This document shows positions 1 to 64,000 of a DNA stretch of 64,000 bases, in pieces. Within the stretch, counting starts at the first letter, position 1; the number at the start of each line of letters is the position of its first letter. The stretch spans positions 62,001 through 126,000 of the forward strand of contig NZ_JAFKCU010000008.1 in the NCBI RefSeq assembly GCF_017254845.1, given 5' to 3'. Position numbers and translations under genes: made by a program. The notes beneath the pieces are model-generated. The model ran no database searches and was not told the origin of the DNA. It was given only the letters and a program-made list of their open reading frames with translations. The DNA comes from Algoriphagus pacificus (GTDB lineage Bacteria > Bacteroidota > Bacteroidia > Cytophagales > Cyclobacteriaceae).

Positions 1-525
1 GTTGACCATACGGATTCCGCGATAAATTTTACCTTTTTTGTGCAAGTCCACAAAAACAGAGATCACGGCATCACTCAGACCTTCGTCCATGGTAAAGGCC
101 GTACGATCCCAATCGCAGGAAGCTCCTAGCTTTTTCAGTTGCTCCAGGATGATTCCTCCGTATTTCTCTTTCCATTCCCAGGCATGCTTTAAAAACTCCT
201 CACGGGTAATTGATTTCTTATCAATTCCCTGTTCCTTCAGCATATTTACAACTTTCGTTTCCGTAGCAATGGAAGCGTGGTCAGTTCCAGGTACCCAGCA
301 GGCGTTTTTACCTTGCATTCTGGCGCGACGGATCAAAACATCCTGAATTGTATTGTTTAGCATATGTCCCATGTGCAAGACCCCTGTGACGTTTGGTGGA
401 GGGATTACTATGGTGTAAGGCTCTTTATTCGGATCAACTTTCGAAGAAAAAAGCTTGTGCTCCATCCAGTAAGCGTACCACTTGGCTTCGGCTGAGGCTG
501 GATCGTATTTACTTGCAATAGACAT
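1..525 (-). CDS. valS: Valine--tRNA ligase, N-terminal part (cut by window edge)
   Basis: Class I aminoacyl-tRNA synthetase that charges tRNA-Val in the cytoplasm. The minus strand reads from an ATG at 525 through 175 codons without a stop to the window edge, so only the N-terminal fifth is visible. It starts [20 protein letters not shown], contains the typical IPPPNVTG stretch and the class I HIGH motif as HMGH at about residue 50, and continues with [12 protein letters not shown], characteristic of ValRS. A TAnnTTTG promoter element lies 22 bp upstream. The family assignment is firm; the editing domain and KMSKS motif lie outside the window. Confidence 0.95.
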
Positions 526-547
526 AATCGGGAAATTATTTGAGGGG

Positions 548-555
548 CAAAAATA
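548..555 (-). promoter_or_regulatory. Bacteroidota -7 element for valS
   Basis: On the minus strand this reads TATTTTTG, an exact match to the Bacteroidota -7 consensus TAnnTTTG, 22 bp before the valS ATG. No clear TTTG -33 box is seen at the usual spacing, so the promoter is only half supported. Confidence 0.5.
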
Positions 556-761
556 GTGGATTTATACCTTTTAGCCTGTTTAAAAATGAATAAATGTCAA
601 GGCGAATTTCCAAGGTAGAACCAGAAATCACTGGTTGAGCCACTTTAATTCTAATTTTTTTTACTTCAAGAAAAAGATTCCTCTCGGCTTATAAGGATAA
701 GGATATCAAAAGGATGAAGATCGGGAAAAACAATCCAAAAGGTTCATAGGTTTTAAAATCC

Positions 762-791
762 TTTACATTTCATCATTAAACCCTAAATTTG
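762..791 (+). promoter_or_regulatory. Promoter of the fumarylacetoacetase gene
   Basis: TAAATTTG at 784-791 is an exact TAnnTTTG -7 element, with a TTTA -33-like box at 762-765 and an 18-bp spacer. It predicts transcription starting near 798. This matters for the gene start: an in-frame TTG at 789 lies inside the -7 element and so cannot be translated from this promoter, which favours the ATG at 813. Confidence 0.6.
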
Positions 792-812
792 CCCACTGAA
801 AGATTTTTACAC

Positions 813-2081
813 ATGAGCGACAGCACAACCAACACCTTGAGTACTTGGGTGGAAGTTCCCAAAAATTCTGATTTCACTATTTACAATCTTCCTTTTGGGG
901 TTTTCAAAAACAAGAGACTGAGTCCTAGAACTGGAATAGCGATAGGAGATAAGATTGTTGATCTAAGTGTTTTGGATCAGGAAGGCTTTTTCTCTGATTT
1001 GTTTTTGCCAGAGGGGATCTTCTTGAATGAAGCCCTCAATGAATTGATTTCTTTGGGAAAAGTCCAGACAAAAAAGATTCGGGAGAGGGTTCAGGATTTG
1101 CTTTTGGCAGATAATGAAAAGCTACGTGATCACTCTGCCCGAGGAAAGGTAATGGTCAATCGGAAGGAAGCAGAAATGCTTTTGCCAGTGAAAATCGGGG
1201 ATTACACAGATTTTTATAGCTCTATGGAGCATGCCACCAACGTAGGCAAGATGTTTCGTGATCCGGAAAATGCCTTATTGCCAAACTGGAAACATTTACC
1301 TGTTGGCTATCATGGGAGAGCCTCCAGCATTATACCTTCAGGAGTACCCATCCACAGACCTAAAGGTCAATTCAAAACTCCTGATATGGAAACTCCTGGC
1401 TTTGGACCATCCAAAAAGATGGATTTTGAATTGGAACTTGCTTTCATAACCGGGAAATCTACCAAGCTGGGAGATTCAGTTTCAACTGCTGATGCAGAGG
1501 ATTATATCTTCGGTTTTGTGCTTTTCAACGACTGGTCAGCAAGAGATATCCAAGCTTGGGAATACGTTCCTTTGGGACCTTTCCTTGGCAAAAGCTTTGC
1601 CTCATCTATTTCTCCATGGGTGGTGACTTTGGAAGCTTTGGAATATTTCAAAACAGAGGGTCCGGTTCAGGAACCTGAGGTTTTGCCGTATTTGCAATGT
1701 GAGAAAGCCTATAGTTTCGATATCAATTTAGAGGTTTATATTCAGCCTGAGGACAAAAAAGCATCCAAGGTTTGCCAGTCAAACTTTAAATACATGTACT
1801 GGAATGTGGCTCAGCAACTAGCCCATCATACTGTAAATGGCTGCAATATTAATGTGGGCGATTTGATGGCTTCCGGGACAATCTCTGGTAAAACGGAAGA
1901 TTCATTTGGATCAATGCTTGAGCTTTCTTGGAACGGAAAGAATCTTGTAAAATTGGAGACAGGAGAGGAGCGAACTTTCTTGGAAGATGGAGATACCGTG
2001 ATAATGAAAGGCTATTCAGAAAAGGATGGATTCCGTGTAGGATTTGGAGAAGTTAAAGGACAATTGCTTCCAGCGAAGTAA
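813..2081 (+). CDS. fahA: Fumarylacetoacetase
   Basis: Hydrolyses 4-fumarylacetoacetate to fumarate and acetoacetate, the last step of tyrosine/homogentisate breakdown, in the cytoplasm. The 422-residue length matches the family. An N-terminal SH3-like domain (about 1-120) precedes the FAH catalytic fold. The metal ligands of the mouse enzyme are visible as D130 (GDYTDFYSS), E207 and E209 (DFELELA) and D240 (LFNDWSARD). H140 in MEHATNVG fits the catalytic histidine and K260 in LGKSFASS is also conserved. The start at 813 (MSDSTTNT) is chosen over an upstream in-frame TTG because that codon sits in the promoter. No other tyrosine-degradation gene is nearby, so it appears to be a single-gene unit ending in a hairpin terminator. 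Confidence 0.93.
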   Translation: MSDSTTNTLSTWVEVPKNSDFTIYNLPFGVFKNKRLSPRTGIAIGDKIVDLSVLDQEGFFSDLFLPEGIFLNEALNELISLGKVQTKKIRERVQDLLLADNEKLRDHSARGKVMVNRKEAEMLLPVKIGDYTDFYSSMEHATNVGKMFRDPENALLPNWKHLPVGYHGRASSIIPSGVPIHRPKGQFKTPDMETPGFGPSKKMDFELELAFITGKSTKLGDSVSTADAEDYIFGFVLFNDWSARDIQAWEYVPLGPFLGKSFASSISPWVVTLEALEYFKTEGPVQEPEVLPYLQCEKAYSFDINLEVYIQPEDKKASKVCQSNFKYMYWNVAQQLAHHTVNGCNINVGDLMASGTISGKTEDSFGSMLELSWNGKNLVKLETGEERTFLEDGDTVIMKGYSEKDGFRVGFGEVKGQLLPAK

Positions 2082-2101
2082 AATTTATAATTATAATTCA
2101 A

Positions 2102-2135
2102 AAAAGGCTTTCAATAATCATATTGGAAGCCTTTT
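2102..2135 (+). terminator. Hairpin terminator after fumarylacetoacetase
   Basis: Arms AAAAGGCTT and AAGCCTTTT enclose a 16-base loop and are followed by TCTGTTTT. It begins 20 bp after the stop codon. Confidence 0.7.
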
Positions 2136-2286
2136 CTGTTTTCATTATTATTTTTTTTATCTAATTATTATTACTTTGTAAGTAATTGATGATCAGATAT
2201 TTGATCAATAGGTATCAGCTTATGCTTTTCGGTTCCCAAATCGGGATAGTAACCATTCTACTTTCATTTTTATCAGAGGACTCCTA

Positions 2287-3819
2287 ATGCCCTCCAAATT
2301 TTTATTTACCCTTAATACCATGGCAAAACTTAGAAACTTGTCGATTACTACTCCATTGCTTTTTGCTTTTCCTTTGAAAAGTGAATGGGCAATGACACCC
2401 ATCGATCCAGCAGCCTCAATTAATTCAGGTGCTTGGGAAGATGCAGGCTCACTCAAATTCTCCAGAGGATTTGTGATGGCAAAAAACGATGCAAATTTCC
2501 TTTATCTGGCACTTGATGTGGTCTATGATACTGGAAATGATTCCGGGACTAACGATTATTTTTGGTTGAGTTTTGATTCAAACAGGGATAGAGCTATCAC
2601 CAGCAATGTTGATGTCAACTATGCCAATTTTGTAAATCAGCCAAACAAGCTTGGAATCCAAAAATACTTGGGTCCAGGGCAATGGACAGGAATCACTGTT
2701 CCTCCAAAATCAGAAGTGGTCCAGGAGTTTGGTCCCAGCCCAAATTCAGAAACCAGCCATAGGATCTGGAAACTCAAGATTGAATTGAAGGAAATCAATG
2801 TGGCTCTTTCTTGGCCACTCAGCACACCTTATACGTATTTTGGTTTTAGAGTTAGATCCAGTAATCCAGCATTTACGACAGATTTTCCAGTAAATTTTCA
2901 CAAGGATTTTACTAAGCTTAGACAGCTGATTCTTTCTAGAAAACCAAGTATTCCAAGTGCGGATTTGGGACCTCTGGTTGGTAGTATAGGATTGATTCCT
3001 ACTACCAAAATCAATGCTTCCGGACGTGCAAGTACAGATCCAGGCTACTATGTGCATGTTGAAAATGCAGCTTTTGGAGGAACCCTAAATCTGATTGGGA
3101 ATCGGACAAAATTGCAACAACTTTGGGCAGCTGGAAATAAAAAGTACAAAGTGGAAATGGCGCCTCCTGGAGGCTCTTACTCCAAATTGATTAGTAATTG
3201 GTCAAATTACAGATGGACTGGAAGTACCTATGCTTTGGAGTCATTCGCAGCCTCGTCCTATGGGTATTACCAAATGGCCAATCCTGGAACAGACTATTCG
3301 ATTGATGATTTGTTGATTCAATTTCCTACCACAGCTTTGCTTCCTGGTTTGTATAAAATTAAAGTGACTTTCTATGTTGGCTCGAGTTATACAAGTGTTG
3401 CGGCAACTCAAGAATTGGGAATTTATATCGATAATCATGTGCCAGCAACAAACATTGAAAGTGTGAAACATGGAAGTAGTGAAGTTTCTGCATGCGCTAT
3501 TGAGACTATTGGGGCAGCTCCTGATGGATTGAATTTCAGGATTACTGCAAATGACCCTGAAGGAAACCTAAGAGGGATAAGCTTCTATGCCACTTATGGC
3601 GCAGGACTTTCAACTTCTATTTATTCTGAAGCATATGACTTGTCTAAAGGGAATTGGATGGGGTATACTAATAAACTGATTCCTATTTCAGGAAATTGGC
3701 GACCACCCCAATCTTGCGCTTTCAGCTTTATTCTTGTAGCGACAGCCCGGACAACCAATGGATATTCATACATAGGTAAAAATCAAATTCATAGAAATCT
3801 GACCTTGCTTTTAGGATAA
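2287..3819 (+). CDS. Protein with CBM9-like N-terminal domain, function unknown
   Basis: The 510-residue product begins, after about 35 residues, with a segment resembling family 9 carbohydrate-binding/DOMON-like beta-sandwiches: INSGAWEDAGSLKF, then NDANFLYLALDVVYDTG and YFWLSFDSNRD, to about residue 190. The rest (about 215-505) is rich in G, S, Y and T with a beta-strand-like pattern suggesting Ig-like domains. No catalytic motif is recognised. The N terminus is odd: MPSKFLFTLNTMAKLRN then ITTPLLFAFPL is at best a weak signal peptide with no clear cleavage site or lipobox. An internal ATG at 2320 is an alternative start. It may be a secreted binding protein, but export is not evident. It is monocistronic and ends at a strong bidirectional terminator. 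Confidence 0.6.
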   Translation: MPSKFLFTLNTMAKLRNLSITTPLLFAFPLKSEWAMTPIDPAASINSGAWEDAGSLKFSRGFVMAKNDANFLYLALDVVYDTGNDSGTNDYFWLSFDSNRDRAITSNVDVNYANFVNQPNKLGIQKYLGPGQWTGITVPPKSEVVQEFGPSPNSETSHRIWKLKIELKEINVALSWPLSTPYTYFGFRVRSSNPAFTTDFPVNFHKDFTKLRQLILSRKPSIPSADLGPLVGSIGLIPTTKINASGRASTDPGYYVHVENAAFGGTLNLIGNRTKLQQLWAAGNKKYKVEMAPPGGSYSKLISNWSNYRWTGSTYALESFAASSYGYYQMANPGTDYSIDDLLIQFPTTALLPGLYKIKVTFYVGSSYTSVAATQELGIYIDNHVPATNIESVKHGSSEVSACAIETIGAAPDGLNFRITANDPEGNLRGISFYATYGAGLSTSIYSEAYDLSKGNWMGYTNKLIPISGNWRPPQSCAFSFILVATARTTNGYSYIGKNQIHRNLTLLLG

Positions 3820-3832
3820 AAAGCATTTTGCG

Positions 3833-3866
3833 AAAAGCCATTTCTGATTCAGAAATGGCTTTTTTT
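3833..3866. terminator. Bidirectional terminator between convergent genes
   Basis: Long perfect inverted repeat: AAAAGCCATTTCTGA pairs with TCAGAAATGGCTTTT, with a loop of a few bases. A-rich sequence precedes it and TTTTTT follows, so it can stop transcription from either side. The convergent amidase gene ends at 3869. Confidence 0.85.
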
Positions 3867-3868
3867 AA

Positions 3869-5389
3869 TTATAAATTCGGCGGGAGTCTATGAAGCGTTC
3901 CCTGTTCGTAGCCGTAGGCTATTTTTATCAAAGTAGGTTCGCTGTACATCCTTCCCAAAAACTGAATCCCGGCTGGCAATCCTTCATAGCCAAAACCCAT
4001 AGGGACAGTAAATGCAGGCTGGCCAGTATGTGGTGCGATCATCTGGTTGTTATCACCGCCATAATCTTCCATATAGTGGTTAATTCTTGCTGGCTTTTTA
4101 TTCCAGCTAGGATAAATGATTGCATCCAGATTTAATGAATCCATCGCTGCTTCAATTGCCTCACGAAATGCGATTCTATTTGGATCTTCATAGGCGTTTA
4201 AGCAAGGATTTTGGATTTCAGCATTAGCAGAGGATTCCAGTCTAACTCTGGAAAAATCAGAATTTGTTCCAATCCTTATCACATCTTCCAAGGTTTGGAG
4301 CGTGTCTCGTTTTACGTAAGTAGCAAGAAATTCTTCTAAATCGGTTCGAAACATTGGACACCACTGATTTCGTCTCAGTTCTGCAAAGTTTGGAACGACA
4401 AATGGATCGATAATCTCTGCACCCAAAGAATCTAAATCAGCAATTGCCTTTTCAAAAAGTGACTTGATTTCTGGCTCAACTTCGAAATCACTGAGCTCTC
4501 TCAAAACCCCAATTCTCATTCCTTCAAGTCCATTTTTTTGTAAATACTGCTGATAGTTTTCAGTTGTTTTCCCTTCTGAATAAGCCGTAATTGGATCTTT
4601 TGGATCAACTCCGGCCATTACTTCCAGCATACGGGTAGCGTCTTCGACAGTTCGACACATTGGCCCCACCACATCATTTCTTAAATATAGAGGAACGATT
4701 CCTTCCCTGCTGATTAAACCTAAAGTCGTCCTGAAACCCACCAAAGAATTATGAGAAGAAGGACCGCGAATGGAATTTCCGGTGTCGGTTCCCAAACCTC
4801 CTAAACCGAAGTTTGCCGCAATAGCTGCACCTGTTCCACCACTGGATCCTGCTGGGACTCGGTCGAGATTGTATGGATTATGGGTGATTCCCCCCGTAGA
4901 ACTCTCACTATGCATCGGTGAAAAAGCCCATTCAGCCATGTTAGATTTTGCCAAAACAATTGCTCCAGCTTCTTCAAGCTTTTTTATGATAAAGGCATTT
5001 TCCTCTGGGTAAAAATCCTGTAAAGCAAAAGAACCCGCTGTGGTAGGTAATCCTACGGTATTGATATTGTCTTTGACGATGATCGGAACACCATGAAGTG
5101 GCCTCAAAACTTTGGTGTTTTGGTATTCTTCATCCAGTTTTTTAGCGATAGCTATTGCTTCTGGATTGATAATCGTGATAGAATTGATCAGGCTATCATT
5201 TGCTCGAATTGAGGAAATATATGCCTCTACCAAGTCCTGACTGTTATATTTTCCTTTTTGATAGGCCTGGTGAAATTGAGCGATTGTCAACTCCTGCAAA
5301 TCAATGGATTCCTTTGGTTTTGGCTTGTTACATGCCCAAAACAGCAATGCGAAAAGCAGGTAGGACAGGGATATGGCGGTATTTTTCAT
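3869..5389 (-). CDS. Amidase-signature-family lipoprotein
   Basis: Amide hydrolase of the amidase-signature family, which shares its fold with GatA. All three catalytic residues are visible: K106 (VPIIVKDNIN), S182 (PAGSSGGTGAA) and S206 (GTDTGNSIRGP), with the S-to-S spacing of 24 seen in FAAH. The N terminus (hydrophobic stretch, then FWAC at residue 20) is a lipoprotein signal, so the enzyme should be anchored outside the cytoplasm. This, and the absence of gatB/gatC, argue against a role in tRNA amidation. The natural substrate cannot be told from sequence. Length (506 aa) is normal for the family. It is a single-gene unit facing the preceding gene. Confidence 0.88.
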   Translation of the reverse strand: MKNTAISLSYLLFALLFWACNKPKPKESIDLQELTIAQFHQAYQKGKYNSQDLVEAYISSIRANDSLINSITIINPEAIAIAKKLDEEYQNTKVLRPLHGVPIIVKDNINTVGLPTTAGSFALQDFYPEENAFIIKKLEEAGAIVLAKSNMAEWAFSPMHSESSTGGITHNPYNLDRVPAGSSGGTGAAIAANFGLGGLGTDTGNSIRGPSSHNSLVGFRTTLGLISREGIVPLYLRNDVVGPMCRTVEDATRMLEVMAGVDPKDPITAYSEGKTTENYQQYLQKNGLEGMRIGVLRELSDFEVEPEIKSLFEKAIADLDSLGAEIIDPFVVPNFAELRRNQWCPMFRTDLEEFLATYVKRDTLQTLEDVIRIGTNSDFSRVRLESSANAEIQNPCLNAYEDPNRIAFREAIEAAMDSLNLDAIIYPSWNKKPARINHYMEDYGGDNNQMIAPHTGQPAFTVPMGFGYEGLPAGIQFLGRMYSEPTLIKIAYGYEQGTLHRLPPNL

Positions 5390-5566
5390 TGGTAGGGTGA
5401 ATATTGAACCGAAATTATCGGAAGATACGATCTAAAGACCTTTGTGCCTATTGGAATTATCAGGTTTTTAATCCAAAAACAAGGGTTGGAACAGAATGTG
5501 GTTTATTGATAGTTTAAACAAATGCACTCTGAGGCGTTTATTATAATAGAACCAAAACAACCAACT

Positions 5567-6232
5567 ATGGACTATACAGTAAAAATCAAATCGATAAAAG
5601 TTTTAACCCACGATGTGAAAAGCTATGTTGTTGAAAAACCAAAGGGCTATTCCTTTGTCCCTGGGCAAGCTACCGAGGTAGCAATCAATAAAAACGAATG
5701 GAGAGGAGAAAAGCGTCCTTTTACTTTTACGGCATTGCCTGACGCGGATCATTTGGAGTTTGTCATCAAATCCTACAGCGATCATGATGGCGTTACGAAT
5801 CAATTAGATCAATTGGAAGAGGGAGACGAGCTTATTTTAGGGGATGCTTGGGGAGCAATTCAGTATCATGGCAAAGGTGCATTTATCGCAGGTGGAGCGG
5901 GAGTTACTCCATTTGTAGGGATTTTCAGACATTTGGAAGCCAAAGGTGAGGTGCCAGGAAACAAATTGTTTTTTGCAAATAAAACCAGCAAGGACGTGAT
6001 TCTGGAGGATTATTTCCAACGAATCCTAGGGAATGAATTCGTTTCGATTTTGGAAAAAGAAGAGAAAGCCGGACATGAATATGGGAGAATAGACAAAGCT
6101 TTCTTAAAAGAGCATATTTCTGATTTCTCACAGGAATTCTATGTCTGCGGACCAGATCCTATGGTAAAAACAATCAGTAAAAGTCTTGAAGAACTGGGAG
6201 CAAATCCTGACGCAATCATTTTTGAGAAGTAA
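5567..6232 (+). CDS. FAD/NAD(P)-binding oxidoreductase (flavodoxin/ferredoxin reductase type)
   Basis: Soluble flavoprotein of the ferredoxin-NADP reductase superfamily, 221 aa. The FAD domain (about 1-95) shows the RPFTF motif (GEKRPFTFTALP), and the NAD(P) domain begins with GKGAFIAGGAGVTPF. The end carries the family signature YVCGPDPMVKTI. No 2Fe-2S domain is fused, so it must pass electrons to or from a separate partner that is not encoded nearby. An upstream in-frame ATG at 5522 would add 15 residues unlike other members; MDYTVKIKSIKVLTHDV at 5567 fits the domain start. The gene stands alone and ends at a hairpin terminator. Confidence 0.85.
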   Translation: MDYTVKIKSIKVLTHDVKSYVVEKPKGYSFVPGQATEVAINKNEWRGEKRPFTFTALPDADHLEFVIKSYSDHDGVTNQLDQLEEGDELILGDAWGAIQYHGKGAFIAGGAGVTPFVGIFRHLEAKGEVPGNKLFFANKTSKDVILEDYFQRILGNEFVSILEKEEKAGHEYGRIDKAFLKEHISDFSQEFYVCGPDPMVKTISKSLEELGANPDAIIFEK

Positions 6233-6240
6233 AAAACCAA

Positions 6241-6277
6241 AAAAGGGAGCTGATCAGATAGATCAACTCCCTTTTTT
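6241..6277. terminator. Bidirectional hairpin terminator
   Basis: Arms AAAAGGGAG and CTCCCTTTT with inner TGATC/GATCA pairing and one mismatch. Flanked by A and T runs, between the convergent oxidoreductase and TIM-barrel genes. Confidence 0.8.
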
Positions 6278-6293
6278 AGTTTTAGCAATCGGC

Positions 6294-7196
6294 TTATTTA
6301 AATCCGATTTCTTTTAAGCCATCGTGGCTGATTTTAATTGCTTCCATTGGGTCAAGACCGAAAGTCTGATCTTGTTCCACTAGGTAGAATTCCATTCCAG
6401 ACTTTTCCTTTTCAGCAAGAATTCTTTTGAAATCAATGCTTCCAGTGTTTACTGGTGCAAAATTTCCCTCAGCATTCATGTCTTTAACGTGCCAAGCTTT
6501 GAATCTTCCTGGATATTTTTCGAAGTAAGTCAATGGATCAACTTCCGCTTTTGTTACCCAAAATAAATCCATTTGAAAGTTCACAAATTCAGGATTACAC
6601 TTTTCAAGAAGAATATCTTCTATGATAGTACCATCAGCCATCGGCTTGAATTCAAAATCATGGTTATGATAAAGAAGTTTAATACCTGCGCTGTTACATT
6701 TTTCACCCAAAGTATCCATGATTGCTACTAACTCATCAGCGGTGCCTTTCATTCCCATGCCATCTTTACCAAAAGTAAACATGCCCATTGGAGGAACAGG
6801 GATTACAAAATATTCAATACCAGCAGCTTTTACATCAGCGATCAACTGATCTGCATTTTCCATGGTTACCATGCCCATGTGGGCACTTTTTGCGGTCATT
6901 CCCAAAGACTCTAAATAAGCTTTGAATTCAGCAGGTGTCATTCCATAGAATTTTCCGTCTTCATAATTTGCGGCTTCTACATAAGCATATCCTGCTTCAG
7001 CAACAGCTTGAAGGGTAGCTTTTGGATCGCTCGCCATAGAGTCCCGAACGGTGTAAAGCGCCAATCCACCAAATGATGAAGGCTCTACAACTGCTTCTTC
7101 TACCACCTCAACAGTTTCTTCAGTTTTGGTTCCGCAAGAGCTGAATCCAATACCAAGAAGGAGTAAAAGGGATAGATTTAATGTGATTTTTTTCAT
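6294..7196 (-). CDS. Sugar phosphate isomerase/epimerase-like lipoprotein (AP endonuclease 2-type TIM barrel)
   Basis: A 300-residue protein with a lipoprotein signal (hydrophobic segment ending FSSC at about residue 20) and an acidic linker (EETVEVVEEAVVE). A xylose-isomerase-like TIM barrel of the YcjR/IolE type follows. Metal-site signatures are visible: YHNHDFEF in mid-protein, MDLFW with its aspartate, AWHVKDM, and EQD near the end. Such proteins are common in Bacteroidota outside the cytoplasm and are usually annotated as sugar phosphate isomerase/epimerase, although the substrates of the lipoprotein forms are largely unknown. No sugar operon surrounds it. The fold is confident; the reaction is not. 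Confidence 0.82.
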   Translation of the reverse strand: MKKITLNLSLLLLLGIGFSSCGTKTEETVEVVEEAVVEPSSFGGLALYTVRDSMASDPKATLQAVAEAGYAYVEAANYEDGKFYGMTPAEFKAYLESLGMTAKSAHMGMVTMENADQLIADVKAAGIEYFVIPVPPMGMFTFGKDGMGMKGTADELVAIMDTLGEKCNSAGIKLLYHNHDFEFKPMADGTIIEDILLEKCNPEFVNFQMDLFWVTKAEVDPLTYFEKYPGRFKAWHVKDMNAEGNFAPVNTGSIDFKRILAEKEKSGMEFYLVEQDQTFGLDPMEAIKISHDGLKEIGFK

Positions 7197-7309
7197 AGGG
7201 GTTGTATTAATTGAGTTTGAAAGATACCAATTCTTGAGATATTTTTAAGGAATGAATGATTATTGTGTCTTTTTGAAGTAATAGTTAAATGTTTCTAGGT
7301 TTTACCTTT

Positions 7310-8890
7310 TTATTTTTCCTGAAATACATAATCCAATTGCTGGACTTTTGGATCCTTTTCAGGAGTTAGAGTAAAGAAAACAAGTATGTCGCCTTTTTCT
7401 CCAATCAGCTTGAAGGTTCCTCTCAATTGATTTTGTGGTTCTAATTCCGTTGTGGAATTGATTTTTCCTGCCTGATCCAGAACTTTCATCAAACCTGCAG
7501 TCCGATGGTCTTTATCCTGATCCAAAAAGAAGTTTTCTGCGAAAATTCCTACCTCAAAACCTGCTGTTTCCTGCATGAAAATTTTCGCTACTTGCTCTTT
7601 TCTTGTTTCCAAAATAGTAGAAACAGGTAAAGTTCTCGGCTGGATTCCTAACTCGTTAAACAAGATTTTCTCTATTTCCTTAAGAGGCCAAGGTGTGGTA
7701 TAGGTTAGGTTGCAAAACGCCATGATCCCAACTCCATATTCAGGATAAAAGACATAATTACTTCCAAATCCAGGGAGTGCACCTCCATGTGAAACCCATT
7801 TTCTATTATTACAGTCTTGATAAATACCCAATCCATAACCATATCCAGCCATTCTTGGACAGGGTTCGTCGTTATAGTTTGTAGCATTTGGATAAAGTCT
7901 TGGGAACTGAGGTGTGTGCATTTCCCTTAAAGAACTTCTTTTGATAGGGCCTGATTCTTCTTCACTTCTTGGAGGCCAGGCGGAAAGATGAAAGCTGACG
8001 TATTTGCTGAAATCTTCAATGCTTGTAATCAAACCTCCCATGGACCCGAAAGCTCCGTCATGCAGCATGGGTTCAAGTTTCCATTCCTCATCTTCCCATC
8101 GGTAACCAATCACAAGTTCGCCAGTTGGTACTTCATCAATTTCCCAATAACTATGCGTCATTCCCAGAGGGCTAAGGATCTCATCTTTGATATATGCTTG
8201 GTAGGGTTTTCCTGAAACTTGCTCGATAATGTATCCCAGCATAGCAAAGCCGGTATTGCTGTACTCATAATAAAGTGAGGGCGGATTGGAAAGTGAAAGT
8301 CCATCGCTCATCAAGTCCAGCAGCATTTGATTAGGTTCATCCAGCTGCCTGTCGCCCCAAGGATTATCCTCTGGAAACCCTGCTGTCATCGTGATCAAAT
8401 TTTCAATGTCGATAATTGGGGAATCTTTTGTGAGATAGGTAGTTTGATCAAATTCTGGAATATATTTCGAAACCGGGTCATGAAGTGAAAGCTTTCCTTC
8501 ATCCCTCAATTTTAGGATAGCCATGGCCGTAAAACTTTTGCTCATGGAAGCAATCCGATATGCAGCTGTAGTTGTGGCAGGTGTTTCACTTGATACCTCT
8601 AAAAACCCGACAGCATCCGAGACGACCAACTCGTTGTCAACAACGATCCCGTAGGCAATACCAGGAATGTTATTTTGCTTTGCATAATCTTCCATTAGTT
8701 TTTGAAGCTGCGGAGCAATTCCTTCAATTTTCTCCTTTCGCTGATCATTTTTGAAAATTGGAGGCTGATAAGTTGAAGAAAAAGAAGTTGTGCTTTTTTC
8801 CTCATACGAACTTTCTTCTGGTTTTGAAGTGCAGGAAAAAAGAATCAAAAAAATGAAAACAGGCCGAAGAAGTAGGGAAATGACTTTCAT
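7310..8890 (-). CDS. Serine hydrolase, beta-lactamase/class C penicillin-binding family, lipoprotein
   Basis: Periplasmic or surface-anchored serine hydrolase, 526 aa from the ATG at 8890. This start gives a clean lipoprotein signal with ILFSC at residue 20; an ATG at 8911 would add seven residues. Active-site motifs are complete: S115-M-S-K118, Y210-S-N212, and an HGG stretch (SHGGALPGFGSN) in place of KTG. The last 100 or so residues form an extra beta-rich domain, as in many Bacteroidota members. Members include esterases, D-aminopeptidases and peptidoglycan enzymes, so the substrate is open. It does not look like a true AmpC resistance enzyme. Confidence 0.88.
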   Translation of the reverse strand: MKVISLLLRPVFIFLILFSCTSKPEESSYEEKSTTSFSSTYQPPIFKNDQRKEKIEGIAPQLQKLMEDYAKQNNIPGIAYGIVVDNELVVSDAVGFLEVSSETPATTTAAYRIASMSKSFTAMAILKLRDEGKLSLHDPVSKYIPEFDQTTYLTKDSPIIDIENLITMTAGFPEDNPWGDRQLDEPNQMLLDLMSDGLSLSNPPSLYYEYSNTGFAMLGYIIEQVSGKPYQAYIKDEILSPLGMTHSYWEIDEVPTGELVIGYRWEDEEWKLEPMLHDGAFGSMGGLITSIEDFSKYVSFHLSAWPPRSEEESGPIKRSSLREMHTPQFPRLYPNATNYNDEPCPRMAGYGYGLGIYQDCNNRKWVSHGGALPGFGSNYVFYPEYGVGIMAFCNLTYTTPWPLKEIEKILFNELGIQPRTLPVSTILETRKEQVAKIFMQETAGFEVGIFAENFFLDQDKDHRTAGLMKVLDQAGKINSTTELEPQNQLRGTFKLIGEKGDILVFFTLTPEKDPKVQQLDYVFQEK

Positions 8891-8964
8891 ATAGTTGGAG
8901 TGGATGTTCAATGAATTTAAAACAAAAACCCTGATTTTATTTCCAAGAAAGAGAAACTCTAGGC

Positions 8965-10209
8965 TTAAGAATAACGGGCCAAAACTTTTTTGACCAAAGA
9001 GCCGATCGTCAAACCTTGTCCAATAATTGAGAAGACTACGATGACATAGGTTACAGTCAGGAATAATTCCCGCTCCATTTGTGGCTCCAGAGATAGTGCC
9101 AAAGCAATGGAAATTCCTCCTCTGATTCCGCCCCAGGTCATCAATAAATTGGTTTTCGGGATGAAGTCCAGCTTTTTCTCAAAGATAGTCACTGGTCCAG
9201 CCAAGGAAAGATACCTAGCGATCAGAGAAACCGGAATAGCGATCAAACCAAAAATCAGATATTCTTCCTTGGCAGAAATAATCAGAAGCTCCAAGCCAAT
9301 TAAAACAAATAAAACCGCATTGAGGAGAACGTCAATCAGTTCCCAGAATTTGTCTACATAATTTTGGGTGGTTTCTGACCATGCGATTTTTGGCGATTTG
9401 TTTCCGATGAAAATCCCTGCTACCACTACCGCTAAGGGTCCGGAAACATGGATTTTGTGTGCCAAAATGGATAAGCCCATAACCAAGGCAAGAGTAATCA
9501 TTACTTCTGTTTCGTAATGGTCGATTACCTTCATCAGTTGAAATGTCAACCAACCAGTAACTAACCCAAGTGTTATTCCACCCACGACCTCTTCTAGGAA
9601 CAAAAGGCCAATTTCACCCGGACTAATGGCATCCAATCCCTGTTGGGCAATTTTGAAAATGACCAGAAAAACTACCACACCGACCCCATCATTGAAAAGG
9701 GATTCTCCTACGATTTTCACCTCCAATTTTTTGGGTGCATTCGCATCTTTCAAGATTCCTAAAACAGCAATTGGATCGGTTGGGGAAATCAAAGCACCAA
9801 ACAAAAGGCAATAGATGTAATTGATTTCATGCCCAAAAGCCATAAATACCCCATACATCATCGATCCAACCAAAAAGGTGGACAAAACCACTCCAATGGT
9901 TGCAAAAGTTGCTATCGGAGCTTTTAAAGTCTTCAAGGTATCAAGCTTCGTGTGCAGTGCGCCTGCAAAAAGAAGAAAGCTCAGCATCACATCAAGCAAA
10001 GCCGTTTCAAAATCAATGGATTGAATCAATAGCTCAGCTTCTTCAATGAAAAAGGGATTGATCTTTCCGAGAATCGTTATTCCAACTGTGAAAGCGATTG
10101 CGATAATCATCAATCCAATCGTAAATGGCAGCTTCAAAAATTTGGTATTGATGAATGCAAAAGCTGCAGATAAAACAATAAGAATGGTGATAATGGTAAA
10201 AATATTCAT
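8965..10209 (-). CDS. Sodium/proton antiporter, CPA1 (NhaP-like) family
   Basis: Inner-membrane cation:proton exchanger of 414 aa with about 12 hydrophobic segments and no long cytoplasmic C-terminal tail. Signature residues are present: ISPTDPIAVLG (T144-D145-P146) in the unwound helix, and GESLFNDGVG with N173-D174, the ND pair of electroneutral CPA1 exchangers. GPLAVVVAGIFIGN and the late WGGIRGGISIALAL stretch are also typical. It probably exports Na+ (or Li+/K+) in exchange for H+ and helps pH and salt balance. It stands alone. Confidence 0.9.
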   Translation of the reverse strand: MNIFTIITILIVLSAAFAFINTKFLKLPFTIGLMIIAIAFTVGITILGKINPFFIEEAELLIQSIDFETALLDVMLSFLLFAGALHTKLDTLKTLKAPIATFATIGVVLSTFLVGSMMYGVFMAFGHEINYIYCLLFGALISPTDPIAVLGILKDANAPKKLEVKIVGESLFNDGVGVVVFLVIFKIAQQGLDAISPGEIGLLFLEEVVGGITLGLVTGWLTFQLMKVIDHYETEVMITLALVMGLSILAHKIHVSGPLAVVVAGIFIGNKSPKIAWSETTQNYVDKFWELIDVLLNAVLFVLIGLELLIISAKEEYLIFGLIAIPVSLIARYLSLAGPVTIFEKKLDFIPKTNLLMTWGGIRGGISIALALSLEPQMERELFLTVTYVIVVFSIIGQGLTIGSLVKKVLARYS

Positions 10210-10255
10210 TGCGGAATTTTAATATTCAGGACATGTTTTGAATCCAAATTTTTGC

Positions 10256-10714
10256 TTATTCCTCCTCAGGAATTGCCATGGTGTGATTTCCCACTAAGTA
10301 GCATTTGCCAGCTATCTCCACATAGGTTCTCATAAAATGATAGCGAGTAGGAGTGGGGCCTCTGTCCACGACAGTAAACCCTGTCACTATTGCTGTATTT
10401 CCGACAATAGCCACTTTTACCTCACTTTGAGTTCTTGACCTGGTATTGCTGCTTCCTTGTTCCTCCTGTCTTTTCATACGCTTTACCATATCTTCTTTAG
10501 AATCTATCATGGAAGCATGGTTGTGTACCCATACAAATTCCTCTGAAAGCAAATCTTCAAAGAAAGCTGCTTTAGGATGAAGATTTGTCTCTTCCCATTT
10601 TGCATCAAGGGCTTTGATGTTTTCAGCTGTCATACAAGATTGCTGTGCCTGGGAAGCAAGAGAGAAGGTCAGAAAGAAAAGAAATAAAAGGATGTAAGGT
10701 TTCATTTTAATCAT
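10256..10714 (-). CDS. Secreted NTF2-like (DUF4440-type) protein
   Basis: A 152-residue protein with a signal peptide ending at ASQAQ and an NTF2/SnoaL-like alpha+beta cone fold. Typical features are LLSEEFVWVHNHASMIDSKEDMV near residue 60 and the strand pattern VKVAIVGNTAIVTGFTVVD. The family includes ketosteroid isomerase relatives and binding proteins; no catalytic assignment is possible. Two starts, at 10714 and at 10705 (MKPYILL), are equally plausible. It lies 46 bp upstream of the antiporter gene on the same strand, so co-transcription is possible. Confidence 0.75.
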   Translation of the reverse strand: MIKMKPYILLFLFFLTFSLASQAQQSCMTAENIKALDAKWEETNLHPKAAFFEDLLSEEFVWVHNHASMIDSKEDMVKRMKRQEEQGSSNTRSRTQSEVKVAIVGNTAIVTGFTVVDRGPTPTRYHFMRTYVEIAGKCYLVGNHTMAIPEEE

Positions 10715-10841
10715 GGGGATTTAAGCAATTATTGATCGTTTAATTTAAGGATTTAATAAAGATTGTAAGCCATCAAGTCTAAAAGCATCTGTCAAAAACT
10801 TGAATTTTCGATGAACCTGGAATTCGGAAAAGGCTTAAATT

Positions 10842-10874
10842 AAAAAATCCTGCCGCATCTGAGTTGCGACAGGA
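10842..10874 (-). terminator. Terminator after the DUF4153-like gene
   Basis: On the minus strand TCCTGTCGCA pairs with TGCGGCAGGA (one G-T wobble) around a 7-base loop, followed by TTTTTT. It lies 31 bp past the stop of the multi-span membrane protein gene. Confidence 0.75.
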
Positions 10875-10905
10875 AATCTTCTGAGACGGGTTTAAAATTC
10901 TTCTT

Positions 10906-12150
10906 TTATTGAAAGCTAAAAGCTATTGGGAAAATGAAAATTACGATTAATCCCCAGATGAAATAGATTGGGATAAACTTGGCAACCGCCACACCGACTT
11001 CAGCCAAATCACTCTTTTTTGAAACTGTTTTAAACAACCGATATGTCACGAGTACCAGATGTATCAAGATCAAAATATTGGCAACCAACACAGCTAGTCG
11101 ATTTGGTGTAAATCCCCATTCTGATATTCTGAAAATAATTGCAGATAGTGCGATTCCATTGACGATGATAGACACTAAGGAAAGAAAAAATAGAACCCAG
11201 ATATCTAATGTGATTTTACCTTTCTCTGAATTTTCTGCAATTGAGAAGAAAATCAAAGCCATTACTCCTATCAAAAGCAGGTTGAAAATCAGTAAAAACT
11301 CACGGTCATTGTAAGGGTCTTTTCCGGAATAAATAATTGCTCCTATGTATAAAACCAACATGATCAATACTGCTGGGCTGAATAGCTTAGCAACGATAGG
11401 AGTGACTTTATTGACTAACTGAGGATTGGTCTGGGTCAGGAATGTTGCCAAAATTGGAACGGACGGCAGGCCAAAAACAAGGATGTACTTTTCGAAAATC
11501 GGTTCCATGTTGATTCCAATCAATTCAAATAATCCAAAGGTGATTGCCATCAACAGAGCACCAGCTATTCCAAGAACAACACACATCACAGCTGCATCCC
11601 CATTGAATCTCAAAAACTCCAAACGAGGGTTTAAGCTCCTGAAATTATTTCCCGAAAAAGAAATGCCTAAAATGGCCCAAAGAAGCAAAGGCAAGTGGAT
11701 GCAAGCCAAAGCGATAGAGTCGCTGTCGGAATTATCAGGAAGCACATTGATATAGGTGATACAAATACTGATTATTCCTGCCAAGATTCCTATTGCTTGT
11801 CTTGAAAGAGCATTTTTCCAGGCGAAATAGGCGATAAGCACAGGGAAAACCACAAATCCTATGTTTCTGGGAAGAAAGAAATCTGGAGAAATGGAAAAAA
11901 TATCTGGAATCTTGCCGATCATTCCGGCTATGAAGCAGCCAATTGCCACGTAGATCAATTCATTTTTTGAGCCCCAAGAAATGGATGGGCTTTCGTAGCT
12001 GAGTCTGGCATTCCAGAATTCAATGGCAGGGTTTGACGTTTGCTCCTTTTTGATCTCTAATAGAGATTCTTTGAACTGGGATTTATTGGATCGGTAAAGC
12101 TTTTCCAAAAAAGCAGGATCGTCTAAGTGGGTTAATATTTCTTCTTTCAT
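10906..12150 (-). CDS. Polytopic membrane protein, DUF4153-like
   Basis: A 414-residue protein with a soluble N-terminal stretch of about 75 residues (MKEEILTHLDDPAFLEKLYRS) and then roughly ten membrane segments. The late motif ISEWGFTPNRLAVLVANILIL resembles the SxxGxTxxR-VL pattern of DUF4153 proteins. No function is known. The reading frame stays open upstream to 12327, but that part overlaps the DoxX-like gene and does not look like protein, so the ATG at 12150, 28 bp after the DoxX-like stop, is chosen. The two genes are likely one transcript. Confidence 0.72.
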   Translation of the reverse strand: MKEEILTHLDDPAFLEKLYRSNKSQFKESLLEIKKEQTSNPAIEFWNARLSYESPSISWGSKNELIYVAIGCFIAGMIGKIPDIFSISPDFFLPRNIGFVVFPVLIAYFAWKNALSRQAIGILAGIISICITYINVLPDNSDSDSIALACIHLPLLLWAILGISFSGNNFRSLNPRLEFLRFNGDAAVMCVVLGIAGALLMAITFGLFELIGINMEPIFEKYILVFGLPSVPILATFLTQTNPQLVNKVTPIVAKLFSPAVLIMLVLYIGAIIYSGKDPYNDREFLLIFNLLLIGVMALIFFSIAENSEKGKITLDIWVLFFLSLVSIIVNGIALSAIIFRISEWGFTPNRLAVLVANILILIHLVLVTYRLFKTVSKKSDLAEVGVAVAKFIPIYFIWGLIVIFIFPIAFSFQ

Positions 12151-12178
12151 GATGGAAGGGTTTAAGGATGTTTTATGG

Positions 12179-12922
12179 TTAATTTGAAGCTTGTGTATTG
12201 AGTTTTGAGTTTTCATAATCTTCCAAACAGTCGTCCAGAGAGCCGCCTTGGACGTGGATGCATTCGCAGAAAGTGAATCCCGCAGCTTCATTTTCTGTAC
12301 CCACAAATTGCTTTTGGCAGGATTCAAGTGAATTTTGAGGCATTACCTCATGGCCGAAAAGGGAGTATAGAACAACAAATACCATGGTGGATAAAACCCC
12401 GCCAGCGAATAAAAAAGGGAATTTTAGGCTGTATTTCTCTGGCTTTGGCAAGCTTACCTCTTTGGAATAACGGTTAAAAGGTAAGATGTACCTCAGTTTG
12501 TCATAATGCCAAGAAAGGATGTAAAGGTTTGCCAAGACCATCAGAGGAGAAGTGATATAAGAACCCACAAATCTCACTGCAAAAGATAAGATCCAGATGT
12601 TAACAATGATAGGTAAATAGAGCAATGCTCCCATTAAAACAGTTCTTGGGAACAGCAATAAAATAGCTGCCAAAACCTGCGCAATGCCAATAAATGTGTA
12701 GTAGTATCCGGTATGGTGAAGTGCTTCCAGATAAGCGCCCATCGGGTGAATTACAGATAAGCCGCTGGCAAACCGTTCGCCTAAAATTTTCACCATTCCG
12801 GCCACGATAAACGCGTAGGCTAATAGTATCCTGCAAAAAAGCTGCAATAACCAATACCATCGGTTCTGCTTGATTGTGAAGTAATAGGCTTCTAATTTTT
12901 GTGTAAAGTTTGAAGTAGTCAT
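12179..12922 (-). CDS. DoxX-like integral membrane protein
   Basis: A 247-residue protein whose first 150 residues have four or five membrane helices in the DoxX pattern (LLAYAFIVAGMVKILG, then IGIAQVLAAILLLFPRT and ANLYILSWHYD). A further helix lies near residue 175. The C-terminal tail carries four cysteines (ESCQKQF, FTFCECIH, DDCLED) and is probably outside the membrane. DoxX relatives serve as quinone-linked oxidoreductase subunits in some organisms; here nothing fixes a role. It lies in the same strand cluster as the winged-helix regulator, but 36 bp separate it from the preceding small membrane gene. Confidence 0.75.
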   Translation of the reverse strand: MTTSNFTQKLEAYYFTIKQNRWYWLLQLFCRILLAYAFIVAGMVKILGERFASGLSVIHPMGAYLEALHHTGYYYTFIGIAQVLAAILLLFPRTVLMGALLYLPIIVNIWILSFAVRFVGSYITSPLMVLANLYILSWHYDKLRYILPFNRYSKEVSLPKPEKYSLKFPFLFAGGVLSTMVFVVLYSLFGHEVMPQNSLESCQKQFVGTENEAAGFTFCECIHVQGGSLDDCLEDYENSKLNTQASN

Positions 12923-12958
12923 GAGATTTGATTTGTAATAGCCTCAAATGGAATTTGC

Positions 12959-13285
12959 TTAATCCCAGAGCCCTATCAGGCTGAAGGCAAACACGGCACT
13001 AAGCCAGATCGCGACGAAGTATAAGAGTGTGCTGAAAAGGATAGCTCCAAATTTTTTGGAACCAGAGGGAAACCAAACAAATCCCATCAGGTAAAAAAAC
13101 AAACCTCCAAATACACCGCCTAAAGGGATGAAAATCAATGGGACCCACATCCAGGATTCAAATAATTCGCTTTTGACTAGAATGAGAAACATCAACCAGG
13201 AAAAGGGAATACTCGCTCCAATAATCCCTGCGACTAATGCAGATTTGGCTTGGAAGCCTTTTAAGAATTCAATGTTTGTTTTCAT
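12959..13285 (-). CDS. Small membrane protein under a palindromic operator, function unknown
   Basis: A 108-residue protein with three or four hydrophobic segments (ALVAGIIGASIPFSWLMFLILV, WVPLIFIPLGGVFGGLFFYLMG, ILFSTLLYFVAIWLSAVFAFSL, each partly quoted). No family is recognised. The ATG at 13285 (MKTNIEFLKGF) is preferred because a palindrome ending 19 bp upstream, which overlaps the alternative upstream start, looks like its operator. The same palindrome precedes the operon that encodes the nearby regulator, so this gene is probably a regulon member. Confidence 0.6.
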   Translation of the reverse strand: MKTNIEFLKGFQAKSALVAGIIGASIPFSWLMFLILVKSELFESWMWVPLIFIPLGGVFGGLFFYLMGFVWFPSGSKKFGAILFSTLLYFVAIWLSAVFAFSLIGLWD

Positions 13286-13303
13286 GTTTATTTTAATTGA
13301 AAG

Positions 13304-13322
13304 TACTTTGAGATTCAAAGTA
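13304..13322 (-). promoter_or_regulatory. Palindromic operator, copy 1
   Basis: TACTTTGAGATTCAAAGTA: 7-base arms TACTTTG/CAAAGTA around 5 bases, 19 bp before the small membrane gene and just after the regulator stop codon. It shares 18 of 19 bases with the copy at 14256-14274. The flank AAAG on one side is also shared, so identity extends to 23 bp with one difference. Confidence 0.7.
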
Positions 13323-13337
13323 GATGCTTAAATTTTT

Positions 13338-13631
13338 TTAGGTCTTATTTTCTTTTATCAAATTTTCTAGGAATTCCAGATGGTTCTGAAAAGCTTTTTT
13401 ACCCGTCGAAGTAGCAGAGTAAGTGGTCAATGGTTTTCTGCCCACAAAGCTTTTAATGACCTCTATGTATTCCTGCTTTTCAAGGTTTTTTAAATGCGAA
13501 GCCAAGTTCCCATCAGTCACATCGAGCATTTCTTTGAAGGAATTGAAATCATATTCCTCATTGACCATCAGGATGGACATGACCCGAAGTCGGACCACAT
13601 TTTCAAACGCTTTGTCGTAATTCCCCTTCAC
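13338..13631 (-). CDS. Winged-helix transcriptional regulator (HTH_34 / ArsR-MarR-like)
   Basis: A 97-residue single-domain DNA-binding protein. Helix-turn-helix: FNSFKEMLDVTDGNLASHLKNLEKQEYI at about 29-56, followed by the wing FVGRKPLTTYSATSTGKKAF, the pattern of the winged-helix DNA-binding domain called HTH_34. There is no ligand domain or metal-binding cysteine pair. Its gene starts 1 bp after the upstream membrane protein ends, so they are translationally close. The 19-bp palindrome in front of that operon and again just downstream is the likely binding site, giving autoregulation (inference). Confidence 0.85.
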   Translation of the reverse strand: MKGNYDKAFENVVRLRVMSILMVNEEYDFNSFKEMLDVTDGNLASHLKNLEKQEYIEVIKSFVGRKPLTTYSATSTGKKAFQNHLEFLENLIKENKT

Positions 13632-13632
13632 C

Positions 13633-14247
13633 TTATCGGTCGTATTTATAGTACATCATGGATCCGTAGATGACATGTAGAATCCCAAATCCTCCAGCCC
13701 AAAACAGCAATCCGAACTGAGGGAAAAATGCTGCCAAAACCCCTAAGCCCAATTGTGAAAAGCCTAGTTTCTTAATTTCTCCCAAAGTGAAATGTGAGGC
13801 ACTGACCAATCCCAAGCCGTAGAAACATAACATGGCTGCAGGAATTAATTGAAAAGTATGCTCATGAACCAATGCGAAACAAAATAAACCACCGAGTAGG
13901 ACAGGAATAAATAATGCCTGCCAAAATCGCTTGCTTGCTGATGTCCAGAATTTTTGGGAGGCTTTTGCACTTTTTTGTTTGCTCATGGTCCAAGCTGAAA
14001 TCAATGCCAGTCCAAGGATCACCAGTGCCAAAGCGAGAATTCGCCAAATCAATTGAGAATCCGATAATTCATTAGCAGGGTCTCCCCATTCAGAAAGAGG
14101 AAAATAAATCCAATACCAAGCGATACCCGCTCCAATGATGGCATAGATTCCCGCCAAAACTCCAGATAACCCACTCAATGATAGAAAGCGTGTGCTCCGC
14201 TCCATCATGGATTTGATCTCAGCTAATTCTTGTTCCGGTTTTTTCAT
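13633..14247 (-). CDS. Membrane protein paired with the winged-helix regulator
   Basis: A 204-residue protein with a short charged N-terminal helix (MKKPEQELAEIKSMMERSTR) and six hydrophobic segments. Proteins with this start are often found directly before HTH_34 regulators in Bacteroidota, but no biochemical role is known to me. It is the first gene of a two-gene operon with the regulator. The palindromic operator lies 9 bp before its ATG, overlapping the expected promoter, which fits tight repression. Confidence 0.68.
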   Translation of the reverse strand: MKKPEQELAEIKSMMERSTRFLSLSGLSGVLAGIYAIIGAGIAWYWIYFPLSEWGDPANELSDSQLIWRILALALVILGLALISAWTMSKQKSAKASQKFWTSASKRFWQALFIPVLLGGLFCFALVHEHTFQLIPAAMLCFYGLGLVSASHFTLGEIKKLGFSQLGLGVLAAFFPQFGLLFWAGGFGILHVIYGSMMYYKYDR

Positions 14248-14255
14248 TTTAAAAG

Positions 14256-14274
14256 TACTTTGAGATACAAAGTA
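14256..14274 (-). promoter_or_regulatory. Palindromic operator, copy 2
   Basis: TACTTTGAGATACAAAGTA: arms TACTTTG/CAAAGTA, 5-base spacer, in front of the membrane protein-regulator operon. On the minus strand a TTTG (-33-like) lies just upstream and TACTTTTA, one mismatch from TAnnTTTG, partly overlaps the right arm about 21 bp later, so the palindrome fills the promoter core. Confidence 0.7.
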
Positions 14275-14440
14275 AATTCAAAGAATCGAAATTGCCATAC
14301 GAAGAAAAATATTTTTTAATCTTTCTAAGAAATCCAGCTCCATTCAAATTATTCGAGGCATTCCTTTCCACTTCCATTTTATCTCATTTAGAATTACCTA
14401 AATTGGAGCTTTAACAGGACGAATCACTCATTCAATATCC

Positions 14441-15796
14441 ATGAACTCAAAGCCTCTTTTAGCCCTATTGCTTTTTTTACTTTTTAGTCTGACTGCATTT
14501 TCACAAAATAAAATAATAACAGGTGGTTGGGTTTATGACAGCTCAACAAAAAGCTTCAAAAAGAATACTGGAGTTTATTTAGTCAATGGACTTTTTGGGA
14601 CAGGCTCAGAGAATGTCATGAATTGGGAAGTAATGTCTTTGACAGATGCCGACTATATTTTGCCAGGTTTGATTGATTTGCACGCACACTATCGGGTCAG
14701 TTATGATAACAAAGCCTATGATGATACTGTCGCGATGCCAAAAATATTCCTTGCGAATGGGGTAACTAGCACTTTTCCGGCAGGGGAAATTGAACCCGAG
14801 AAAATGTGGGATTTGCAACGGTCAATTGATTCAAACCAGCGTCCTGGCCCTAGGATTTTACATTCAGGACCATATTTCGGAACGGCCGCTCCTGATTGGA
14901 ATCCAGATTTTACTGAACAGGATATCCGTAAACGAGTGGATGAGTGGGCAAGAAAAGGAGCTTATGGATTCAAAGCGAAGGGCATCACCAAAGAGCATTT
15001 GGAGGTTTTGATAGATCAAGCCCATAAACATGATTTGACTGTCACAGGTCATCTTAATTCAGGCTACCGAAATTCAGTAAATCCACAGGAAGCAATTGAA
15101 ATGGGAATTGATAGGGTAGAGCATTTTTTGGGAGGAAGGTTGTTGGCCGATTCCATTGATGCCTACCAAAGTCTCAAGCAAATCGATCCAGCAGATCCAA
15201 GACTCGAGGAAATCATCCAATTGTACATAGAAAATGGGGTTTACTTTGACGCTACTTTAGCTACTTACGGTGCGATTGGGCAAGTCAAATCACTTGTTTT
15301 TATGGATTGGGCTTTTGAAGAGTTGTACTTTACTCCATTCACAGATAGAATCATCAAAAACATCAAACCTTCGGATTTCAATGCTTTATGTGCTTTGATT
15401 TATCCTGTTAAACAAGGGATTCTGAAGCGGTATTATGACGCTGGAGGATTGATTACTGTTGGCACTGATAGACCTTTTTTACTCGATAATTATTTGGGTG
15501 GAGGAATCGGTGGGTTTTTTATTCATAGAGAAATGGCAGCAATGGTGGAAGTTGGAATTCCTGCTGCAGAGGTGATTTATTTTGCCACTCAACAAAATGC
15601 AGAAGCATTGGGAATTGGTGATAAAGCTGGAAGTATCAGTCCGGGAAAATGGGGAGATATGATTATCGTTAAAGGAAATCCAATTGAAGATATCAACAGA
15701 ACCAGAACGGTTCATACTGTGATCAAAGCCGGGAAAGTCTATTCCTCCATGGATTTGAAGAATTCTGCAAAAGGCAAATTGGGACCCGTGGAGTGA
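14441..15796 (+). CDS. Secreted amidohydrolase-family enzyme
   Basis: Metal-dependent hydrolase of the amidohydrolase superfamily, 451 aa, with a signal peptide ending TAFSQ. The metal-site pattern is visible in order: DLHAHY (HxH) at about 80, GFKAKGITK (possible bridging lysine), TGHLN, RVEHFLGG and TVGTDRP. The ending GKWGDMIIVKGNPIEDI is the usual C-terminal strand of imidazolonepropionase/dipeptidase-like members. The substrate is unknown. A TAAATTGG element (one mismatch from TAnnTTTG) lies about 34 bp upstream. It is convergent with an alpha/beta hydrolase gene, with only 5 bp between the stops. Confidence 0.85.
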   Translation: MNSKPLLALLLFLLFSLTAFSQNKIITGGWVYDSSTKSFKKNTGVYLVNGLFGTGSENVMNWEVMSLTDADYILPGLIDLHAHYRVSYDNKAYDDTVAMPKIFLANGVTSTFPAGEIEPEKMWDLQRSIDSNQRPGPRILHSGPYFGTAAPDWNPDFTEQDIRKRVDEWARKGAYGFKAKGITKEHLEVLIDQAHKHDLTVTGHLNSGYRNSVNPQEAIEMGIDRVEHFLGGRLLADSIDAYQSLKQIDPADPRLEEIIQLYIENGVYFDATLATYGAIGQVKSLVFMDWAFEELYFTPFTDRIIKNIKPSDFNALCALIYPVKQGILKRYYDAGGLITVGTDRPFLLDNYLGGGIGGFFIHREMAAMVEVGIPAAEVIYFATQQNAEALGIGDKAGSISPGKWGDMIIVKGNPIEDINRTRTVHTVIKAGKVYSSMDLKNSAKGKLGPVE

Positions 15797-15801
15797 TCCA
15801 A

Positions 15802-16596
15802 TTACTTCTTTAGACTGTTCATGATAAACTCCAAAATAGGAGTGGGATCTTCCAAACTATGGGGGTGATGACCCACGCCTGGTTTGCCGATCAATTTAAT
15901 GGTTCCTCCAGCTTTTCTAAACTCTTCGGCTAATAATGCGGTGTTTTCTTCAAAGGAAACTACCTCGTCTGCTTCTCCATAGACATGTATTACTGGGATT
16001 TTTGCTTTTGCTACTGCAATGCTGGTATAGATGGGGATGCCTTTGAAATCCAAGACTGATACAGAATCGAGTCCATAGGCTTTTAAACATTTCTCCCAAT
16101 CAAACGGGCTGCCTTTTCCTGAATATAATCCTCCCGGCCAACTCTTAATGTCACAAACCGGTGCGTCGGCATAAATGGTAAAAACCTTGTCGGTGTTTTT
16201 CGCTGCCCAATTGTAGATGATCAGTCCACCTCTGCTCATTCCTTCCAAAACTACCTTTTGATTAAGATTAAATTCCTTTCGGCAATAGGCATAGAAATCA
16301 TCCCAGATTTTAACCGCTTCCTCATTTCCAAAAAGATCAGCGACATCCACATACACTACATGAAACCCTTTTTCCAATAAGGCTTTGTCTAACTGCGGTT
16401 CGTGCCCCCAAAATCTAGCTCTCCAAACCCAATAGCCATTTTTATTTGGTTTGTTAGGGAAAACTAACTTAGCAGGATGACCTTGGAAAGAGAAATTCCG
16501 GATGGTGTATTCATCGAAAATCCTCTCTTGGGAAAAGCTGACAGTGCTTAGAAATAGGCAAAAGCAAAAAAGAAATAGGACTTTGGTTTGATACAT
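15802..16596 (-). CDS. Secreted alpha/beta hydrolase
   Basis: A 264-residue alpha/beta-hydrolase with a signal peptide (MYQTKVLFLFCFCLFL... ending SFSQ). The nucleophile elbow is GMSRGG, the acid probably lies in HVYGEADEVVS, and the histidine in PGVGHHPHSLEDP. A WRARFWGHEPQLD stretch near the oxyanion loop is characteristic of a Bacteroidota group found near sugar-degrading genes. The frame is open upstream to 16692, but the ATG at 16596 begins the signal peptide and is preferred. Substrate unknown; probably an esterase. Confidence 0.8.
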   Translation of the reverse strand: MYQTKVLFLFCFCLFLSTVSFSQERIFDEYTIRNFSFQGHPAKLVFPNKPNKNGYWVWRARFWGHEPQLDKALLEKGFHVVYVDVADLFGNEEAVKIWDDFYAYCRKEFNLNQKVVLEGMSRGGLIIYNWAAKNTDKVFTIYADAPVCDIKSWPGGLYSGKGSPFDWEKCLKAYGLDSVSVLDFKGIPIYTSIAVAKAKIPVIHVYGEADEVVSFEENTALLAEEFRKAGGTIKLIGKPGVGHHPHSLEDPTPILEFIMNSLKK

Positions 16597-16701
16597 TCGG
16601 GTTTCGGCTAATTGATTTGATAAGTTAGAAAAAACGGGAAATTCGAAGATCATTTTTTTTGGTTCAATTGATAATATTGGAGGTTTTTCCAACTAACTTA
16701 C

Positions 16702-16727
16702 AAATACGATGAATTATCGTATTTTTG
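16702..16727 (+). promoter_or_regulatory. vapBC operator and -7 element
   Basis: Perfect inverted repeat AAATACGAT / ATCGTATTT around GAATT (16702-16724). The right arm overlaps TATTTTTG at 16720-16727, an exact TAnnTTTG element, 18 bp before the vapB ATG. This is where a VapB-VapC complex would bind to repress its own operon (established for the family; inferred here). Confidence 0.75.
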
Positions 16728-16744
16728 TTTAAATCCCTTACGTT

Positions 16745-16951
16745 ATGAAAATCACTGCATTAATTGAGGATGAATTGATTCAAGAAGTAATCAACACTTC
16801 AGGAGCAAAAAATGTGACCGAGGCGCTACGAATAGCTTTAAAAGACTATTTGGCTCGAAGGAAATTGTTGGATTTGGCAAAAGAGGTGGCAGCTGAGCCT
16901 ATAGAGTTTTATTATGGAGCGGATCAATTGCGTGACCAAAACCAGCGATGA
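16745..16951 (+). CDS. vapB: Antitoxin, VapB family
   Basis: A 68-residue antitoxin. The N-terminal half (MKITALIEDELIQEVINTSG, then NVTEALRIALKDYLARRK) is a ribbon-helix-helix-type DNA-binding fold of the VapB/AbrB-like antitoxin group. The C-terminal tail (EVAAEPIEFYYGADQLRDQ) is expected to wrap the toxin and block its active site. Its last four bases overlap the vapC start (ATGA), giving translational coupling. A palindromic operator precedes the gene. Confidence 0.85.
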   Translation: MKITALIEDELIQEVINTSGAKNVTEALRIALKDYLARRKLLDLAKEVAAEPIEFYYGADQLRDQNQR

Positions 16952-17325
16952 GAAAAGTACTGGTAGATACCTCTGTATGGATTGAATTCCTAAAAGGAAA
17001 TCCAGATTTTTTTCAACCTATGACTGAAATCATGGAAAACGGAGAGATTTACACGTTGGAATTGATTTTTGCCGAACTGCTTCAAGGCGTGAAAAATAAC
17101 CGTGAAAGAACCTTGATTAATGATTTCTACCAACAAATGAGAGTTTTGGATTCTCCGGGAATGATCGTTAAGGCAGGGGAGTTTGCAGGTACAAACAAAT
17201 TATTAGGAAGAGGGATAGGATTAATTGATGCGGTAATTATTTATGCTTCTATGCATTTTGGCCTTGAACTGTGGACTTTGGACCGAAAAATAATTGGTTT
17301 CATGAAAGATTTACCGGCATCATGA
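16948..17325 (+). CDS. vapC: Toxin, VapC-type PIN-domain ribonuclease
   Basis: A 125-residue PIN-domain endoribonuclease. Family acidic residues are all visible: D7 (VLVDTSVWIEFLKG), E43 (IFAELLQGV), D94 (GIGLIDAVIIYAS) and D112 (WTLDRK). The active site looks intact, so the pair should be functional. VapC toxins cleave tRNA or rRNA and stop translation until VapB is replenished. The target of this one cannot be predicted. A MITE-like repeat begins 30 bp downstream. Confidence 0.9.
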   Translation: MRKVLVDTSVWIEFLKGNPDFFQPMTEIMENGEIYTLELIFAELLQGVKNNRERTLINDFYQQMRVLDSPGMIVKAGEFAGTNKLLGRGIGLIDAVIIYASMHFGLELWTLDRKIIGFMKDLPAS

Positions 17326-17355
17326 AAAGATGAATTTAGAAATGATTTTAAACAA

Positions 17356-17483
17356 AAAAGAAGCTGTCTCAAAATTATATGATATTGTCAGCCTGAGCGG
17401 AGTCGAAGGCTTTATACAGCGAATTAAGCTACATTTCGACTTCGCTCAATGTGACAAAAAGGAGTTATGAGACAGCCTCTTTT
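17356..17483. mobile_element. MITE/REP-like element with terminal inverted repeats
   Basis: A 128-bp non-coding element. Ends AAAAGAAGCTGTCTCA and TGAGACAGCCTCTTTT are inverted repeats differing at one base. A nested pair at 17386-17408 and 17435-17456 (TGTCA..CTGAGCGGAGTCGAA against TTCGACTTCGCTCAATGTGACA in shortened form) extends the hairpin. No transposase lies nearby. The layout suggests a mobile repeat that could also terminate vapBC transcription. Confidence 0.6.
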
Positions 17484-17503
17484 ACAACTCTATTTGATAT
17501 CGC

Positions 17504-20500
17504 TTAATTATCCAATTTCAACTGATTTTCTTTTTTAAGACTCTTATTGATTTTAGGAAGCGAACTCTTGATCACTTGCTCGCTTTCGCTTTTAAGTTTC
17601 GGAGCAACAGCTTGGAAATAGCTGTATTGCTCGTTTTGATCATGTGTCCAAGGCCCGATATAGTCTCCCACTTGAGAATACAGAGTTCTAATTCTACTGG
17701 TCAATTCTCCGTACTTACGGATCACTTCTTTGAGAGGAGCAGCACTTTGTGCATCGTATGTGATATTATCCTTTTCTAATTTCTCAAGCTGATCTTCGAG
17801 ATTTTGGATAGTGCTGCGATCTTTTTCAACCATTCCGTATAAATCAAGTATTTGCTTTAAAGAGGCGGTCCATTCTTTCCTTACTCCAATTGAGATATCG
17901 AGTCTTGGGTCATCATTTACTTTGAATTTCTGCTCATAGCTTTTTCCATTCACTTCCAATTTGGCAGTGTATAATCCCGGAACCACATAAGGTCCACTCA
18001 TTCTAGATCTACCTGTTCCTGCAGATTCAAATTGATAAGTAAGATCCCACATTACGCGATGAAGGCCAGCCTTATTATTGGTTTTTACTTCATTTACAAA
18101 GTTGCCTGTAGCATCCATCACTGTAAGTTTGATAGAATTATTAGCCACTGAATCTTTGAGGTAGTAATCAATGGCAGCTCCGAATTCTGGATTTTCACCT
18201 CTGTAATACATGTCTCCTGTATGAGCTCCGTCATTCGTGTAATTGATGATTTCGGCTGTTGCGATTGAGAACAAAGCGGCCTCTTGCTTCAGTACTTCTG
18301 GAGTCATTTCCTGAAGCACATTCACATGATCCAAAATCCAAACTCCTCTTCCATGAGTTCCCAAAACAAGGTCATTGTCTCTAGGGTGAATGACTAGGTC
18401 ATTGAAAGGCAGAGTTGGCATGTTGCTTTTGAACTCCACCCAATGCTCGCCTGCATCATTGCTGATAAAAAGACCGAATTCAGTTCCCAAATAAAGTAGA
18501 TTCGGGTTCTTTGGATCTTCCCGTAAAGTTCTTGCCACACGGTTTGAGGGTAAGTTTCCTTCTACAGATTCCCAGGTTTTACCATAATCTTTGGTGCGGT
18601 AGATGTAATTTTTGAAGTCGTCATTTCTGTAATTATTAATTGCGACGTAAGCAGTGCCTGCAAAGTGATGTGACGGTTCAAAGGTGTTGATCCATGTTTC
18701 TTTTGGCAAGCCATTCAATTTGTTGGTGACATCATTCCAAGTTTTTCCTTCATCCCAGGAAACCTGCAGCAAACCATCATCAGTTCCTGCATAGAGCATT
18801 CCAGGTGTAAACAAATCTTCAGCAATTGCTGTCAAAGTTGGGAAATAAGGAATACCATCATCCAAAGAGGCAGTATGCTCATCAGGTCTTTGTCCCATGA
18901 TCAAAAGCTCTCTTCTATTTATTTTGGTAGTCAAATCTCCCAGAGAAACCCAAGTAGCGCCTTTATCTGTGCTTTTCCAAAATACATTTGTTCCAGCATA
19001 TATGGTGTTATCATCATGATGGGATAAGAAAAAAGGTCCATCCCAGTTGGCAGGTGCCATAGCATTTCCCAACTCTGGTTCTGGAATTCCCGGTCCCCAA
19101 GCATCCCAGTTTCTTCGAGCACTTATATTCCCAGTTGGATCTCCTGGACGGATATCTTGTCTTTGCCCGGTTTTCATATTGAGTCTCGACAATCCCAAGT
19201 ATTGAGATTCGGTATAGACTACATCAGGATCGGTTCTGTCTGGCAGGTTTAGAAATCCATCTCCTCCTCCTAATCGTTTCCAGTCTTCGTTTAAGATACC
19301 ATCTCTACGATAAGTCTCACTTGGTCCAACCCAACTTCCATTGTCCTGAAGTCCTCCATAAATATTGTAAGGGGTGGCATTGTCCACAGCTACTCGGTAA
19401 TATTGACTGACGGGGAGGTTGTTGACAAAAAGCCATTTAAGTCCTCTGTCATATGAAATCCCGATGCCACCATCATCTCCTTTGATGACATGTCTGGAAT
19501 CATTCGGGTTAACCCATAGAATTCTATCATCTCCATGCAAGGATTGACGCGGAGCCGTAAAAGTTCTTCCGCTATCACTTGAATAGCTATACTGATTCAT
19601 CATATAGATTCTAGACTCATCACTTGGATCAACCAAAGGCTGTGAAGCATACATCGGTCTTGGGTTCCAGTCACTCATTAATTCCCAAGTTTCTCCTTTG
19701 TCCTTGCTTCGATAGAGGCCAGCTCTTCTTTCATTATAGGCCGTGGAGGCATTGTATTGAAAGCCTTGTTCCAAAGAAATGAATACTACCTCTGGATTTT
19801 TTTGGTAGATAGAAATCCCGATTCTGCCATAATCTCCTTCCGGAAGGCCATTGCTCAGTTCTTTCCAAGTTTTACCGCCATCGGTGGATTTATGAATTCC
19901 ACTTCCTGGACCTCCACCATGAAAACCATAGGGCTTTCTCATTCGCTGATAAGTGGCAGCATAAAGAATGTTCGGATCAGTAGGATCCATTGCTACATCG
20001 ACTACACCGGTTTCCTCATCTACATAGATCAATCGCTCCCAGGTTTTTCCACTATCACTGGTTTTGTAAAGGCCACGCTCCTCATTTGGTCCCCATAAAT
20101 GACCCATGGCAGCAACATAAGCCACTGCGGTGTCAGTAGGATGGAGGACGATTCTCCCGATATGATGAGAATCTTTCAAGCCCACATTTTTCCAGGTTTT
20201 ACCTCCATTATGAGAAATGTAGACACCATCTCCCCAGGAATTACTCTGGCGATTTGCTCTTTCACCAGTTCCCACCCAAAGGATGTTTGGATGGCTTTGA
20301 TTGAGTGCAATGGCTCCAATGGAATGGGTGTTTTCCTTTTCAAAAACAGGTTTGAAAGAGATGCCGTTGTCGGTTGTTTTCCAGATGCCTCCAGTCGCAG
20401 TTGCTGCATAAAAGGTGTAGGGATCTGACTCTTGGACAGCTAGGTCGACAATACGCCCACTCATGGTGGCAGGACCTATATTTCGAAGAGTTAATCCTTC

Positions 20501-20584
20501 TAAAAGTTCTGAGGTCAACTCTTGGCCAAAGCCAGGAAGAGTCATACCCAAGCTTAGCAAGAGTAGTAATAATTTGGATTTCAT
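17504..20584 (-). CDS. Secreted Asp-box (BNR/sortilin-like) repeat protein
   Basis: A 1026-residue protein with a signal peptide ending PGFGQ (ATG at 20584; the frame is open upstream to 20638 but without signal character). It has about ten Asp-box turns such as TTDNGISF, SHNGGKTW, TSDSGKTW, STDGGKTW, SKDKGETW, STDKGATW, SWDEGKTW and TKDYGKTW, spread over the first 720 residues, implying one or two beta-propellers as in VPS10/sortilin and xyloglucanase-like proteins. The C terminus (about 780-1020) has an Ig-like part (GPYVVPGLYTAKLEVNGKSYEQKF) and a helical coil (MVEKDRSTIQNLEDQLEKLEKD). Such proteins are often labelled glycosyl hydrolase, but no catalytic residues are assigned here; a protease or binding role is also possible. 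Confidence 0.82.
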   Translation of the reverse strand: MKSKLLLLLLSLGMTLPGFGQELTSELLEGLTLRNIGPATMSGRIVDLAVQESDPYTFYAATATGGIWKTTDNGISFKPVFEKENTHSIGAIALNQSHPNILWVGTGERANRQSNSWGDGVYISHNGGKTWKNVGLKDSHHIGRIVLHPTDTAVAYVAAMGHLWGPNEERGLYKTSDSGKTWERLIYVDEETGVVDVAMDPTDPNILYAATYQRMRKPYGFHGGGPGSGIHKSTDGGKTWKELSNGLPEGDYGRIGISIYQKNPEVVFISLEQGFQYNASTAYNERRAGLYRSKDKGETWELMSDWNPRPMYASQPLVDPSDESRIYMMNQYSYSSDSGRTFTAPRQSLHGDDRILWVNPNDSRHVIKGDDGGIGISYDRGLKWLFVNNLPVSQYYRVAVDNATPYNIYGGLQDNGSWVGPSETYRRDGILNEDWKRLGGGDGFLNLPDRTDPDVVYTESQYLGLSRLNMKTGQRQDIRPGDPTGNISARRNWDAWGPGIPEPELGNAMAPANWDGPFFLSHHDDNTIYAGTNVFWKSTDKGATWVSLGDLTTKINRRELLIMGQRPDEHTASLDDGIPYFPTLTAIAEDLFTPGMLYAGTDDGLLQVSWDEGKTWNDVTNKLNGLPKETWINTFEPSHHFAGTAYVAINNYRNDDFKNYIYRTKDYGKTWESVEGNLPSNRVARTLREDPKNPNLLYLGTEFGLFISNDAGEHWVEFKSNMPTLPFNDLVIHPRDNDLVLGTHGRGVWILDHVNVLQEMTPEVLKQEAALFSIATAEIINYTNDGAHTGDMYYRGENPEFGAAIDYYLKDSVANNSIKLTVMDATGNFVNEVKTNNKAGLHRVMWDLTYQFESAGTGRSRMSGPYVVPGLYTAKLEVNGKSYEQKFKVNDDPRLDISIGVRKEWTASLKQILDLYGMVEKDRSTIQNLEDQLEKLEKDNITYDAQSAAPLKEVIRKYGELTSRIRTLYSQVGDYIGPWTHDQNEQYSYFQAVAPKLKSESEQVIKSSLPKINKSLKKENQLKLDN

Positions 20585-20740
20585 ATTGGTGGTTTTCGGT
20601 ACAGATTGGAATTTAATCAGTTGATCCGAGTCTTCCATTTATTTTTTGAGGAATGGTGGACTTATTTTGGATCTACATATAGGTAGAAATTGAAGGTAAA
20701 AGTATTAGAGACTCATATTTCTGAAAGGAAGGATAAGATT

Positions 20741-21838
20741 TTATTTTTTACGTTTCCTTTTATTCCACCACACTAAAAAGCCCGTAATTGGCAAAGAAGA
20801 ACCAATCAGAGATGCTAAACATGCCAGGATTCTTCCGGGAAGACCCCAAACAGTTCCAAAATGGATGTCATAAACCAATCCATTGATTTTGCTGAAAGTG
20901 CTCCGGTTTTCCGCAAGCCCATTCTGGAAATTACCCTTAAGCAGCTCTCCAGTATATTGATCATGGTAATAAAAATTGACTGCATTAATCCCCGATTTTG
21001 GTTTGATAACGGATAACTGAACAGCTTCGTCCTCCTTATGAGGAATGTTGATTCGAACTTCCGCCTCAGGATAGGTTGTATGATATTTTTGGATCAAACT
21101 ATTTAAAACCTCATCCTTGGAACCAGCTTGCCCTGTCGTCGGCACCATGGATTGGGGAGATTCCCAAGTCAAAGTATTCTCGCCACTGACCTCTTTTAAA
21201 CTTTCCCTGACCACTGCAAAACCCCAGAAAATTCCTGTGCCAATGGTGAAAATAAGAATCCATGTGGCATAAAAGCCAAGGATGTTGTGCAAGTCATAGT
21301 TTAGCTTTTTTGGGGAAGCAGACCATTTGATCGAGAATTTATCTTTTCCAGGTTTTCCTCTTGCAGGCCACCATAGCACCAATCCCGTAATGAGCATTCC
21401 CATGGAAAGCAGAGTCACCCAGTGGACGATTTCCCGCCCGGGAGGTCCTAATAACAAATTTCTATGTAGGTTTTTCAGTTTACTGATCCAACCTTTGTTC
21501 ATATCCTGTAAGTGGATCAGCTCTCCCGAATAGGGATTTAAATAGGCATGGAAATAGGTTCCGGGTACATAGATTAATACCTCGATGGCAGTTTCGGGAT
21601 CACGGTAAAGTGCGGTACGGAAATCCCCTTCGGGAAACTTCTGTTGCAATGTGTTTTTAATATCCGATATGGAAATTAAAGGCTGGTTCTCTTTTTTTAC
21701 CTTTTGATGGAAAGCAATTCGACTCAACTCTGGTTCCCAGGTATAAATAGCTCCAGATAGCGCAATTATAAAAAACAAGAAGCCTGTCACCAGGCCAACG
21801 ATCAGATGAACCTGGCCAATAATTTTTTTCAGAGTCAT
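20741..21838 (-). CDS. PepSY-associated transmembrane protein (PiuB-like)
   Basis: A 365-residue inner-membrane protein with four main helices: IIGQVHLIVGLVTGFLFFII at the start, one near 145-165 (HWVTLLSMGMLITGLVLWW), one near 190-215 (YDLHNILGFYATWILIFTI) and one near the end (RILACLASLIGSSLPITGFLVWW). The histidines in QVHLIVG, IVHWVT and DLHNILG match the di-heme pattern of the family, and PepSY-like segments lie between helices. Relatives act as iron-regulated membrane proteins or ferric-siderophore reductases. No TonB-dependent siderophore receptor is adjacent. The start at 21838 (MTLKKIIGQVHL) is preferred over the open upstream frame. Confidence 0.82.
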   Translation of the reverse strand: MTLKKIIGQVHLIVGLVTGFLFFIIALSGAIYTWEPELSRIAFHQKVKKENQPLISISDIKNTLQQKFPEGDFRTALYRDPETAIEVLIYVPGTYFHAYLNPYSGELIHLQDMNKGWISKLKNLHRNLLLGPPGREIVHWVTLLSMGMLITGLVLWWPARGKPGKDKFSIKWSASPKKLNYDLHNILGFYATWILIFTIGTGIFWGFAVVRESLKEVSGENTLTWESPQSMVPTTGQAGSKDEVLNSLIQKYHTTYPEAEVRINIPHKEDEAVQLSVIKPKSGINAVNFYYHDQYTGELLKGNFQNGLAENRSTFSKINGLVYDIHFGTVWGLPGRILACLASLIGSSLPITGFLVWWNKRKRKK

Positions 21839-22045
21839 AAGCAAACAGTTGAATTCCAAAAATTTAATAAAAAAATCGAAGCACTGTCCTGCTTTGTTGG
21901 AAGTGGGATTAATTAATAGGAATCTAGCATTTGGCACTCGCACGAATAGAATTCTATATGGAGATATAGGAACAATATTCAGAATCTCTATTTACAAAGG
22001 CTAAAAATACTTGGTTGTATAATCAGTTTCTGTTGAAGGAAGCAT

Positions 22046-22075
22046 AAAAAAAGGACCTACTAAGGTCCTTTTTTT
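22046..22075 (-). terminator. Terminator after the small alpha+beta protein gene
   Basis: AAAAAAAGGACC and GGTCCTTTTTTT flank a short loop, about 25 bp past the stop of the gene at 22100-22372 on the minus strand. The hairpin is nearly symmetric and could work on both strands. Confidence 0.8.
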
Positions 22076-22099
22076 GGGTCAAAACATAGCTTAGTAAGC

Positions 22100-22372
22100 C
22101 TAAACTGCAACTGGCATAGAAACTACTACCGGCAAGAGGACGGTGTGTTTTTCTATTGCCACTTTTTGCATGACTTCGGGATCTCCCAAGACTTCCTGCA
22201 TTTTAGCTAAATCATTCACTTCAGCCACCAAAACAATTGAATTGGCGTCATCTTTGTCTTGAAAAGTTTGGAAACTGCTTCCGAATTGAGAGAAGATTTC
22301 TACTCGGTCTTGATGACCTTTCATCCAGGTGTCAAAATCGCCCACCTTGTGGCGCATTACTACTGTTGGCAT
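22100..22372 (-). CDS. Small dimeric alpha+beta barrel-like protein, function unknown
   Basis: A 90-residue protein with no signal peptide. The pattern (strand MPTVVMRHKVGDFDTWMKGH, helix, then ANSIVLVAEVNDLAKMQEVLGDPEVMQKV) resembles ferredoxin-like dimeric alpha/beta barrels such as antibiotic-monooxygenase or DUF3764-type proteins. No catalytic residues are assigned. Monocistronic, with its own terminator. About 270 bp of sequence without recognisable signals separates it from map. Confidence 0.6.
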   Translation of the reverse strand: MPTVVMRHKVGDFDTWMKGHQDRVEIFSQFGSSFQTFQDKDDANSIVLVAEVNDLAKMQEVLGDPEVMQKVAIEKHTVLLPVVVSMPVAV

Positions 22373-22645
22373 GGGTTTATGGGTTAAAAGTAATTCCTAC
22401 TCATTTGGCTTTTCGGATTTCGCCCCCTGGAAACTCAGGCAGGGACTGTTCTGGTGTTGAAAAAATCTCGCTCCAGTATGCTTAAGTTACCCATTCTATT
22501 TGAGAAAAATCAAAATTAAATTATTGAAAATCAATAATTTGAAGGTGTCTTAAATGCTTTAATGATTCTTCAATCAAAAAATGATTTTAGGAATATGATG
22601 TAAACTAGAAAAGTTTAAAAATTAGAGTACTCCTTAAACTTGACT

Positions 22646-23410
22646 TCAATCCCAAACCCCATTAATTTCGGTCAGAATCAATGGTTCGTTTTCAGTTACC
22701 ACAATGGTATGTTCGTGCTGAGCCATAAATCCGCCTCTGTTTCCAACCATAGTCCAGCCATCCGAAAGTGTATCGGCATAAGTAGAATCTGTGGAAATAA
22801 AAGTTTCGATCGCTACAACCGAGTTTTTCTTAAAACGAGTACGGTTGTACTTGTCCCGGTAATTGGCAATTTCTCCAGGCTCCTCATGCAGACTTCTACC
22901 TACACCATGACCTGTCAGGTTTTTAATGACTTTATAGCCCCGTTTTTTGGCTTCCATCTCTATCAGATGACCCACATCCGAAATCCTTATTCCTCCTTTA
23001 ATCGCCAATATGGCTTTCTGTAAAATCTCTTTGGATGCGTTAACCAAATCCTGATGCCCGTGAATATCCGGACCCAAGACAAAGGAATTTCCATTGTCTG
23101 ACCAAAATCCATCCAACTCGGCCGATACGTCAATATTCACCAAATCACCTTCCTTTAAAATCCTTTTCTGCGATGGAATCCCATGGCAAAACTCCTTATT
23201 CACACTGATGCAAGTATGTCCAGGAAAGCCATAGGTTAAAAAAGGTGCAGACTTCTCACCAAAATCCGCCAAGATTTTTGCACCAAATTCATCCAGTTCT
23301 TTTGTGGAAATACCTGGACGAGCAAAGGCTGTCATTTCTTTCAAAGTGCAGGCAACCGCCTCACTGGCTTTCTTAATTCCTGCTAATTCAAATTCATTGG
23401 TAATGGACAT
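22646..23410 (-). CDS. map: Methionine aminopeptidase, type I
   Basis: Removes N-terminal methionine from new proteins in the cytoplasm. All five metal ligands are present: D94 (VNIDVSAELD), D105 (WSDNG), H168 (TGHGVGRSLHEEP), E202 (AIETF) and E233 (QHEHTIVV). The catalytic-site histidine H76 is seen in CHGIP. Length (254 aa) is normal for the bacterial type I enzyme without an extra N-terminal domain. Unlike many bacteria, it is not next to ribosomal-protein or secY genes here, so it may be a second copy in the genome (inference). Confidence 0.95.
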   Translation of the reverse strand: MSITNEFELAGIKKASEAVACTLKEMTAFARPGISTKELDEFGAKILADFGEKSAPFLTYGFPGHTCISVNKEFCHGIPSQKRILKEGDLVNIDVSAELDGFWSDNGNSFVLGPDIHGHQDLVNASKEILQKAILAIKGGIRISDVGHLIEMEAKKRGYKVIKNLTGHGVGRSLHEEPGEIANYRDKYNRTRFKKNSVVAIETFISTDSTYADTLSDGWTMVGNRGGFMAQHEHTIVVTENEPLILTEINGVWD

Positions 23411-23573
23411 GGCGGATAGGTTTTGGTTTGTTAGAAGGTAAAGAACCGATAGAATGGATTTTTAGTTTGTGAGGATAAAAAAAATTTCGTTTAAAAGATT
23501 AGCGTGAAAGAAAGGAATTCATAGAGCTTTTTCAACGCTACTTTATAATCAAATTCAGATTGCATGAAAAATA

Positions 23574-24197
23574 TTAAATCTTATCAGTAGCCTGTTGAGT
23601 TCCGGTTTTTATCTCGCCCTCTCGTTGATAATTTGTGATGATCACTCCAGTAGAACTTATAACTGTACCTATTAATCGAAATGAAGCAGGTATCAGATCT
23701 GGTGAAAATAGATTTTTACCCTTTCCCAGTATCAGTGGATGGATTTTAAGTCTTAGTTCGTCGATTAGGTCATATTGGAAAAGTAGTTTTGCCAATTCAC
23801 TACTTCCCCAAACTTGTAGATTTTGACCTTTAGAATTTTTGAGTTCCCTGATATCCTCTGCCGAATGAATTACCTGACTATTTTTCCAAGCTACCACTCG
23901 AGGATCAGAGGACTTTAAGGACTTCGAAAGTAGAAATTTTGTTCCCTTTGAAATGTTTGGCCAAAAAGAATCATGATATGGCCAATAATCAGCCCAGATT
24001 TCCCAAGTTTTTCTACCCAAAAGATAATCTGAAGGCTCCTGAAGTTCTTTCATAACTTCCTGATGATAGATTTTGTCGCTAAAAGGAGCTGTCCAACCCC
24101 CATATAAAAATCCATTTGATGGGTCTTCTTCTGGATTTCCAGGTGCTTGCATTACCCCATCCAGGGAGATCATTGAATATAAAGTGATTTTTCTCAT
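23574..24197 (-). CDS. Dihydrofolate reductase-fold protein (RibD C-terminal domain family)
   Basis: A 207-residue cytoplasmic protein of the RibD C-terminal/DHFR-like family. Family signatures: MRKITLYSMISLDGVMQAPG at the start, LLGRKTWEIWADYWP at about 66-80, and QVWGSSELAKLLFQYDLIDELRLKIHPLILGKG at about 130-160, the NADPH-binding and dimer part. Stand-alone members are mostly uncharacterised reductases; a true folA role is unlikely. Monocistronic. Confidence 0.85.
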   Translation of the reverse strand: MRKITLYSMISLDGVMQAPGNPEEDPSNGFLYGGWTAPFSDKIYHQEVMKELQEPSDYLLGRKTWEIWADYWPYHDSFWPNISKGTKFLLSKSLKSSDPRVVAWKNSQVIHSAEDIRELKNSKGQNLQVWGSSELAKLLFQYDLIDELRLKIHPLILGKGKNLFSPDLIPASFRLIGTVISSTGVIITNYQREGEIKTGTQQATDKI

Positions 24198-24453
24198 GCT
24201 TTATCAGACCAAAAGTAGTATTACCAATTCAAATCAAAATTACTCTCTAAGGAACAGTATAAAGAGGTATTTTACGACATTTTAGAGGTTGATTCCCACT
24301 TGTATGTAGGATTCTAATGATTTTAAATTAGCTATAACAGGGATGATTTTTGGCTCATGATTTCCATAGATTCACCACCTATCCTGACAATTTTCCCTTA
24401 CCTTTTCTTTTCAAGGATCAAGAATCTATCTTGGAACAGTCAAACCCAAAATC

Positions 24454-25557
24454 ATGAAGAAATTAATTTCATTTAACCTGCTTTTGTTTTCTTTTTTATC
24501 CCTGCAGGCGCAGCAAAAGCCTTGGATGCTTGGGCCTTTTGTCAGACCTGAAGATGCAAAACCTATTATCGTGCCTCAGGCTAACACTACTTTTCAAGAT
24601 CCCATGACTGGTAAAACCGTTGCTTGGGAATCTATGGCAACTTTTAACCCAGCGGCTGTGGTGAAAGACAATCAAGTAAATGTGCTCTATCGTGCTGAGG
24701 AGAAACTAGGTGAAAAAGAGATAGGCGGACATACTTCCAGAATTGGTTTGGCAACTTCCCCTGATGGTTTGACTTTCGAACGGGAGTCTGAACCTATCTT
24801 TTACCCTAAAGAGGACAATCAAAAGGAATTTGAATGGACAGGAGGGACTGAAGATCCGCGAATCGTAGAAACATCAGATGGCTTGTTTGTTTTGACCTAT
24901 ACCCAGTGGAACAGGGATGTTCCGAGGCTTGCCGTTGCCACTTCCAGAGATCTTCGAAACTGGGAAAAGCATGGTCCCATTTTTAAGGATTGGAAAGATG
25001 GGAAATACCACTCTACCGAATCAAAATCAGGAGCCATTGTCACCGAAATAAAAGACGGCAAACTTACCGCTGCCAAAATAGATGGGAAATATTGGATGTA
25101 TTATGGGGTGCCACATATCTGGTTAGCCACATCTGAGGATCTGATCCATTGGCAACCTGTGGAGAATCATGAAGGAAACCGTGTCCCTGTTTTGAGTCCG
25201 AGACCAGGATATTTTGATTCTTGGTTGGTGGAAGCTGGACCACCGCCAGTCCTGACGAAAGATGGAATTGTGGTGCTTTACAATGCAGGAAATTCACAGC
25301 AAGTAGGTGTGAAAAATCTAGGAAACCGTGTCTATACCGGTGGTCAGGCACTTTTTTCGGCAACAGAACCCTGGAAGCTTTTGGATCGAGTGGAAGAACC
25401 TTTTATCCAACCCACCTTGCCCTTTGAAAAGTCAGGCCAATATCCTGAAGGAACCACCTTTTTAGAAGGATTGGTTTACTTCCAGAACCAGTGGTTTCTG
25501 TATTATGGTACCGCAGATAGTATGGTTGGAGTGGTTTCTTGGGATCCGGAGAAGTAA
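24454..25557 (+). CDS. Secreted glycoside hydrolase family 130 protein
   Basis: A 367-residue five-bladed beta-propeller of family GH130, which contains beta-mannoside phosphorylases and some beta-mannosidases. The signal peptide ends SLQAQ. Signatures include WESMATFNPAAVV, NVLYRAEEK, SRIGLATSPDGLTF, and WTGGTEDPRIVE with the family aspartate D134. The end, YYGTADSMVGVVSW, is the closing blade pattern. Export suggests hydrolysis rather than phosphorolysis, since phosphate-using members are normally cytoplasmic (inference). A TACCTTTT element at 24399-24406 resembles the -7 consensus. Confidence 0.85.
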   Translation: MKKLISFNLLLFSFLSLQAQQKPWMLGPFVRPEDAKPIIVPQANTTFQDPMTGKTVAWESMATFNPAAVVKDNQVNVLYRAEEKLGEKEIGGHTSRIGLATSPDGLTFERESEPIFYPKEDNQKEFEWTGGTEDPRIVETSDGLFVLTYTQWNRDVPRLAVATSRDLRNWEKHGPIFKDWKDGKYHSTESKSGAIVTEIKDGKLTAAKIDGKYWMYYGVPHIWLATSEDLIHWQPVENHEGNRVPVLSPRPGYFDSWLVEAGPPPVLTKDGIVVLYNAGNSQQVGVKNLGNRVYTGGQALFSATEPWKLLDRVEEPFIQPTLPFEKSGQYPEGTTFLEGLVYFQNQWFLYYGTADSMVGVVSWDPEK

Positions 25558-25677
25558 GGGTTTTCAAGTCAATGATTCCTAAAATTGATGGGAAAACATA
25601 GTAATTAAAGCACTCCCAATTGGCTGAAAAGTATCTCTCAATTGAAGATTAAAAAGTGATGCGCCCAAACCACAAGA

Positions 25678-26934
25678 TCAATCAAAAAGTACTTCTTTTT
25701 CCCCCGATTTCAATCGGGTATTTCTAATAGCTCCAGGCCCTTCAAAACGATATTGCACACCCACGATATCCACAGGATTATTTGGGATCTCAGCGGCAAA
25801 GGCTAGCTTTTCATTGATGAAAAAACTGATTTGTTTGTCAATACAGGTCACTTTTACCTTAACCCAATCATTCAGATCACTACCAAATCCACTCAGGTCT
25901 TCAGATTGACTGGATACGCCTATTCCAAAAGCTGCAAGAAACAATTCACCCACGCATTCGGGTCTGGAAATAGGCAGGATCAAAATATCCTCTTTGCCTT
26001 GCAGGTAAATATCCACCCGCTGACAAGCCGCCTTTCCATCCGAAAATCCGGATTTTATTTCTGTTTCAAACTCAAAATTGTCAGTAGTAAATCCGCTGAT
26101 GTCTTTTTGATTATAAAACCTAACCTCTGGTAAATCAGGAAACAACTCGACTCCGTATTTTTCAAGTAGTTCCTTGGAAACTTCCACCTGTCCATCTTTC
26201 TCCGTTTCTTCTTTCTGAAAATATAGCGGCTTTTCACCCCATGGAGCAGTCACCACAGACAACCATCCGTCAGTAATAATTTGAATGTCGTGTTCCTTCA
26301 AAATCACATTCCCGGCCATCAACTTCGCCCGGAAATACCCGGGATAATAGTAAATGGAAGAATAATGTTTCCCGTTTTTATCCACTGGCACCTTTCTTCT
26401 GACATCCCAATTCTGGCTAATAAACACCGAATCCGGGGCTTCCGCTTTTGACGCATCGTAATCAAAAATAACCGAGTTGGGTAATCCGCTTGTCAGGATG
26501 GTTTTGGATGAAAATGAGAAATCTGAGGGATTGTATTTTGCTTGTGACTGGAAATAAAAGGTCGAAGCCACGATAAAAAGAAGAATTATTCCTGCGAAAA
26601 TGTAATACAGTTTTGGCAAACCCGATTTGGCTTTGGGTGCTTTTTCTTTGGCCTCTGCTTTTACCTCTTGAATCGGTTCTTCCTTAGATTCAAAATCTCG
26701 CCAATCTTCAAAGCCTACAAAACGTGATAAAGTATTCAAGGTAGTCACAGAAGGACTGGAGCCATATTTCACTTTTCCGAAAAAACGCTTCAGTGTAGAT
26801 ACGCTAAGATTGACTCCTGTGGCCTTTAGGATTTCGTCGCTGAGTTTTTCAAAGTCATAGTTTGACCATTCCTCAGCTGATCCCCAGGCAAGGTGCGATT
26901 CAATGGATTCACGGAGTCTTTTAATTGCTGTCAT
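25678..26934 (-). CDS. Membrane-spanning DNA-binding regulator with extracytoplasmic PKD-like and LamG-like domains
   Basis: A 418-residue protein with three parts. Residues 1-82 are helical and end in TGVNLSVSTLKRFFGKVK...VTTLNTLSRFVGFEDWRDF, a Bacteroidota N-terminal domain that looks like a helix-turn-helix. A charged linker leads to one membrane helix at about 108-128 (KLYYIFAGIILLFIVASTFY). Outside lie a PKD-like region (about 145-235: NSVIFDYDAS, SIYYYPGYFRAKL) and a C-terminal beta-sandwich (about 275-410) whose NDWVKVKVTCIDKQISFFINEKL segment matches the pattern of the two divergent secreted proteins. It may be a one-component transmembrane sensor controlling them (inference). No enzyme motif is present. 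Confidence 0.72.
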   Translation of the reverse strand: MTAIKRLRESIESHLAWGSAEEWSNYDFEKLSDEILKATGVNLSVSTLKRFFGKVKYGSSPSVTTLNTLSRFVGFEDWRDFESKEEPIQEVKAEAKEKAPKAKSGLPKLYYIFAGIILLFIVASTFYFQSQAKYNPSDFSFSSKTILTSGLPNSVIFDYDASKAEAPDSVFISQNWDVRRKVPVDKNGKHYSSIYYYPGYFRAKLMAGNVILKEHDIQIITDGWLSVVTAPWGEKPLYFQKEETEKDGQVEVSKELLEKYGVELFPDLPEVRFYNQKDISGFTTDNFEFETEIKSGFSDGKAACQRVDIYLQGKEDILILPISRPECVGELFLAAFGIGVSSQSEDLSGFGSDLNDWVKVKVTCIDKQISFFINEKLAFAAEIPNNPVDIVGVQYRFEGPGAIRNTRLKSGEKEVLFD

Positions 26935-27119
26935 TTCGTTTCTGAACCCGCTTTCTGAGGCTCATTCCTACAAATTTAATGTTTTTCAAAGGACTGCAAA
27001 TCTATCATTTGACTCAGTTTCAAATGGACAAGAAATGCAATTGAAACCAATATGAACTGGATTTGAACAGGTTTTAGGCATGGAAACACGCGAATTTGCA
27101 ATCCTAATCAAAATCAAAA

Positions 27120-27773
27120 ATGAATAAATCAATTCTGTTTGTAACAAGCTTGCTCACCATCCTGTCCAGCCGTCCTTGCTTCAGCCAAACCCGAACCCCT
27201 GACCTTACAAAAGCTTCCAACTTTAGCGCTTCAAATAGGGAATTTGTACTGGGAAAAGACCAAGATAAAGGTCAGATCATCCAAGTAAAAAGTGCGGAAG
27301 GCCCCGGAGTGGTTTGGCTAGAGAATGTCCTGTTCTCTACCGGAACGCTGGAATTTGATGTGAAAGGTAAGGATGTTATGCAACGGAGTTTTGTAGGGTT
27401 GGCCTTTCATATTCAGAACGACAGTACCTACGAAGCCATCTATTTCCGTCCGTTCAACTTCAACAGCGCTGAAGAATTGCGACGCAGCCACTCGGTTCAA
27501 TACATTTTCTTGCCGCAGTTTGACTGGTTTAATTTACGCGAGAGCCAACCGGGGAAATACGAAAACCCGCTTCCAAAGCCTGTAGATCCAAACGATTGGT
27601 TTCATGTCAAAATCACTATTAGCCATCAGCAGATTCAGGTTTATGTGAACGACTGGCCAACCAAGGTGCTGGATGTAAAACCCATTAATCCGAATGCCGA
27701 CGGAAAATTAGGTTTCTGGGTGGGAAATGGGTCTGACGGCAGCTTTGCCAACCTCCGCATTCAACCTGATTAA
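27120..27773 (+). CDS. Secreted LamG-like (concanavalin-type beta-sandwich) protein
   Basis: A 217-residue protein with a signal peptide ending PCFSQ and a single beta-sandwich similar to LamG/3-keto-disaccharide hydrolase-like domains. Pattern: STGTLEFDVKGKDVMQRSFVGLAFH, then EAIYFRPFNF, and DWFHVKITISHQQIQVYVND with GKLGFWVGNGSDGSFANLRI at the end. No catalytic acid pair is evident, so it could bind a ligand rather than cut it. It starts 186 bp from the divergent membrane regulator and is followed after 31 bp by a longer paralogue, probably in one operon. Confidence 0.75.
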   Translation: MNKSILFVTSLLTILSSRPCFSQTRTPDLTKASNFSASNREFVLGKDQDKGQIIQVKSAEGPGVVWLENVLFSTGTLEFDVKGKDVMQRSFVGLAFHIQNDSTYEAIYFRPFNFNSAEELRRSHSVQYIFLPQFDWFNLRESQPGKYENPLPKPVDPNDWFHVKITISHQQIQVYVNDWPTKVLDVKPINPNADGKLGFWVGNGSDGSFANLRIQPD

Positions 27774-27804
27774 AAAAATCTTAACTATTCAAAAACCAAC
27801 TACT

Positions 27805-29181
27805 ATGAAGAAAGCTATTTCACTTTTTGCCCTCTGTTTTTCCATGAATTGTTTTGCCCAGCAAGTGGAAATGAAAGCAGAAAATTTTGAGATCCCCAAA
27901 CCTGAAAACGTCGAATTCCTAACCTACAAAGGAAAGGAAAGCATGAAGCTTTTGCCGGGTTCGGGGCCGGTAGAAATCAAGAATCTCAGTTTCAAGGACG
28001 GAACAATTGAGTTTGACCAGGAAGCAGGAACACCGGGTTTTGCGATCAGCCTTTATTTTCACCGAAAAGATAATCTGGAGCAGGAGATTGTTTACCTAAG
28101 GCTAAAAGATTTTGATGACCCGCTTTCCAACGAGACCATTCAATATACTACTTATCTGGATGGGGTGAATCTGTGGGATATGCATCCGCATTATCAAGCA
28201 CCTGCTCCCGTGAATTTGAAGGATTGGAACCATCTGAAACTCGTGATAGCAGGAAAGCGGATGAAAGTATACTGCAACGGAAAGGAAGTATTGGATATCC
28301 CCGAGTTGGAAGGTAGAATCAGCGATGGAACCATTGCGTTTGAGGGGAATTCGTATGTGGCAAATCTCTCTGTCAAACCCAACGAGACAGAGGGTCTTCA
28401 CCCTGAAGCCTTACCTGATCTGACAAAATTCCAGTCAAATTACATTCGGGAATGGTCCATGTCTTCACCTCAAAATCTTCCCATAGGCAAAGAAATAACG
28501 CGTGATGATTTTCCTGATGCAGGAGATTTTACAAAAACCATTTCTGCTGAAAGGCTGGGCCTTCTCAATATCACCCGTGAACATGGCATGAGTAAAGAAC
28601 GTCGGGTGATCTGGCTCAAAGCTGAAGTGGAAAGCAAGGTGGCTCAGACTATTGATCTTCAATTGGGGTTCAGTGATGAAATCTGGCTTTTTCTGAATAA
28701 TCAGATGACTTACGTGGATAAAAACCTCTATCTACAGGACATGCAAAAATATCCGCAAGGTCGCCTTTCCATTGAAAACGGAACAGTTCCTCTCCATCTG
28801 AAAGAAGGGAAAAACGTAATCACTGTTGCGCTGGCCAATGATTTTTATGGCTGGGGACTGATGGCCCGCCTCAGAGAAACGGACAACCTGATTTCCATTC
28901 AAAAATACACTCCGCCTCCTGTCGTGTCCATCGAAAATATCAACCAATACCTTGGCACCTACATCACTCAGGCATTTCCGATTACGATGACCTTTACTAA
29001 TGTGGGAGGGAAGCTGTATACAAAAGCCTCAAACCAAGCTACAGATGCACTGGAAATAGCTTACCGAGGCAATCATCTATTTGAGCTGGAAAAGGAAAAC
29101 CTGAAATTTCAATTTAAACCTGAGCAAAACCTCTTGATTTTCACACAGGGTGGGCAGGATTATAAGTTTGTGAAGAAGTGA
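27805..29181 (+). CDS. Secreted LamG-like multidomain protein, paralogue of the preceding gene
   Basis: A 458-residue protein with a signal peptide ending NCFAQ (ATG at 27805; the frame is open upstream inside the previous gene). Residues 25-205 repeat the LamG-like pattern (FKDGTIEFDQEAG, EIVYLRLKDF, DWNHLKLVIAGKRMKVYCNGKEVLDI). Residues about 220-385 form a jelly-roll-like domain with FSDEIWLFLNNQMTYV and GKNVITVALANDFYGWGLMARL, resembling galactose-binding domains. The last 70 residues (NQYLGTYITQAFPITMTF) look like the small beta domain often found at the C terminus of secreted beta-lactamase-family proteins. No catalytic motif seen. The transcript ends in a hairpin just before the 42-bp repeat array. 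Confidence 0.75.
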   Translation: MKKAISLFALCFSMNCFAQQVEMKAENFEIPKPENVEFLTYKGKESMKLLPGSGPVEIKNLSFKDGTIEFDQEAGTPGFAISLYFHRKDNLEQEIVYLRLKDFDDPLSNETIQYTTYLDGVNLWDMHPHYQAPAPVNLKDWNHLKLVIAGKRMKVYCNGKEVLDIPELEGRISDGTIAFEGNSYVANLSVKPNETEGLHPEALPDLTKFQSNYIREWSMSSPQNLPIGKEITRDDFPDAGDFTKTISAERLGLLNITREHGMSKERRVIWLKAEVESKVAQTIDLQLGFSDEIWLFLNNQMTYVDKNLYLQDMQKYPQGRLSIENGTVPLHLKEGKNVITVALANDFYGWGLMARLRETDNLISIQKYTPPPVVSIENINQYLGTYITQAFPITMTFTNVGGKLYTKASNQATDALEIAYRGNHLFELEKENLKFQFKPEQNLLIFTQGGQDYKFVKK

Positions 29182-29224
29182 TTAAATGCAGAGTCTGCTA
29201 AGGCTTTAGATTTGCTTAACGCCA

Positions 29225-29252
29225 GAAAGCCGGGACAAAAGTTCCGGCTTTC
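29225..29252 (+). terminator. Terminator after the LamG-like operon
   Basis: GAAAGCCGG(G)AC pairs with GT(T)CCGGCTTTC across AAAA, followed by TTATTTC. It lies 43 bp past the stop codon and 8 bp before the repeat array. Confidence 0.75.
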
Positions 29253-29260
29253 TTATTTCA

Positions 29261-29553
29261 GTGTTCAACACGCTCCGTTAAGTCCTAAAGACATTAATTA
29301 ATGTGTTCAACATATTCCGGAGAGTCTTTGAGACATTAATTAAAGTGTTCAACACATTCCGGAAAGTCTTTCAGACTATAATTAATGTGTTTAAGACATA
29401 CCTGAAAGTCTTTGAGACGATAATTAATGTGATCAACACTCTACTTTAAGTCTTTAGAAGTAAAATTATAGTGATGAACACTCTCCGTTGAGTCTTCAGG
29501 AGTAAAAGTTAAGTGTTCAACACTTTCCTGAAAAGGCATTAATAATTAGAAAA
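29261..29553. repeat. Seven-copy 42-bp tandem array built of phased palindromes
   Basis: Units begin at 29261, 29303, 29345, 29387, 29429, 29471 and 29513, exactly 42 bp apart, with no indels and decreasing similarity to the right. The consensus is four short palindromes in a row: GTGTTCAACAC, TTCCGGAA, GTCTTTGAGAC (one imperfect pair) and ATTAATTAAT. Their centres fall at about 6, 16.5, 27 and 37.5, that is every 10.5 bp. The array fills the gap between two genes and is not a CRISPR, since there are no spacers. Confidence 0.85.
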
Positions 29554-30024
29554 TTAAATCCCCAATTCTCTCTTCTTTTTCTTAATAAAGGAGCCCATGT
29601 CGCTCATGTCTTTTGTAAAACCTCCAGCCTGCATAAAATGATTGGAAGTGTTAAACCAATGAGTAGTTTCTTTTCCCTTTAACTTGATACTGTAAAGTGG
29701 AGGTGAAACAAATTGGATTTGGGAAATGGATTCAACATCCAACCAATTTACTTTTTCCTTGATTGAACCGGAATTAATTTCGATGGTTTGATCACCCATT
29801 TTAACCCAAACAAATTTATCCTTAATGGCAAAAAAGAGGATTAAGAAAAAGATACCGATCAAAGCAAAAATCAGAGTAATAAATAAATCTTTTTCCATTG
29901 GCTCCCCATTCATTATTATCAGATGGGGATAGAAGTACGAAATAATCGCACTTGTCAAAATTATGATTCCGATTCCTAAAGGAGCAAACTTGAAAAGAGT
30001 ATAAGAAGTTTTATGGCTTTCCAT
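29554..30024 (-). CDS. Two-helix membrane protein with a PH-like cytoplasmic domain
   Basis: A 156-residue protein with helices at about 13-33 (FAPLGIGIIILTSAIISYF) and 48-66 (FITLIFALIGIFFLILFFAI). A beta-rich domain follows (VWVKMGDQTIEINSGSIKEKVNWLDVESISQIQFV) resembling small bacterial PH-like domains. Function unknown. Its stop codon directly abuts the last unit of the 42-bp array. Confidence 0.6.
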   Translation of the reverse strand: MESHKTSYTLFKFAPLGIGIIILTSAIISYFYPHLIIMNGEPMEKDLFITLIFALIGIFFLILFFAIKDKFVWVKMGDQTIEINSGSIKEKVNWLDVESISQIQFVSPPLYSIKLKGKETTHWFNTSNHFMQAGGFTKDMSDMGSFIKKKKRELGI

Positions 30025-30103
30025 TTGGGGAAATAATGGTCATTGGAATTTGAAAGATATAATTTCTTGAATTATAAAATCAAAAAAATAAAAGATCCAG
30101 CTC

Positions 30104-30190
30104 TTCGAGATTTGCAATCTCGAAGCTTTATAATTTTCTCTTTTTACTAGGATTAAAAATCCTATGAAATTGGTTCTGGATTACAAATCC
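30104..30190. repeat. Three short palindromes in a 279-bp gene-free gap
   Basis: TTCGAGATT-TGC-AATCTCGAA (30104-30124), TAGGATT-AAA-AATCCTA (30148-30164) and GGATT-ACA-AATCC (30178-30190). All share a GATTnnnAATC core, so they look like copies of one hairpin-type repeat. Nothing else is recognised between 30025 and 30303. Confidence 0.55.
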
Positions 30191-30303
30191 TGAACTGGGT
30201 ATCTGGTTGGTGAATTTAAATTCATCAAGAGGAACAGGTTCAGAATGAGCGGTTTATTATAAGGTATTTATTTTGGAGACTATTAAGTTCTACGCCTAGT
30301 TCC

Positions 30304-30789
30304 TTATTTGTTTTCTACTCCCAGATTGTTTAGGCTTTTTCTATAAACAAATTTCCCTTGTGGTTCTGAAAAAGTAATAGTGACTTCCAATTGGTTATTT
30401 ATTATTTCAAAAGGGAATTCAATTCTATTTTCTTCATCAGGATCCTCTTGAAAAAAAGTGATTATATTCTTACCCTCAAAAACTAGGTATTTTCCAGTGG
30501 TTACTTCAGTTGGCCTAAATTGCCATTTATAATTTCCTTCTTGATCGAATTGAAATTTATTTTCGCTGTAGAGGAATTTAGACATAACCTTAATTTGAAC
30601 TAGTTGACTAGAATCTAGGTCAGTTTCACCAAATTCTGGGAAAACCAATAAAGAATCGTTTTCAAAATTATAATAGAGTTCCCCATTATTTATGGAGACA
30701 ATGTTCCAATCACCGTAAAGAGTACTTTGGGCAAAAAGGGAATAGGGAATTATAAAGTTTAAAAACAAGAATAGAAATCGGGTATTCAT
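30304..30789 (-). CDS. Secreted lipocalin-like protein, function unknown
   Basis: A 161-residue protein with a signal peptide ending SLFAQ. The remainder begins STLYGDWNIVSINNGELYYNFENDS and continues with alternating beta strands, the G-x-W opening typical of lipocalin-like/META-type small barrels. Another strand pair, NKFQFDQEGNYKWQF, is typical of this group. No ligand or function can be given. Monocistronic. Confidence 0.6.
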   Translation of the reverse strand: MNTRFLFLFLNFIIPYSLFAQSTLYGDWNIVSINNGELYYNFENDSLLVFPEFGETDLDSSQLVQIKVMSKFLYSENKFQFDQEGNYKWQFRPTEVTTGKYLVFEGKNIITFFQEDPDEENRIEFPFEIINNQLEVTITFSEPQGKFVYRKSLNNLGVENK

Positions 30790-30920
30790 TTGGTTTGATG
30801 TATTATTATTTGGACTTTAAAAGTAAAAGGTTTTTAGGTTGAATGATAACAGTTTAGCCTTTATCAAATTTATTAGACCTGGGTTTTTATAATTTACTCA
30901 GAATGGGTTCAGTTTAAAAC

Positions 30921-30948
30921 GATTGCCACGCTGCGCTCGCAATGACGG
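30921..30948. repeat. Single half copy of the CGTCATTGCGAG repeat
   Basis: GATTGCCACGCTGCGCTCGC plus AATGACGG matches, in reverse, the head of the elements clustered at 33.1-34.5 kb. The rest of the 315-bp gap 30790-31104 shows only this and the aguB promoter. Confidence 0.7.
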
Positions 30949-31044
30949 TTAGAAGGAAATGACTTTGGAAGAATGAATCATTTTTCTCCGATCCCCGTTA
31001 TTCTGATCCTTCGCCAATTACCTTATCTGATTTCAAAAGCTGGA

Positions 31045-31076
31045 TTTGGGATTGGCGGCAGGCAAAAGTATCTTTG
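31045..31076 (+). promoter_or_regulatory. Promoter of aguBA
   Basis: TTTG at 31045-31048, a 20-bp spacer, then TATCTTTG at 31069-31076: both boxes match the Bacteroidota housekeeping consensus exactly. Predicted start of transcription near 31083, about 20 bp before the GTG start codon. Confidence 0.75.
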
Positions 31077-31104
31077 TAACCTTAATCCTTAAAACCGATC
31101 AATA

Positions 31105-31980
31105 GTGGCAAATAAAACTGTAAAAGTGGGCTTGGTCCAATTGAGCTGTTCTGCTGATGTGGCAGCAAATCTCGAAAAAACCATCGCGGGAGTTCGAAAA
31201 GCGGCAGCTCAAGGCGCGCAAGTGGTGGTCCTTCAGGAGCTGTTCCGTTCCCTTTATTTTTGTGATGTAGAAGATTATGAAAACTTCAAGTTGGCCGAAG
31301 CCATCCCAGGTCCCTCTACGGATACCTTTGGAGCCTTAGCAAAAGAACTTGGAGTGGTTATCGTTGCATCTCTTTTTGAGAAAAGAGCAGAAGGCTTGTA
31401 CCACAATACCACGGCAGTCTTAGATGCAGACGGTTCTTACCTTGGCAAGTACCGAAAAATGCATATTCCGGATGATCCGGGCTATTTTGAGAAGTTTTAC
31501 TTTACGCCTGGAGATCTTGGTTATAAAGTATTCAATACCAAGTTTGGGAATATCGGAGTATTGATCTGCTGGGATCAGTGGTATCCGGAAGCAGCGAGAA
31601 TTACGGCTTTGAAAGGAGCGGATTTCTTGGTGTATCCAACTGCGATCGGTTGGCACAAAGATCAGGATGGCCTGACTAATGAAGAACAATACGGTGCTTG
31701 GCAGACGATTCAACGATCCCATGCTGTTGCCAATGGCATTCCGGTAGTTTCAGTGAACCGTTGCGGGATCGAAGGAGATATGAAATTCTGGGGAGGATCT
31801 TTCGTTTCCAATCCTTTTGGAAGAGTGATCTTCAAAGCCAGCCACGAAGAGGAGCAAATCCACGTGGAGGAACTTGATTTTGAGGGTTCCGACCGATACA
31901 GAACACACTGGCCTTTCTTGAGAGACCGTAGAATTGATTCATATCAGCCGATTACCAAACGATTCCTCGACGAAGAATAG
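31105..31980 (+). CDS. aguB: N-carbamoylputrescine amidase
   Basis: Nitrilase-superfamily enzyme that hydrolyses N-carbamoylputrescine to putrescine, CO2 and ammonia. The catalytic triad is visible: E45 (VVLQELFRSLYFC), K118 (YRKMHIPDD) and C155 (LICWDQWYPEAAR), with the YFEKFYFTPGD loop typical of AguB. Length is 291 aa. It starts with GTG at 31105, just after an excellent promoter; no ATG fits. The aguA gene follows 4 bp after its stop, so the operon encodes both enzymes after arginine decarboxylation in putrescine synthesis. Confidence 0.94.
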   Translation: MANKTVKVGLVQLSCSADVAANLEKTIAGVRKAAAQGAQVVVLQELFRSLYFCDVEDYENFKLAEAIPGPSTDTFGALAKELGVVIVASLFEKRAEGLYHNTTAVLDADGSYLGKYRKMHIPDDPGYFEKFYFTPGDLGYKVFNTKFGNIGVLICWDQWYPEAARITALKGADFLVYPTAIGWHKDQDGLTNEEQYGAWQTIQRSHAVANGIPVVSVNRCGIEGDMKFWGGSFVSNPFGRVIFKASHEEEQIHVEELDFEGSDRYRTHWPFLRDRRIDSYQPITKRFLDEE

Positions 31981-31984
31981 GACC

Positions 31985-33058
31985 ATGTCAGATATTTTTG
32001 AACTTGCGAAAACAGGAGCTGTGACTCCCGCGGAACTGGGATACTATTTCCCTGCCGAATTCGCACCCCATACATCCACTTGGTTGAGCTGGCCACATAA
32101 GGAGGAATCCTGGCCTGGCAAAATCCATACGATTTATCCTGCCTACTGCGAATTTATCAAGATCGTCGCCAAAGGGGAAATCGTGAATATCAACGTGGCG
32201 GATGAAGCCATGAAAGCTTTTGCTTTGGCACAACTGGAAAAAGCCGGAGCAGATCTCAGTAAGATCCGATTCCATTTCTTCCCTACCAACGATGCCTGGT
32301 GCCGGGATCATGGACCAGCTTTTCTGATCAATCCGATTGCGGAAGAGAAGAAAGCTTTGGTGAAATGGAATTACAATGCCTGGGGGAATAAATATCCACC
32401 ACATGATCTGGATAACCAGATTCCTTACCGCATTGCTGAGCATTTGGGGATTCCTTGCTTTACGCCTGGGATCGTCATGGAAGGCGGTTCGGTAGAGTTC
32501 AATGGCAAAGGAACACTTTTGACATCCCGCGCTTGTCTCTTAAATGAAAACAGAAACCCACATCTGATCCAGTCTCAGATTGAGAAATACCTCTGTGATT
32601 ATTACGGAGTAAATCATATTCTCTGGGTAGGAGATGGAATCGTGGGAGATGATACTGATGGGCATATTGATGACATCACCCGCTTTGTGAATGCCGATAC
32701 GGTAGTGACTGTGGTAGAAGAGAATAAGTTGGATGAAAACCACTTCTTACTCGAAGAAAACCTACAGGAACTGAAGCAAATGCGTTTGGAAGACGGCAAA
32801 CAGTTGAATATTGTGGAGTTGCCAATGCCAGAAGCAAAATATTACGAAGACCAGCGATTACCTGCTTCCTATGCGAATTTCTACATCGCCAATGAAGCTG
32901 TGGTTGTACCGACCTTCCGTGATAAAAATGACCAAAAAGCATTGGATATTTTGACAGATTGCTTCCCTGACCGCAAGGTTGTAGGAGTGGATTCACTGGA
33001 TATCATCTGGGGCTTGGGTAGTTTCCATTGCCTGAGTCAGCAGGAACCGGCTGTTTAG
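31985..33058 (+). CDS. aguA: Agmatine deiminase
   Basis: Converts agmatine to N-carbamoylputrescine, the step before AguB. It belongs to the peptidyl-arginine-deiminase fold. The nucleophile is C349 in WGLGSFHCLSQQEP near the C terminus; D and H of the active site lie in DDTDGHIDDITRF, and WCRDHGPAF carries the substrate aspartate region. Length 357 aa is typical. ATG at 31985 lies 4 bp after aguB; a longer in-frame start inside aguB is rejected. The downstream side opens onto the repeat block at 33076. Confidence 0.94.
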   Translation: MSDIFELAKTGAVTPAELGYYFPAEFAPHTSTWLSWPHKEESWPGKIHTIYPAYCEFIKIVAKGEIVNINVADEAMKAFALAQLEKAGADLSKIRFHFFPTNDAWCRDHGPAFLINPIAEEKKALVKWNYNAWGNKYPPHDLDNQIPYRIAEHLGIPCFTPGIVMEGGSVEFNGKGTLLTSRACLLNENRNPHLIQSQIEKYLCDYYGVNHILWVGDGIVGDDTDGHIDDITRFVNADTVVTVVEENKLDENHFLLEENLQELKQMRLEDGKQLNIVELPMPEAKYYEDQRLPASYANFYIANEAVVVPTFRDKNDQKALDILTDCFPDRKVVGVDSLDIIWGLGSFHCLSQQEPAV

Positions 33059-33075
33059 TACTTATGGTTTAGTAC

Positions 33076-33621
33076 CGTCATTGCGAGCGCAGCGTGGCAA
33101 TCCAGATTAAAAGTTCGAGATTGCCACGTCGGCTTTTGGCCTCCTCGCAATGACGTCTAAATAGCGATTTCACTATTTTATTCCTTGTAAAAGCACCGTC
33201 ACTGCGAGCGAAGCTTGCGGAGCGAGGCAGTCTCGTTAAATAGCTGAAGATTACCACTTCTGCTTTTGGCCTATTCGCAAGTGAGTATTAAAATACGAGA
33301 TTGCTTCGTCGTACCTCCTCGCAATGACGGTCCGAATCGGTTTGTTTTCGTCATTGCGAGCGTAGCGTGGCAATCCAGATAAATAGTTCGTGATTGCCAC
33401 GTCGGCTTTTGGCCTCCTCGCAATGACGTCTAAATAGCGATTTCACTATTTTATTCCTTGTAAAAGCACCGTCACTGCGAGCGAAGCTTGCGGAGCGTGG
33501 CAGTCTCGTTAAATAGCTGAAGATTACCACTTCTGCTTTTGGCCTCCTCGCAAGTGAGTACTAAAATACGAGATTGCTTCGTCCTACCTCCTCGCTATGA
33601 CGGTCCAAATCGGTTTGTTTT
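33076..33621. repeat. Two tandem copies of a 273-bp cell of inverted-repeat elements
   Basis: CGTCATTG heads recur at 33076, 33349 and 33622, exactly 273 bp apart. Each cell starts with an 80-bp imperfect hairpin (for example 33076-33155): outer arms CGTCATTGCGAG/CTCGCAATGACG and inner arms TGGCAATC/GATTGCCA. A second, diverged hairpin and a half element follow. The two cells differ only by scattered substitutions. No gene is seen from 33059 to 33895. Confidence 0.85.
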
Positions 33622-33866
33622 CGTCATTGCAAGCGCAGCGTGGCAATCCAGATAAATTTATCGAGATTGCTTTGTCATTCCTCTTCGCTATGAGGTACTA
33701 AAACTTGAGATTGCTTCTTCGTTCCTCCTCGCAAATACGTTTCAAAATTTATTTTTTTAGGAGCGGGATTAAAATATTGCCGTCACTGCGAGTGGAGCTT
33801 GCGGAACTTGGCAGTCTAGTTAAAATAACTCGAGATTCCTTCGGTCGTTCCTCCCTCTCAATGACG
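33622..33866. repeat. Partial, degenerate third cell of the repeat block
   Basis: Begins CGTCATTGCAAGCGCAGCG like the preceding cells but diverges after about 40 bp. It contains further eroded heads and tails (CGTCACTGCGAGTGGAGC at 33781; a tail ending TCAATGACG at 33866). It ends 30 bp before the GIY-YIG stop codon. Confidence 0.7.
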
Positions 33867-33895
33867 TAATAATATTGGATTATTTTCATCAATAC

Positions 33896-34195
33896 CTACC
33901 ACTCTTTTATTTCATCCCACAAATCTTTCCATTCTGGATTAATGGAATTGATGAGTTCTTCCTTCTTTTTGCGGCTTCTTCCTTTGATTTGTTTTTCACG
34001 ATCTATTGCCTCTTCAATTGAATTGAAAGACTCGTAATAGACCAGTTTATTTAAATTGTATTGAAATGTAAATGAGTTTGGGTTGAGTCTGTTTTTATGT
34101 TCTTGGACTCTTCTAATCAGGTCATTTGTAACTCCTGTGTATAAGACAGTATTCCTAGCATTTGACATAATATAAACAGCCCCACCTTTTTGCAT
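33896..34195 (-). CDS. Small stand-alone GIY-YIG nuclease domain protein
   Basis: A 99-residue protein of the UvrC-N-terminal-like GIY-YIG family (COG2827 type). The motif pair appears as VYIMSN (GIY) and YTGVTN (YIG). The conserved arginine lies in DLIRRVQEHKN and the catalytic glutamate in EEAIDREKQIKGRSR; NPEWKDLWDEI is the usual C terminus. Such genes are widespread in Bacteroidota and their role is not established. It is bracketed on both sides by the same inverted-repeat elements, within 30 bp on one side and 68 bp on the other, suggesting the gene and repeats move or are maintained together (inference). Confidence 0.88.
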   Translation of the reverse strand: MQKGGAVYIMSNARNTVLYTGVTNDLIRRVQEHKNRLNPNSFTFQYNLNKLVYYESFNSIEEAIDREKQIKGRSRKKKEELINSINPEWKDLWDEIKEW

Positions 34196-34263
34196 TATTT
34201 GAATTTAGAAAAATTTAAATTTTAAATGATTTTGGTAAAACGAAGTCACTCCATCTTTATAAC

Positions 34264-34491
34264 GAGATTGCCACGTCGGCTTTTGGCCTCCTCGCAATGA
34301 CGTCCTAAAACATGAGATTGCTTCGTCGTACCTCCTCGCAATGACGGTCCAAATCGGTTTGTTTTCGTCATTGCGAGCGAAGCGTCTCAATCCAGATAAA
34401 TTTATCGAGATTGCTTTGTCATTCCTCCTCGCAATGAAGTCCTAAATGCGAGATTGCCACGTCGGCTTTTGGCCTCCTCGCAATGACGGTT
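34264..34491. repeat. Right-hand block of the same repeat elements
   Basis: Contains tails GATTGCCACGTCGGCTTTTG...CTCGCAATGACG at 34266-34302 and 34452-34488, and a segment from 34309 to 34435 that matches 33571-33690 (ATCGGTTTGTTTTCGTCATT, then ATAAATTTATCGAGATTGCT). It lies between the GIY-YIG gene and the ABC operon and explains the gap 34196-34519. Confidence 0.85.
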
Positions 34492-34519
34492 CTAAAACGT
34501 TCCTGCCTACTGCAACTGC

Positions 34520-35209
34520 CTACTGACCAACAATCCTTCCATCCTCCATCTCGATTATCCGATCTGTTCCGGCGGCGAACTCGGGATCGTGGGTCACAAT
34601 CAACATGGTTTGACCAAATTCCTGAGCCAGCTCTTTGAACTTGTTGTAAACGATATCTGAATTTTTCTTGTCCAGATTTCCTGTCGGCTCATCCCCCATA
34701 ATTAACAAGGGGTCATTAATTAAGGCCCTAGCAATTGCCACACGTTGCTTTTGCCCACCTGAGAGTTGGTAGGCTTTTTTCAGGGCATGATCCTCCATTT
34801 CAAAAATCTTCAACTTCTCAATGGCTCGATGCTCCAGCTCTTCTCTAGAATACTTACCCAGTTTTAAACCAGGAATCATGATATTTTCCAGTACAGAGAA
34901 TTCATTGAGCAGGTAGTGGAATTGGAAAACAAAGCCGATTTTTTCATTTCGGAGTTTGGCTAGGTAGTTGGCAGGTTTGCCGGAAATCAACTCTTTATCC
35001 ATCCACAACTCACCAGTGAATGCCGTATCCATGGTAGATAAAATGTACAACAAAGTGGATTTTCCGCACCCGGATTTTCCTACAACGGAAACAAATTCTC
35101 CTCTAGGGATTTGAAAAGTAATTTCCTTAAGTACTTGCGTCTCTTTCGGATTATAAAAAAACTTATCAATGTTTCGGGCTTCCAAAACAGTTTCATTTCC
35201 CTGCTTCAT
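34520..35209 (-). CDS. ABC transporter ATP-binding protein (MacB/LolD type)
   Basis: A 229-residue ATPase that powers the permease encoded just upstream. Walker A is GKSGCGKS at 44-51, the signature LSGGQ is at 149-153, Walker B LLIMGDEP follows at about 168, and the H-loop is IVTHDPE. It belongs to the MacB/LolD/FtsE group, whose members drive mechanotransmission rather than classical transport. The start overlaps the permease stop by 4 bp (ATGA). Substrate unknown. Confidence 0.92.
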
Positions 35210-36462
35210 TTTCCTCTGATTATATCTACAGGATCCACGGAACTCGCTTTTCTGGCAGGAAAATACCCTGCGAAATAGGTTGTGATCACGCTAAAAACCC
35301 CGCCGATTAAATAGTATTTCACATTAAAATCCACCGGGAAAGTCTTGATTGTGGGAAGCGCCTCCGTCTCAAAAGGAATCCGCTCGATTCCAAGGCAGGC
35401 AAAATATCCCAGCAGTAAACCGATACTTCCACCGATCACTCCGATGGCTAAGGCAATGGTGATAAAAATTCTTTTGACATCACTGGAGTTAAAACCGATG
35501 GCTTTGAGAATCGCAATGGTGTCTAATTTCTCATAAATCATCATGTTCAGGATATTGTAAATCCCGAAGCCTGAAACTACCAAAAGCGTAATTCCCACAG
35601 CATAACTGATTAAAGTTCGGATGTAAGTACCCGTCTCAAACTGGGCATTTACTGTTTGAATGTCATCCGCATCAATTCCAAAAATCCCTGCGTATTCCTT
35701 GGCCATAGCAGGAGCGAGGTCCAGATCAGTCAATTTCACCTGAATGTCTGTGATGTAGGAAGCGGGTTCTCCCAGCATTTTTTGTACTGTTTCTATCGAA
35801 GCAAAACTATTTGCATTATCATAATCTCCGAGTCCAGATTGATAATAGCCCACCACTTTCAACTGTATTTTATTCCCTTGAGCAGAAGTAGCCTGAATCA
35901 CATCTCCGATATCTGCCAACATACGGTCAGCTGCACCTTTGCCTAAAATGATGCTATTGGTTTGCTTTAGTTCCTCGAAATTGCCTGTGGTAACATAGTC
36001 CTGAAAAGCAAAAAGTGAAGCTTCTTTGTCCACGTCTATTCCATTGACCACTCCCGTGATGTCGATGGTGCCAACATTGAAAAAAACCTGCGCAGCAATT
36101 TTCGGACTGAGTCCAATAACTCTTTTGTCCTCCTCCAGCGTCTTCATAATGGATTCACTGTTGTAAATCGAAAGTCTGCTGGTACTAGGTCGAATGGAGC
36201 GGATGATGTTGATGGAATTGGAGAAATCATCACTCAGATCAATTGGCTGATCAGGATTTGGCTTGATTTCATTGTAAAAGCGGATGTGTGGAGTTCTGTT
36301 TAGGACCAATCCATCCAGCATTTCATTTAAGCCATTCATAAATCCCAGTAATGTCACAAACATGGTGATGCTAAAGGTCACACCGATGGCGGCAATCAAG
36401 GTTTGCTTGAGTCGGGCTGTCATCAAAGCCTGTGAAATCTCTATGAGTAGTTTCCAATTCAT
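35206..36462 (-). CDS. ABC transporter permease, FtsX/MacB type
   Basis: A 418-residue inner-membrane protein with the four-helix MacB layout: one helix near the N terminus (LIAAIGVTFSITMFVTLLGF), a large periplasmic domain (about 50-285), and three C-terminal helices (ISYAVGITLLVVSGFGIYNI, IFITIALAIGVIGGSIGLLL and a last one). It ends with FPARKASSVDPVDIIRG, typical of FtsX-family permeases. It overlaps both neighbours by 4 bp, so the three proteins are made together as one exporter. Confidence 0.9.
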   Translation of the reverse strand: MNWKLLIEISQALMTARLKQTLIAAIGVTFSITMFVTLLGFMNGLNEMLDGLVLNRTPHIRFYNEIKPNPDQPIDLSDDFSNSINIIRSIRPSTSRLSIYNSESIMKTLEEDKRVIGLSPKIAAQVFFNVGTIDITGVVNGIDVDKEASLFAFQDYVTTGNFEELKQTNSIILGKGAADRMLADIGDVIQATSAQGNKIQLKVVGYYQSGLGDYDNANSFASIETVQKMLGEPASYITDIQVKLTDLDLAPAMAKEYAGIFGIDADDIQTVNAQFETGTYIRTLISYAVGITLLVVSGFGIYNILNMMIYEKLDTIAILKAIGFNSSDVKRIFITIALAIGVIGGSIGLLLGYFACLGIERIPFETEALPTIKTFPVDFNVKYYLIGGVFSVITTYFAGYFPARKASSVDPVDIIRGK

Positions 36463-37574
36463 AGGGAAGGTTTGAGGAGCTTAGTTTGATTATCTATTCC
36501 TTCCAAAATCTCAGCGAATTGGTAGTTTTTGATGCCAACTTTCACTGGTATCGTGTCTTCATTTTCATTGATGACCAGAGAATCAGCGATGAGGTACGAA
36601 CGTGGAATGATCAAAGCTTTGGTACGGACATCCGTGATAATATTAGCCTCAAGGCTTAAGTTGGGATAAAGTTGGGGAGGAGCTTTGGTAAATCTCGCTT
36701 CCACTTTAAAACTTTTGGTCTGGGTATCCATGATCGGATAGATTTTTTCCACCACCGCTTCAAAAGCCTCCCCTTTGTAACTATCCATGGATACCATGAC
36801 CACCTGCCCCAATTTTACTTTTGAGATATCATATTCATCAACTTGCAGCTCCAATAGAAAATCATCTACGCTTCCTAAAACAGCCAAAGCAACCTGTGGA
36901 GTTACCATTTCACCTTTTTCTTTGAGCAGCGCGTAGACTTTGCCATTGATTTTGCTTTTTAGCACATAATCACTTTCCAGAACTTTGCTGATCGCGAGAT
37001 TTTTTGATGCGCTACTTGAGTTGAATTCTATTTCTCTTTTCAAATCCTTATATCTGATCAGAGCAGACTCATAGGCAGTTTTGGAATTTTCCCAGTTCAG
37101 CTTTTTCTGTTCAAATTCTACTTCTGTCCCAATGTTTTGATCGCGGAGATTTTTCTGGCGAACGTACAACAAAGAATCATTCTGCATTTTGCTTTTAGCA
37201 AGATCAATCGTAAGCTGAAGGTCTCGAAGTCTGGATTGATTTGCCTGTAAATCAGCATAGGATTTGGCTATTTCTGCATTTTCCCGGCTCAGTTTTTCTC
37301 TTTCACTGAAAACTGCCAAAAGGGGTGTACCAATGGAAACTGTATCCCCTTCCTTGACAAAAATCTCTTGGATTGGGCCGCTAGCATTTGTGAAAGCATC
37401 ATATTGGTCCGCGGCTTTGATATTTCCAGAGGCATAGACCGATTCGGTTATTCCACTGATTTCTGGTTGGATGGTTTCATGTGAGTCTGAGCCACAACTG
37501 AAAAAAATGATGCAGAGGATGAAAGAACCAACTATCGAAAATCGAACAGGGTACTCAGAATTGAGTTTTTCCAT
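36459..37574 (-). CDS. Periplasmic adaptor (HlyD/membrane-fusion family), lipoprotein
   Basis: A 371-residue adaptor linking the ABC permease to an outer-membrane channel. The N-terminal signal has a lipobox-like FFSCGSDS at about residue 27. A biotinyl-lipoyl-like half (SGPIQEIFVKEGDTVSIGTPL) leads into a coiled-coil hairpin (about 90-190) and a second lipoyl half (LKSKINGKVYALLKEKGEMV), then a beta-barrel domain. No TolC-type gene is adjacent, so a shared channel must be used. It is the first gene of the three-gene operon. Confidence 0.88.
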   Translation of the reverse strand: MEKLNSEYPVRFSIVGSFILCIIFFSCGSDSHETIQPEISGITESVYASGNIKAADQYDAFTNASGPIQEIFVKEGDTVSIGTPLLAVFSEREKLSRENAEIAKSYADLQANQSRLRDLQLTIDLAKSKMQNDSLLYVRQKNLRDQNIGTEVEFEQKKLNWENSKTAYESALIRYKDLKREIEFNSSSASKNLAISKVLESDYVLKSKINGKVYALLKEKGEMVTPQVALAVLGSVDDFLLELQVDEYDISKVKLGQVVMVSMDSYKGEAFEAVVEKIYPIMDTQTKSFKVEARFTKAPPQLYPNLSLEANIITDVRTKALIIPRSYLIADSLVINENEDTIPVKVGIKNYQFAEILEGIDNQTKLLKPSL

Positions 37575-37685
37575 AGGTATTCTTTGTGTTAAAGAATGAG
37601 ATTAATCCTTCAAATTAAGGACAATAACTAGATTAGTCCAGTAATTTTAAGCAAAGACGGATTTTACTTCGTATTTACTCCAAAC

Positions 37686-37714
37686 CTTGAACCTATTGAT
37701 GTATTCTAATTTTG
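37686..37714 (+). promoter_or_regulatory. Promoter of the esterase gene
   Basis: CTTG at 37686-37689, 17-bp spacer, then TAATTTTG at 37707-37714 (exact TAnnTTTG). Transcription would start only a few bases before, or at, the ATG at 37722. Confidence 0.55.
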
Positions 37715-37721
37715 AATTTGT

Positions 37722-38603
37722 ATGAATCTTTTCTCGTCTCGCATTCTAATAATGCTTGTTTTTGCCTGTTTTTTAAGCTCTTGTGCTTTTCAACCTATCC
37801 GAAGAACAAAAGATATCACCTTTGTTGAAGCGAATAGTTCCGAAGAAATCCCAATGGAACAGTTGAATGTCTTTTCGCCCAAAAAGTCCGAAAATCTGCC
37901 TGTGATGGTCTTTTTTTACGGAGGAAGCTGGGAAAGTGGAAGAAAAGAGATTTATGATTTTTTGGGATCAAGAATGGCCCGAAAAGAAGTGGTCACGGTC
38001 ATTGTAGATTATCCACTTTCTCCAGAATATCAAATCGAATCCATGGTTGAAGTGGCTGCAAAAGCTGTTGTTTGGACCAAGAAAAATATCCAGCAATACG
38101 GAGGCGATCCCAATCAGATTTTTGTTTCAGGGCATTCGGCTGGAGGACATTTGGCTTCTTTGCTAGCCACCAAAGACGAATACTTTGAGGAATCTGGATA
38201 TTCAAATCCAATCAAAGGGGCGATTTTGATAGATCCAGCAGGGTTGGACATGCATTGGTTTCTCTCGGATTATCCAAAAGAAGGAAGAAAGTACCTGAAG
38301 ACATTTACAGAAGATCCCGCCATTTGGAAAGAATTTTCACCAATCTATTTCCTAGAGGATCAAGAAATACCTATGCTGATTTTGGAAGGGGAAAGAACCT
38401 ATCCTAGCATTCAAGAAAGCATCAAGCGGTTTAAGAAAAAAGCCGAAGAGGAGGATGCAAAAATAGTCTACAAGTTTTATGAACATAAAAAACACATTCC
38501 GATGATTACCCAGTTCCTGTGGACGGGAGGCAAAGCTTATGAAGATGTGTTGCAGTTTATAGAAAATGAAAGCAGCGAATTCAAAAATGCGACTAGCTTT
38601 TAA
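37722..38603 (+). CDS. Alpha/beta hydrolase (carboxylesterase, HSL/BD-FAE-like), lipoprotein
   Basis: A 293-residue esterase-type hydrolase with a lipoprotein signal (FLSSCAF at about residue 21). The oxyanion loop appears as FFYGGSWESG, the nucleophile elbow as GHSAGGHLAS, the acid probably in LILEGERTYPS, and the histidine in YEHKKHIPMI. It resembles the small hormone-sensitive-lipase-like feruloyl or acetyl esterases common in Bacteroidota. Substrate unknown. Its stop lies 2 bp from the convergent priA stop, with no terminator between. Confidence 0.82.
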   Translation: MNLFSSRILIMLVFACFLSSCAFQPIRRTKDITFVEANSSEEIPMEQLNVFSPKKSENLPVMVFFYGGSWESGRKEIYDFLGSRMARKEVVTVIVDYPLSPEYQIESMVEVAAKAVVWTKKNIQQYGGDPNQIFVSGHSAGGHLASLLATKDEYFEESGYSNPIKGAILIDPAGLDMHWFLSDYPKEGRKYLKTFTEDPAIWKEFSPIYFLEDQEIPMLILEGERTYPSIQESIKRFKKKAEEEDAKIVYKFYEHKKHIPMITQFLWTGGKAYEDVLQFIENESSEFKNATSF

Positions 38604-38605
38604 TC

Positions 38606-41128
38606 CTAATTCGGATCTACATCCACAATAAACCGAACCGATCGAAATTCAGGTTTGGCAGTAATGGTTTCTTGAATGACCGCTAAATGATTTTTAAAAT
38701 CTGATTGCGTACTACCTGTCCGATCCAATTTGATCAAACTTTCGAATTGATAGAGGTTTTTGATCCTCCCGATAATTGCTTTTTCAGGTCCCAAGACTAT
38801 TTTTTTGACAGCAATTTTTGCCATGTGTTGATGCAATTCCAAAGCAGCTCGCTCGGCTGTTTTATAGTCAGAATGGCGTGTAGTTATTTTGATCAGCTTA
38901 ACAAAAGGTGGATAGTAAAACTTTCTGCGTTCATGCATTTCCTGCCGATAAAATTCAAAATAATCTCCTTTAATCACTCGATCATAAATGGCTTCATCAG
39001 GCCTTCTAGTCTGAATGATGACGTTTCCTTTTGCTTCCCTGCGACCGGCTCTTCCAGCGACTTGGGTGATTTGCTGATAGGCTCTCTCGCCTGAGCGGAA
39101 ATCAGGGAAATTCAAAATTCTATCTCCGTCCCAAACTCCCACAACCGTGACATTACCAAAATCCAATCCCTTGGTGATCATTTGCGTTCCCACCAATATA
39201 TCGATGTGTCTAGCACCAAATTCGTCGAGAAGTTTTTGATAACCATACTTGCTTCGGGTAGTGTCCAAGTCCATTCTGCCTATTCTAGCTTCAGGGAAAA
39301 GCAAACTCAGGGATTCCTCAATTCGCTCGGTTCCCATGCCCATAGTTGCCAATTGTGTGCTGCCACAGGCCGGACAAGCGGTAGGAACTTTCTCTTTGTA
39401 GCCACAATAATGACATCTCATTTCCTCAGCAAATTGATGGTAAGTCAAACTCACATCACATTGGATGCATTGACCTGTCCAACCGCAATCCTCGCATTGG
39501 ATATAAGGAGAATAGCCTCTTCTGTTTTGGAAGATCAATACCTGCTCATTTTTACTTAGGGCATCCTGGATTTTCTCTCGCATCATGCGTGTAGTGTCCA
39601 CTTTCAGGAGGTTTTTTCTTTTGTCTGCACTCAAATCAGCCAAATGGAATTCAGGCAAATTGGAATTGCCATAGCGCTCTGGGAGCTCAACCAAACCATA
39701 CTTTTCACCTTCAGTGGCGTTGAAATACGATTCGAAGGAAGGCGTAGCAGAACCTAAGAGTGTTTTAGCCTGATGAAAGTAAGAAAGCATTATCGCTGCA
39801 TCTCTGGCCTGAAATCTTGGCGCCGGATCAAATTGCTTGTAGCTGGATTCATGCTCCTCATCCACGATGATCATTCCTAGACTATCAAAAGGCAAAAAAA
39901 TGGAAGATCGAACTCCTACTACGAAAGGAAATCTTCCCGAAATCACTCCGTTCCAAACTTCTACGCGTTCATTGTCTGAGTATTTGGAATGATAAACCCC
40001 CATTTGACCACCGAAAACCTGTTTGAGTCTCGCCACAATTTGTGTTGTCAAAGCAATTTCAGGAAGTAGCATCAAGACCTGAGAACCGGATTCTAAAACT
40101 TCTTTGATCAGTTGGATGTAGATTTCGGTTTTTCCACTTCCCGTGATTCCATGAAGGAGAACCGTTTGTTTGCTTTCAAAATGAGTTTTGATTTCAGAAA
40201 CAGCAGCCTCTTGCTTTTCGGAAAGAATCAATTCTCCCGCTGTGATTTCTGTTTCATCAATGCGGTTGATCACTTGCTTGAAAGACTCGAAAATTCCGTT
40301 TTTAATCAGGGTTTTTAAGGAACTTTCGGAGTCTCCTTCTTCCAAAAGTTTAGCTTTATCCAGCCCCTTTTCATTCAAAGCCGGATTGTTGAAAACAGGA
40401 AGATCACGTAAAAATTTCAGAAGAATCGATTCCTGTTTTACTTTGCCTGAAAGCTCTTCAAAAACAGCCTCCAAAGCTTTTTTATCCTGTGCGATTTCAG
40501 GTTTGAGTCGGATTCTGGTTTCTACTTTCGGAGTGTATTTATCCTGGATCCGTTCAAAAATTAAGATTGCTTCCTTGATCACCAAACTTTTCAGGATAGG
40601 GTGAATGGTTTTTACGCCTAGGATCTTTTCGCAGTCATCATAACTAAGCTCCGGAGAATTCTCTAGTGCCTCCAGGATTTTTTCCTCCCTCTCGTCCAAG
40701 GGATATTGGCTTTCTTCTGGGTCGAAATTCGGATTTAATTGGACTTTGCTCTCACTACTGAGACGAAGACCGGAAGGCAAAGCTGCCAGCATGACCTCTC
40801 CGATATGGCAGCAGTAATATTCTGCCATCCAAACCCAAAATCGAATCTGCAAAGGATTGACCGTAGGCTGATCATCCAAAATGTCCAAAATTGGTTTGGC
40901 ATCGTATGCTTGGGGAGGCTTGTTGTGAACTTTGCCGATAATTCCCGTCAGAACCTTCTTTTTTCCAAATTGGACGATGACTCTGGCTCCGATTTGAACT
41001 TGGTTTTCAAGACTGTGAGGAATGCGATAAGTAAACATGCGCGGTATTGGCACCGGCAGGATTATATCTGCAAATGAGTTGCTCCCTTCTTCAGGGAATA
41101 AATCTTGATTTCCAAACAAACTTTCCAA
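38606..41128 (-). CDS. priA: Primosomal replication protein N' (PriA helicase)
   Basis: DNA helicase that restarts stalled replication forks. Landmarks: an N-terminal DNA-binding domain (SFADIILPVPIPRMFTYRIP), Walker A LHGITGSGKTEIYIQL, a DEEH box in IIVDEEHESSYKQ, the zinc-binding cysteines of CEDCGWTGQCIQCDVSLTYH and MRCHYCGYKE, CPACGS, and helicase motifs to QVAGRAGR. No ATG fits the start. A TTG at 41128 gives 840 residues (MESLFGNQDLF) and begins 4 bp after the upstream stop; another TTG at 41170 would overlap the upstream gene by 38 bp. The choice is an inference. Confidence 0.9.
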   Translation of the reverse strand: MESLFGNQDLFPEEGSNSFADIILPVPIPRMFTYRIPHSLENQVQIGARVIVQFGKKKVLTGIIGKVHNKPPQAYDAKPILDILDDQPTVNPLQIRFWVWMAEYYCCHIGEVMLAALPSGLRLSSESKVQLNPNFDPEESQYPLDEREEKILEALENSPELSYDDCEKILGVKTIHPILKSLVIKEAILIFERIQDKYTPKVETRIRLKPEIAQDKKALEAVFEELSGKVKQESILLKFLRDLPVFNNPALNEKGLDKAKLLEEGDSESSLKTLIKNGIFESFKQVINRIDETEITAGELILSEKQEAAVSEIKTHFESKQTVLLHGITGSGKTEIYIQLIKEVLESGSQVLMLLPEIALTTQIVARLKQVFGGQMGVYHSKYSDNERVEVWNGVISGRFPFVVGVRSSIFLPFDSLGMIIVDEEHESSYKQFDPAPRFQARDAAIMLSYFHQAKTLLGSATPSFESYFNATEGEKYGLVELPERYGNSNLPEFHLADLSADKRKNLLKVDTTRMMREKIQDALSKNEQVLIFQNRRGYSPYIQCEDCGWTGQCIQCDVSLTYHQFAEEMRCHYCGYKEKVPTACPACGSTQLATMGMGTERIEESLSLLFPEARIGRMDLDTTRSKYGYQKLLDEFGARHIDILVGTQMITKGLDFGNVTVVGVWDGDRILNFPDFRSGERAYQQITQVAGRAGRREAKGNVIIQTRRPDEAIYDRVIKGDYFEFYRQEMHERRKFYYPPFVKLIKITTRHSDYKTAERAALELHQHMAKIAVKKIVLGPEKAIIGRIKNLYQFESLIKLDRTGSTQSDFKNHLAVIQETITAKPEFRSVRFIVDVDPN

Positions 41129-41132
41129 GGAA

Positions 41133-43169
41133 TCAGGCGAGATAGGGGAGTTGAGAAATAGCTTCTTCAAAAGTACTTACCGGTTTCTGGCAAGCATGAT
41201 CAAAGCAAACATAAATTAAGGCATTTCCCTTGGAATCGGGAGTTTTTCCCTGAAGTATCGGGGCAGTTTCTGTCAATTCTTCCGAATAAGCCAATACCAA
41301 ATTGGGTAAATAGCTAGCCTTGAATTTTCTCGCAAGTTCATTTGCTCCCTTTCCTACAATAGCAATTTCAGCGGTTGGAACCAGACTCTCCAAGTACAGA
41401 TTAGCCCAATTACAGAGAAATCCAGGATCTCTCAAAATCAGATCCTTCATGCCTCCAAGCATCTTTTTGGCTACCTCTTCATATTTTTCATCATAGGTAA
41501 ATAAGGAAAGTTTGTGCAGATTTCTAGCCATGATGGAATTGGAGGCAGGAATGACATTGTCAAAAAGCTCCTTTTTATTGGCGATGAGTTTTTCAGAGGT
41601 TGGATTGTTGAAAAAGAAAAAGCCATCTGATTCATCGTAAAATTCATGAAGGCAGATTTCTGTCAAATCCTTTGCTGAATTTAAGTAAGAAGCTTCGGCA
41701 GTTGCCTCAAAAAGCATTAAATCTGCTTTAATCAAAGAAGCATAATCTTCCAAAAATGCCGGGGTATAAGCTTTTCCGTTTTTATAGGATCGGAATAACT
41801 TTCTGGATTCCATCATTCTAGATTCTATGAATTTTCTGTTTGAAACGGCAAGATCAAGAATCGTTTTATCTTCCGTTGCGAAGTAGGCCTGTACCAATCC
41901 TGCGATCATCAGAGCATTCCAACCACTCAAGATCTTATCGTCTTTTCCAGGAGCAATCCGTTGATTTCTGATAGATAGTAGCTGTTGCTTGACTTTGTTT
42001 AGTTTGGAAATAAATACCTCTTCGGTTAATTGATAAGCTTTGGCAACCTCCGAATAGCTTTTGGTTTGGAAAAGGATATTGACGCCATCTTCCCAGTTGC
42101 CATTGGATTTGATAGAATAGAGCTCCGAAAACCAAGAGATGTCCTCAGGAATTAATTGCTCCAATTCCTCGTAGGTCCAAGTGTAAAACTTGCCTTCTAC
42201 ACCTTCACTGTCCGCATCCTGGGCTGCATGAAATCCACCTTCTTCCTGAAGCATTTCTGATCGTAGCCAGGCTATGGTTTCAGTGACTTTTTCTAAGTAA
42301 AATTCATCTTGGGTAACCTGATAAGCTTTTGCATAAAGCTCCAAAAGTTGCCCGTTGTCGTAGAGCATTTTTTCAAAGTGAGGAGCAAACCATTCTCCAT
42401 CTACTGAATAGCGTGAAAAACCACCTCGAAGCTGATCATAAATTCCTCCCATTCCGATTTTTCGAAGAGTAAATGAGACCTTTTCAGTAAGATTTTGGCT
42501 CTTGCTCAGCAGGGCATAATCCAACACAAAGTCCCAAATAGTGGGCATTGGAAATTTTGGGATGCGATTCATTCCTCCCCATTCGGAGTCGATTTGGCTA
42601 CTTAATTTTGAAATGGCTTCGGCCAAGTCATCCGGGTCAAGTTCTATTTCACCCGATTTGATTCCATACTTATCAGTTTCATTTCTGGCGATGCTGTTTC
42701 CAAAGCTTTCTGCACTTTCAGCTAACTGATCTTCATGCTTTGCAAAAGCATCTGCAATGTTGGTAAGCAAGTTTTTCCATTGGTTGTTGGGAAAATAAGT
42801 GCCTCCGTAAAAAGGCTTTTGATTTGGCATCAAAAACACATTCAAAGGCCAACCTCCCTGAAGTCCCATGGCTTGGACTGCATCCATGTAGATATTGTCG
42901 ATGTCTGGTCTTTCTTCCCGGTCAATCTTGATGCAGATGAAATTTTCATTCATCAGATCTGCGGTAACCTGATCTTCAAAACTTTCTCGCTCCATCACAT
43001 GACACCAATGACAGGCAGAATACCCTATGGAAACTATCATGGGTTTATTTTCTGCCTCAGCCCTTTTTAGTGCTTCCGGTCCCCAAGGGTGCCAATCCAC
43101 AGGATTGTGGGCATGTTGAAGTAAATAGGGACTTTGGCTATCGATTAGTCTATTAGGATTTTGACTCAT
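41133..43169 (-). CDS. Thioredoxin-domain protein of the YyaL/SSP411 (DUF255) family
   Basis: A 678-residue cytoplasmic protein. The N-terminal thioredoxin-like domain is of the DUF255 type: [21 protein letters not shown], then the redox pair C53-H-W-C56 in [16 protein letters not shown]. The rest is an (alpha/alpha)6-barrel-like region resembling N-acylglucosamine 2-epimerases and glycosidases ([44 protein letters not shown]). It is found across bacteria and animals (spermatogenesis-associated protein 20), without an established bacterial role. It is clustered with gscfa upstream and priA downstream. Confidence 0.9.
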
Positions 43170-43176
43170 GGTTTTC

Positions 43177-44157
43177 TTAAAAATCGGAAAGTTCAGCGTT
43201 TACTTTTTCCAGTTCACTTGAAAAATCAAATTGCGTGTTTAATCGTTCCAGCTTTTCCTTCAAGTTTCTGAGAAACTTCTGATGCGATTCACTTTTGGGA
43301 TTGAATGGTCGATGTGAAAGCTCGGTTTTGATTTTTTCAATTTGCTCGGCTAGCTTATAAGTTTCTTCCGAAAGAACAGACTTTTTCCATTTTTTCCAGA
43401 TGTAATCTTCAGCCTGAGTTGTAGGATGGATCAAATCTGGCTTGTAAAACCGATAATCTCTCAACTCATCAACCATGATTTCATAGGAAGGAAAGTAGGA
43501 GACCTTATCGAATTGGCTGGATAAGTCAGCACAAAGCACACGAAGGATACTTTTGCTTAATTGATTTTCGGGAATTCCGTCTTTCGTATGTCGAACAGGA
43601 CTAAGGGTTAAAATTATGTTGAGCTGAGGATTGAATTCAAACAATTCCGAAAAAGTTGAAGCCAAAGTATCTGACATTTCTGTCAAGGAAAGTAGACGCT
43701 TTTTAAATAGGTTTCCAGGTTGTTTATGACAATTAGCCACTTGCTCACCGGATTCTGCTAGTTCGTAAATCCATGCTGTTCCTAAAGTGAGAATCAGCAA
43801 ATTCCCGTTTTCCAGATAATCTTTTGTCAGACTTAATTCCCCGGCTAGTTTTCCTCTGAGTTCCTCCAGAGAAAAGCCCATCACTTGCGAATGTGCTAAA
43901 TAATGGAAATGCAAATCCTCTCTTTCTAGATATAGATCCCCTGGAAATGCAGATGATTCCAAGGCCATTTTGAGAAGTTTTTGGAGTGAAATTGGATTGA
44001 AAATTGTCCCAAAAGGATTGATTAGGATGTCAAACTTAGAATCTAGCATCCGCTTGCCCATGCTTTCCGCAAAGCAAGACCCCATACTTAAGATCTTATC
44101 TTCGTGTGTAACGAGATTTGGAAAAGAGGGTATTTCGAAACTTGTGGTCCATTGCAT
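43177..44157 (-). CDS. GSCFA-domain protein
   Basis: A 326-residue protein of the GSCFA family, named from its motif, seen here as [17 protein letters not shown] at about 20-36. Further pieces such as [34 protein letters not shown] and [14 protein letters not shown] resemble the block pattern of GDSL/SGNH hydrolases, so a hydrolase role is plausible but unproven. The C terminus is a coiled coil. It is the first gene of a same-strand cluster: the thioredoxin-domain gene follows after 7 bp. Confidence 0.88.
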
Positions 44158-44314
44158 CCTCGAAAATAAGCAATTGGTATCTTAGAAGGTAAGATGCTTC
44201 CAAGAAGATGAGTGATTCCCTATTTTGAGGGCCATTTGAAAGAAATTTGAAAATTTTTTCAGGGTAACTGTGATTTTTTTGGAAAAGGAGAGACTAATAG
44301 AGAAAACCAAGTAA

Positions 44315-44821
44315 ATGAGCAAAGAGGAGGAATTCATTCATTTAATCCAGGAAAATCAGGGCTTGATCTATAAGATCACTTTGATTTATTCCAAAGAAAA
44401 AGATGAACAGGATGATCTATATCAGGAAATAGTCTATCAGACTTGGAAGTCTTTTGATCAGTTTAAAAAAGCTTCCAAACCTTCTACCTGGATATATCGG
44501 GTAGGGATGAATACGGCTATTACCCATCTGAATAAGTCAAAAAAGAAGCCTTTGATGGTTTCCATGGATCAGACACTGTTTAACTATTCGGAACCTTTGG
44601 ACAGTGAAAAAGATGAGAAGATCCAATGGCTTTATGCTCAGATCCGAAAATTGAATCTGCTTGATCGTGGGATTATGTTTTTGTTTCTCGAGGGCAAAAA
44701 CTATGAAGAGATCGCGCAGATTACGGGGATCACAACGAGTAATGTGGGAACGAGAATGTCCCGCATCAAACAAAAATTAAAGTCTGAGGCCAGTCCTAAA
44801 CCAACAAAAGTATGGAACTAG
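44315..44821 (+). CDS. ECF-type RNA polymerase sigma factor
   Basis: A 168-residue sigma-70 factor with only regions 2 and 4. Region 2: DDLYQEIVYQTWKSFDQFK, with PSTWIYRVGMNTAITHL. Region 4: LDRGIMFLFLEGKNYEEIAQITGITTSNVGTRMSRIKQKL, a normal helix-turn-helix. It overlaps the next gene by 10 bp, so the two are coupled. The partner may hold the sigma factor at the membrane. Regulon unknown. Confidence 0.92.
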   Translation: MSKEEEFIHLIQENQGLIYKITLIYSKEKDEQDDLYQEIVYQTWKSFDQFKKASKPSTWIYRVGMNTAITHLNKSKKKPLMVSMDQTLFNYSEPLDSEKDEKIQWLYAQIRKLNLLDRGIMFLFLEGKNYEEIAQITGITTSNVGTRMSRIKQKLKSEASPKPTKVWN

Positions 44822-45402
44822 AAGAAATGCAAACCCTTTGGGCTGATTTGAGTCAGAAGATTGAAAAGCAGGATAAAATTCAAAAAGAACTATTAATGGA
44901 AATCACGAAACAAAAATTCAAGAAAAAGCTTGACGGCATCCGCTTACCGGAAATGATCGGGTCCGTAGTATGTTATATATATGCCATGTATTTACTTTCA
45001 AAATTCCCAGAGTTGGACTTATGGTACAATCAGGTCTTTGCTATGATCACGATCCTGATTTTGACATTGCTTCCTCTTGCCAGTTTGTCTGCCTTAAAAG
45101 GCATGCGAAATGTGAAAATAGAGGAAGATGCACCTGCTCAGATGCTTGAAAAATTTGCAAAAAGCAAAATCAGGTTTTTGAATGTACAACGCTACGGGAT
45201 GATTTTTGGAGGATTAATATTGGTAACTATTTTGCCCCCTATTTCGGAAATTCAAGGAAACACAGACCTCATATCCAAGCCGCTTTTTTGGGCGATTTAT
45301 TTGCCAGCCGGAGTTTTGTCGATGTTCTTTTTCAGTAAATGGGCACTAGGCAAATACAAAAAGGTCATCGCATCCTCCGAACAGTTGCTTTCGGAATTGT
45401 AA
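44812..45402 (+). CDS. Membrane protein coupled to the sigma factor
   Basis: A 196-residue protein. Residues 1-45 form a charged helix (MQTLWADLSQKIEKQDKIQKEL), followed by helices at about 50-65, 73-93, 128-145 and 160-178. It lacks the HxxxCxxC zinc motif of classical anti-sigma factors. Its overlap with the sigma gene suggests it acts as a non-classical anti-sigma factor through the cytoplasmic N terminus (inference). It ends 1 bp before a strong terminator. Confidence 0.7.
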   Translation: MELEEMQTLWADLSQKIEKQDKIQKELLMEITKQKFKKKLDGIRLPEMIGSVVCYIYAMYLLSKFPELDLWYNQVFAMITILILTLLPLASLSALKGMRNVKIEEDAPAQMLEKFAKSKIRFLNVQRYGMIFGGLILVTILPPISEIQGNTDLISKPLFWAIYLPAGVLSMFFFSKWALGKYKKVIASSEQLLSEL

Positions 45403-45403
45403 C

Positions 45404-45436
45404 AAAAAAAGAAGCTGTCACACAGCTTCTTTTTTT
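45404..45436. terminator. Bidirectional terminator
   Basis: AAAAAAAGAAGCTG and CAGCTTCTTTTTTT are perfect arms around 5 bases. It serves the sigma operon on one strand; the convergent DUF1835 gene has its stop codon (45418-45420) inside the loop. Confidence 0.9.
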
Positions 45437-46164
45437 ATTTCGTCATAAAGTCTTTTGACTTGGTCATCTCCGAATCCATAGATTGGAACACGATTTCGAA
45501 ACTCTCTGAAAATCTTTCCAAAATCATCCGTGTTCAGTTCATTCATAATCTGAATAATTGTAGCCTTTGGTTTGCCTGGATAATCCCCATGAGGAATACT
45601 GTCTTTCCAAGCCTGGACCGCTGGTAGCAAAAATGGGAGTTCGATGGAAACCTGCTTCGAAAGAGTCATTGCTTCATCGATATGATGTTGTTGAAACATC
45701 TTCCAAAGATTGGCTAAAATCTCGCATTGGTTTCTAGTCAAAAGTTTTGCATCCCGGAAATGTTCTTCCATCTGTCTTTCATTCTGTTCTGCAAAACCCA
45801 ATCGTAGGTCTGCCTTTTCAGGTAAGACAAGGTAGGTCTCACCTTTATGCTTTTCCAATAGATGCATCACAAACCACAAGTTTACTTGGCAAAACAAATC
45901 AAGTTCGAACCAGCAATAAACTTTGGTTTCAGGAGATACAGTCAGTATTTTCTCAAATTCGGGAACAGTTTTTCGGAAATAATTCTCCTCGGAATCATTA
46001 CTTGTATCAGGAGTTAAAAACTGATTTCTGATAACCCATAATTCTTCTAAAGAATGAGCTTCCACAGGACCGTCTACTAAACATTCTCTTGCGATTGCTT
46101 TCTCGCCATGGATATCTGAAGGAAAGGAAGAAGCTAAGGCGTCGCCATTTAAAATATGTAACAT
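45418..46164 (-). CDS. DUF1835-domain protein
   Basis: A 248-residue cytoplasmic protein. The start, MLHILNGDALASSFPS followed by ARECLVDGPVEAHSLEELWVIRNQFL, matches the DUF1835 pattern. The ExDLFCQVNLW block (CWFELDLFCQVNLWFVMHLL) lies near residue 100, and the C-terminal part is a helical bundle ending RNRVPIYGFGDDQVKRLYDEI. The function of the family is not known to me. Single-gene unit; its 3' end overlaps the shared terminator. Confidence 0.82.
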   Translation of the reverse strand: MLHILNGDALASSFPSDIHGEKAIARECLVDGPVEAHSLEELWVIRNQFLTPDTSNDSEENYFRKTVPEFEKILTVSPETKVYCWFELDLFCQVNLWFVMHLLEKHKGETYLVLPEKADLRLGFAEQNERQMEEHFRDAKLLTRNQCEILANLWKMFQQHHIDEAMTLSKQVSIELPFLLPAVQAWKDSIPHGDYPGKPKATIIQIMNELNTDDFGKIFREFRNRVPIYGFGDDQVKRLYDEIKKEAV

Positions 46165-46901
46165 GCTAGGTTGATTTTTGGTACAATTCTAAAATTCATT
46201 TCTAAAAGGCACTCTGATCATTTTTCAGTACCATTTACTCAAATCAGAGTGTTCATTGAAATTTAAACAGCTTTTGGAAAAGCGGTGTTCCTTAAGTTTT
46301 GTTAAAACTCCTTTAATCTCGGAAAATCCAAGCAGGATTTAAACACCTCAGCCATGTTTTCTTTCAGAAAATCCCAAGCTAGACCAGCTTTCCTTGCCTT
46401 AAAATTCCTTGGAAAAAGCTTTCCTCAAACTGGTCTTTTGAATTTGTTTTTAATTCTGTGTTTTTAATAAAAAGTTATCTTTTATACTAAAATATAAAAT
46501 AATTATAGTATTAAATATTTTAAAATATAAATATAGGTTAATAAAAGACTTATATGTATAGACAATTGTTATTATATAGAGATGATAATTATTATCTTTT
46601 TAAATTTTATATTATTTTAATAGTTATACTAAAAAAGTATTACATTTTTAATGCAATATAGAATCCAATTTTGTTCGATATTGGCATAACTGTCTCAAAA
46701 ACAGACAGTTTTGAGAATTGTATTAAAACAGCTCATTATTACTTTCAAATGGTTTTTTTACCGTTTTTATAAACTTTTTAATATAACTAGGATTAAAATT
46801 TGGTTAAGTTATATTTCAGTTTGTTCTTGTTTAATTAATTTTAACACCTTGAACCCATTGTAGCTAAATTCAAATTATTTCTTAACTAACCAACAAAATT
46901 T
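46165..46901. other. Gene-free, very AT-rich leader of the first SusCD operon
   Basis: 737 bp without a convincing gene. The part from about 46440 to 46680 is nearly pure A/T. It contains a Fur-like 6-1-6 palindrome at 46584-46596 and overlapping hairpins at 46688-46716. No full TTTG/TAnnTTTG promoter pair was found with good spacing. The length and composition suggest a regulated or strong promoter region. Confidence 0.6.
46584..46596. promoter_or_regulatory. Fur-box-like palindrome
   Basis: GATAAT-T-ATTATC is a perfect 6-1-6 arrangement as in Fur boxes; extended to 7-1-7 it mismatches at the outer pair only. It lies 305 bp before the SusC start. High local AT content raises the chance of coincidence. 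Confidence 0.35.
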
Positions 46902-49900
46902 ATGAGAAAAGCATTACTGAGCTTATTCTTCGGATTGGTTATTACTGCTTCCGCATTTGCGCAGAGTCGCACAGTGCAAGGAAGGGTAGTTTCTACCGAA
47001 GAACCAGAGGGACTCATTGGAGTCAATGTACTGGTGAAAGGAACCACTGTTGGGGTGGTAACTGATCTAGATGGGAACTATATTTTGCAAGTTCCAGACG
47101 GGGCCACAACTTTGGTCTTCAGTTATATCGGATACCTAACCAAAGAAGAGGTTATCGGAAACCGATCTACAATTGATGTAACGTTAAATCCAGATGCTCA
47201 AAATCTGGAAGAAGTAGTGATCACTGCTTATGGTGGAACAGTGGACAAAGGAAACTTTACCGGTTCTGCTATTGCTTTGAAAGCTGATAAAATCGCTAAC
47301 AGACCTATCAACAACGTAGTAAATGCCATTGAAGGACAAGCTCCAGGTGTTATTACTACTTCAGCTTCTGGTCAGCCGGGTTCTACTCCAGCTGTTAGAA
47401 TCAGAGGTGTAGGTTCTGTTAACTCATCTTCGTCTCCTCTTTATGTGGTGGATGGTGTTCCTTATGATGGAGACCTTTCCAACTTGAACCCAGAGGATAT
47501 TGCTGACATGACCATTTTGAAAGATGCTTCTTCATCTGCTCTTTATGGTTCTAGAGCTGCAAACGGTGTGATCATGATCACCACCAAAACTGGTAAGAAA
47601 AATCAGCCAACTTTCAACTTGAGAGTACAGCAAGGTGTTTCTGGAAGAGCGCTTCCAGAATATGACCGTGTAAATGCTGATGAGTATTATCCATTGGTTT
47701 GGGAATCATTGAAAAACAGCCGAATCGGAAATGGCGAATCTGCTACTGACGCAGCACAATACGCGTCTGATAACTTGATCAATGTTTTGAGATACAATAT
47801 CTACAATGTGCCAGATGATCAAATCGTAGGTACTAATGGATTATTGAATCCAAACGCTGTCAACAATTTCCAAGGTTTGGATTGGTTTGACGAATTGGAA
47901 AGAATGGGTGATAGAAAAGAATACAACATCACTTATTCTGGTGGATCAGATAGAACAGACTTTTATACCTCTTTCAACTATTTGAATGAAAAAGGTTTCG
48001 TAATCAAGTCTGACATTGAAAGATTCACTGGACGTTTGAACGTGAATACTCAAGCAACCAAGTGGTTGAAGACAGGTATCAACCTTTCTGCTACTATGAG
48101 TGAAGGAAATAATGCAAGAGATGGCGGTAGCTCCAGTTATGTAAACCCATTCTTCTTTGCAAGAAATATTGGTCCAATCTATCCTGTCTATGCACAAAAC
48201 ATGATGACTGGTGGATACATCTTGGATGAATTTGGAGATAAAATCTTCGATACAGGTAACCTTTCTGAATTAGGCCTTCCAAGTAGAGGTGCTGATGGTT
48301 CAGCAGGTAGACATGTGGTTCAAGAGACACTTTTGAATATCGATAGATTTGACAGAGATGTGATTTCTTCTAGAGCTTATGTAGAGGCTACTTTCTTGAA
48401 GAACTTCAACTTCAGAACAAATATCTCTACTGATATGACTTCTCTTTTGGATATCGGATATGATAACCAAATCGTAGGTGATGGAGCTCCCGCTGGTAGA
48501 ACAAGAAGAGGCAATATCAGAACTAATTCTTTGACCTTTAACCAATTGCTTTCTTACTCTAATACTTTCAGAGAGAAGCACTTTGTAGAGGCATTATTTG
48601 GTCACGAAAATTATGATTTGCAAATCAACCGTCAGAATATCTCTAAGCAAGATCAGATTCTTGCAGGAAACATCGAGCCTGACAACTTTGTAACAACTAA
48701 CTCAGCAACAGGTAGATTGGATAGAGATAGAATCGAATCTTATTTCTCTAGACTGAACTATGTATATGATGACAAGTATTCTTTCTCTGCTTCTTGGAGA
48801 ACAGATGGGTCTTCTAGATTCTTCGAAGATGTTAGATGGGGTACTTTCTATTCTGTAGGTGCGGCTTGGACAATTGACAGAGAGAATTTCTTCAATTCAG
48901 CATTCTTCCAATTATTGAAGCTTAGAGTTTCTTATGGTGAAGTTGGTAACAACAACGTAAGTGGATTCTATCCTTGGCAAGCACTTTATGACTTAGGCTT
49001 TAACAATGCATCTGAGCCAGGTATTCTTCAGGCTTCTTTGGCAGCTAGAGATCTACAGTGGGAGTCTAACAATACTTTTGACATAGGTGTTGACTTCGCT
49101 TTTTTGAACAGATTCTCAGGTACTATTGAATATTTCAACAGAAGTTCTGAAAACCTATTGTTTGAAGTACCATTGTCTTTGACTACTGGTCTTTCTTCTA
49201 AGTTCCAGAACATCGGTACTATGGCTAACACTGGTATTGAATTCAATATCGCAGGTGACATCGTGAGAACTGGTGATTTCAAGTGGAACTTGGGATTAAA
49301 CGTTTCTACTTTCAAAAATGAGTTCAAGAAACTTCCATTTGATGAGCAAGTTGTTGGAACCAAAAAGTATGTAGTTGGTAGATCAATCTATGATTTCTGG
49401 TTGAGAGACTGGTATGGTGTTGACCCAGAAACTGGTGATGGTCTATTCAGAGCAGATGAGTATGATGCTGCTGATGAAGATATCAGAATCGTTGGGGCAG
49501 ATACTTTGACAGTAGATGCTAACAATGCAAGATATCATTTCGCAGGTAATGCAATTCCTGATTTCTTTGGTGGTATCACTAATACCTTCACATACAAAGG
49601 GTTCTCTTTGAATGTCTTGATGAGTTTCGCAGTAGGTGGAGATATCTATGATGGAATCTACGGTGGATTGATGGATTCTGGTACTGAAGGTGGTGCATTG
49701 CATAGAGATATTTTGAATAGATGGCAACAGCCAGGTGATATCACTGACGTTCCTAAAATGGACGTTTCAGGTGCTGCAGACACCAATGTTGCTTCAGACA
49801 GATGGTTGACATCTTCTTCTTACCTCAACTTGAGATCAGTGAACCTTTCTTATACACTTCCAAGAGCATTCTTGGAAAGAATCAAAGTTAAGGCTGCTAC

Positions 49901-50039
49901 TGTATACCTAGCTGGTGAAAACCTTGGCTGGTTGTCTTCTAGAAGTGGTATGTATGTATCCGGAACATTCAGTGGTACTACTTCCAATACCTTTACTCCA
50001 GCAAGAACATTTACGCTGGGTGTTAATGTGAACCTGTAA
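46902..50039 (+). CDS. SusC/RagA-type TonB-dependent outer-membrane transporter
   Basis: A 1045-residue outer-membrane importer. The signal peptide ends ASAFAQ. A carboxypeptidase-regulatory-like domain follows (about 22-105: RTVQGRVVSTEEPEGLIGVNVLVKG), then the TonB plug with the SusC signature LYVVDGVPYDG...DMTILKDASSSALYGSRAANGVIMITTKTG (about 185-230), then a 22-strand barrel to the end. There is no N-terminal anti-sigma-interaction domain, so no trans-envelope signalling is expected. Codon choice is strongly biased (Arg AGA, Ser TCT, Leu TTG), unlike neighbours, suggesting high expression. The SusD gene follows directly. Confidence 0.95.
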   Translation: MRKALLSLFFGLVITASAFAQSRTVQGRVVSTEEPEGLIGVNVLVKGTTVGVVTDLDGNYILQVPDGATTLVFSYIGYLTKEEVIGNRSTIDVTLNPDAQNLEEVVITAYGGTVDKGNFTGSAIALKADKIANRPINNVVNAIEGQAPGVITTSASGQPGSTPAVRIRGVGSVNSSSSPLYVVDGVPYDGDLSNLNPEDIADMTILKDASSSALYGSRAANGVIMITTKTGKKNQPTFNLRVQQGVSGRALPEYDRVNADEYYPLVWESLKNSRIGNGESATDAAQYASDNLINVLRYNIYNVPDDQIVGTNGLLNPNAVNNFQGLDWFDELERMGDRKEYNITYSGGSDRTDFYTSFNYLNEKGFVIKSDIERFTGRLNVNTQATKWLKTGINLSATMSEGNNARDGGSSSYVNPFFFARNIGPIYPVYAQNMMTGGYILDEFGDKIFDTGNLSELGLPSRGADGSAGRHVVQETLLNIDRFDRDVISSRAYVEATFLKNFNFRTNISTDMTSLLDIGYDNQIVGDGAPAGRTRRGNIRTNSLTFNQLLSYSNTFREKHFVEALFGHENYDLQINRQNISKQDQILAGNIEPDNFVTTNSATGRLDRDRIESYFSRLNYVYDDKYSFSASWRTDGSSRFFEDVRWGTFYSVGAAWTIDRENFFNSAFFQLLKLRVSYGEVGNNNVSGFYPWQALYDLGFNNASEPGILQASLAARDLQWESNNTFDIGVDFAFLNRFSGTIEYFNRSSENLLFEVPLSLTTGLSSKFQNIGTMANTGIEFNIAGDIVRTGDFKWNLGLNVSTFKNEFKKLPFDEQVVGTKKYVVGRSIYDFWLRDWYGVDPETGDGLFRADEYDAADEDIRIVGADTLTVDANNARYHFAGNAIPDFFGGITNTFTYKGFSLNVLMSFAVGGDIYDGIYGGLMDSGTEGGALHRDILNRWQQPGDITDVPKMDVSGAADTNVASDRWLTSSSYLNLRSVNLSYTLPRAFLERIKVKAATVYLAGENLGWLSSRSGMYVSGTFSGTTSNTFTPARTFTLGVNVNL

Positions 50040-50045
50040 TTGAAA

Positions 50046-51545
50046 ATGACGATGAAAAATATATTAAGTAAACTATTTATCGCAGGCGCACTATTAATCA
50101 CAACTAGTTGTGCTGATGATTATTTGGATACGCTTCCTACAGACGCTGTATCAGAAGAGGCGGTTTTTACAACCACTCAAAATGCTATGACTGCCTTGAA
50201 TGGTATTCATAGAATGATGTTTATCCGTTTTGATAGCCAAGGCCAACCAGCTGAGGGTGGCGTGATGATCATGCGTGAAGTAATGGGAGAAGATGTGGTC
50301 ATGACTACTACTGGTAACGGCTGGTTCGTTTCAATCTCCAGATGGTTGAACCATGTCAATGAATCAAGCGGTGACGTGAGATTCGTTTGGAGATTCTATT
50401 ACAAAGTGATCGGTAATGCAAATATGATTATTGCTAATATCGACAATGCAGATGGACCTCAGGCTGAAAAGGATGAAATCAAAGGTCAGGCTTTAGCTTA
50501 CAGAGCTTGGGCTCATTTCAACTTAGTTCAGATGTTTGCAAAAAGATATGATGCAGGTGGAGACAACTCAGGACCTGGTGTTCCAATCGTATTGGAGCCA
50601 ATCACTGAAGGTGGTCCAAGAAATTCTGTAGCTGAAGTTTATGCTCAGATCAACACAGACATCGATGCAGCAATCGGGTTATTGACTACTTCAAGAAATG
50701 CAAAGTCTCACTTGAACATTAATGTAGCTAAAGGTATTAAAGCAAGAGTTGCCTTGGTTCAGGAAAATTTCTCAGTAGCTGCACAAATGGCTAGAGAGGC
50801 AAGAGAAGGATTCTCTTTGATGAGTACTGATCAATTGTATGAAGGTTTCAACAACGTGGAGAATCCAGAGTGGATTTGGGGTAGTAAGCAAGTAGATGAT
50901 CAGCAGACATTCTTTGCTTCCTTCTTTGCTTACATGTCTTTGAATTTCTCTTCTACAAACATCAGATCTAATCCAAAAGCAATCAACAGTGCGCTTTATG
51001 ATATGATCCCTGATACAGATGCAAGAAAAGGCCTTTGGGATCCAAATGCATCTGATCCAGCTTTGAGAGATCCATACATTGACGAAATGACTTTGACAAG
51101 TTTCAGTAAAAGGGATTACATGAACCGTAAGTTTATTGCGCAAGGAAATGCATCTTCTGTAGGTGATGTTCCTTACATGAGAGCTGCGGAAATGTACTTG
51201 CTAGAGGCTGAAGCTTTGGTTAGATCTGGAAATGATGCTCAGGCAGCTCAGGTTCTTTTTGACTTGGTTTCTACGAGAGATTCAGGTTATACACTTTCTT
51301 CTAATACTGGAGATGCTTTGTTTGATGAGATCATGATTCAGAGAAGAATTGAACTTTGGGGTGAAGGTTTCAGATGGTATGATTTGAAGCGTTTGAATCT
51401 TCCATTGGACAGAACTGGTGCTAACCACGTAGAATCTGTAATCAATTCTAAGTTTACAGAGCCTGCAGGTTCAAATGCTTGGCAGTGGCAAATCCCAAGA
51501 GATGAGTTGAATGCTAACCCAAATATGGAGCAGAATCCATCTTAA
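50046..51545 (+). CDS. SusD/RagB-family surface lipoprotein
   Basis: A 499-residue substrate-capturing lid protein for the adjacent SusC. The lipoprotein signal ends ALLITTSCADD. TPR-like helices (KGQALAYRAWAHFNLVQMFAKRY, VAKGIKARVALVQENFSVAAQMA) and the C-terminal SusD signature (MRAAEMYLLEAEALVRSGN, RRIELWGEGFRWYDLKRL) are present. It starts 6 bp after the SusC stop (ATG 50046, or ATG 50052 giving MKNILSK; an in-frame TTG at 50040 is unlikely). Codon bias matches SusC. The transported substrate is unknown; no glycosidase lies beside it. Confidence 0.94.
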   Translation: MTMKNILSKLFIAGALLITTSCADDYLDTLPTDAVSEEAVFTTTQNAMTALNGIHRMMFIRFDSQGQPAEGGVMIMREVMGEDVVMTTTGNGWFVSISRWLNHVNESSGDVRFVWRFYYKVIGNANMIIANIDNADGPQAEKDEIKGQALAYRAWAHFNLVQMFAKRYDAGGDNSGPGVPIVLEPITEGGPRNSVAEVYAQINTDIDAAIGLLTTSRNAKSHLNINVAKGIKARVALVQENFSVAAQMAREAREGFSLMSTDQLYEGFNNVENPEWIWGSKQVDDQQTFFASFFAYMSLNFSSTNIRSNPKAINSALYDMIPDTDARKGLWDPNASDPALRDPYIDEMTLTSFSKRDYMNRKFIAQGNASSVGDVPYMRAAEMYLLEAEALVRSGNDAQAAQVLFDLVSTRDSGYTLSSNTGDALFDEIMIQRRIELWGEGFRWYDLKRLNLPLDRTGANHVESVINSKFTEPAGSNAWQWQIPRDELNANPNMEQNPS

Positions 51546-51563
51546 GGATTTATCAATAAAACG

Positions 51564-51596
51564 AAAGCCCGAGGATTTTTCCTCGGGCTTTTTTTT
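51564..51596 (+). terminator. Strong terminator after the first SusCD pair
   Basis: AAAGCCCGAGG pairs perfectly with CCTCGGGCTTT around ATTTTT, followed by TTTTT. It also lies just downstream of the convergent VOC gene. Confidence 0.92.
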
Positions 51597-51611
51597 GTTC
51601 ATTTTGTCATC

Positions 51612-51998
51612 TCAGGCTTCGTAAAATTCTAATGGAAGCCCATCTGGATCAGCAATAAATGTGAATTTCTTTCCTGTAAATTCATCCACTCGAATGGGTT
51701 CGGCTTTGACCCCTTTGGATGTTAAATCCTCGACACAGGCTTCTAAATCTGCTGTGGCAAAAGCCAAATGTCTCAATCCAACTGCCTCTGGTCTAGAGGG
51801 TCTTTTGGGAGAATTGGGAAACGAAAATAATTCGATGATGTAGTTACCATTGAGCGCTAGATCCAATTTATAAGAATCTCTTTCCTCACGGTAAACTTCA
51901 CGGATCACTTCCAAACCTATTACCTCTAGATAAAATTTTTTGGATTGCTCATAATCCGAGCAAATGATCGCAATATGGTGAACTCCTGCTAGTTTCAT
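51612..51998 (-). CDS. VOC (glyoxalase-fold) metalloprotein, YaeR-like
   Basis: A 128-residue protein of the vicinal oxygen chelate superfamily, closest in pattern to the YaeR/SMU1112c group: VHHIAIICSDYEQSKKFYLEVIGLEVI at the start and a second repeat GLRHLAFATADLEACVEDLTSKGV. Likely metal ligands are H8, E56 (IIELFSF), H76 (LRHLAF) and the glutamate in LPLEFYEA. The substrate is unknown. Its start overlaps the S9 peptidase stop by 4 bp (ATGA), so the two are translationally coupled. Confidence 0.85.
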   Translation of the reverse strand: MKLAGVHHIAIICSDYEQSKKFYLEVIGLEVIREVYREERDSYKLDLALNGNYIIELFSFPNSPKRPSRPEAVGLRHLAFATADLEACVEDLTSKGVKAEPIRVDEFTGKKFTFIADPDGLPLEFYEA

Positions 51999-54067
51999 TT
52001 ATCCATCAAATGCTTTTTGAGGAAATCAGCTGTAGCCTGATCCACTTTGATCATGTTTGACCATTTCATCCAATGGTGCGTATCTCCAGGGATTAAAATC
52101 GACTCATAGGGTTTATTCATTTCTTCAAATCTGCGGATCAGGTCTACCGTTTGGGATACCGCAACATTTCTATCATCATCCGCATGAATAAATAATACTG
52201 GTGATGTCCAAGTGGATAAATCTGCAATAGGAGAGGATTCCCAAGCGGTTTTTCTTGCCAAATCTAAATCAGGAGCCTGCTCATAATCGGGAGATAAATC
52301 ATAGCGACCGTCCAGATCATGTACCCCATGAATATCCACTCCAACTTTAAATAATCCAGAATCTCTGGCTAGTGCCAAAGCAGTTAAATAACCTCCATAA
52401 GATCCCCCATAGATTCCAATTTTTTCTCCATTCACCTGTGGCAAGGATGCTAAAAATTCTCCTCCAGCTTTCACATCTTGGTATTCAACAGCTCCTTGGT
52501 AATAGGCCCCTGCTGGTTTGTGGAATTCATAACCATAGCCAATTCCTAATCTATAATTCACAGAAAGAACCACGAAACCTAAGTTTGCCAAATATTGGTT
52601 GATCGAATAAGTATTGGAGTAATAATCCATGTAGCTCCAGCCAAGAAGCATTTGTCTTTGCGGACCTCCATGAACAAAAACTACTCCTGGCTTTTTTGCA
52701 GCTCCACCTTCTTTTTCAAAAAGTTGCCCATAAACTGTGGTTCCATCTGGAGCGGTGAATTTGACCTGCTTTGGAATCACCAATTGATTTTGAGGGAAAT
52801 CAGAAGGAATCAAATTCTCACCCAAAAGTTGGGTATTTCTTCCTTTTTTCACAGCGACAAGATGAGAGCGCTGAGCAGTAGCACTAAAATAAGCTAGCGT
52901 TTCATTACCAATCCAAACCGGGTAGGCTTCAATTCCCGAGCCAGCAGTTTCCCATGTAAGTTTCCCACCTTGGATATCTACTGTTCCAATATGTCTTCTG
53001 TCCAGATCTTCCGGTTCTGAACCTGTATTGGCTGAAAATGCCAATTTCATTCCGTCGGGGCTCTGTTTGATTTGTTCCACCATGTAATTTCCCGGTGTCA
53101 AAAGCTTTGTTTTTTTACTTGGGATATTCAGAGCATAGAGGTGCTGCCAGCCATCTTCGTAAGAAAGGTAAACCAGGTCATTGTTGCCTGAGAAAGCAAA
53201 AAATGGATACACATAAGAAGCGGCGAGCGTTTCTGGAGCTTTCCAGAGTTTTTCAGCATTTCCTTTTTCAGCATCTGCAACCCAGATTTCCCAAGCACTA
53301 TGTCTTGGTTCCAATACAGGAAAAGCGGCTCCGCTTCCTCCAGGTCTTCTGATAAACGCTATTTTTTTACCATCTGGAGACCATTGGATATTTGAATCCC
53401 TGTGGAAGGAAGGAGAGATCCACTGAATTGGAGTCTTGGAATCCAAGTAAATCCCAACCATACTATGAGTGCCTCTATTCACTACGAATGCAAGCTTTTT
53501 TCCATCGGGAGAATAGTTGATTTCATTCACTGAACCCTTGATTTCAAAAAGTTGAGTTGGTTTTTCGCTTTCAGATAGGGGAGTACTCCATACCTGTCCA
53601 CCTTTCAGATAAAGAAGAGAATTGTCTGGAGAGATTGAAGGGTTATCAGCCTCAACAACTGTTGTAACCTCACTTGTTTCTAAATTTATTTTCCAGATTT
53701 CGACTTTGGGGAGGATTGGGAGATTTTGGGCATTGACTGTGGAGGAAGCATTTCCTCCTCCGTGATCTCCTCCTCGGACAAATACGAGCCAATTTCCATC
53801 TGGCGAAAACTGTAGACTTGAAATTTCCTGGCCATCATCTTCATTGAAAGAAGTTAATTTTTTCGGTGTAAAGTCGGGTAACTCCGCAGTATATACATTC
53901 CGTTTTCCCTGTTCATTCATTGCCCAGGCGATCTTTTCCCCTGTTGGAGAACTCGTCAATTCCAATGGAAAAGAGAATTTTCCTACTTGCTCCATCGTAA
54001 AAGTTTGAGCAAATAGAAGTGGAGAAAATAGTAGCAAAAGGAAAGTGTAAACTATTCTGATTTTCAT
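51995..54067 (-). CDS. S9 family (prolyl oligopeptidase-type) serine peptidase
   Basis: A 690-residue secreted peptidase: signal peptide ending PLLFAQ, a seven-bladed-propeller-like region with WD/Tolb-type repeats (LQFSPDGNWLVFVRGG, INYSPDGKKLAFVV, IQWSPDGKKIAFI), then an alpha/beta-hydrolase domain. Catalytic residues: Ser in GIYGGSYGGYLTALAL, Asp in LFIHADDDRNVAVS and His in PGDTHHWM. It is related to dipeptidyl-peptidase IV and acylaminoacyl peptidases. The ATG at 54067 begins the signal peptide and is preferred to the open frame reaching 54121. Its gene lies 40 bp after the PBP4-type gene. Confidence 0.92.
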   Translation of the reverse strand: MKIRIVYTFLLLLFSPLLFAQTFTMEQVGKFSFPLELTSSPTGEKIAWAMNEQGKRNVYTAELPDFTPKKLTSFNEDDGQEISSLQFSPDGNWLVFVRGGDHGGGNASSTVNAQNLPILPKVEIWKINLETSEVTTVVEADNPSISPDNSLLYLKGGQVWSTPLSESEKPTQLFEIKGSVNEINYSPDGKKLAFVVNRGTHSMVGIYLDSKTPIQWISPSFHRDSNIQWSPDGKKIAFIRRPGGSGAAFPVLEPRHSAWEIWVADAEKGNAEKLWKAPETLAASYVYPFFAFSGNNDLVYLSYEDGWQHLYALNIPSKKTKLLTPGNYMVEQIKQSPDGMKLAFSANTGSEPEDLDRRHIGTVDIQGGKLTWETAGSGIEAYPVWIGNETLAYFSATAQRSHLVAVKKGRNTQLLGENLIPSDFPQNQLVIPKQVKFTAPDGTTVYGQLFEKEGGAAKKPGVVFVHGGPQRQMLLGWSYMDYYSNTYSINQYLANLGFVVLSVNYRLGIGYGYEFHKPAGAYYQGAVEYQDVKAGGEFLASLPQVNGEKIGIYGGSYGGYLTALALARDSGLFKVGVDIHGVHDLDGRYDLSPDYEQAPDLDLARKTAWESSPIADLSTWTSPVLFIHADDDRNVAVSQTVDLIRRFEEMNKPYESILIPGDTHHWMKWSNMIKVDQATADFLKKHLMDK

Positions 54068-54107
54068 GGCTTGATGGCTTTTGTTGGGGTTGAATTGGAG
54101 GTCTGAC

Positions 54108-55415
54108 TCAATAGCGGTCATGGATCAGGTAGAGAGTTTTCTCAAGTTCTTTTTTAAGATCTGAGGATGGCAATGCATAATTGTTCAAGATGCAGGAGAA
54201 GTGAAGGATTTTCCCGCTTTTTGTCAGCAAATAGCCACTTAAGGCATTTGACATGCTGAGTGTTCCGGTTTTTGCATAGATGTATGGTTCCTGCCCTGGG
54301 TCAGCTTTGTACCAGTTTCGGATCGTTCCGGATTCACCTCCTGCTGGAAAATATGCTTTGATTTTATCAAGGGGAACTTCCGCTCTGATTTTTCCTAGCA
54401 AAGCAATTATAGACCTTGGGGTGAACATATTCTTCGAAGAAAGACCCGAGCCATCGACCCATAATGGTTCATCTGGTAAATCTGCTAAAAGATTTTCCTT
54501 TGAATAGGCAATCGCATCAGGGATGTTTACGGTATTGCTCAATTGATCTGAAACCAAAGCCATTAATTGTTCCGCTAAGAAATTATCACTGATTTTCATC
54601 ATTTGGGCATAAATGCTATCAGCAGGAGTGGTCAAAAGCTTTTTAGGGTCTTCGTTGAAATAATTAGCGTTTTTGATGACAGTGACCTTTTTTCCAAGTT
54701 CCTCATTTAAAAGCTGTGCAGTGAAGTCTACAGATGTTACGAAAGGAATGTCTGTTTCAAATGGATCAGAATGCGTTTCATCATCTAGCTGGTAGCTAAA
54801 TAGGTTTTCGTAGCGATCTCTTCTGAATCGATAGCCATTCCAGTTTTCTGTTTTTTTAGCTTCTAAGAAGGGAGTGAATCTTTTAGGATTGATCGAAAAT
54901 CTATTTTGTCCCTCATCAAGTTGGAATCGTACGATATTCCCATAAATAGGTAATGCAGAGCGCTCCGTAGAGTAATAGTAATTATACCAGTCCCAAGACC
55001 AGCCAGGTCCAAAAGCATCCAGTTGATCAAAATTATTCAATAGGTATAAGTCTTTGTTGGAGTTCTTTAAAAAGTTGAGGGCCACTTCATTCTTTAAATC
55101 TGGGTGTAAAAGCCCAGGATCTCCTGTTCCCCAAAAAATAAGCGAATCGCCTTTTTCCAAGTAGTTCAATCCATTGACTAAACTGTCTCCCAAGATCGAG
55201 TATGCAGTATAAAATGTAAAAAGCTTCGTGTTTGAGGCTGGAATGAAATATTTATCCGAATTGATGTCCACCAAAACTTTTTCGCTTTCAGGGTCCAAAA
55301 GCATAAAACCCATATGCCCCTGTCGGAGGATATCTGATTTTGTAAGTGATTTATTGATTTTTTGGACAGTGCATGAACTGATCAAGATCAGTAAGCCAAA
55401 GAGTAGTTTTTTCAT
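54108..55415 (-). CDS. dacB: D-alanyl-D-alanine carboxypeptidase/endopeptidase, PBP4 type (S13), lipoprotein
   Basis: Trims or opens peptidoglycan cross-links in the periplasm. The active-site motifs are S61-N-T-K64 (FIPASNTKLFTFY), SDN in MKISDNFLAEQLMALVS, and KTG in IYAKTGTLSMSNALSGYL. A lipobox LISSC sits at residue 15. The 435-residue length is a little short for E. coli DacB, as usual in Bacteroidota. The same-strand order is PBP4, S9 peptidase, VOC protein, suggesting one transcript acting on peptides or wall fragments (inference). Confidence 0.9.
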   Translation of the reverse strand: MKKLLFGLLILISSCTVQKINKSLTKSDILRQGHMGFMLLDPESEKVLVDINSDKYFIPASNTKLFTFYTAYSILGDSLVNGLNYLEKGDSLIFWGTGDPGLLHPDLKNEVALNFLKNSNKDLYLLNNFDQLDAFGPGWSWDWYNYYYSTERSALPIYGNIVRFQLDEGQNRFSINPKRFTPFLEAKKTENWNGYRFRRDRYENLFSYQLDDETHSDPFETDIPFVTSVDFTAQLLNEELGKKVTVIKNANYFNEDPKKLLTTPADSIYAQMMKISDNFLAEQLMALVSDQLSNTVNIPDAIAYSKENLLADLPDEPLWVDGSGLSSKNMFTPRSIIALLGKIRAEVPLDKIKAYFPAGGESGTIRNWYKADPGQEPYIYAKTGTLSMSNALSGYLLTKSGKILHFSCILNNYALPSSDLKKELEKTLYLIHDRY

Positions 55416-55445
55416 GGTCGGGGTATTTCTTCACAAAAGATAAAT

Positions 55446-55478
55446 AAAAAAAGTCTCCTACCGTAAAGTAGGAGACTT
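55446..55478 (-). terminator. Terminator after the second SusD gene
   Basis: AAGTCTCCTAC and GTAGGAGACTT form a perfect 11-bp stem with loop CGTAAA. On the minus strand it is followed by TTTTTATTTA, 18 bp after the SusD-like stop. Confidence 0.88.
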
Positions 55479-55495
55479 GGTATTGGTTTGGGGGA

Positions 55496-56908
55496 TTATT
55501 GATCCCACCAGATTCTGTCAAGTAAAGTTACAGATGGAACATTGTCACCGTTTCTACTGATTTCGCTATCAGGATAAGCCAATCTTCGGATAAATTCACC
55601 GTTTAGATCTGGATTAACGTTGGCAGGAAGATTCATGTCTTTGTAAGAAAAATCAAATCTTCTGGCATCGTTAAAAGTTTCTGGATGTAAGAAAAGTGCT
55701 ACATATTTCTCTTTGAAAATATCTGCCAAAGTCAATGCATCAGCTCCCATGCTGACGCTTGGTTCAGCCAAGTAAGCATCTTTTTCATCCTCAGGTACGC
55801 TGAGCATATCCATATGCGCATTGATTCCTTCCAGGTAAGCAGCATAAGCCGCTGCTTTATCCGTTTCGAATGCAGCTTCTGCTTCAATAAATTTCAATTC
55901 GGAATAAGTAGCTATCAATAATGGACTTTGTCTGGAAGTGTAATATTGGCCTTCCACCAAAGTAGATCTTGCGCCTTGTTCAGGAGCATTTCCACGTCCA
56001 GCTCCATTGACAGTTCCAATAAATTCACCATCATCAGTTGTTCCAACCATCAGTTTCAATCTCGGATCAACAGTAGGATAAGAAGTTCCATCCAAAGCTT
56101 GGATAAACTGCTCTGAAATCCATCCAGTCAACAAAAGGTTTGCATTATTAATGGCATCCTGAGCCCAAGGATTGAATCTTTGCTCGAAGAAAGTCACAGA
56201 TGCGTTGTCGTCATTGGAAGTGAATCCTTGAGATGCAGCAGCCAAAACTTCAGAAGCGCTGTACCCTGAAGCTCCTTTCATGTGAATCATGTAGCGAGCC
56301 TTCAGCGTGTAAGCGAATTTCAACCAAGAATCAATATCGCCACCGTAGATAAAGTCATCATTTCCGATAGAAATAGAAGACTCTTGCTGAAGGTTAGCAA
56401 TTCCTTGATCCAATAGACTCATCACATTGCCATAAAGAGCCTGATCATCATCATAAGCTGGAGTTACAGTAGAGAAGTTAAAGCTTTCTGAGAATGGAAC
56501 ATCTCCAAAAAGATCAACTGTCATTCCAAGATTCAAAGCCATCAAAACCTGACCAGCTCCTAAATACTGCAATGCGCCTTCTGCTTCAGCTTTTTCATTC
56601 ATGGTATAGAGATCCGTCATCACATTGTAAAGACTGAACCACATACTGCTGAAGTTTAATGGCTCCATTGTATCCGAACCACTACTTGGGTTTGGAGACG
56701 CCAAGTATTGCACATAATTGCTAACAGCGCTGCCTTCCCTATAAACGTTTAAGCTTGTTTCATAGGTGATATTTGTCATCAGACCTGAAATAGGAGCGTC
56801 CTGCGGATTGTTTGGGTTTTCATTCACATCCAAATAAGACTCACAAGCCGAAGCTGTAAGTATCAGCGATGCTCCCAATACTGCTTTTATTTTATTTTTA
56901 AATTTCAT
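55496..56908 (-). CDS. SusD-like lipoprotein (SusD_2 type)
   Basis: A 470-residue surface lipoprotein with a signal ending LTASACESYLDVNENPNNP, the opening typical of the SusD_2 (RagB-like) subgroup. Mid-protein pieces include GAGQVLMALNLGMTVDLFGDVPFSES, KARYMIHMKGASGYS and the C-terminal ALFLHPETFNDARRFDFSY. It is the partner of the SusC gene 19 bp upstream. SusD_2 members often pair with transporters for peptides or unknown substrates rather than classical polysaccharides, and no CAZyme is adjacent. Confidence 0.92.
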   Translation of the reverse strand: MKFKNKIKAVLGASLILTASACESYLDVNENPNNPQDAPISGLMTNITYETSLNVYREGSAVSNYVQYLASPNPSSGSDTMEPLNFSSMWFSLYNVMTDLYTMNEKAEAEGALQYLGAGQVLMALNLGMTVDLFGDVPFSESFNFSTVTPAYDDDQALYGNVMSLLDQGIANLQQESSISIGNDDFIYGGDIDSWLKFAYTLKARYMIHMKGASGYSASEVLAAASQGFTSNDDNASVTFFEQRFNPWAQDAINNANLLLTGWISEQFIQALDGTSYPTVDPRLKLMVGTTDDGEFIGTVNGAGRGNAPEQGARSTLVEGQYYTSRQSPLLIATYSELKFIEAEAAFETDKAAAYAAYLEGINAHMDMLSVPEDEKDAYLAEPSVSMGADALTLADIFKEKYVALFLHPETFNDARRFDFSYKDMNLPANVNPDLNGEFIRRLAYPDSEISRNGDNVPSVTLLDRIWWDQ

Positions 56909-56927
56909 CTTTCTGTTGGTTTAGTGG

Positions 56928-59900
56928 TTAGAGACCTAAGTTCAAAGTGAAGTAATAGCTCTGTACACCTGGGAAACCTAGCCCAGTGAAGCCGATTGCG
57001 TTTCCTCCTGCACCAGATGAGAATGACTCTGGATCAAATCCATCCCAAGGTGTTGAAAGGATGATGTTATTGGCTGCCAAAGAAAGTCTAGCTGAACGGA
57101 AAGGAGTTTTCTCCAAAACCTGAGGCTGTAAGCTGTACGCCAAAGTGATGTTTCTCAACTTGATGAAGCTTGCGTCTTTCACAAAGTTTTCAGAAACACC
57201 TCTGTAATAATTTCTCCAGTATCCTGCACCGTAATCAACTCCGTCAGGTCCAACTCCTTGGCCTAACCAAACCTCTTTGGTGTTTTGTGAGCCATCCGCT
57301 AGGACACCAGGAAATACCACTGTATCATTTCTTCTGTTAGAATCTTCTTGCTTTCCAAAAGCAGAAAGGAAGTTTCCAAACTGATCATATTGCTGTAAAC
57401 CTGCTCTGAAATCAACCAAGAATGAAAGTTCAAGTCCTTTGTAAGTAAACTGATTTCTCAAGCCACCAAAGAATTTTGGAACTGCATTTCCAAGAATTAT
57501 CTGGTTTCCTGTTCTAACTGGGAAGCCATTTGAACCAATTCTTTGCGTTAAACTTCTGTCTAATTCTGTTGCTCCTTCTGGCATATCAGGTCTTACATAG
57601 TAGCTTCCTGAAATATTACCATAAGCTTCTCCTTCTCTCAAAATCATGGTTACAGTTGAACCTGCATATCCAAACTGAGAACCTACTACGATTTGATCGA
57701 TTCCTTCTCGGATAGCCTTCACCTCATTTTTGTTGGTTGTAAGGTTGGCAGTTACGTCCCATCTGAAATCTCCTCTTTCGATTGGAGATCCTCCTACTAC
57801 AATCTCAAACCCTCTGTTTTCGATTTCACCCGCATTGGTGATGTAAGAAGAGAATCCTGTAGCATCAGAAATTGGCACTGGAATAATCTGATCAGCGGCA
57901 TTGGACTTGTAATAAGTTACGTCCAAGTTTAATCTGTTATTGAAGAAGGCTAACTGCGTTCCAAATTCAACAGAAGTGGTTTGTTCTGGTTTAAGATTCG
58001 GATCACCAAAAGTTGAGTTTTTAGAGAAACCAACTTGTCCATTCAATGGGAAAACAGATGGAGATACGAAAGTTGCTCCTAAAATATGTGGGTTGGTATC
58101 CTTACCTACCTGAGCCCAAGATCCTCTCAGCTTACCGAAAGTAACCCAAGATGGAAGGTCAAAATTCTCACTGAACACATATCCCAAATTCACAGATGGA
58201 TAGAAGAAAGAATTGTTGTCTTTTGGAAGGGTAGAGGAGATATCATTTCTTCCAGTAATGTTCAAGAACAGGAAGTTTTTATAATCCACCATCAAATCTC
58301 CATAGAAACCTACCAGTCTTCTAATGCTCTTTCCTTGACCACCAAATACCTGAGTAGTGTTACTTACGTTGTAGAATCCTGGAATCACGAAGTTGCTTCC
58401 GGAAAGGGAAATACGATCGTATTTTCTTTCGAACACATCATTACCAACTCTCAATTGCGTATTCCAATCGGAATTCCACTGCTTCTTCAAAGTGATGTAG
58501 AAGTTTGAGTTTAAATCCCGGCTATTGATTCTGGTTTCCTCAATAAATCCAGTTGAACTCAATGGAAGTTCTCCATCAATTCCCATTGGACCAGGAGTGA
58601 TTTCTGTTCTGCTATCGCTGTAAAAATCTGTTCCAACTCTGTATGAGAACATCAACCAGTCGGTTGGACTATAATTCAAATTAATGTTACCGATGACTCT
58701 GTTTACATTGTCTTCGTAAGTAGCAAATCTTGCATCATAAATAGGGTTGGTGTTTCCATAAGTTTTCATGGTTCCATCTTCGTTGATGTAGTCAGTTACA
58801 TCAGTCGTTTCTGACCAATACATCATTCTTTCCAAGAATCTGTCATGAGGAACTCTGTTACCACCAGAGTTTGAATAATTCACAGAACCTGAAAAATTGA
58901 ATTTTTCACTGGCTTTTACTGTACCGGAAAGCTTTGCTGTAGTCCTGGCCCAAGTCGAGAAAGGAATGATGCCTTCTTGATCCAATCGGCCGAAAGAGCC
59001 ATAGAATGTTGCTTTTTCATTACCACCAGAGATGCTGACACTGTTGTCGATTGTTTTTCCAGTATTGAAAGCATTGGTCCAGTTATCCTGATACACATAA
59101 GTAGGATCGTTCTCTTCAGCGATATTGGCACCCCAAGATGGCCAGAAGCTAGAGTCGTCTCTAACGCCGCTAAAACCTTGACCGTATTGATCTTGCAATG
59201 CTGGTTTTTTCACTAATTCATCAATACCGAATGAGCTGGACACATTTACCTGAACCTGCCCTGCTTTTCCTTTTTTAGTAGTGATAATTACTGCGCCATT
59301 CGCTGCACGAACACCGTAAAGAGCCGTAGCAGCTGCACCTTTCAGTACAGACATGGTCTCAATATCATTTGGATTGATATCTGCAATCCTATTAGTCATA
59401 CCACGAGGAGTTCCTGTAGATTCAACAGTAGAGTTATCCACTGGCACACCATCTACAACGAAAAGTGGTTGGTTGTCAGCACTAGGATCTAGAGAGTTGA
59501 TACCTCTGATAATGATTCTAGCTGATTGACCTGGGGCACCACCTGAGTTGGTTACTTGCACACCGGCAACCTGCCCTTGCAATGCATTGACTACGTTTGG
59601 TTGTCTGGATGTAGTAATCGCTTCAGAATCGATGCTTTGTGCTGCATAACCCAAGGATTTTTTCTCTTGCGAAATACCAAATGCAGTAACAATAAATTCA
59701 TCTAGCTCAGAAGTAGATAGAGCTAGGGTTACATTTAATTCAGTAGCACTTCCTACTGTTAGACTTTGCGATTCAAATCCGATAAAAGAGAAAGTCAGTA
59801 CAGATTCGCTGCTTGGTACTGAGATAGAATATTCCCCGTCAATGTTTGTGACGGTACCGTTGTTTGTTCCCTGGATGACTACGCTCACTCCGGGTAGCGC

Positions 59901-60014
59901 TTGTCCATCTTCTTGGGCGACGACTTTTCCTCTGACAGTTTGTTGGGCATACGTGGGTATGCTGAGCAAAAAGCCAAATACGAAAAGCAATGTTAAAGAG
60001 TAGCTTTTCTTCAT
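56928..60014 (-). CDS. SusC/RagA-type TonB-dependent outer-membrane transporter
   Basis: A 1028-residue importer. Signal peptide ending PTYAQQ, regulatory-like domain about 25-105 (TVRGKVVAQEDGQALPGVSVVIQG), plug with LFVVDGVPVDN and MSVLKGAAATALYGVRAANGAVIITTKKG (about 180-250), and a 22-strand barrel ending YYFTLNLGL. No sigma-interaction domain is present. It is first in a two-gene operon with the SusD_2-type gene. A 454-bp AT-rich leader with a perfect 19-bp palindrome precedes it. Substrate unknown. Confidence 0.95.
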   Translation of the reverse strand: MKKSYSLTLLFVFGFLLSIPTYAQQTVRGKVVAQEDGQALPGVSVVIQGTNNGTVTNIDGEYSISVPSSESVLTFSFIGFESQSLTVGSATELNVTLALSTSELDEFIVTAFGISQEKKSLGYAAQSIDSEAITTSRQPNVVNALQGQVAGVQVTNSGGAPGQSARIIIRGINSLDPSADNQPLFVVDGVPVDNSTVESTGTPRGMTNRIADINPNDIETMSVLKGAAATALYGVRAANGAVIITTKKGKAGQVQVNVSSSFGIDELVKKPALQDQYGQGFSGVRDDSSFWPSWGANIAEENDPTYVYQDNWTNAFNTGKTIDNSVSISGGNEKATFYGSFGRLDQEGIIPFSTWARTTAKLSGTVKASEKFNFSGSVNYSNSGGNRVPHDRFLERMMYWSETTDVTDYINEDGTMKTYGNTNPIYDARFATYEDNVNRVIGNINLNYSPTDWLMFSYRVGTDFYSDSRTEITPGPMGIDGELPLSSTGFIEETRINSRDLNSNFYITLKKQWNSDWNTQLRVGNDVFERKYDRISLSGSNFVIPGFYNVSNTTQVFGGQGKSIRRLVGFYGDLMVDYKNFLFLNITGRNDISSTLPKDNNSFFYPSVNLGYVFSENFDLPSWVTFGKLRGSWAQVGKDTNPHILGATFVSPSVFPLNGQVGFSKNSTFGDPNLKPEQTTSVEFGTQLAFFNNRLNLDVTYYKSNAADQIIPVPISDATGFSSYITNAGEIENRGFEIVVGGSPIERGDFRWDVTANLTTNKNEVKAIREGIDQIVVGSQFGYAGSTVTMILREGEAYGNISGSYYVRPDMPEGATELDRSLTQRIGSNGFPVRTGNQIILGNAVPKFFGGLRNQFTYKGLELSFLVDFRAGLQQYDQFGNFLSAFGKQEDSNRRNDTVVFPGVLADGSQNTKEVWLGQGVGPDGVDYGAGYWRNYYRGVSENFVKDASFIKLRNITLAYSLQPQVLEKTPFRSARLSLAANNIILSTPWDGFDPESFSSGAGGNAIGFTGLGFPGVQSYYFTLNLGL

Positions 60015-60157
60015 TGTTTTTTGGTTTAGATTATTGAATTGGATTAGGTACTATTTATTTAAAAGATTTGCTGTTTTTTACTGTTTTTATAAAGCTTGCA
60101 AAAAGCCAATTTTGGCAGATTAAAAGGTTATTTTTATAATATACTGAAAATCAAGTT

Positions 60158-60176
60158 ATTTGATACAGTATCAAAT
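60158..60176. promoter_or_regulatory. Perfect 19-bp palindrome upstream of SusC
   Basis: ATTTGATACAGTATCAAAT: 9-base perfect arms around one base, 144 bp before the SusC ATG. The form suits a dimeric repressor or activator such as GntR or LacI types; no such regulator is encoded next to it. Confidence 0.5.
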
Positions 60177-60420
60177 GATTTTCATGGATTTAAGCAATTG
60201 CAGCTTTTGTCCAAAAAACGAACATAATTGGATCGTTCGTATTTGATAATTCTTTAAATTAATGATTAATGCAATCATTTATCAAAAAAATACCTGTCTT
60301 TTTTACGAGAAATTTAACAAAAAATCAATTTTCAAATAATATTTCCTTTTGCATGTTTATGCAGTATTTAATTTTGAATTAAAGCATTATCACGAGTATC
60401 ATTTGATTTTTAGCAAATAA

Positions 60421-60448
60421 AAAAGCCGCTTCGATTGAAGCGGCTTTT
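60421..60448 (-). terminator. Terminator after the pyrophosphatase gene
   Basis: AAAAGCCGCTTC pairs with GAAGCGGCTTTT around GATT; on the minus strand it is followed by a T run. It starts 21 bp after the hppA stop. Confidence 0.9.
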
Positions 60449-60468
60449 CCATGAGTGGTTGGTAGTTT

Positions 60469-62676
60469 TTATTTGATTACTTTTTTGATTTCGGTAACTA
60501 CTTTCTTACCGTTTTCATATTTGATTTCTTTTTTGACCTCTACTTTTTCTGCCATGGTTTCGCCATGGTTTCCTTCGCTAATGTGTGGCGCAATAACAAG
60601 TGCTACGATTGACATCAATTTGATCAGAATGTTCATAGAAGGACCTGAAGTGTCTTTGAATGGATCACCCACTGTATCTCCTGTTACTGATGCCTTGTGA
60701 GGCTCAGATTTTTTGTAATACATCTCTCCATTGATCTCTACACCTTTTTCGAAAGACTTCTTGGCATTATCCCATGCGCCACCTGCATTTGATTGAAACA
60801 TTCCCATCAGTACACCGGAAACTGTAACTCCCGCTAAGACTCCTCCTAAAACTTCTGGACCGAAAATAAATCCAACAATAATAGGAGTGATCAATGCAAT
60901 AGCTCCTGGAGCGATCATTTCTCGGATAGAAGCTTTGGTGGAGATTTCCACGCATTTATCATATTCAGGCTTTGCCTTGTATTCCATGATCCCTGGGATT
61001 TCACGGAATTGTCTTCTTACCTCATTTACCATATCCATCGCAGCTCTACCTACCGCAGCAATAGCAAGTGAGGAGAAAATAAATGGAATCATACCTCCCA
61101 CAAATAAACCAGCCAAAACATCGGCTTTATAAATGTCAATTGCGTCAATACCAGCAATTCCTACAAATGCAGCAAACAATGCCAAAGATGTCAAAGCTGC
61201 AGAAGCAATAGCAAATCCTTTACCTGTTGCAGCAGTGGTGTTACCCACAGCATCTAGAATATCGGTTCTTCCCCGAACTTCCTCAGGTAGCTGGCTCATC
61301 TCAGCAATACCGCCAGCATTATCAGCAATTGGTCCGAAAGCATCAATAGCCAACTGCATCGCTGTAGTTGCCATCATACCTGCTGCTGCGATAGCCACAC
61401 CATACAAACCTGCAAATTCATATGCTCCATAAATACCACCTGCTAAAACCAAAATTGGGAGCACGGTAGATTCCATACCCACGGAAAGACCACCAATGAT
61501 ATTGGTTGCATGTCCTGTAGCAGATTGCTTGATGATAGACATCACAGGTCTCTTGCCCATGGCTGTATAATACTCTGTAATGATACTCATAAGAGTACCC
61601 ACAATTAATCCTAAAATGATAGCGTAGAACACGTCCATGTTTGAAAAAGCATATCCTCTGATGGATAATGTCTCAGGAAGCATGTACTGCACAATAAAGA
61701 AAGATGCGATTCCAGTGAAAATAATAGAGGACCAGTTGCCCATGTTTAAGGCTTTCTGTACGTCTCCTTTTTCATCTTTAATCGTAACGAAAGCCATTCC
61801 GAGAATTGAGAAAACTATGCCTAAACCTGCAAGGATCATCGGAAGAAGAATTGGAGCGATTCCGCCAAAGGCATCTTCAGAAACGATTTCTCTACCCAAA
61901 ACCATGGTTGCCAAAATGGTTGCTACATAAGAACCAAATAAATCGGCTCCCATACCGGCTACATCACCTACGTTGTCACCTACGTTGTCGGCAATTGTTG
62001 CAGGGTTTCTCACATCATCTTCTGGAATACCAGCTTCCACTTTACCTACCAAGTCAGCTCCAACATCTGCTGCTTTGGTATAAATACCACCGCCAACTCT
62101 GGCAAATAATGCGATTGATTCAGCACCTAATGAAAAGCCAGCCAAAACTTCCAGTGCTTTTTCCATTTCCACTCCATTCACTCCTGCACCCACGCTTTGT
62201 ACATACAGGTGATAGAATAGGATAAATAGGGAGCCTAAGCCTAATACAGCAAGGCCTGCCACACCTAATCCCATAACGGAACCTCCGGTGAAAGAAACCT
62301 TAAGTGCTTGCTTCAAGCTGGTTCTTGCAGCTTGGGTTGTTCGAACATTCGCTTTTGTTGCGATTCGCATGCCTATGTAGCCTGCAAATGCGGAGAAAAA
62401 TGCTCCGATTAAAAAGGAGACAGCAATGACAGGGCTGGACGTTTCTACCATCATTCCTGACCATCCTAAGAGGATCATGGCAATCACAGCAAAGTATCCA
62501 AGTACTTTCCATTCTGCTCTCAAAAATGCCATGGCACCATCGGCTATGTAGCCGGCGAGTTCCACCATGGTTTTATCTCCTGATTCTTGTTTTGTTACCC
62601 AGGAAGATTTTATAGCCATCACGATGAGGCCTAAAACTCCCAAAGCCGGGACCATGTAAATAAGCGCTTGTTCCAT
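60469..62676 (-). CDS. hppA: Membrane-bound ion-pumping pyrophosphatase
   Basis: A 735-residue, about 16-helix integral membrane enzyme that couples PPi hydrolysis to ion export. Substrate-site motifs are intact: [69 protein letters not shown] has alanine where K+-independent enzymes have lysine, so K+ dependence is predicted. The ion-specificity glutamate in helix 6 is missing (G248 and A252 at the Na+- and H+-type positions). Instead E186 in [13 protein letters not shown] lies seven residues before R193, the helix-5 placement described for the Flavobacterium johnsoniae proton pump. A proton pump is therefore more likely than a Na+ pump (inference). The C terminus has a charged tail, [17 protein letters not shown]. 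Confidence 0.95.
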
Positions 62677-62721
62677 ATAAATTTATTGCAAATTGATTGG
62701 GTTTATGAATTTTCAACTGAG

Positions 62722-62751
62722 CAAATATAGAATTTCTCCTGAACCCTCCAA
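62722..62751 (-). promoter_or_regulatory. Promoter of hppA
   Basis: On the minus strand TTGG, an 18-bp spacer and TATATTTG (exact TAnnTTTG), 45 bp before the hppA ATG. Confidence 0.6.
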
Positions 62752-62847
62752 CTCCAAAGAAATATCTGAGAAATTCTCTAAAAGACGTATTTTGTTAAGG
62801 AATCAGCAACAAAAACGAGCCTGTGCTAAGTAAAAATGCTAGGATGG

Positions 62848-62870
62848 AACTTATTTTCTAAAAATAAGTT
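62848..62870. promoter_or_regulatory. Palindrome upstream of the GAF-type gene
   Basis: Perfect 10-base arms AACTTATTTT and AAAATAAGTT around CTA, 25 bp before the ATG at 62896 and in the region shared with divergent hppA. GGAA and TTCC lie just outside the arms. It could be an operator or an RNA hairpin. Confidence 0.45.
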
Positions 62871-62895
62871 AATTCCTATACCTCAATGACTTGGT

Positions 62896-64000
62896 ATGAA
62901 AAAAGAAAAAATGCTTGTCGAATTAAAAGTAAGTTCATTTTTGGACTTCAATCCTCTCTTTGAGCAGTGGGAAAAGCTCAGTGATAAGGATAATCCAGGT
63001 ACTTGTTTATACCATGATTTGAAATCCAGGATTAAAGATTTTCCAGGTCTGAACAACGCACCTTTGGATCGGGAAACAGTTTTGAATGATCAGAATAAAC
63101 TAGGCTTCGGCTTGATTTTAGGATCACTTTTTCCACTTTCCGGTCAGGAAGAGAATAAAATTTTTGCTCTTGCCAAACCTTTTGATTTCAATCCGATTTA
63201 CTGTACTCCTGCGTTTAAGAGACAATTTTTAACAGATCAAGGGGAAATCAATATTCCCATGAACCTGGACAAGGATAGAATCTTTCACCATAAGTTACTC
63301 ACGATTTACAGCTTGATTTTGGACCAACTTTACGGGATTAAAATCAATGAAATCTATCCATTGGTCTTCAAGCTTCCCAATGCAGAAGGGATTACCAAGC
63401 ATTTTCAGATTCAGACGAATTCACAGTTTGTAAAAGTTGTACCTAAAAAACCATTGCCAAATATTTCCGAGCAAGTGGTCTGCTCAAGTACAGTTCCAAA
63501 CCATTACGAGGTTGAAAAGTGGATGGAACTGCTTCCATTAGAAATGTTTGAATTTCATGGATTCATGATGATGGAAGCTACAGATCTCACACTGGCTCAG
63601 AGCGTTGCTATTTTGAATGAAGCAGTACTAAATCAGGATCAGGTCACGCCAGAATCCTTTATGGATATTGTTGAAGATTCTGTGAAAAGCATGCTTGGCG
63701 TTCCAAATCTAAAAGTTGGAATTGCCATGCTTCAGTCTGTCAACGGTAAAATGGTGATGAATGAAAGCCGTTTGGCCTATAGTTTTTTGATCAAACAGCT
63801 TTGCAGTGAAGGCTGCCAACAGAGTTATGAAGCAGTTTTGGATTTGCTTTCCAAAGTGGAGAAACCAATTCTTCTCAATGATATTGATATTGTCAAAGAA
63901 ACCAAGTCGCTTGGAATAAAATTAAATGAGATGGGGGTCAAAGAAATGATTCTTTATCCTTTGCGACACAATGGCGATCTGGTAGGTGTTTTGGAAGTTT
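62896..64000 (+). CDS. GAF-domain-like protein, 3' end cut by window edge
   Basis: An open frame of 368 codons runs from the ATG at 62896 (MKKEKMLVELKVSSFLDFNP) to the window edge without a stop. The visible part shows a conserved Bacteroidota N-terminal domain (FNPLFEQWEKLSD, then HHKLLTIYSLILDQLYGIK at about 135-155). Further on are VEKWMELLPLEMFEFHGFMM and the segment SFMDIVEDSVKSMLGVPNLKVGIAMLQ. The end (VKEMILYPLRHNGDLVGVLEV) resembles the start of a GAF-type domain. No catalytic motif is visible. It is likely a cytoplasmic signalling or regulatory protein, but the decisive C-terminal part is missing. Confidence 0.7.
   Translation, partial: MKKEKMLVELKVSSFLDFNPLFEQWEKLSDKDNPGTCLYHDLKSRIKDFPGLNNAPLDRETVLNDQNKLGFGLILGSLFPLSGQEENKIFALAKPFDFNPIYCTPAFKRQFLTDQGEINIPMNLDKDRIFHHKLLTIYSLILDQLYGIKINEIYPLVFKLPNAEGITKHFQIQTNSQFVKVVPKKPLPNISEQVVCSSTVPNHYEVEKWMELLPLEMFEFHGFMMMEATDLTLAQSVAILNEAVLNQDQVTPESFMDIVEDSVKSMLGVPNLKVGIAMLQSVNGKMVMNESRLAYSFLIKQLCSEGCQQSYEAVLDLLSKVEKPILLNDIDIVKETKSLGIKLNEMGVKEMILYPLRHNGDLVGVLEV

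Follow-up and report, generated by a model that had tools for sequence, protein, structure and literature searches.

The tandem array described here lies in a 64,000-nucleotide stretch of DNA (the window, meaning the whole of the stretch analysed), and is the gene-less partner of a cassette found at C1 in the same genome, in which a 159-aa gene is followed by a terminator-like hairpin and an array of the same type. Similar arrays stand downstream of related genes in 15 genera, and same-type partners occur in many genomes. What is kept across the arrays is a period of two helical turns (21-22 bp), accompanied in 41 of 61 arrays by an excess of dyad symmetry, while the sequence is free. In the tests made, no known family matched either the protein family or the design of gene, terminator, array and distant partner, and the arrays together with the gene family hint at an undescribed protein-DNA system.

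Architecture and symmetry of the window array

The array and its immediate surroundings comprise the following features:

27727..29181, plus strand: upstream ORF, 484 aa as listed (the true start may lie inside), with a weak 3-keto-disaccharide hydrolase match
29212..29256, plus strand: TTGCTTAACGC stretch and terminator-like hairpin, stems about 29224-29233 / 29244-29253; a near-copy precedes the C1 array
29261..29533, no strand: gene-less array of thirteen 21-bp half units (6.5 x 42 bp), free of indels and with a dyad axis every 10.5 bp
29534..29553, no strand: second half of unit 7, decayed, as judged from the sequence
29554..30024, minus strand: convergent 156-aa ORF on the far side of the array, without a family match above cut-off

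A first-pass annotation had read this region as seven 42-bp units. The constant period without indels stands, but only 6.5 units are present, as unit 7 decays after its first half, and the majority consensus of the 42-bp unit, GTGTTCAACACATTCCGGAAAGTCTTTAAGACAATAATTAAT, differs at two bases from the one given earlier. Furthermore, the half units GTGTTCAACACATTCCGGAAA and GTCTTTGAGACATTAATTAAT resemble each other, and the elementary period is therefore 21 bp, the 42-bp unit being 2 x 21 bp.

When the units are aligned, axis scores peak at 16.5 (equivalent to 37.5) with 0.546 and at 6.0 (equivalent to 27) with 0.545, the third-best axis scoring 0.375. These are the four palindrome centres that had been proposed, and the symmetry exceeds that of shuffled units, since among 3000 column permutations only 1 did as well as the top score; in a second symmetry test, which used arms of 10 bp, the observed value was equalled or exceeded by 1 of 60 permutations. 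Complementary pairs make up 89% of GTGTTCAACAC, 57% of TTCCGGAA, 63% of GTCTTTGAGAC and 71% of ATTAATTAAT, against a baseline of 26-33% for segments of 8-11 bp taken at all offsets in the array, and GTGTTCAACAC with at most one mismatch has nine matches on the two strands of the window, all inside the array, against 0.81 expected. From left to right, the seven units hold 15, 15, 16, 13, 11, 12 and 12 complementary pairs of 19, in agreement with the earlier description of symmetric left and eroded right units. The phasing of palindromes at 10.5 bp, on which that description centred, is likewise present, but it is a consequence of the 21-bp period (the halves beginning GTGTTCAACAC.. and GTCTTTGAGAC.. 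are related) and of a dyad, and no separate finding: given a 21-bp period and one dyad, a second dyad must by geometry lie 10.5 bp away.

A gene-linked counterpart in the same genome

When the whole genome was searched with the window array, one other strong place emerged, C1:282749-283024, with 74% identity over 276 bp and likewise in 42-bp register. The two arrays have a leader in common, TTGCTTAACGC..GAAAGCCGGGAC.AAAGTTCCGGCTTT, with its terminator-like hairpin, and TTGCTTAACGCNNGAAAG, with zero mismatches, occurs genome-wide only ahead of the window array and ahead of the C1 array. At C1 the 159-aa gene is immediately followed by terminator and array; in the window the same pair stands behind the unrelated 484-aa ORF, which is outside the array-linked gene family and whose hydrolase match falls below the Pfam cut-off. 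No relative of the 159-aa gene was found in the window. Neither the family of genes with arrays nor the status of this array as a gene-less partner could have been shown by the first-pass annotation, which was made from the letters alone.

The genome carries three gene-linked arrays (at C1, C12 and C23), each with one gene-less partner of its own type:

Partner of the C1 array: the window array, 74% identity
Partner of the C12 array: C1:570425-570657, 73% identity
Partner of the C23 array: C38:113412-113644, pieces of 81% and 69% identity

Elsewhere in the window, a 273-bp repeat containing CGTCATTGCGAG..GGCAATCC stretches is present in 2.2 copies at 33076-33670, and a stretch similar to it adjoins the gene-less array in locus L199.

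A gene family with downstream arrays

The gene family is patchily distributed in the Bacteroidota: relatives of the 159-aa protein are present in 30 of 395 genomes and in 24 of 73 in the genus (Algoriphagus, going by named matches), often in several copies (2-5). From these, 83 gene rows were collected, one broken gene making up two rows. Arrays were scored by the best self-match (autocorrelation) at lags 8-100 in the 600 bp downstream of each gene, with a threshold of 0.52 that was chosen after the control values had been seen. This lag maximum replaced a cosine-comb period statistic, which penalises arrays with sharp lag peaks and by which 37 of 82 genes exceeded the maximum of shuffled controls.

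A downstream array, with an autocorrelation of at least 0.52, is present in 60 of the 83 rows, starting at a median of 92 bp past the stop and having a median length of 234 bp. The best lags of these 60 positives and of the window array are 21, 42, 43, 44, 62, 63, 64, 84, 85, 87 and 88 only; thus the periods of related arrays, whose variation would have made the phasing look accidental, stay at multiples of 21-22 bp both in the C1 copy and in the other arrays detected. Among the 23 rows below threshold are broken genes, along with several that narrowly miss it at a lag of 21 or 43. Upstream of the genes, the best lag is 21, 42, 63 or 84 in 6 of 82 regions, none of which reaches 0.52. A terminator-like hairpin lies between the stop and the array in 56 of the 83 rows, and in many Algoriphagus loci AAGTTGC and CTTAACGC/CTTAACAC/CTTAATGC recur between the stop codon and the terminator. 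Related ORFs are found behind the array at four loci (L052, L106, L113 and L123), those at L052 and L106 resembling Vsr-type mismatch endonucleases.

In 400 kb of control DNA from the same genome, 8 of 1300 overlapping chunks reach 0.52, two of them representing one gene-less array (C1:570.4 kb), and in 400 kb from a relative lacking the gene the number is 10 of 1300, the cases at lags 14, 21 and 28 looking like 7-bp repeats. In an earlier control, 4 of 271 chunks scored 0.5 or more, two of them being the window array and a third a 7-bp repeat. Arrays of 7-bp repeats (for example CTCTTGG/TTCTTGA), which are a separate kind of repeat and also give lags 14, 21 and 28, were seen in one genome (G009) at L168, L178 and L179 and in the window's own genome at about 1550-1605 of L007.

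These comparisons bear on whether the arrays are a mutational by-product, that is, functionless tandem repeats produced by slippage or unequal crossing-over. Units are related within an array, and partner arrays differ in places by one unit in length, as such processes would have it. However, hardly any arrays of this kind occur in control DNA, those found have a fixed place after one gene family, and a period near two helical turns is held over 15 genera together with a dyad excess, so that this origin is scarcely credible.

Geometry is kept while sequence varies

The sequence of each array is specific to its locus, as illustrated by GTATCTCCTGAGATACGAAAAGA in L055, the 22-bp AACTTGTTTATTAAACAAGTTA in L138 and CGGGTAGGTTCGGAAGGTACC in L085, and many arrays carry one A-tract per 21 bp. 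Dyad excess, defined as at most 3 of 60 column permutations being as good, was observed in 41 of 61 arrays, where about 4 would be expected; in 20 of the 61 no permutation was as good, and 20 lack a clear excess. In the 41 symmetric arrays, complementary pairs have a frequency of 0.41-0.67 over ten positions from the axis against 0.26 by chance, values that are somewhat inflated by the choice of axes for best score. Pairing within units is not higher than pairing between units (36 of 61 arrays, P 0.29), in a test that picked the axis on the cross-unit score and so leans against finding compensation; neither unit-by-unit compensation nor exact compensation within units was found, and the symmetry therefore lies in the consensus.

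The palindromes had also been read as a possible extended RNA structure. A structured RNA, formed by either strand or by both as one long hairpin or a series of hairpins, would agree with the folding of the window array, each strand of which gives a better fold than any of 200 shuffles (z -4.6 and -4.0). The fold excess, however, follows from dyad symmetry alone and is expected of any dyad-symmetric array. Complementarity, moreover, extends to the central pair (0.44-0.52 versus 0.26 by chance), where a hairpin needs a loop, the array usually lies behind a terminator, and an Rfam search of the window array returned no family at threshold, the best score being 26.9 bits against 249 required and the top scores amounting to less than a tenth to a third of what the gathering thresholds demand. 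On this evidence an RNA is a very improbable product of the arrays.

Coding of heptads was considered and rejected as a general reading, as lags of 43, 44, 62, 64, 85 and 88 occur, none of which is a multiple of 3, and in-frame stops recur in the window units, although some frames are open in single arrays. Mechanically called ORFs of 84-118 aa traverse some arrays (for example L154 4432-4686 and L199 1325-1606) and were not taken as genes, because periodicity readily keeps a reading frame free of stops. At their 3' side, arrays whose bodies differ in sequence finish in similar G-rich 21-bp units like GAAGTGGGAGGGGGTACTTC, examples being L069, L052, L055, L071 and L079 and the gene-less L215, L219 and L225; the strict pattern is present in 5 of 83 gene loci, with more recognisable by eye, and the window's own genome has two exact copies of the end unit, both at the C23 array.

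Constant helical phase combined with varying sequence, and the A-tract per 21 bp of many arrays, would also suit a general nucleoid protein binding the arrays, or curved or phased DNA acting by its shape, with the neighbouring gene linked for some other reason; phased sequence is an established route to DNA curvature. Such an explanation leaves unaccounted for both the constant link to one gene family and the same-type partners, and we consider it distinctly unlikely.

Similarity among arrays does follow that among the proteins (Mantel rho 0.35, reached by 0 of 500 permutations): similar arrays are found in 1% of pairs with less than 30% protein identity and in 14 of 14 pairs with at least 80%. 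Upstream flanks show the same rise with protein identity, so common descent explains part of the correlation. Some arrays, nevertheless, are alike though the upstream flank hardly matches, as in L065/L070 (array 113, flank 30) and L002/L141 (68 and 22).

Partner arrays in other genomes

Of the remaining 57 positive arrays, 28 from other genomes were tested, using two joined queries. A remote array of the same type was found in the own genome for 11 of the 28 (4 of the 14 tested from Algoriphagus, 7 of the 14 from other genera), and no partner was found for the other 17; with the window's own genome included, 14 of 31 gene-linked arrays have a same-type partner. Both arrays tested in G088, an assembly of 4 contigs, are partnered, and for L024, a third gene-linked array of G052, a remote relative was reached via the array of a sister species.

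When 23 gene-less arrays were compared with the gene-linked set, 15 had their best match in their own genome. Some bias attaches to this figure because the queries included own arrays, although every genome in a batch faced the same 14 queries. The other 8 match the type of another genome better; for instance, L023 in G044 is of the window's array type, though the only gene detected in G044 has a different type. In addition, a very uniform gene-less 42-bp array (L222 of G043, about 1365-1665, self-match 0.96) does not match the gene-linked array of its own genome. No remnant of the gene family was detected at E <= 1 near any of the 23 gene-less arrays. Partner identities are mostly 68-83%, so the partners are old, and period and axes have been kept.

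One possible source of gene-less arrays is a mobile or selfish cassette, in which gene, terminator and array move and duplicate together, incomplete copies remain as gene-less arrays, and the whole serves the spread of the element and not the cell. The patchy distribution with often 2-5 copies per genome, the array pairs that are alike without a flank match, and the cassette terminator retained by the window array where the gene is lacking all speak for mobility. So does the neighbourhood of the loci, within 1.5 kb of which no conserved gene was found, the largest cluster comprising 6 loci and presumably being of the secretion-sorting-domain type. Against it, no transposase, recombinase or terminal repeat was identified with the family, and the partners are old, with period and axes intact. 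We regard a mobile or selfish cassette as unlikely.

The family protein

The proteins of the family, about 158 aa long and with a median pI of 5.2, combine a core that is acidic, at a median net charge of -6, with a basic C-terminal tail, whose charge is positive in 54 of 57. Their sequence is conserved across the family, while the array sequences differ widely. No consistent family match was obtained in Pfam, NCBIfam, PHROGs, PADLOC or PDB, nor a convincing match to any DNA-binding family in the profile databases searched. Isolated weak hits, each to one member of 20, were to NikA-like (E 0.0035), TacA1 (0.12), Arc-like PHROG (0.024) and MobA (0.12) families, all of which we take to be ribbon-helix-helix proteins; weak and scattered as they are, these hits offer only a lead towards that possible fold; other, unrelated families score similarly. 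Gag_p15, matched by 3 of 20 members with a best E of 0.00024, was set aside as chance. Anti-phage defence families in PADLOC gave no consistent match, a single family being hit by 1 of 20 members (E 0.0024). The C1 protein had no match at 1e-5 in phages and plasmids, and A1 had none in viral contigs; a Thiodictyon plasmid gave one protein hit of 32% (E 0.004) with no array behind it. An AF2 model built from three close sequences was all-helical with a pLDDT of 41, and was not used.

A proposed role for arrays and protein

We propose that the array is a DNA platform for the cooperative binding of a dimeric protein, most probably the family protein, with the possibility that loci are bridged; we give this reading an even chance of being right. 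Each dyad axis, one per 10.5 bp, would seat one two-fold symmetric protein unit, and a row of such units would line one face of the helix. The likeliest ligand would be the product of the neighbouring gene, because this small protein is the constant neighbour of the array; its acidic core and basic tail also count in favour of the proposal. In gene-linked cassettes transcription would usually end at the terminator, with the array beyond it, an order suggesting that the array functions at the DNA level, beyond the transcript of the gene. Gene-less arrays of the same type, that of the window included, may be further sites for the same protein; the partners of the same type point to an action at two or more loci, and the gene locus and the distant locus might thereby be gathered or bridged. 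The one-face dimer platform of the first-pass annotation has gained from the survey, fitting the retention of 21-22 bp and the dyad excess in 41 of 61 arrays, but was drawn too narrowly; binding, there as here, is inferred, as would be any role in chromosome organisation. Conservation of the protein alongside divergent arrays counts against the platform reading, and the ligand could be something else. The lack of a convincing match to a DNA-binding family, the 23 gene rows below threshold, the 20 arrays without clear dyad excess, the lack of unit-by-unit compensation and the 17 arrays for which no partner turned up count against it as well.

A bolder and somewhat unlikely form of the proposal is a motor-less pairing of chromosomal loci, in which each small protein would recognise and gather the self-specific, helix-phased palindromic array behind its own gene and one or a few distant arrays of the same type, and paralogous cassettes within a cell would have diverged into separate address codes that do not cross. 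If the platform reading is right, many Bacteroidota would carry cassettes in which the geometry of DNA (two helical turns, two-fold axes) is conserved and the sequence is not, and in which distant chromosomal sites hold partners matching the gene-linked array, an unnoticed means to mark, and perhaps join, chromosomal loci, and one that would furnish ready-made specificity pairs for tests of protein-DNA co-evolution. Should the protein turn out not to be the ligand, a period of 21-22 bp held over 15 genera with free sequence would still make a clean natural test of helical phasing.

Comparison with known systems

A word search of the open-access literature found no paper on such arrays. BIME/REP elements and other interspersed palindromic repeats are intergenic, palindromic and often placed after terminators, but the units here are in tandem, phased at two helical turns, linked to one small-protein family and locus-specific in sequence. 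In ToxIN, a type III toxin-antitoxin system, a small gene, a terminator and a tandem array also occur together; there the array comes before the gene and is transcribed, whereas here it follows gene and terminator, and its period tracks the DNA helix.

In layout, plasmid centromeres are the nearest known systems. Type Ib systems such as pSM19035 omega-parS and TP228 ParG-parH have 7-bp iterons or tetramer boxes, are plasmid-borne and use a ParA-type motor. ParR is described as binding, in a cognate-specific way, repeats of 10, 11, 17 or 20 bp that differ between families (PMC9426499), the ParR-parC repeats being 11 bp in R1, 10 bp in pB171 and 20 bp in pSK41 (PMC9426499; PMC5016525). Type II and Ib centromeres are described as arrays upstream of operons with motors, and type Ib centromeres as arrays of short repeats with pseudo-two-fold sites, lying at more than one place per replicon (PMC5016525). 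Type II ParR-parC resembles the cassette in combining a small protein with nearby tandem repeats on one helical face, of a sequence that differs between families, and the helix-phased tandem sites of ParMRC and ParABS have their counterpart in the cassette arrays.

The differences are equally plain. Where parC lies upstream and is accompanied by a motor gene, and ParMRC and ParABS have their centromere upstream, the cassette array lies 3' of its gene, the upstream regions are without arrays, and no recurrent motor gene of the ParA, ParM or TubZ type was found within 1.5 kb of the loci. In the assemblies seen, moreover, cassette arrays are chromosomal, number several per genome and have distant gene-less partners. 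Judged by this analogy, the cassette, with its centromere-like layout, may work like a plasmid centromere, yet it is not filed here as a centromere system.
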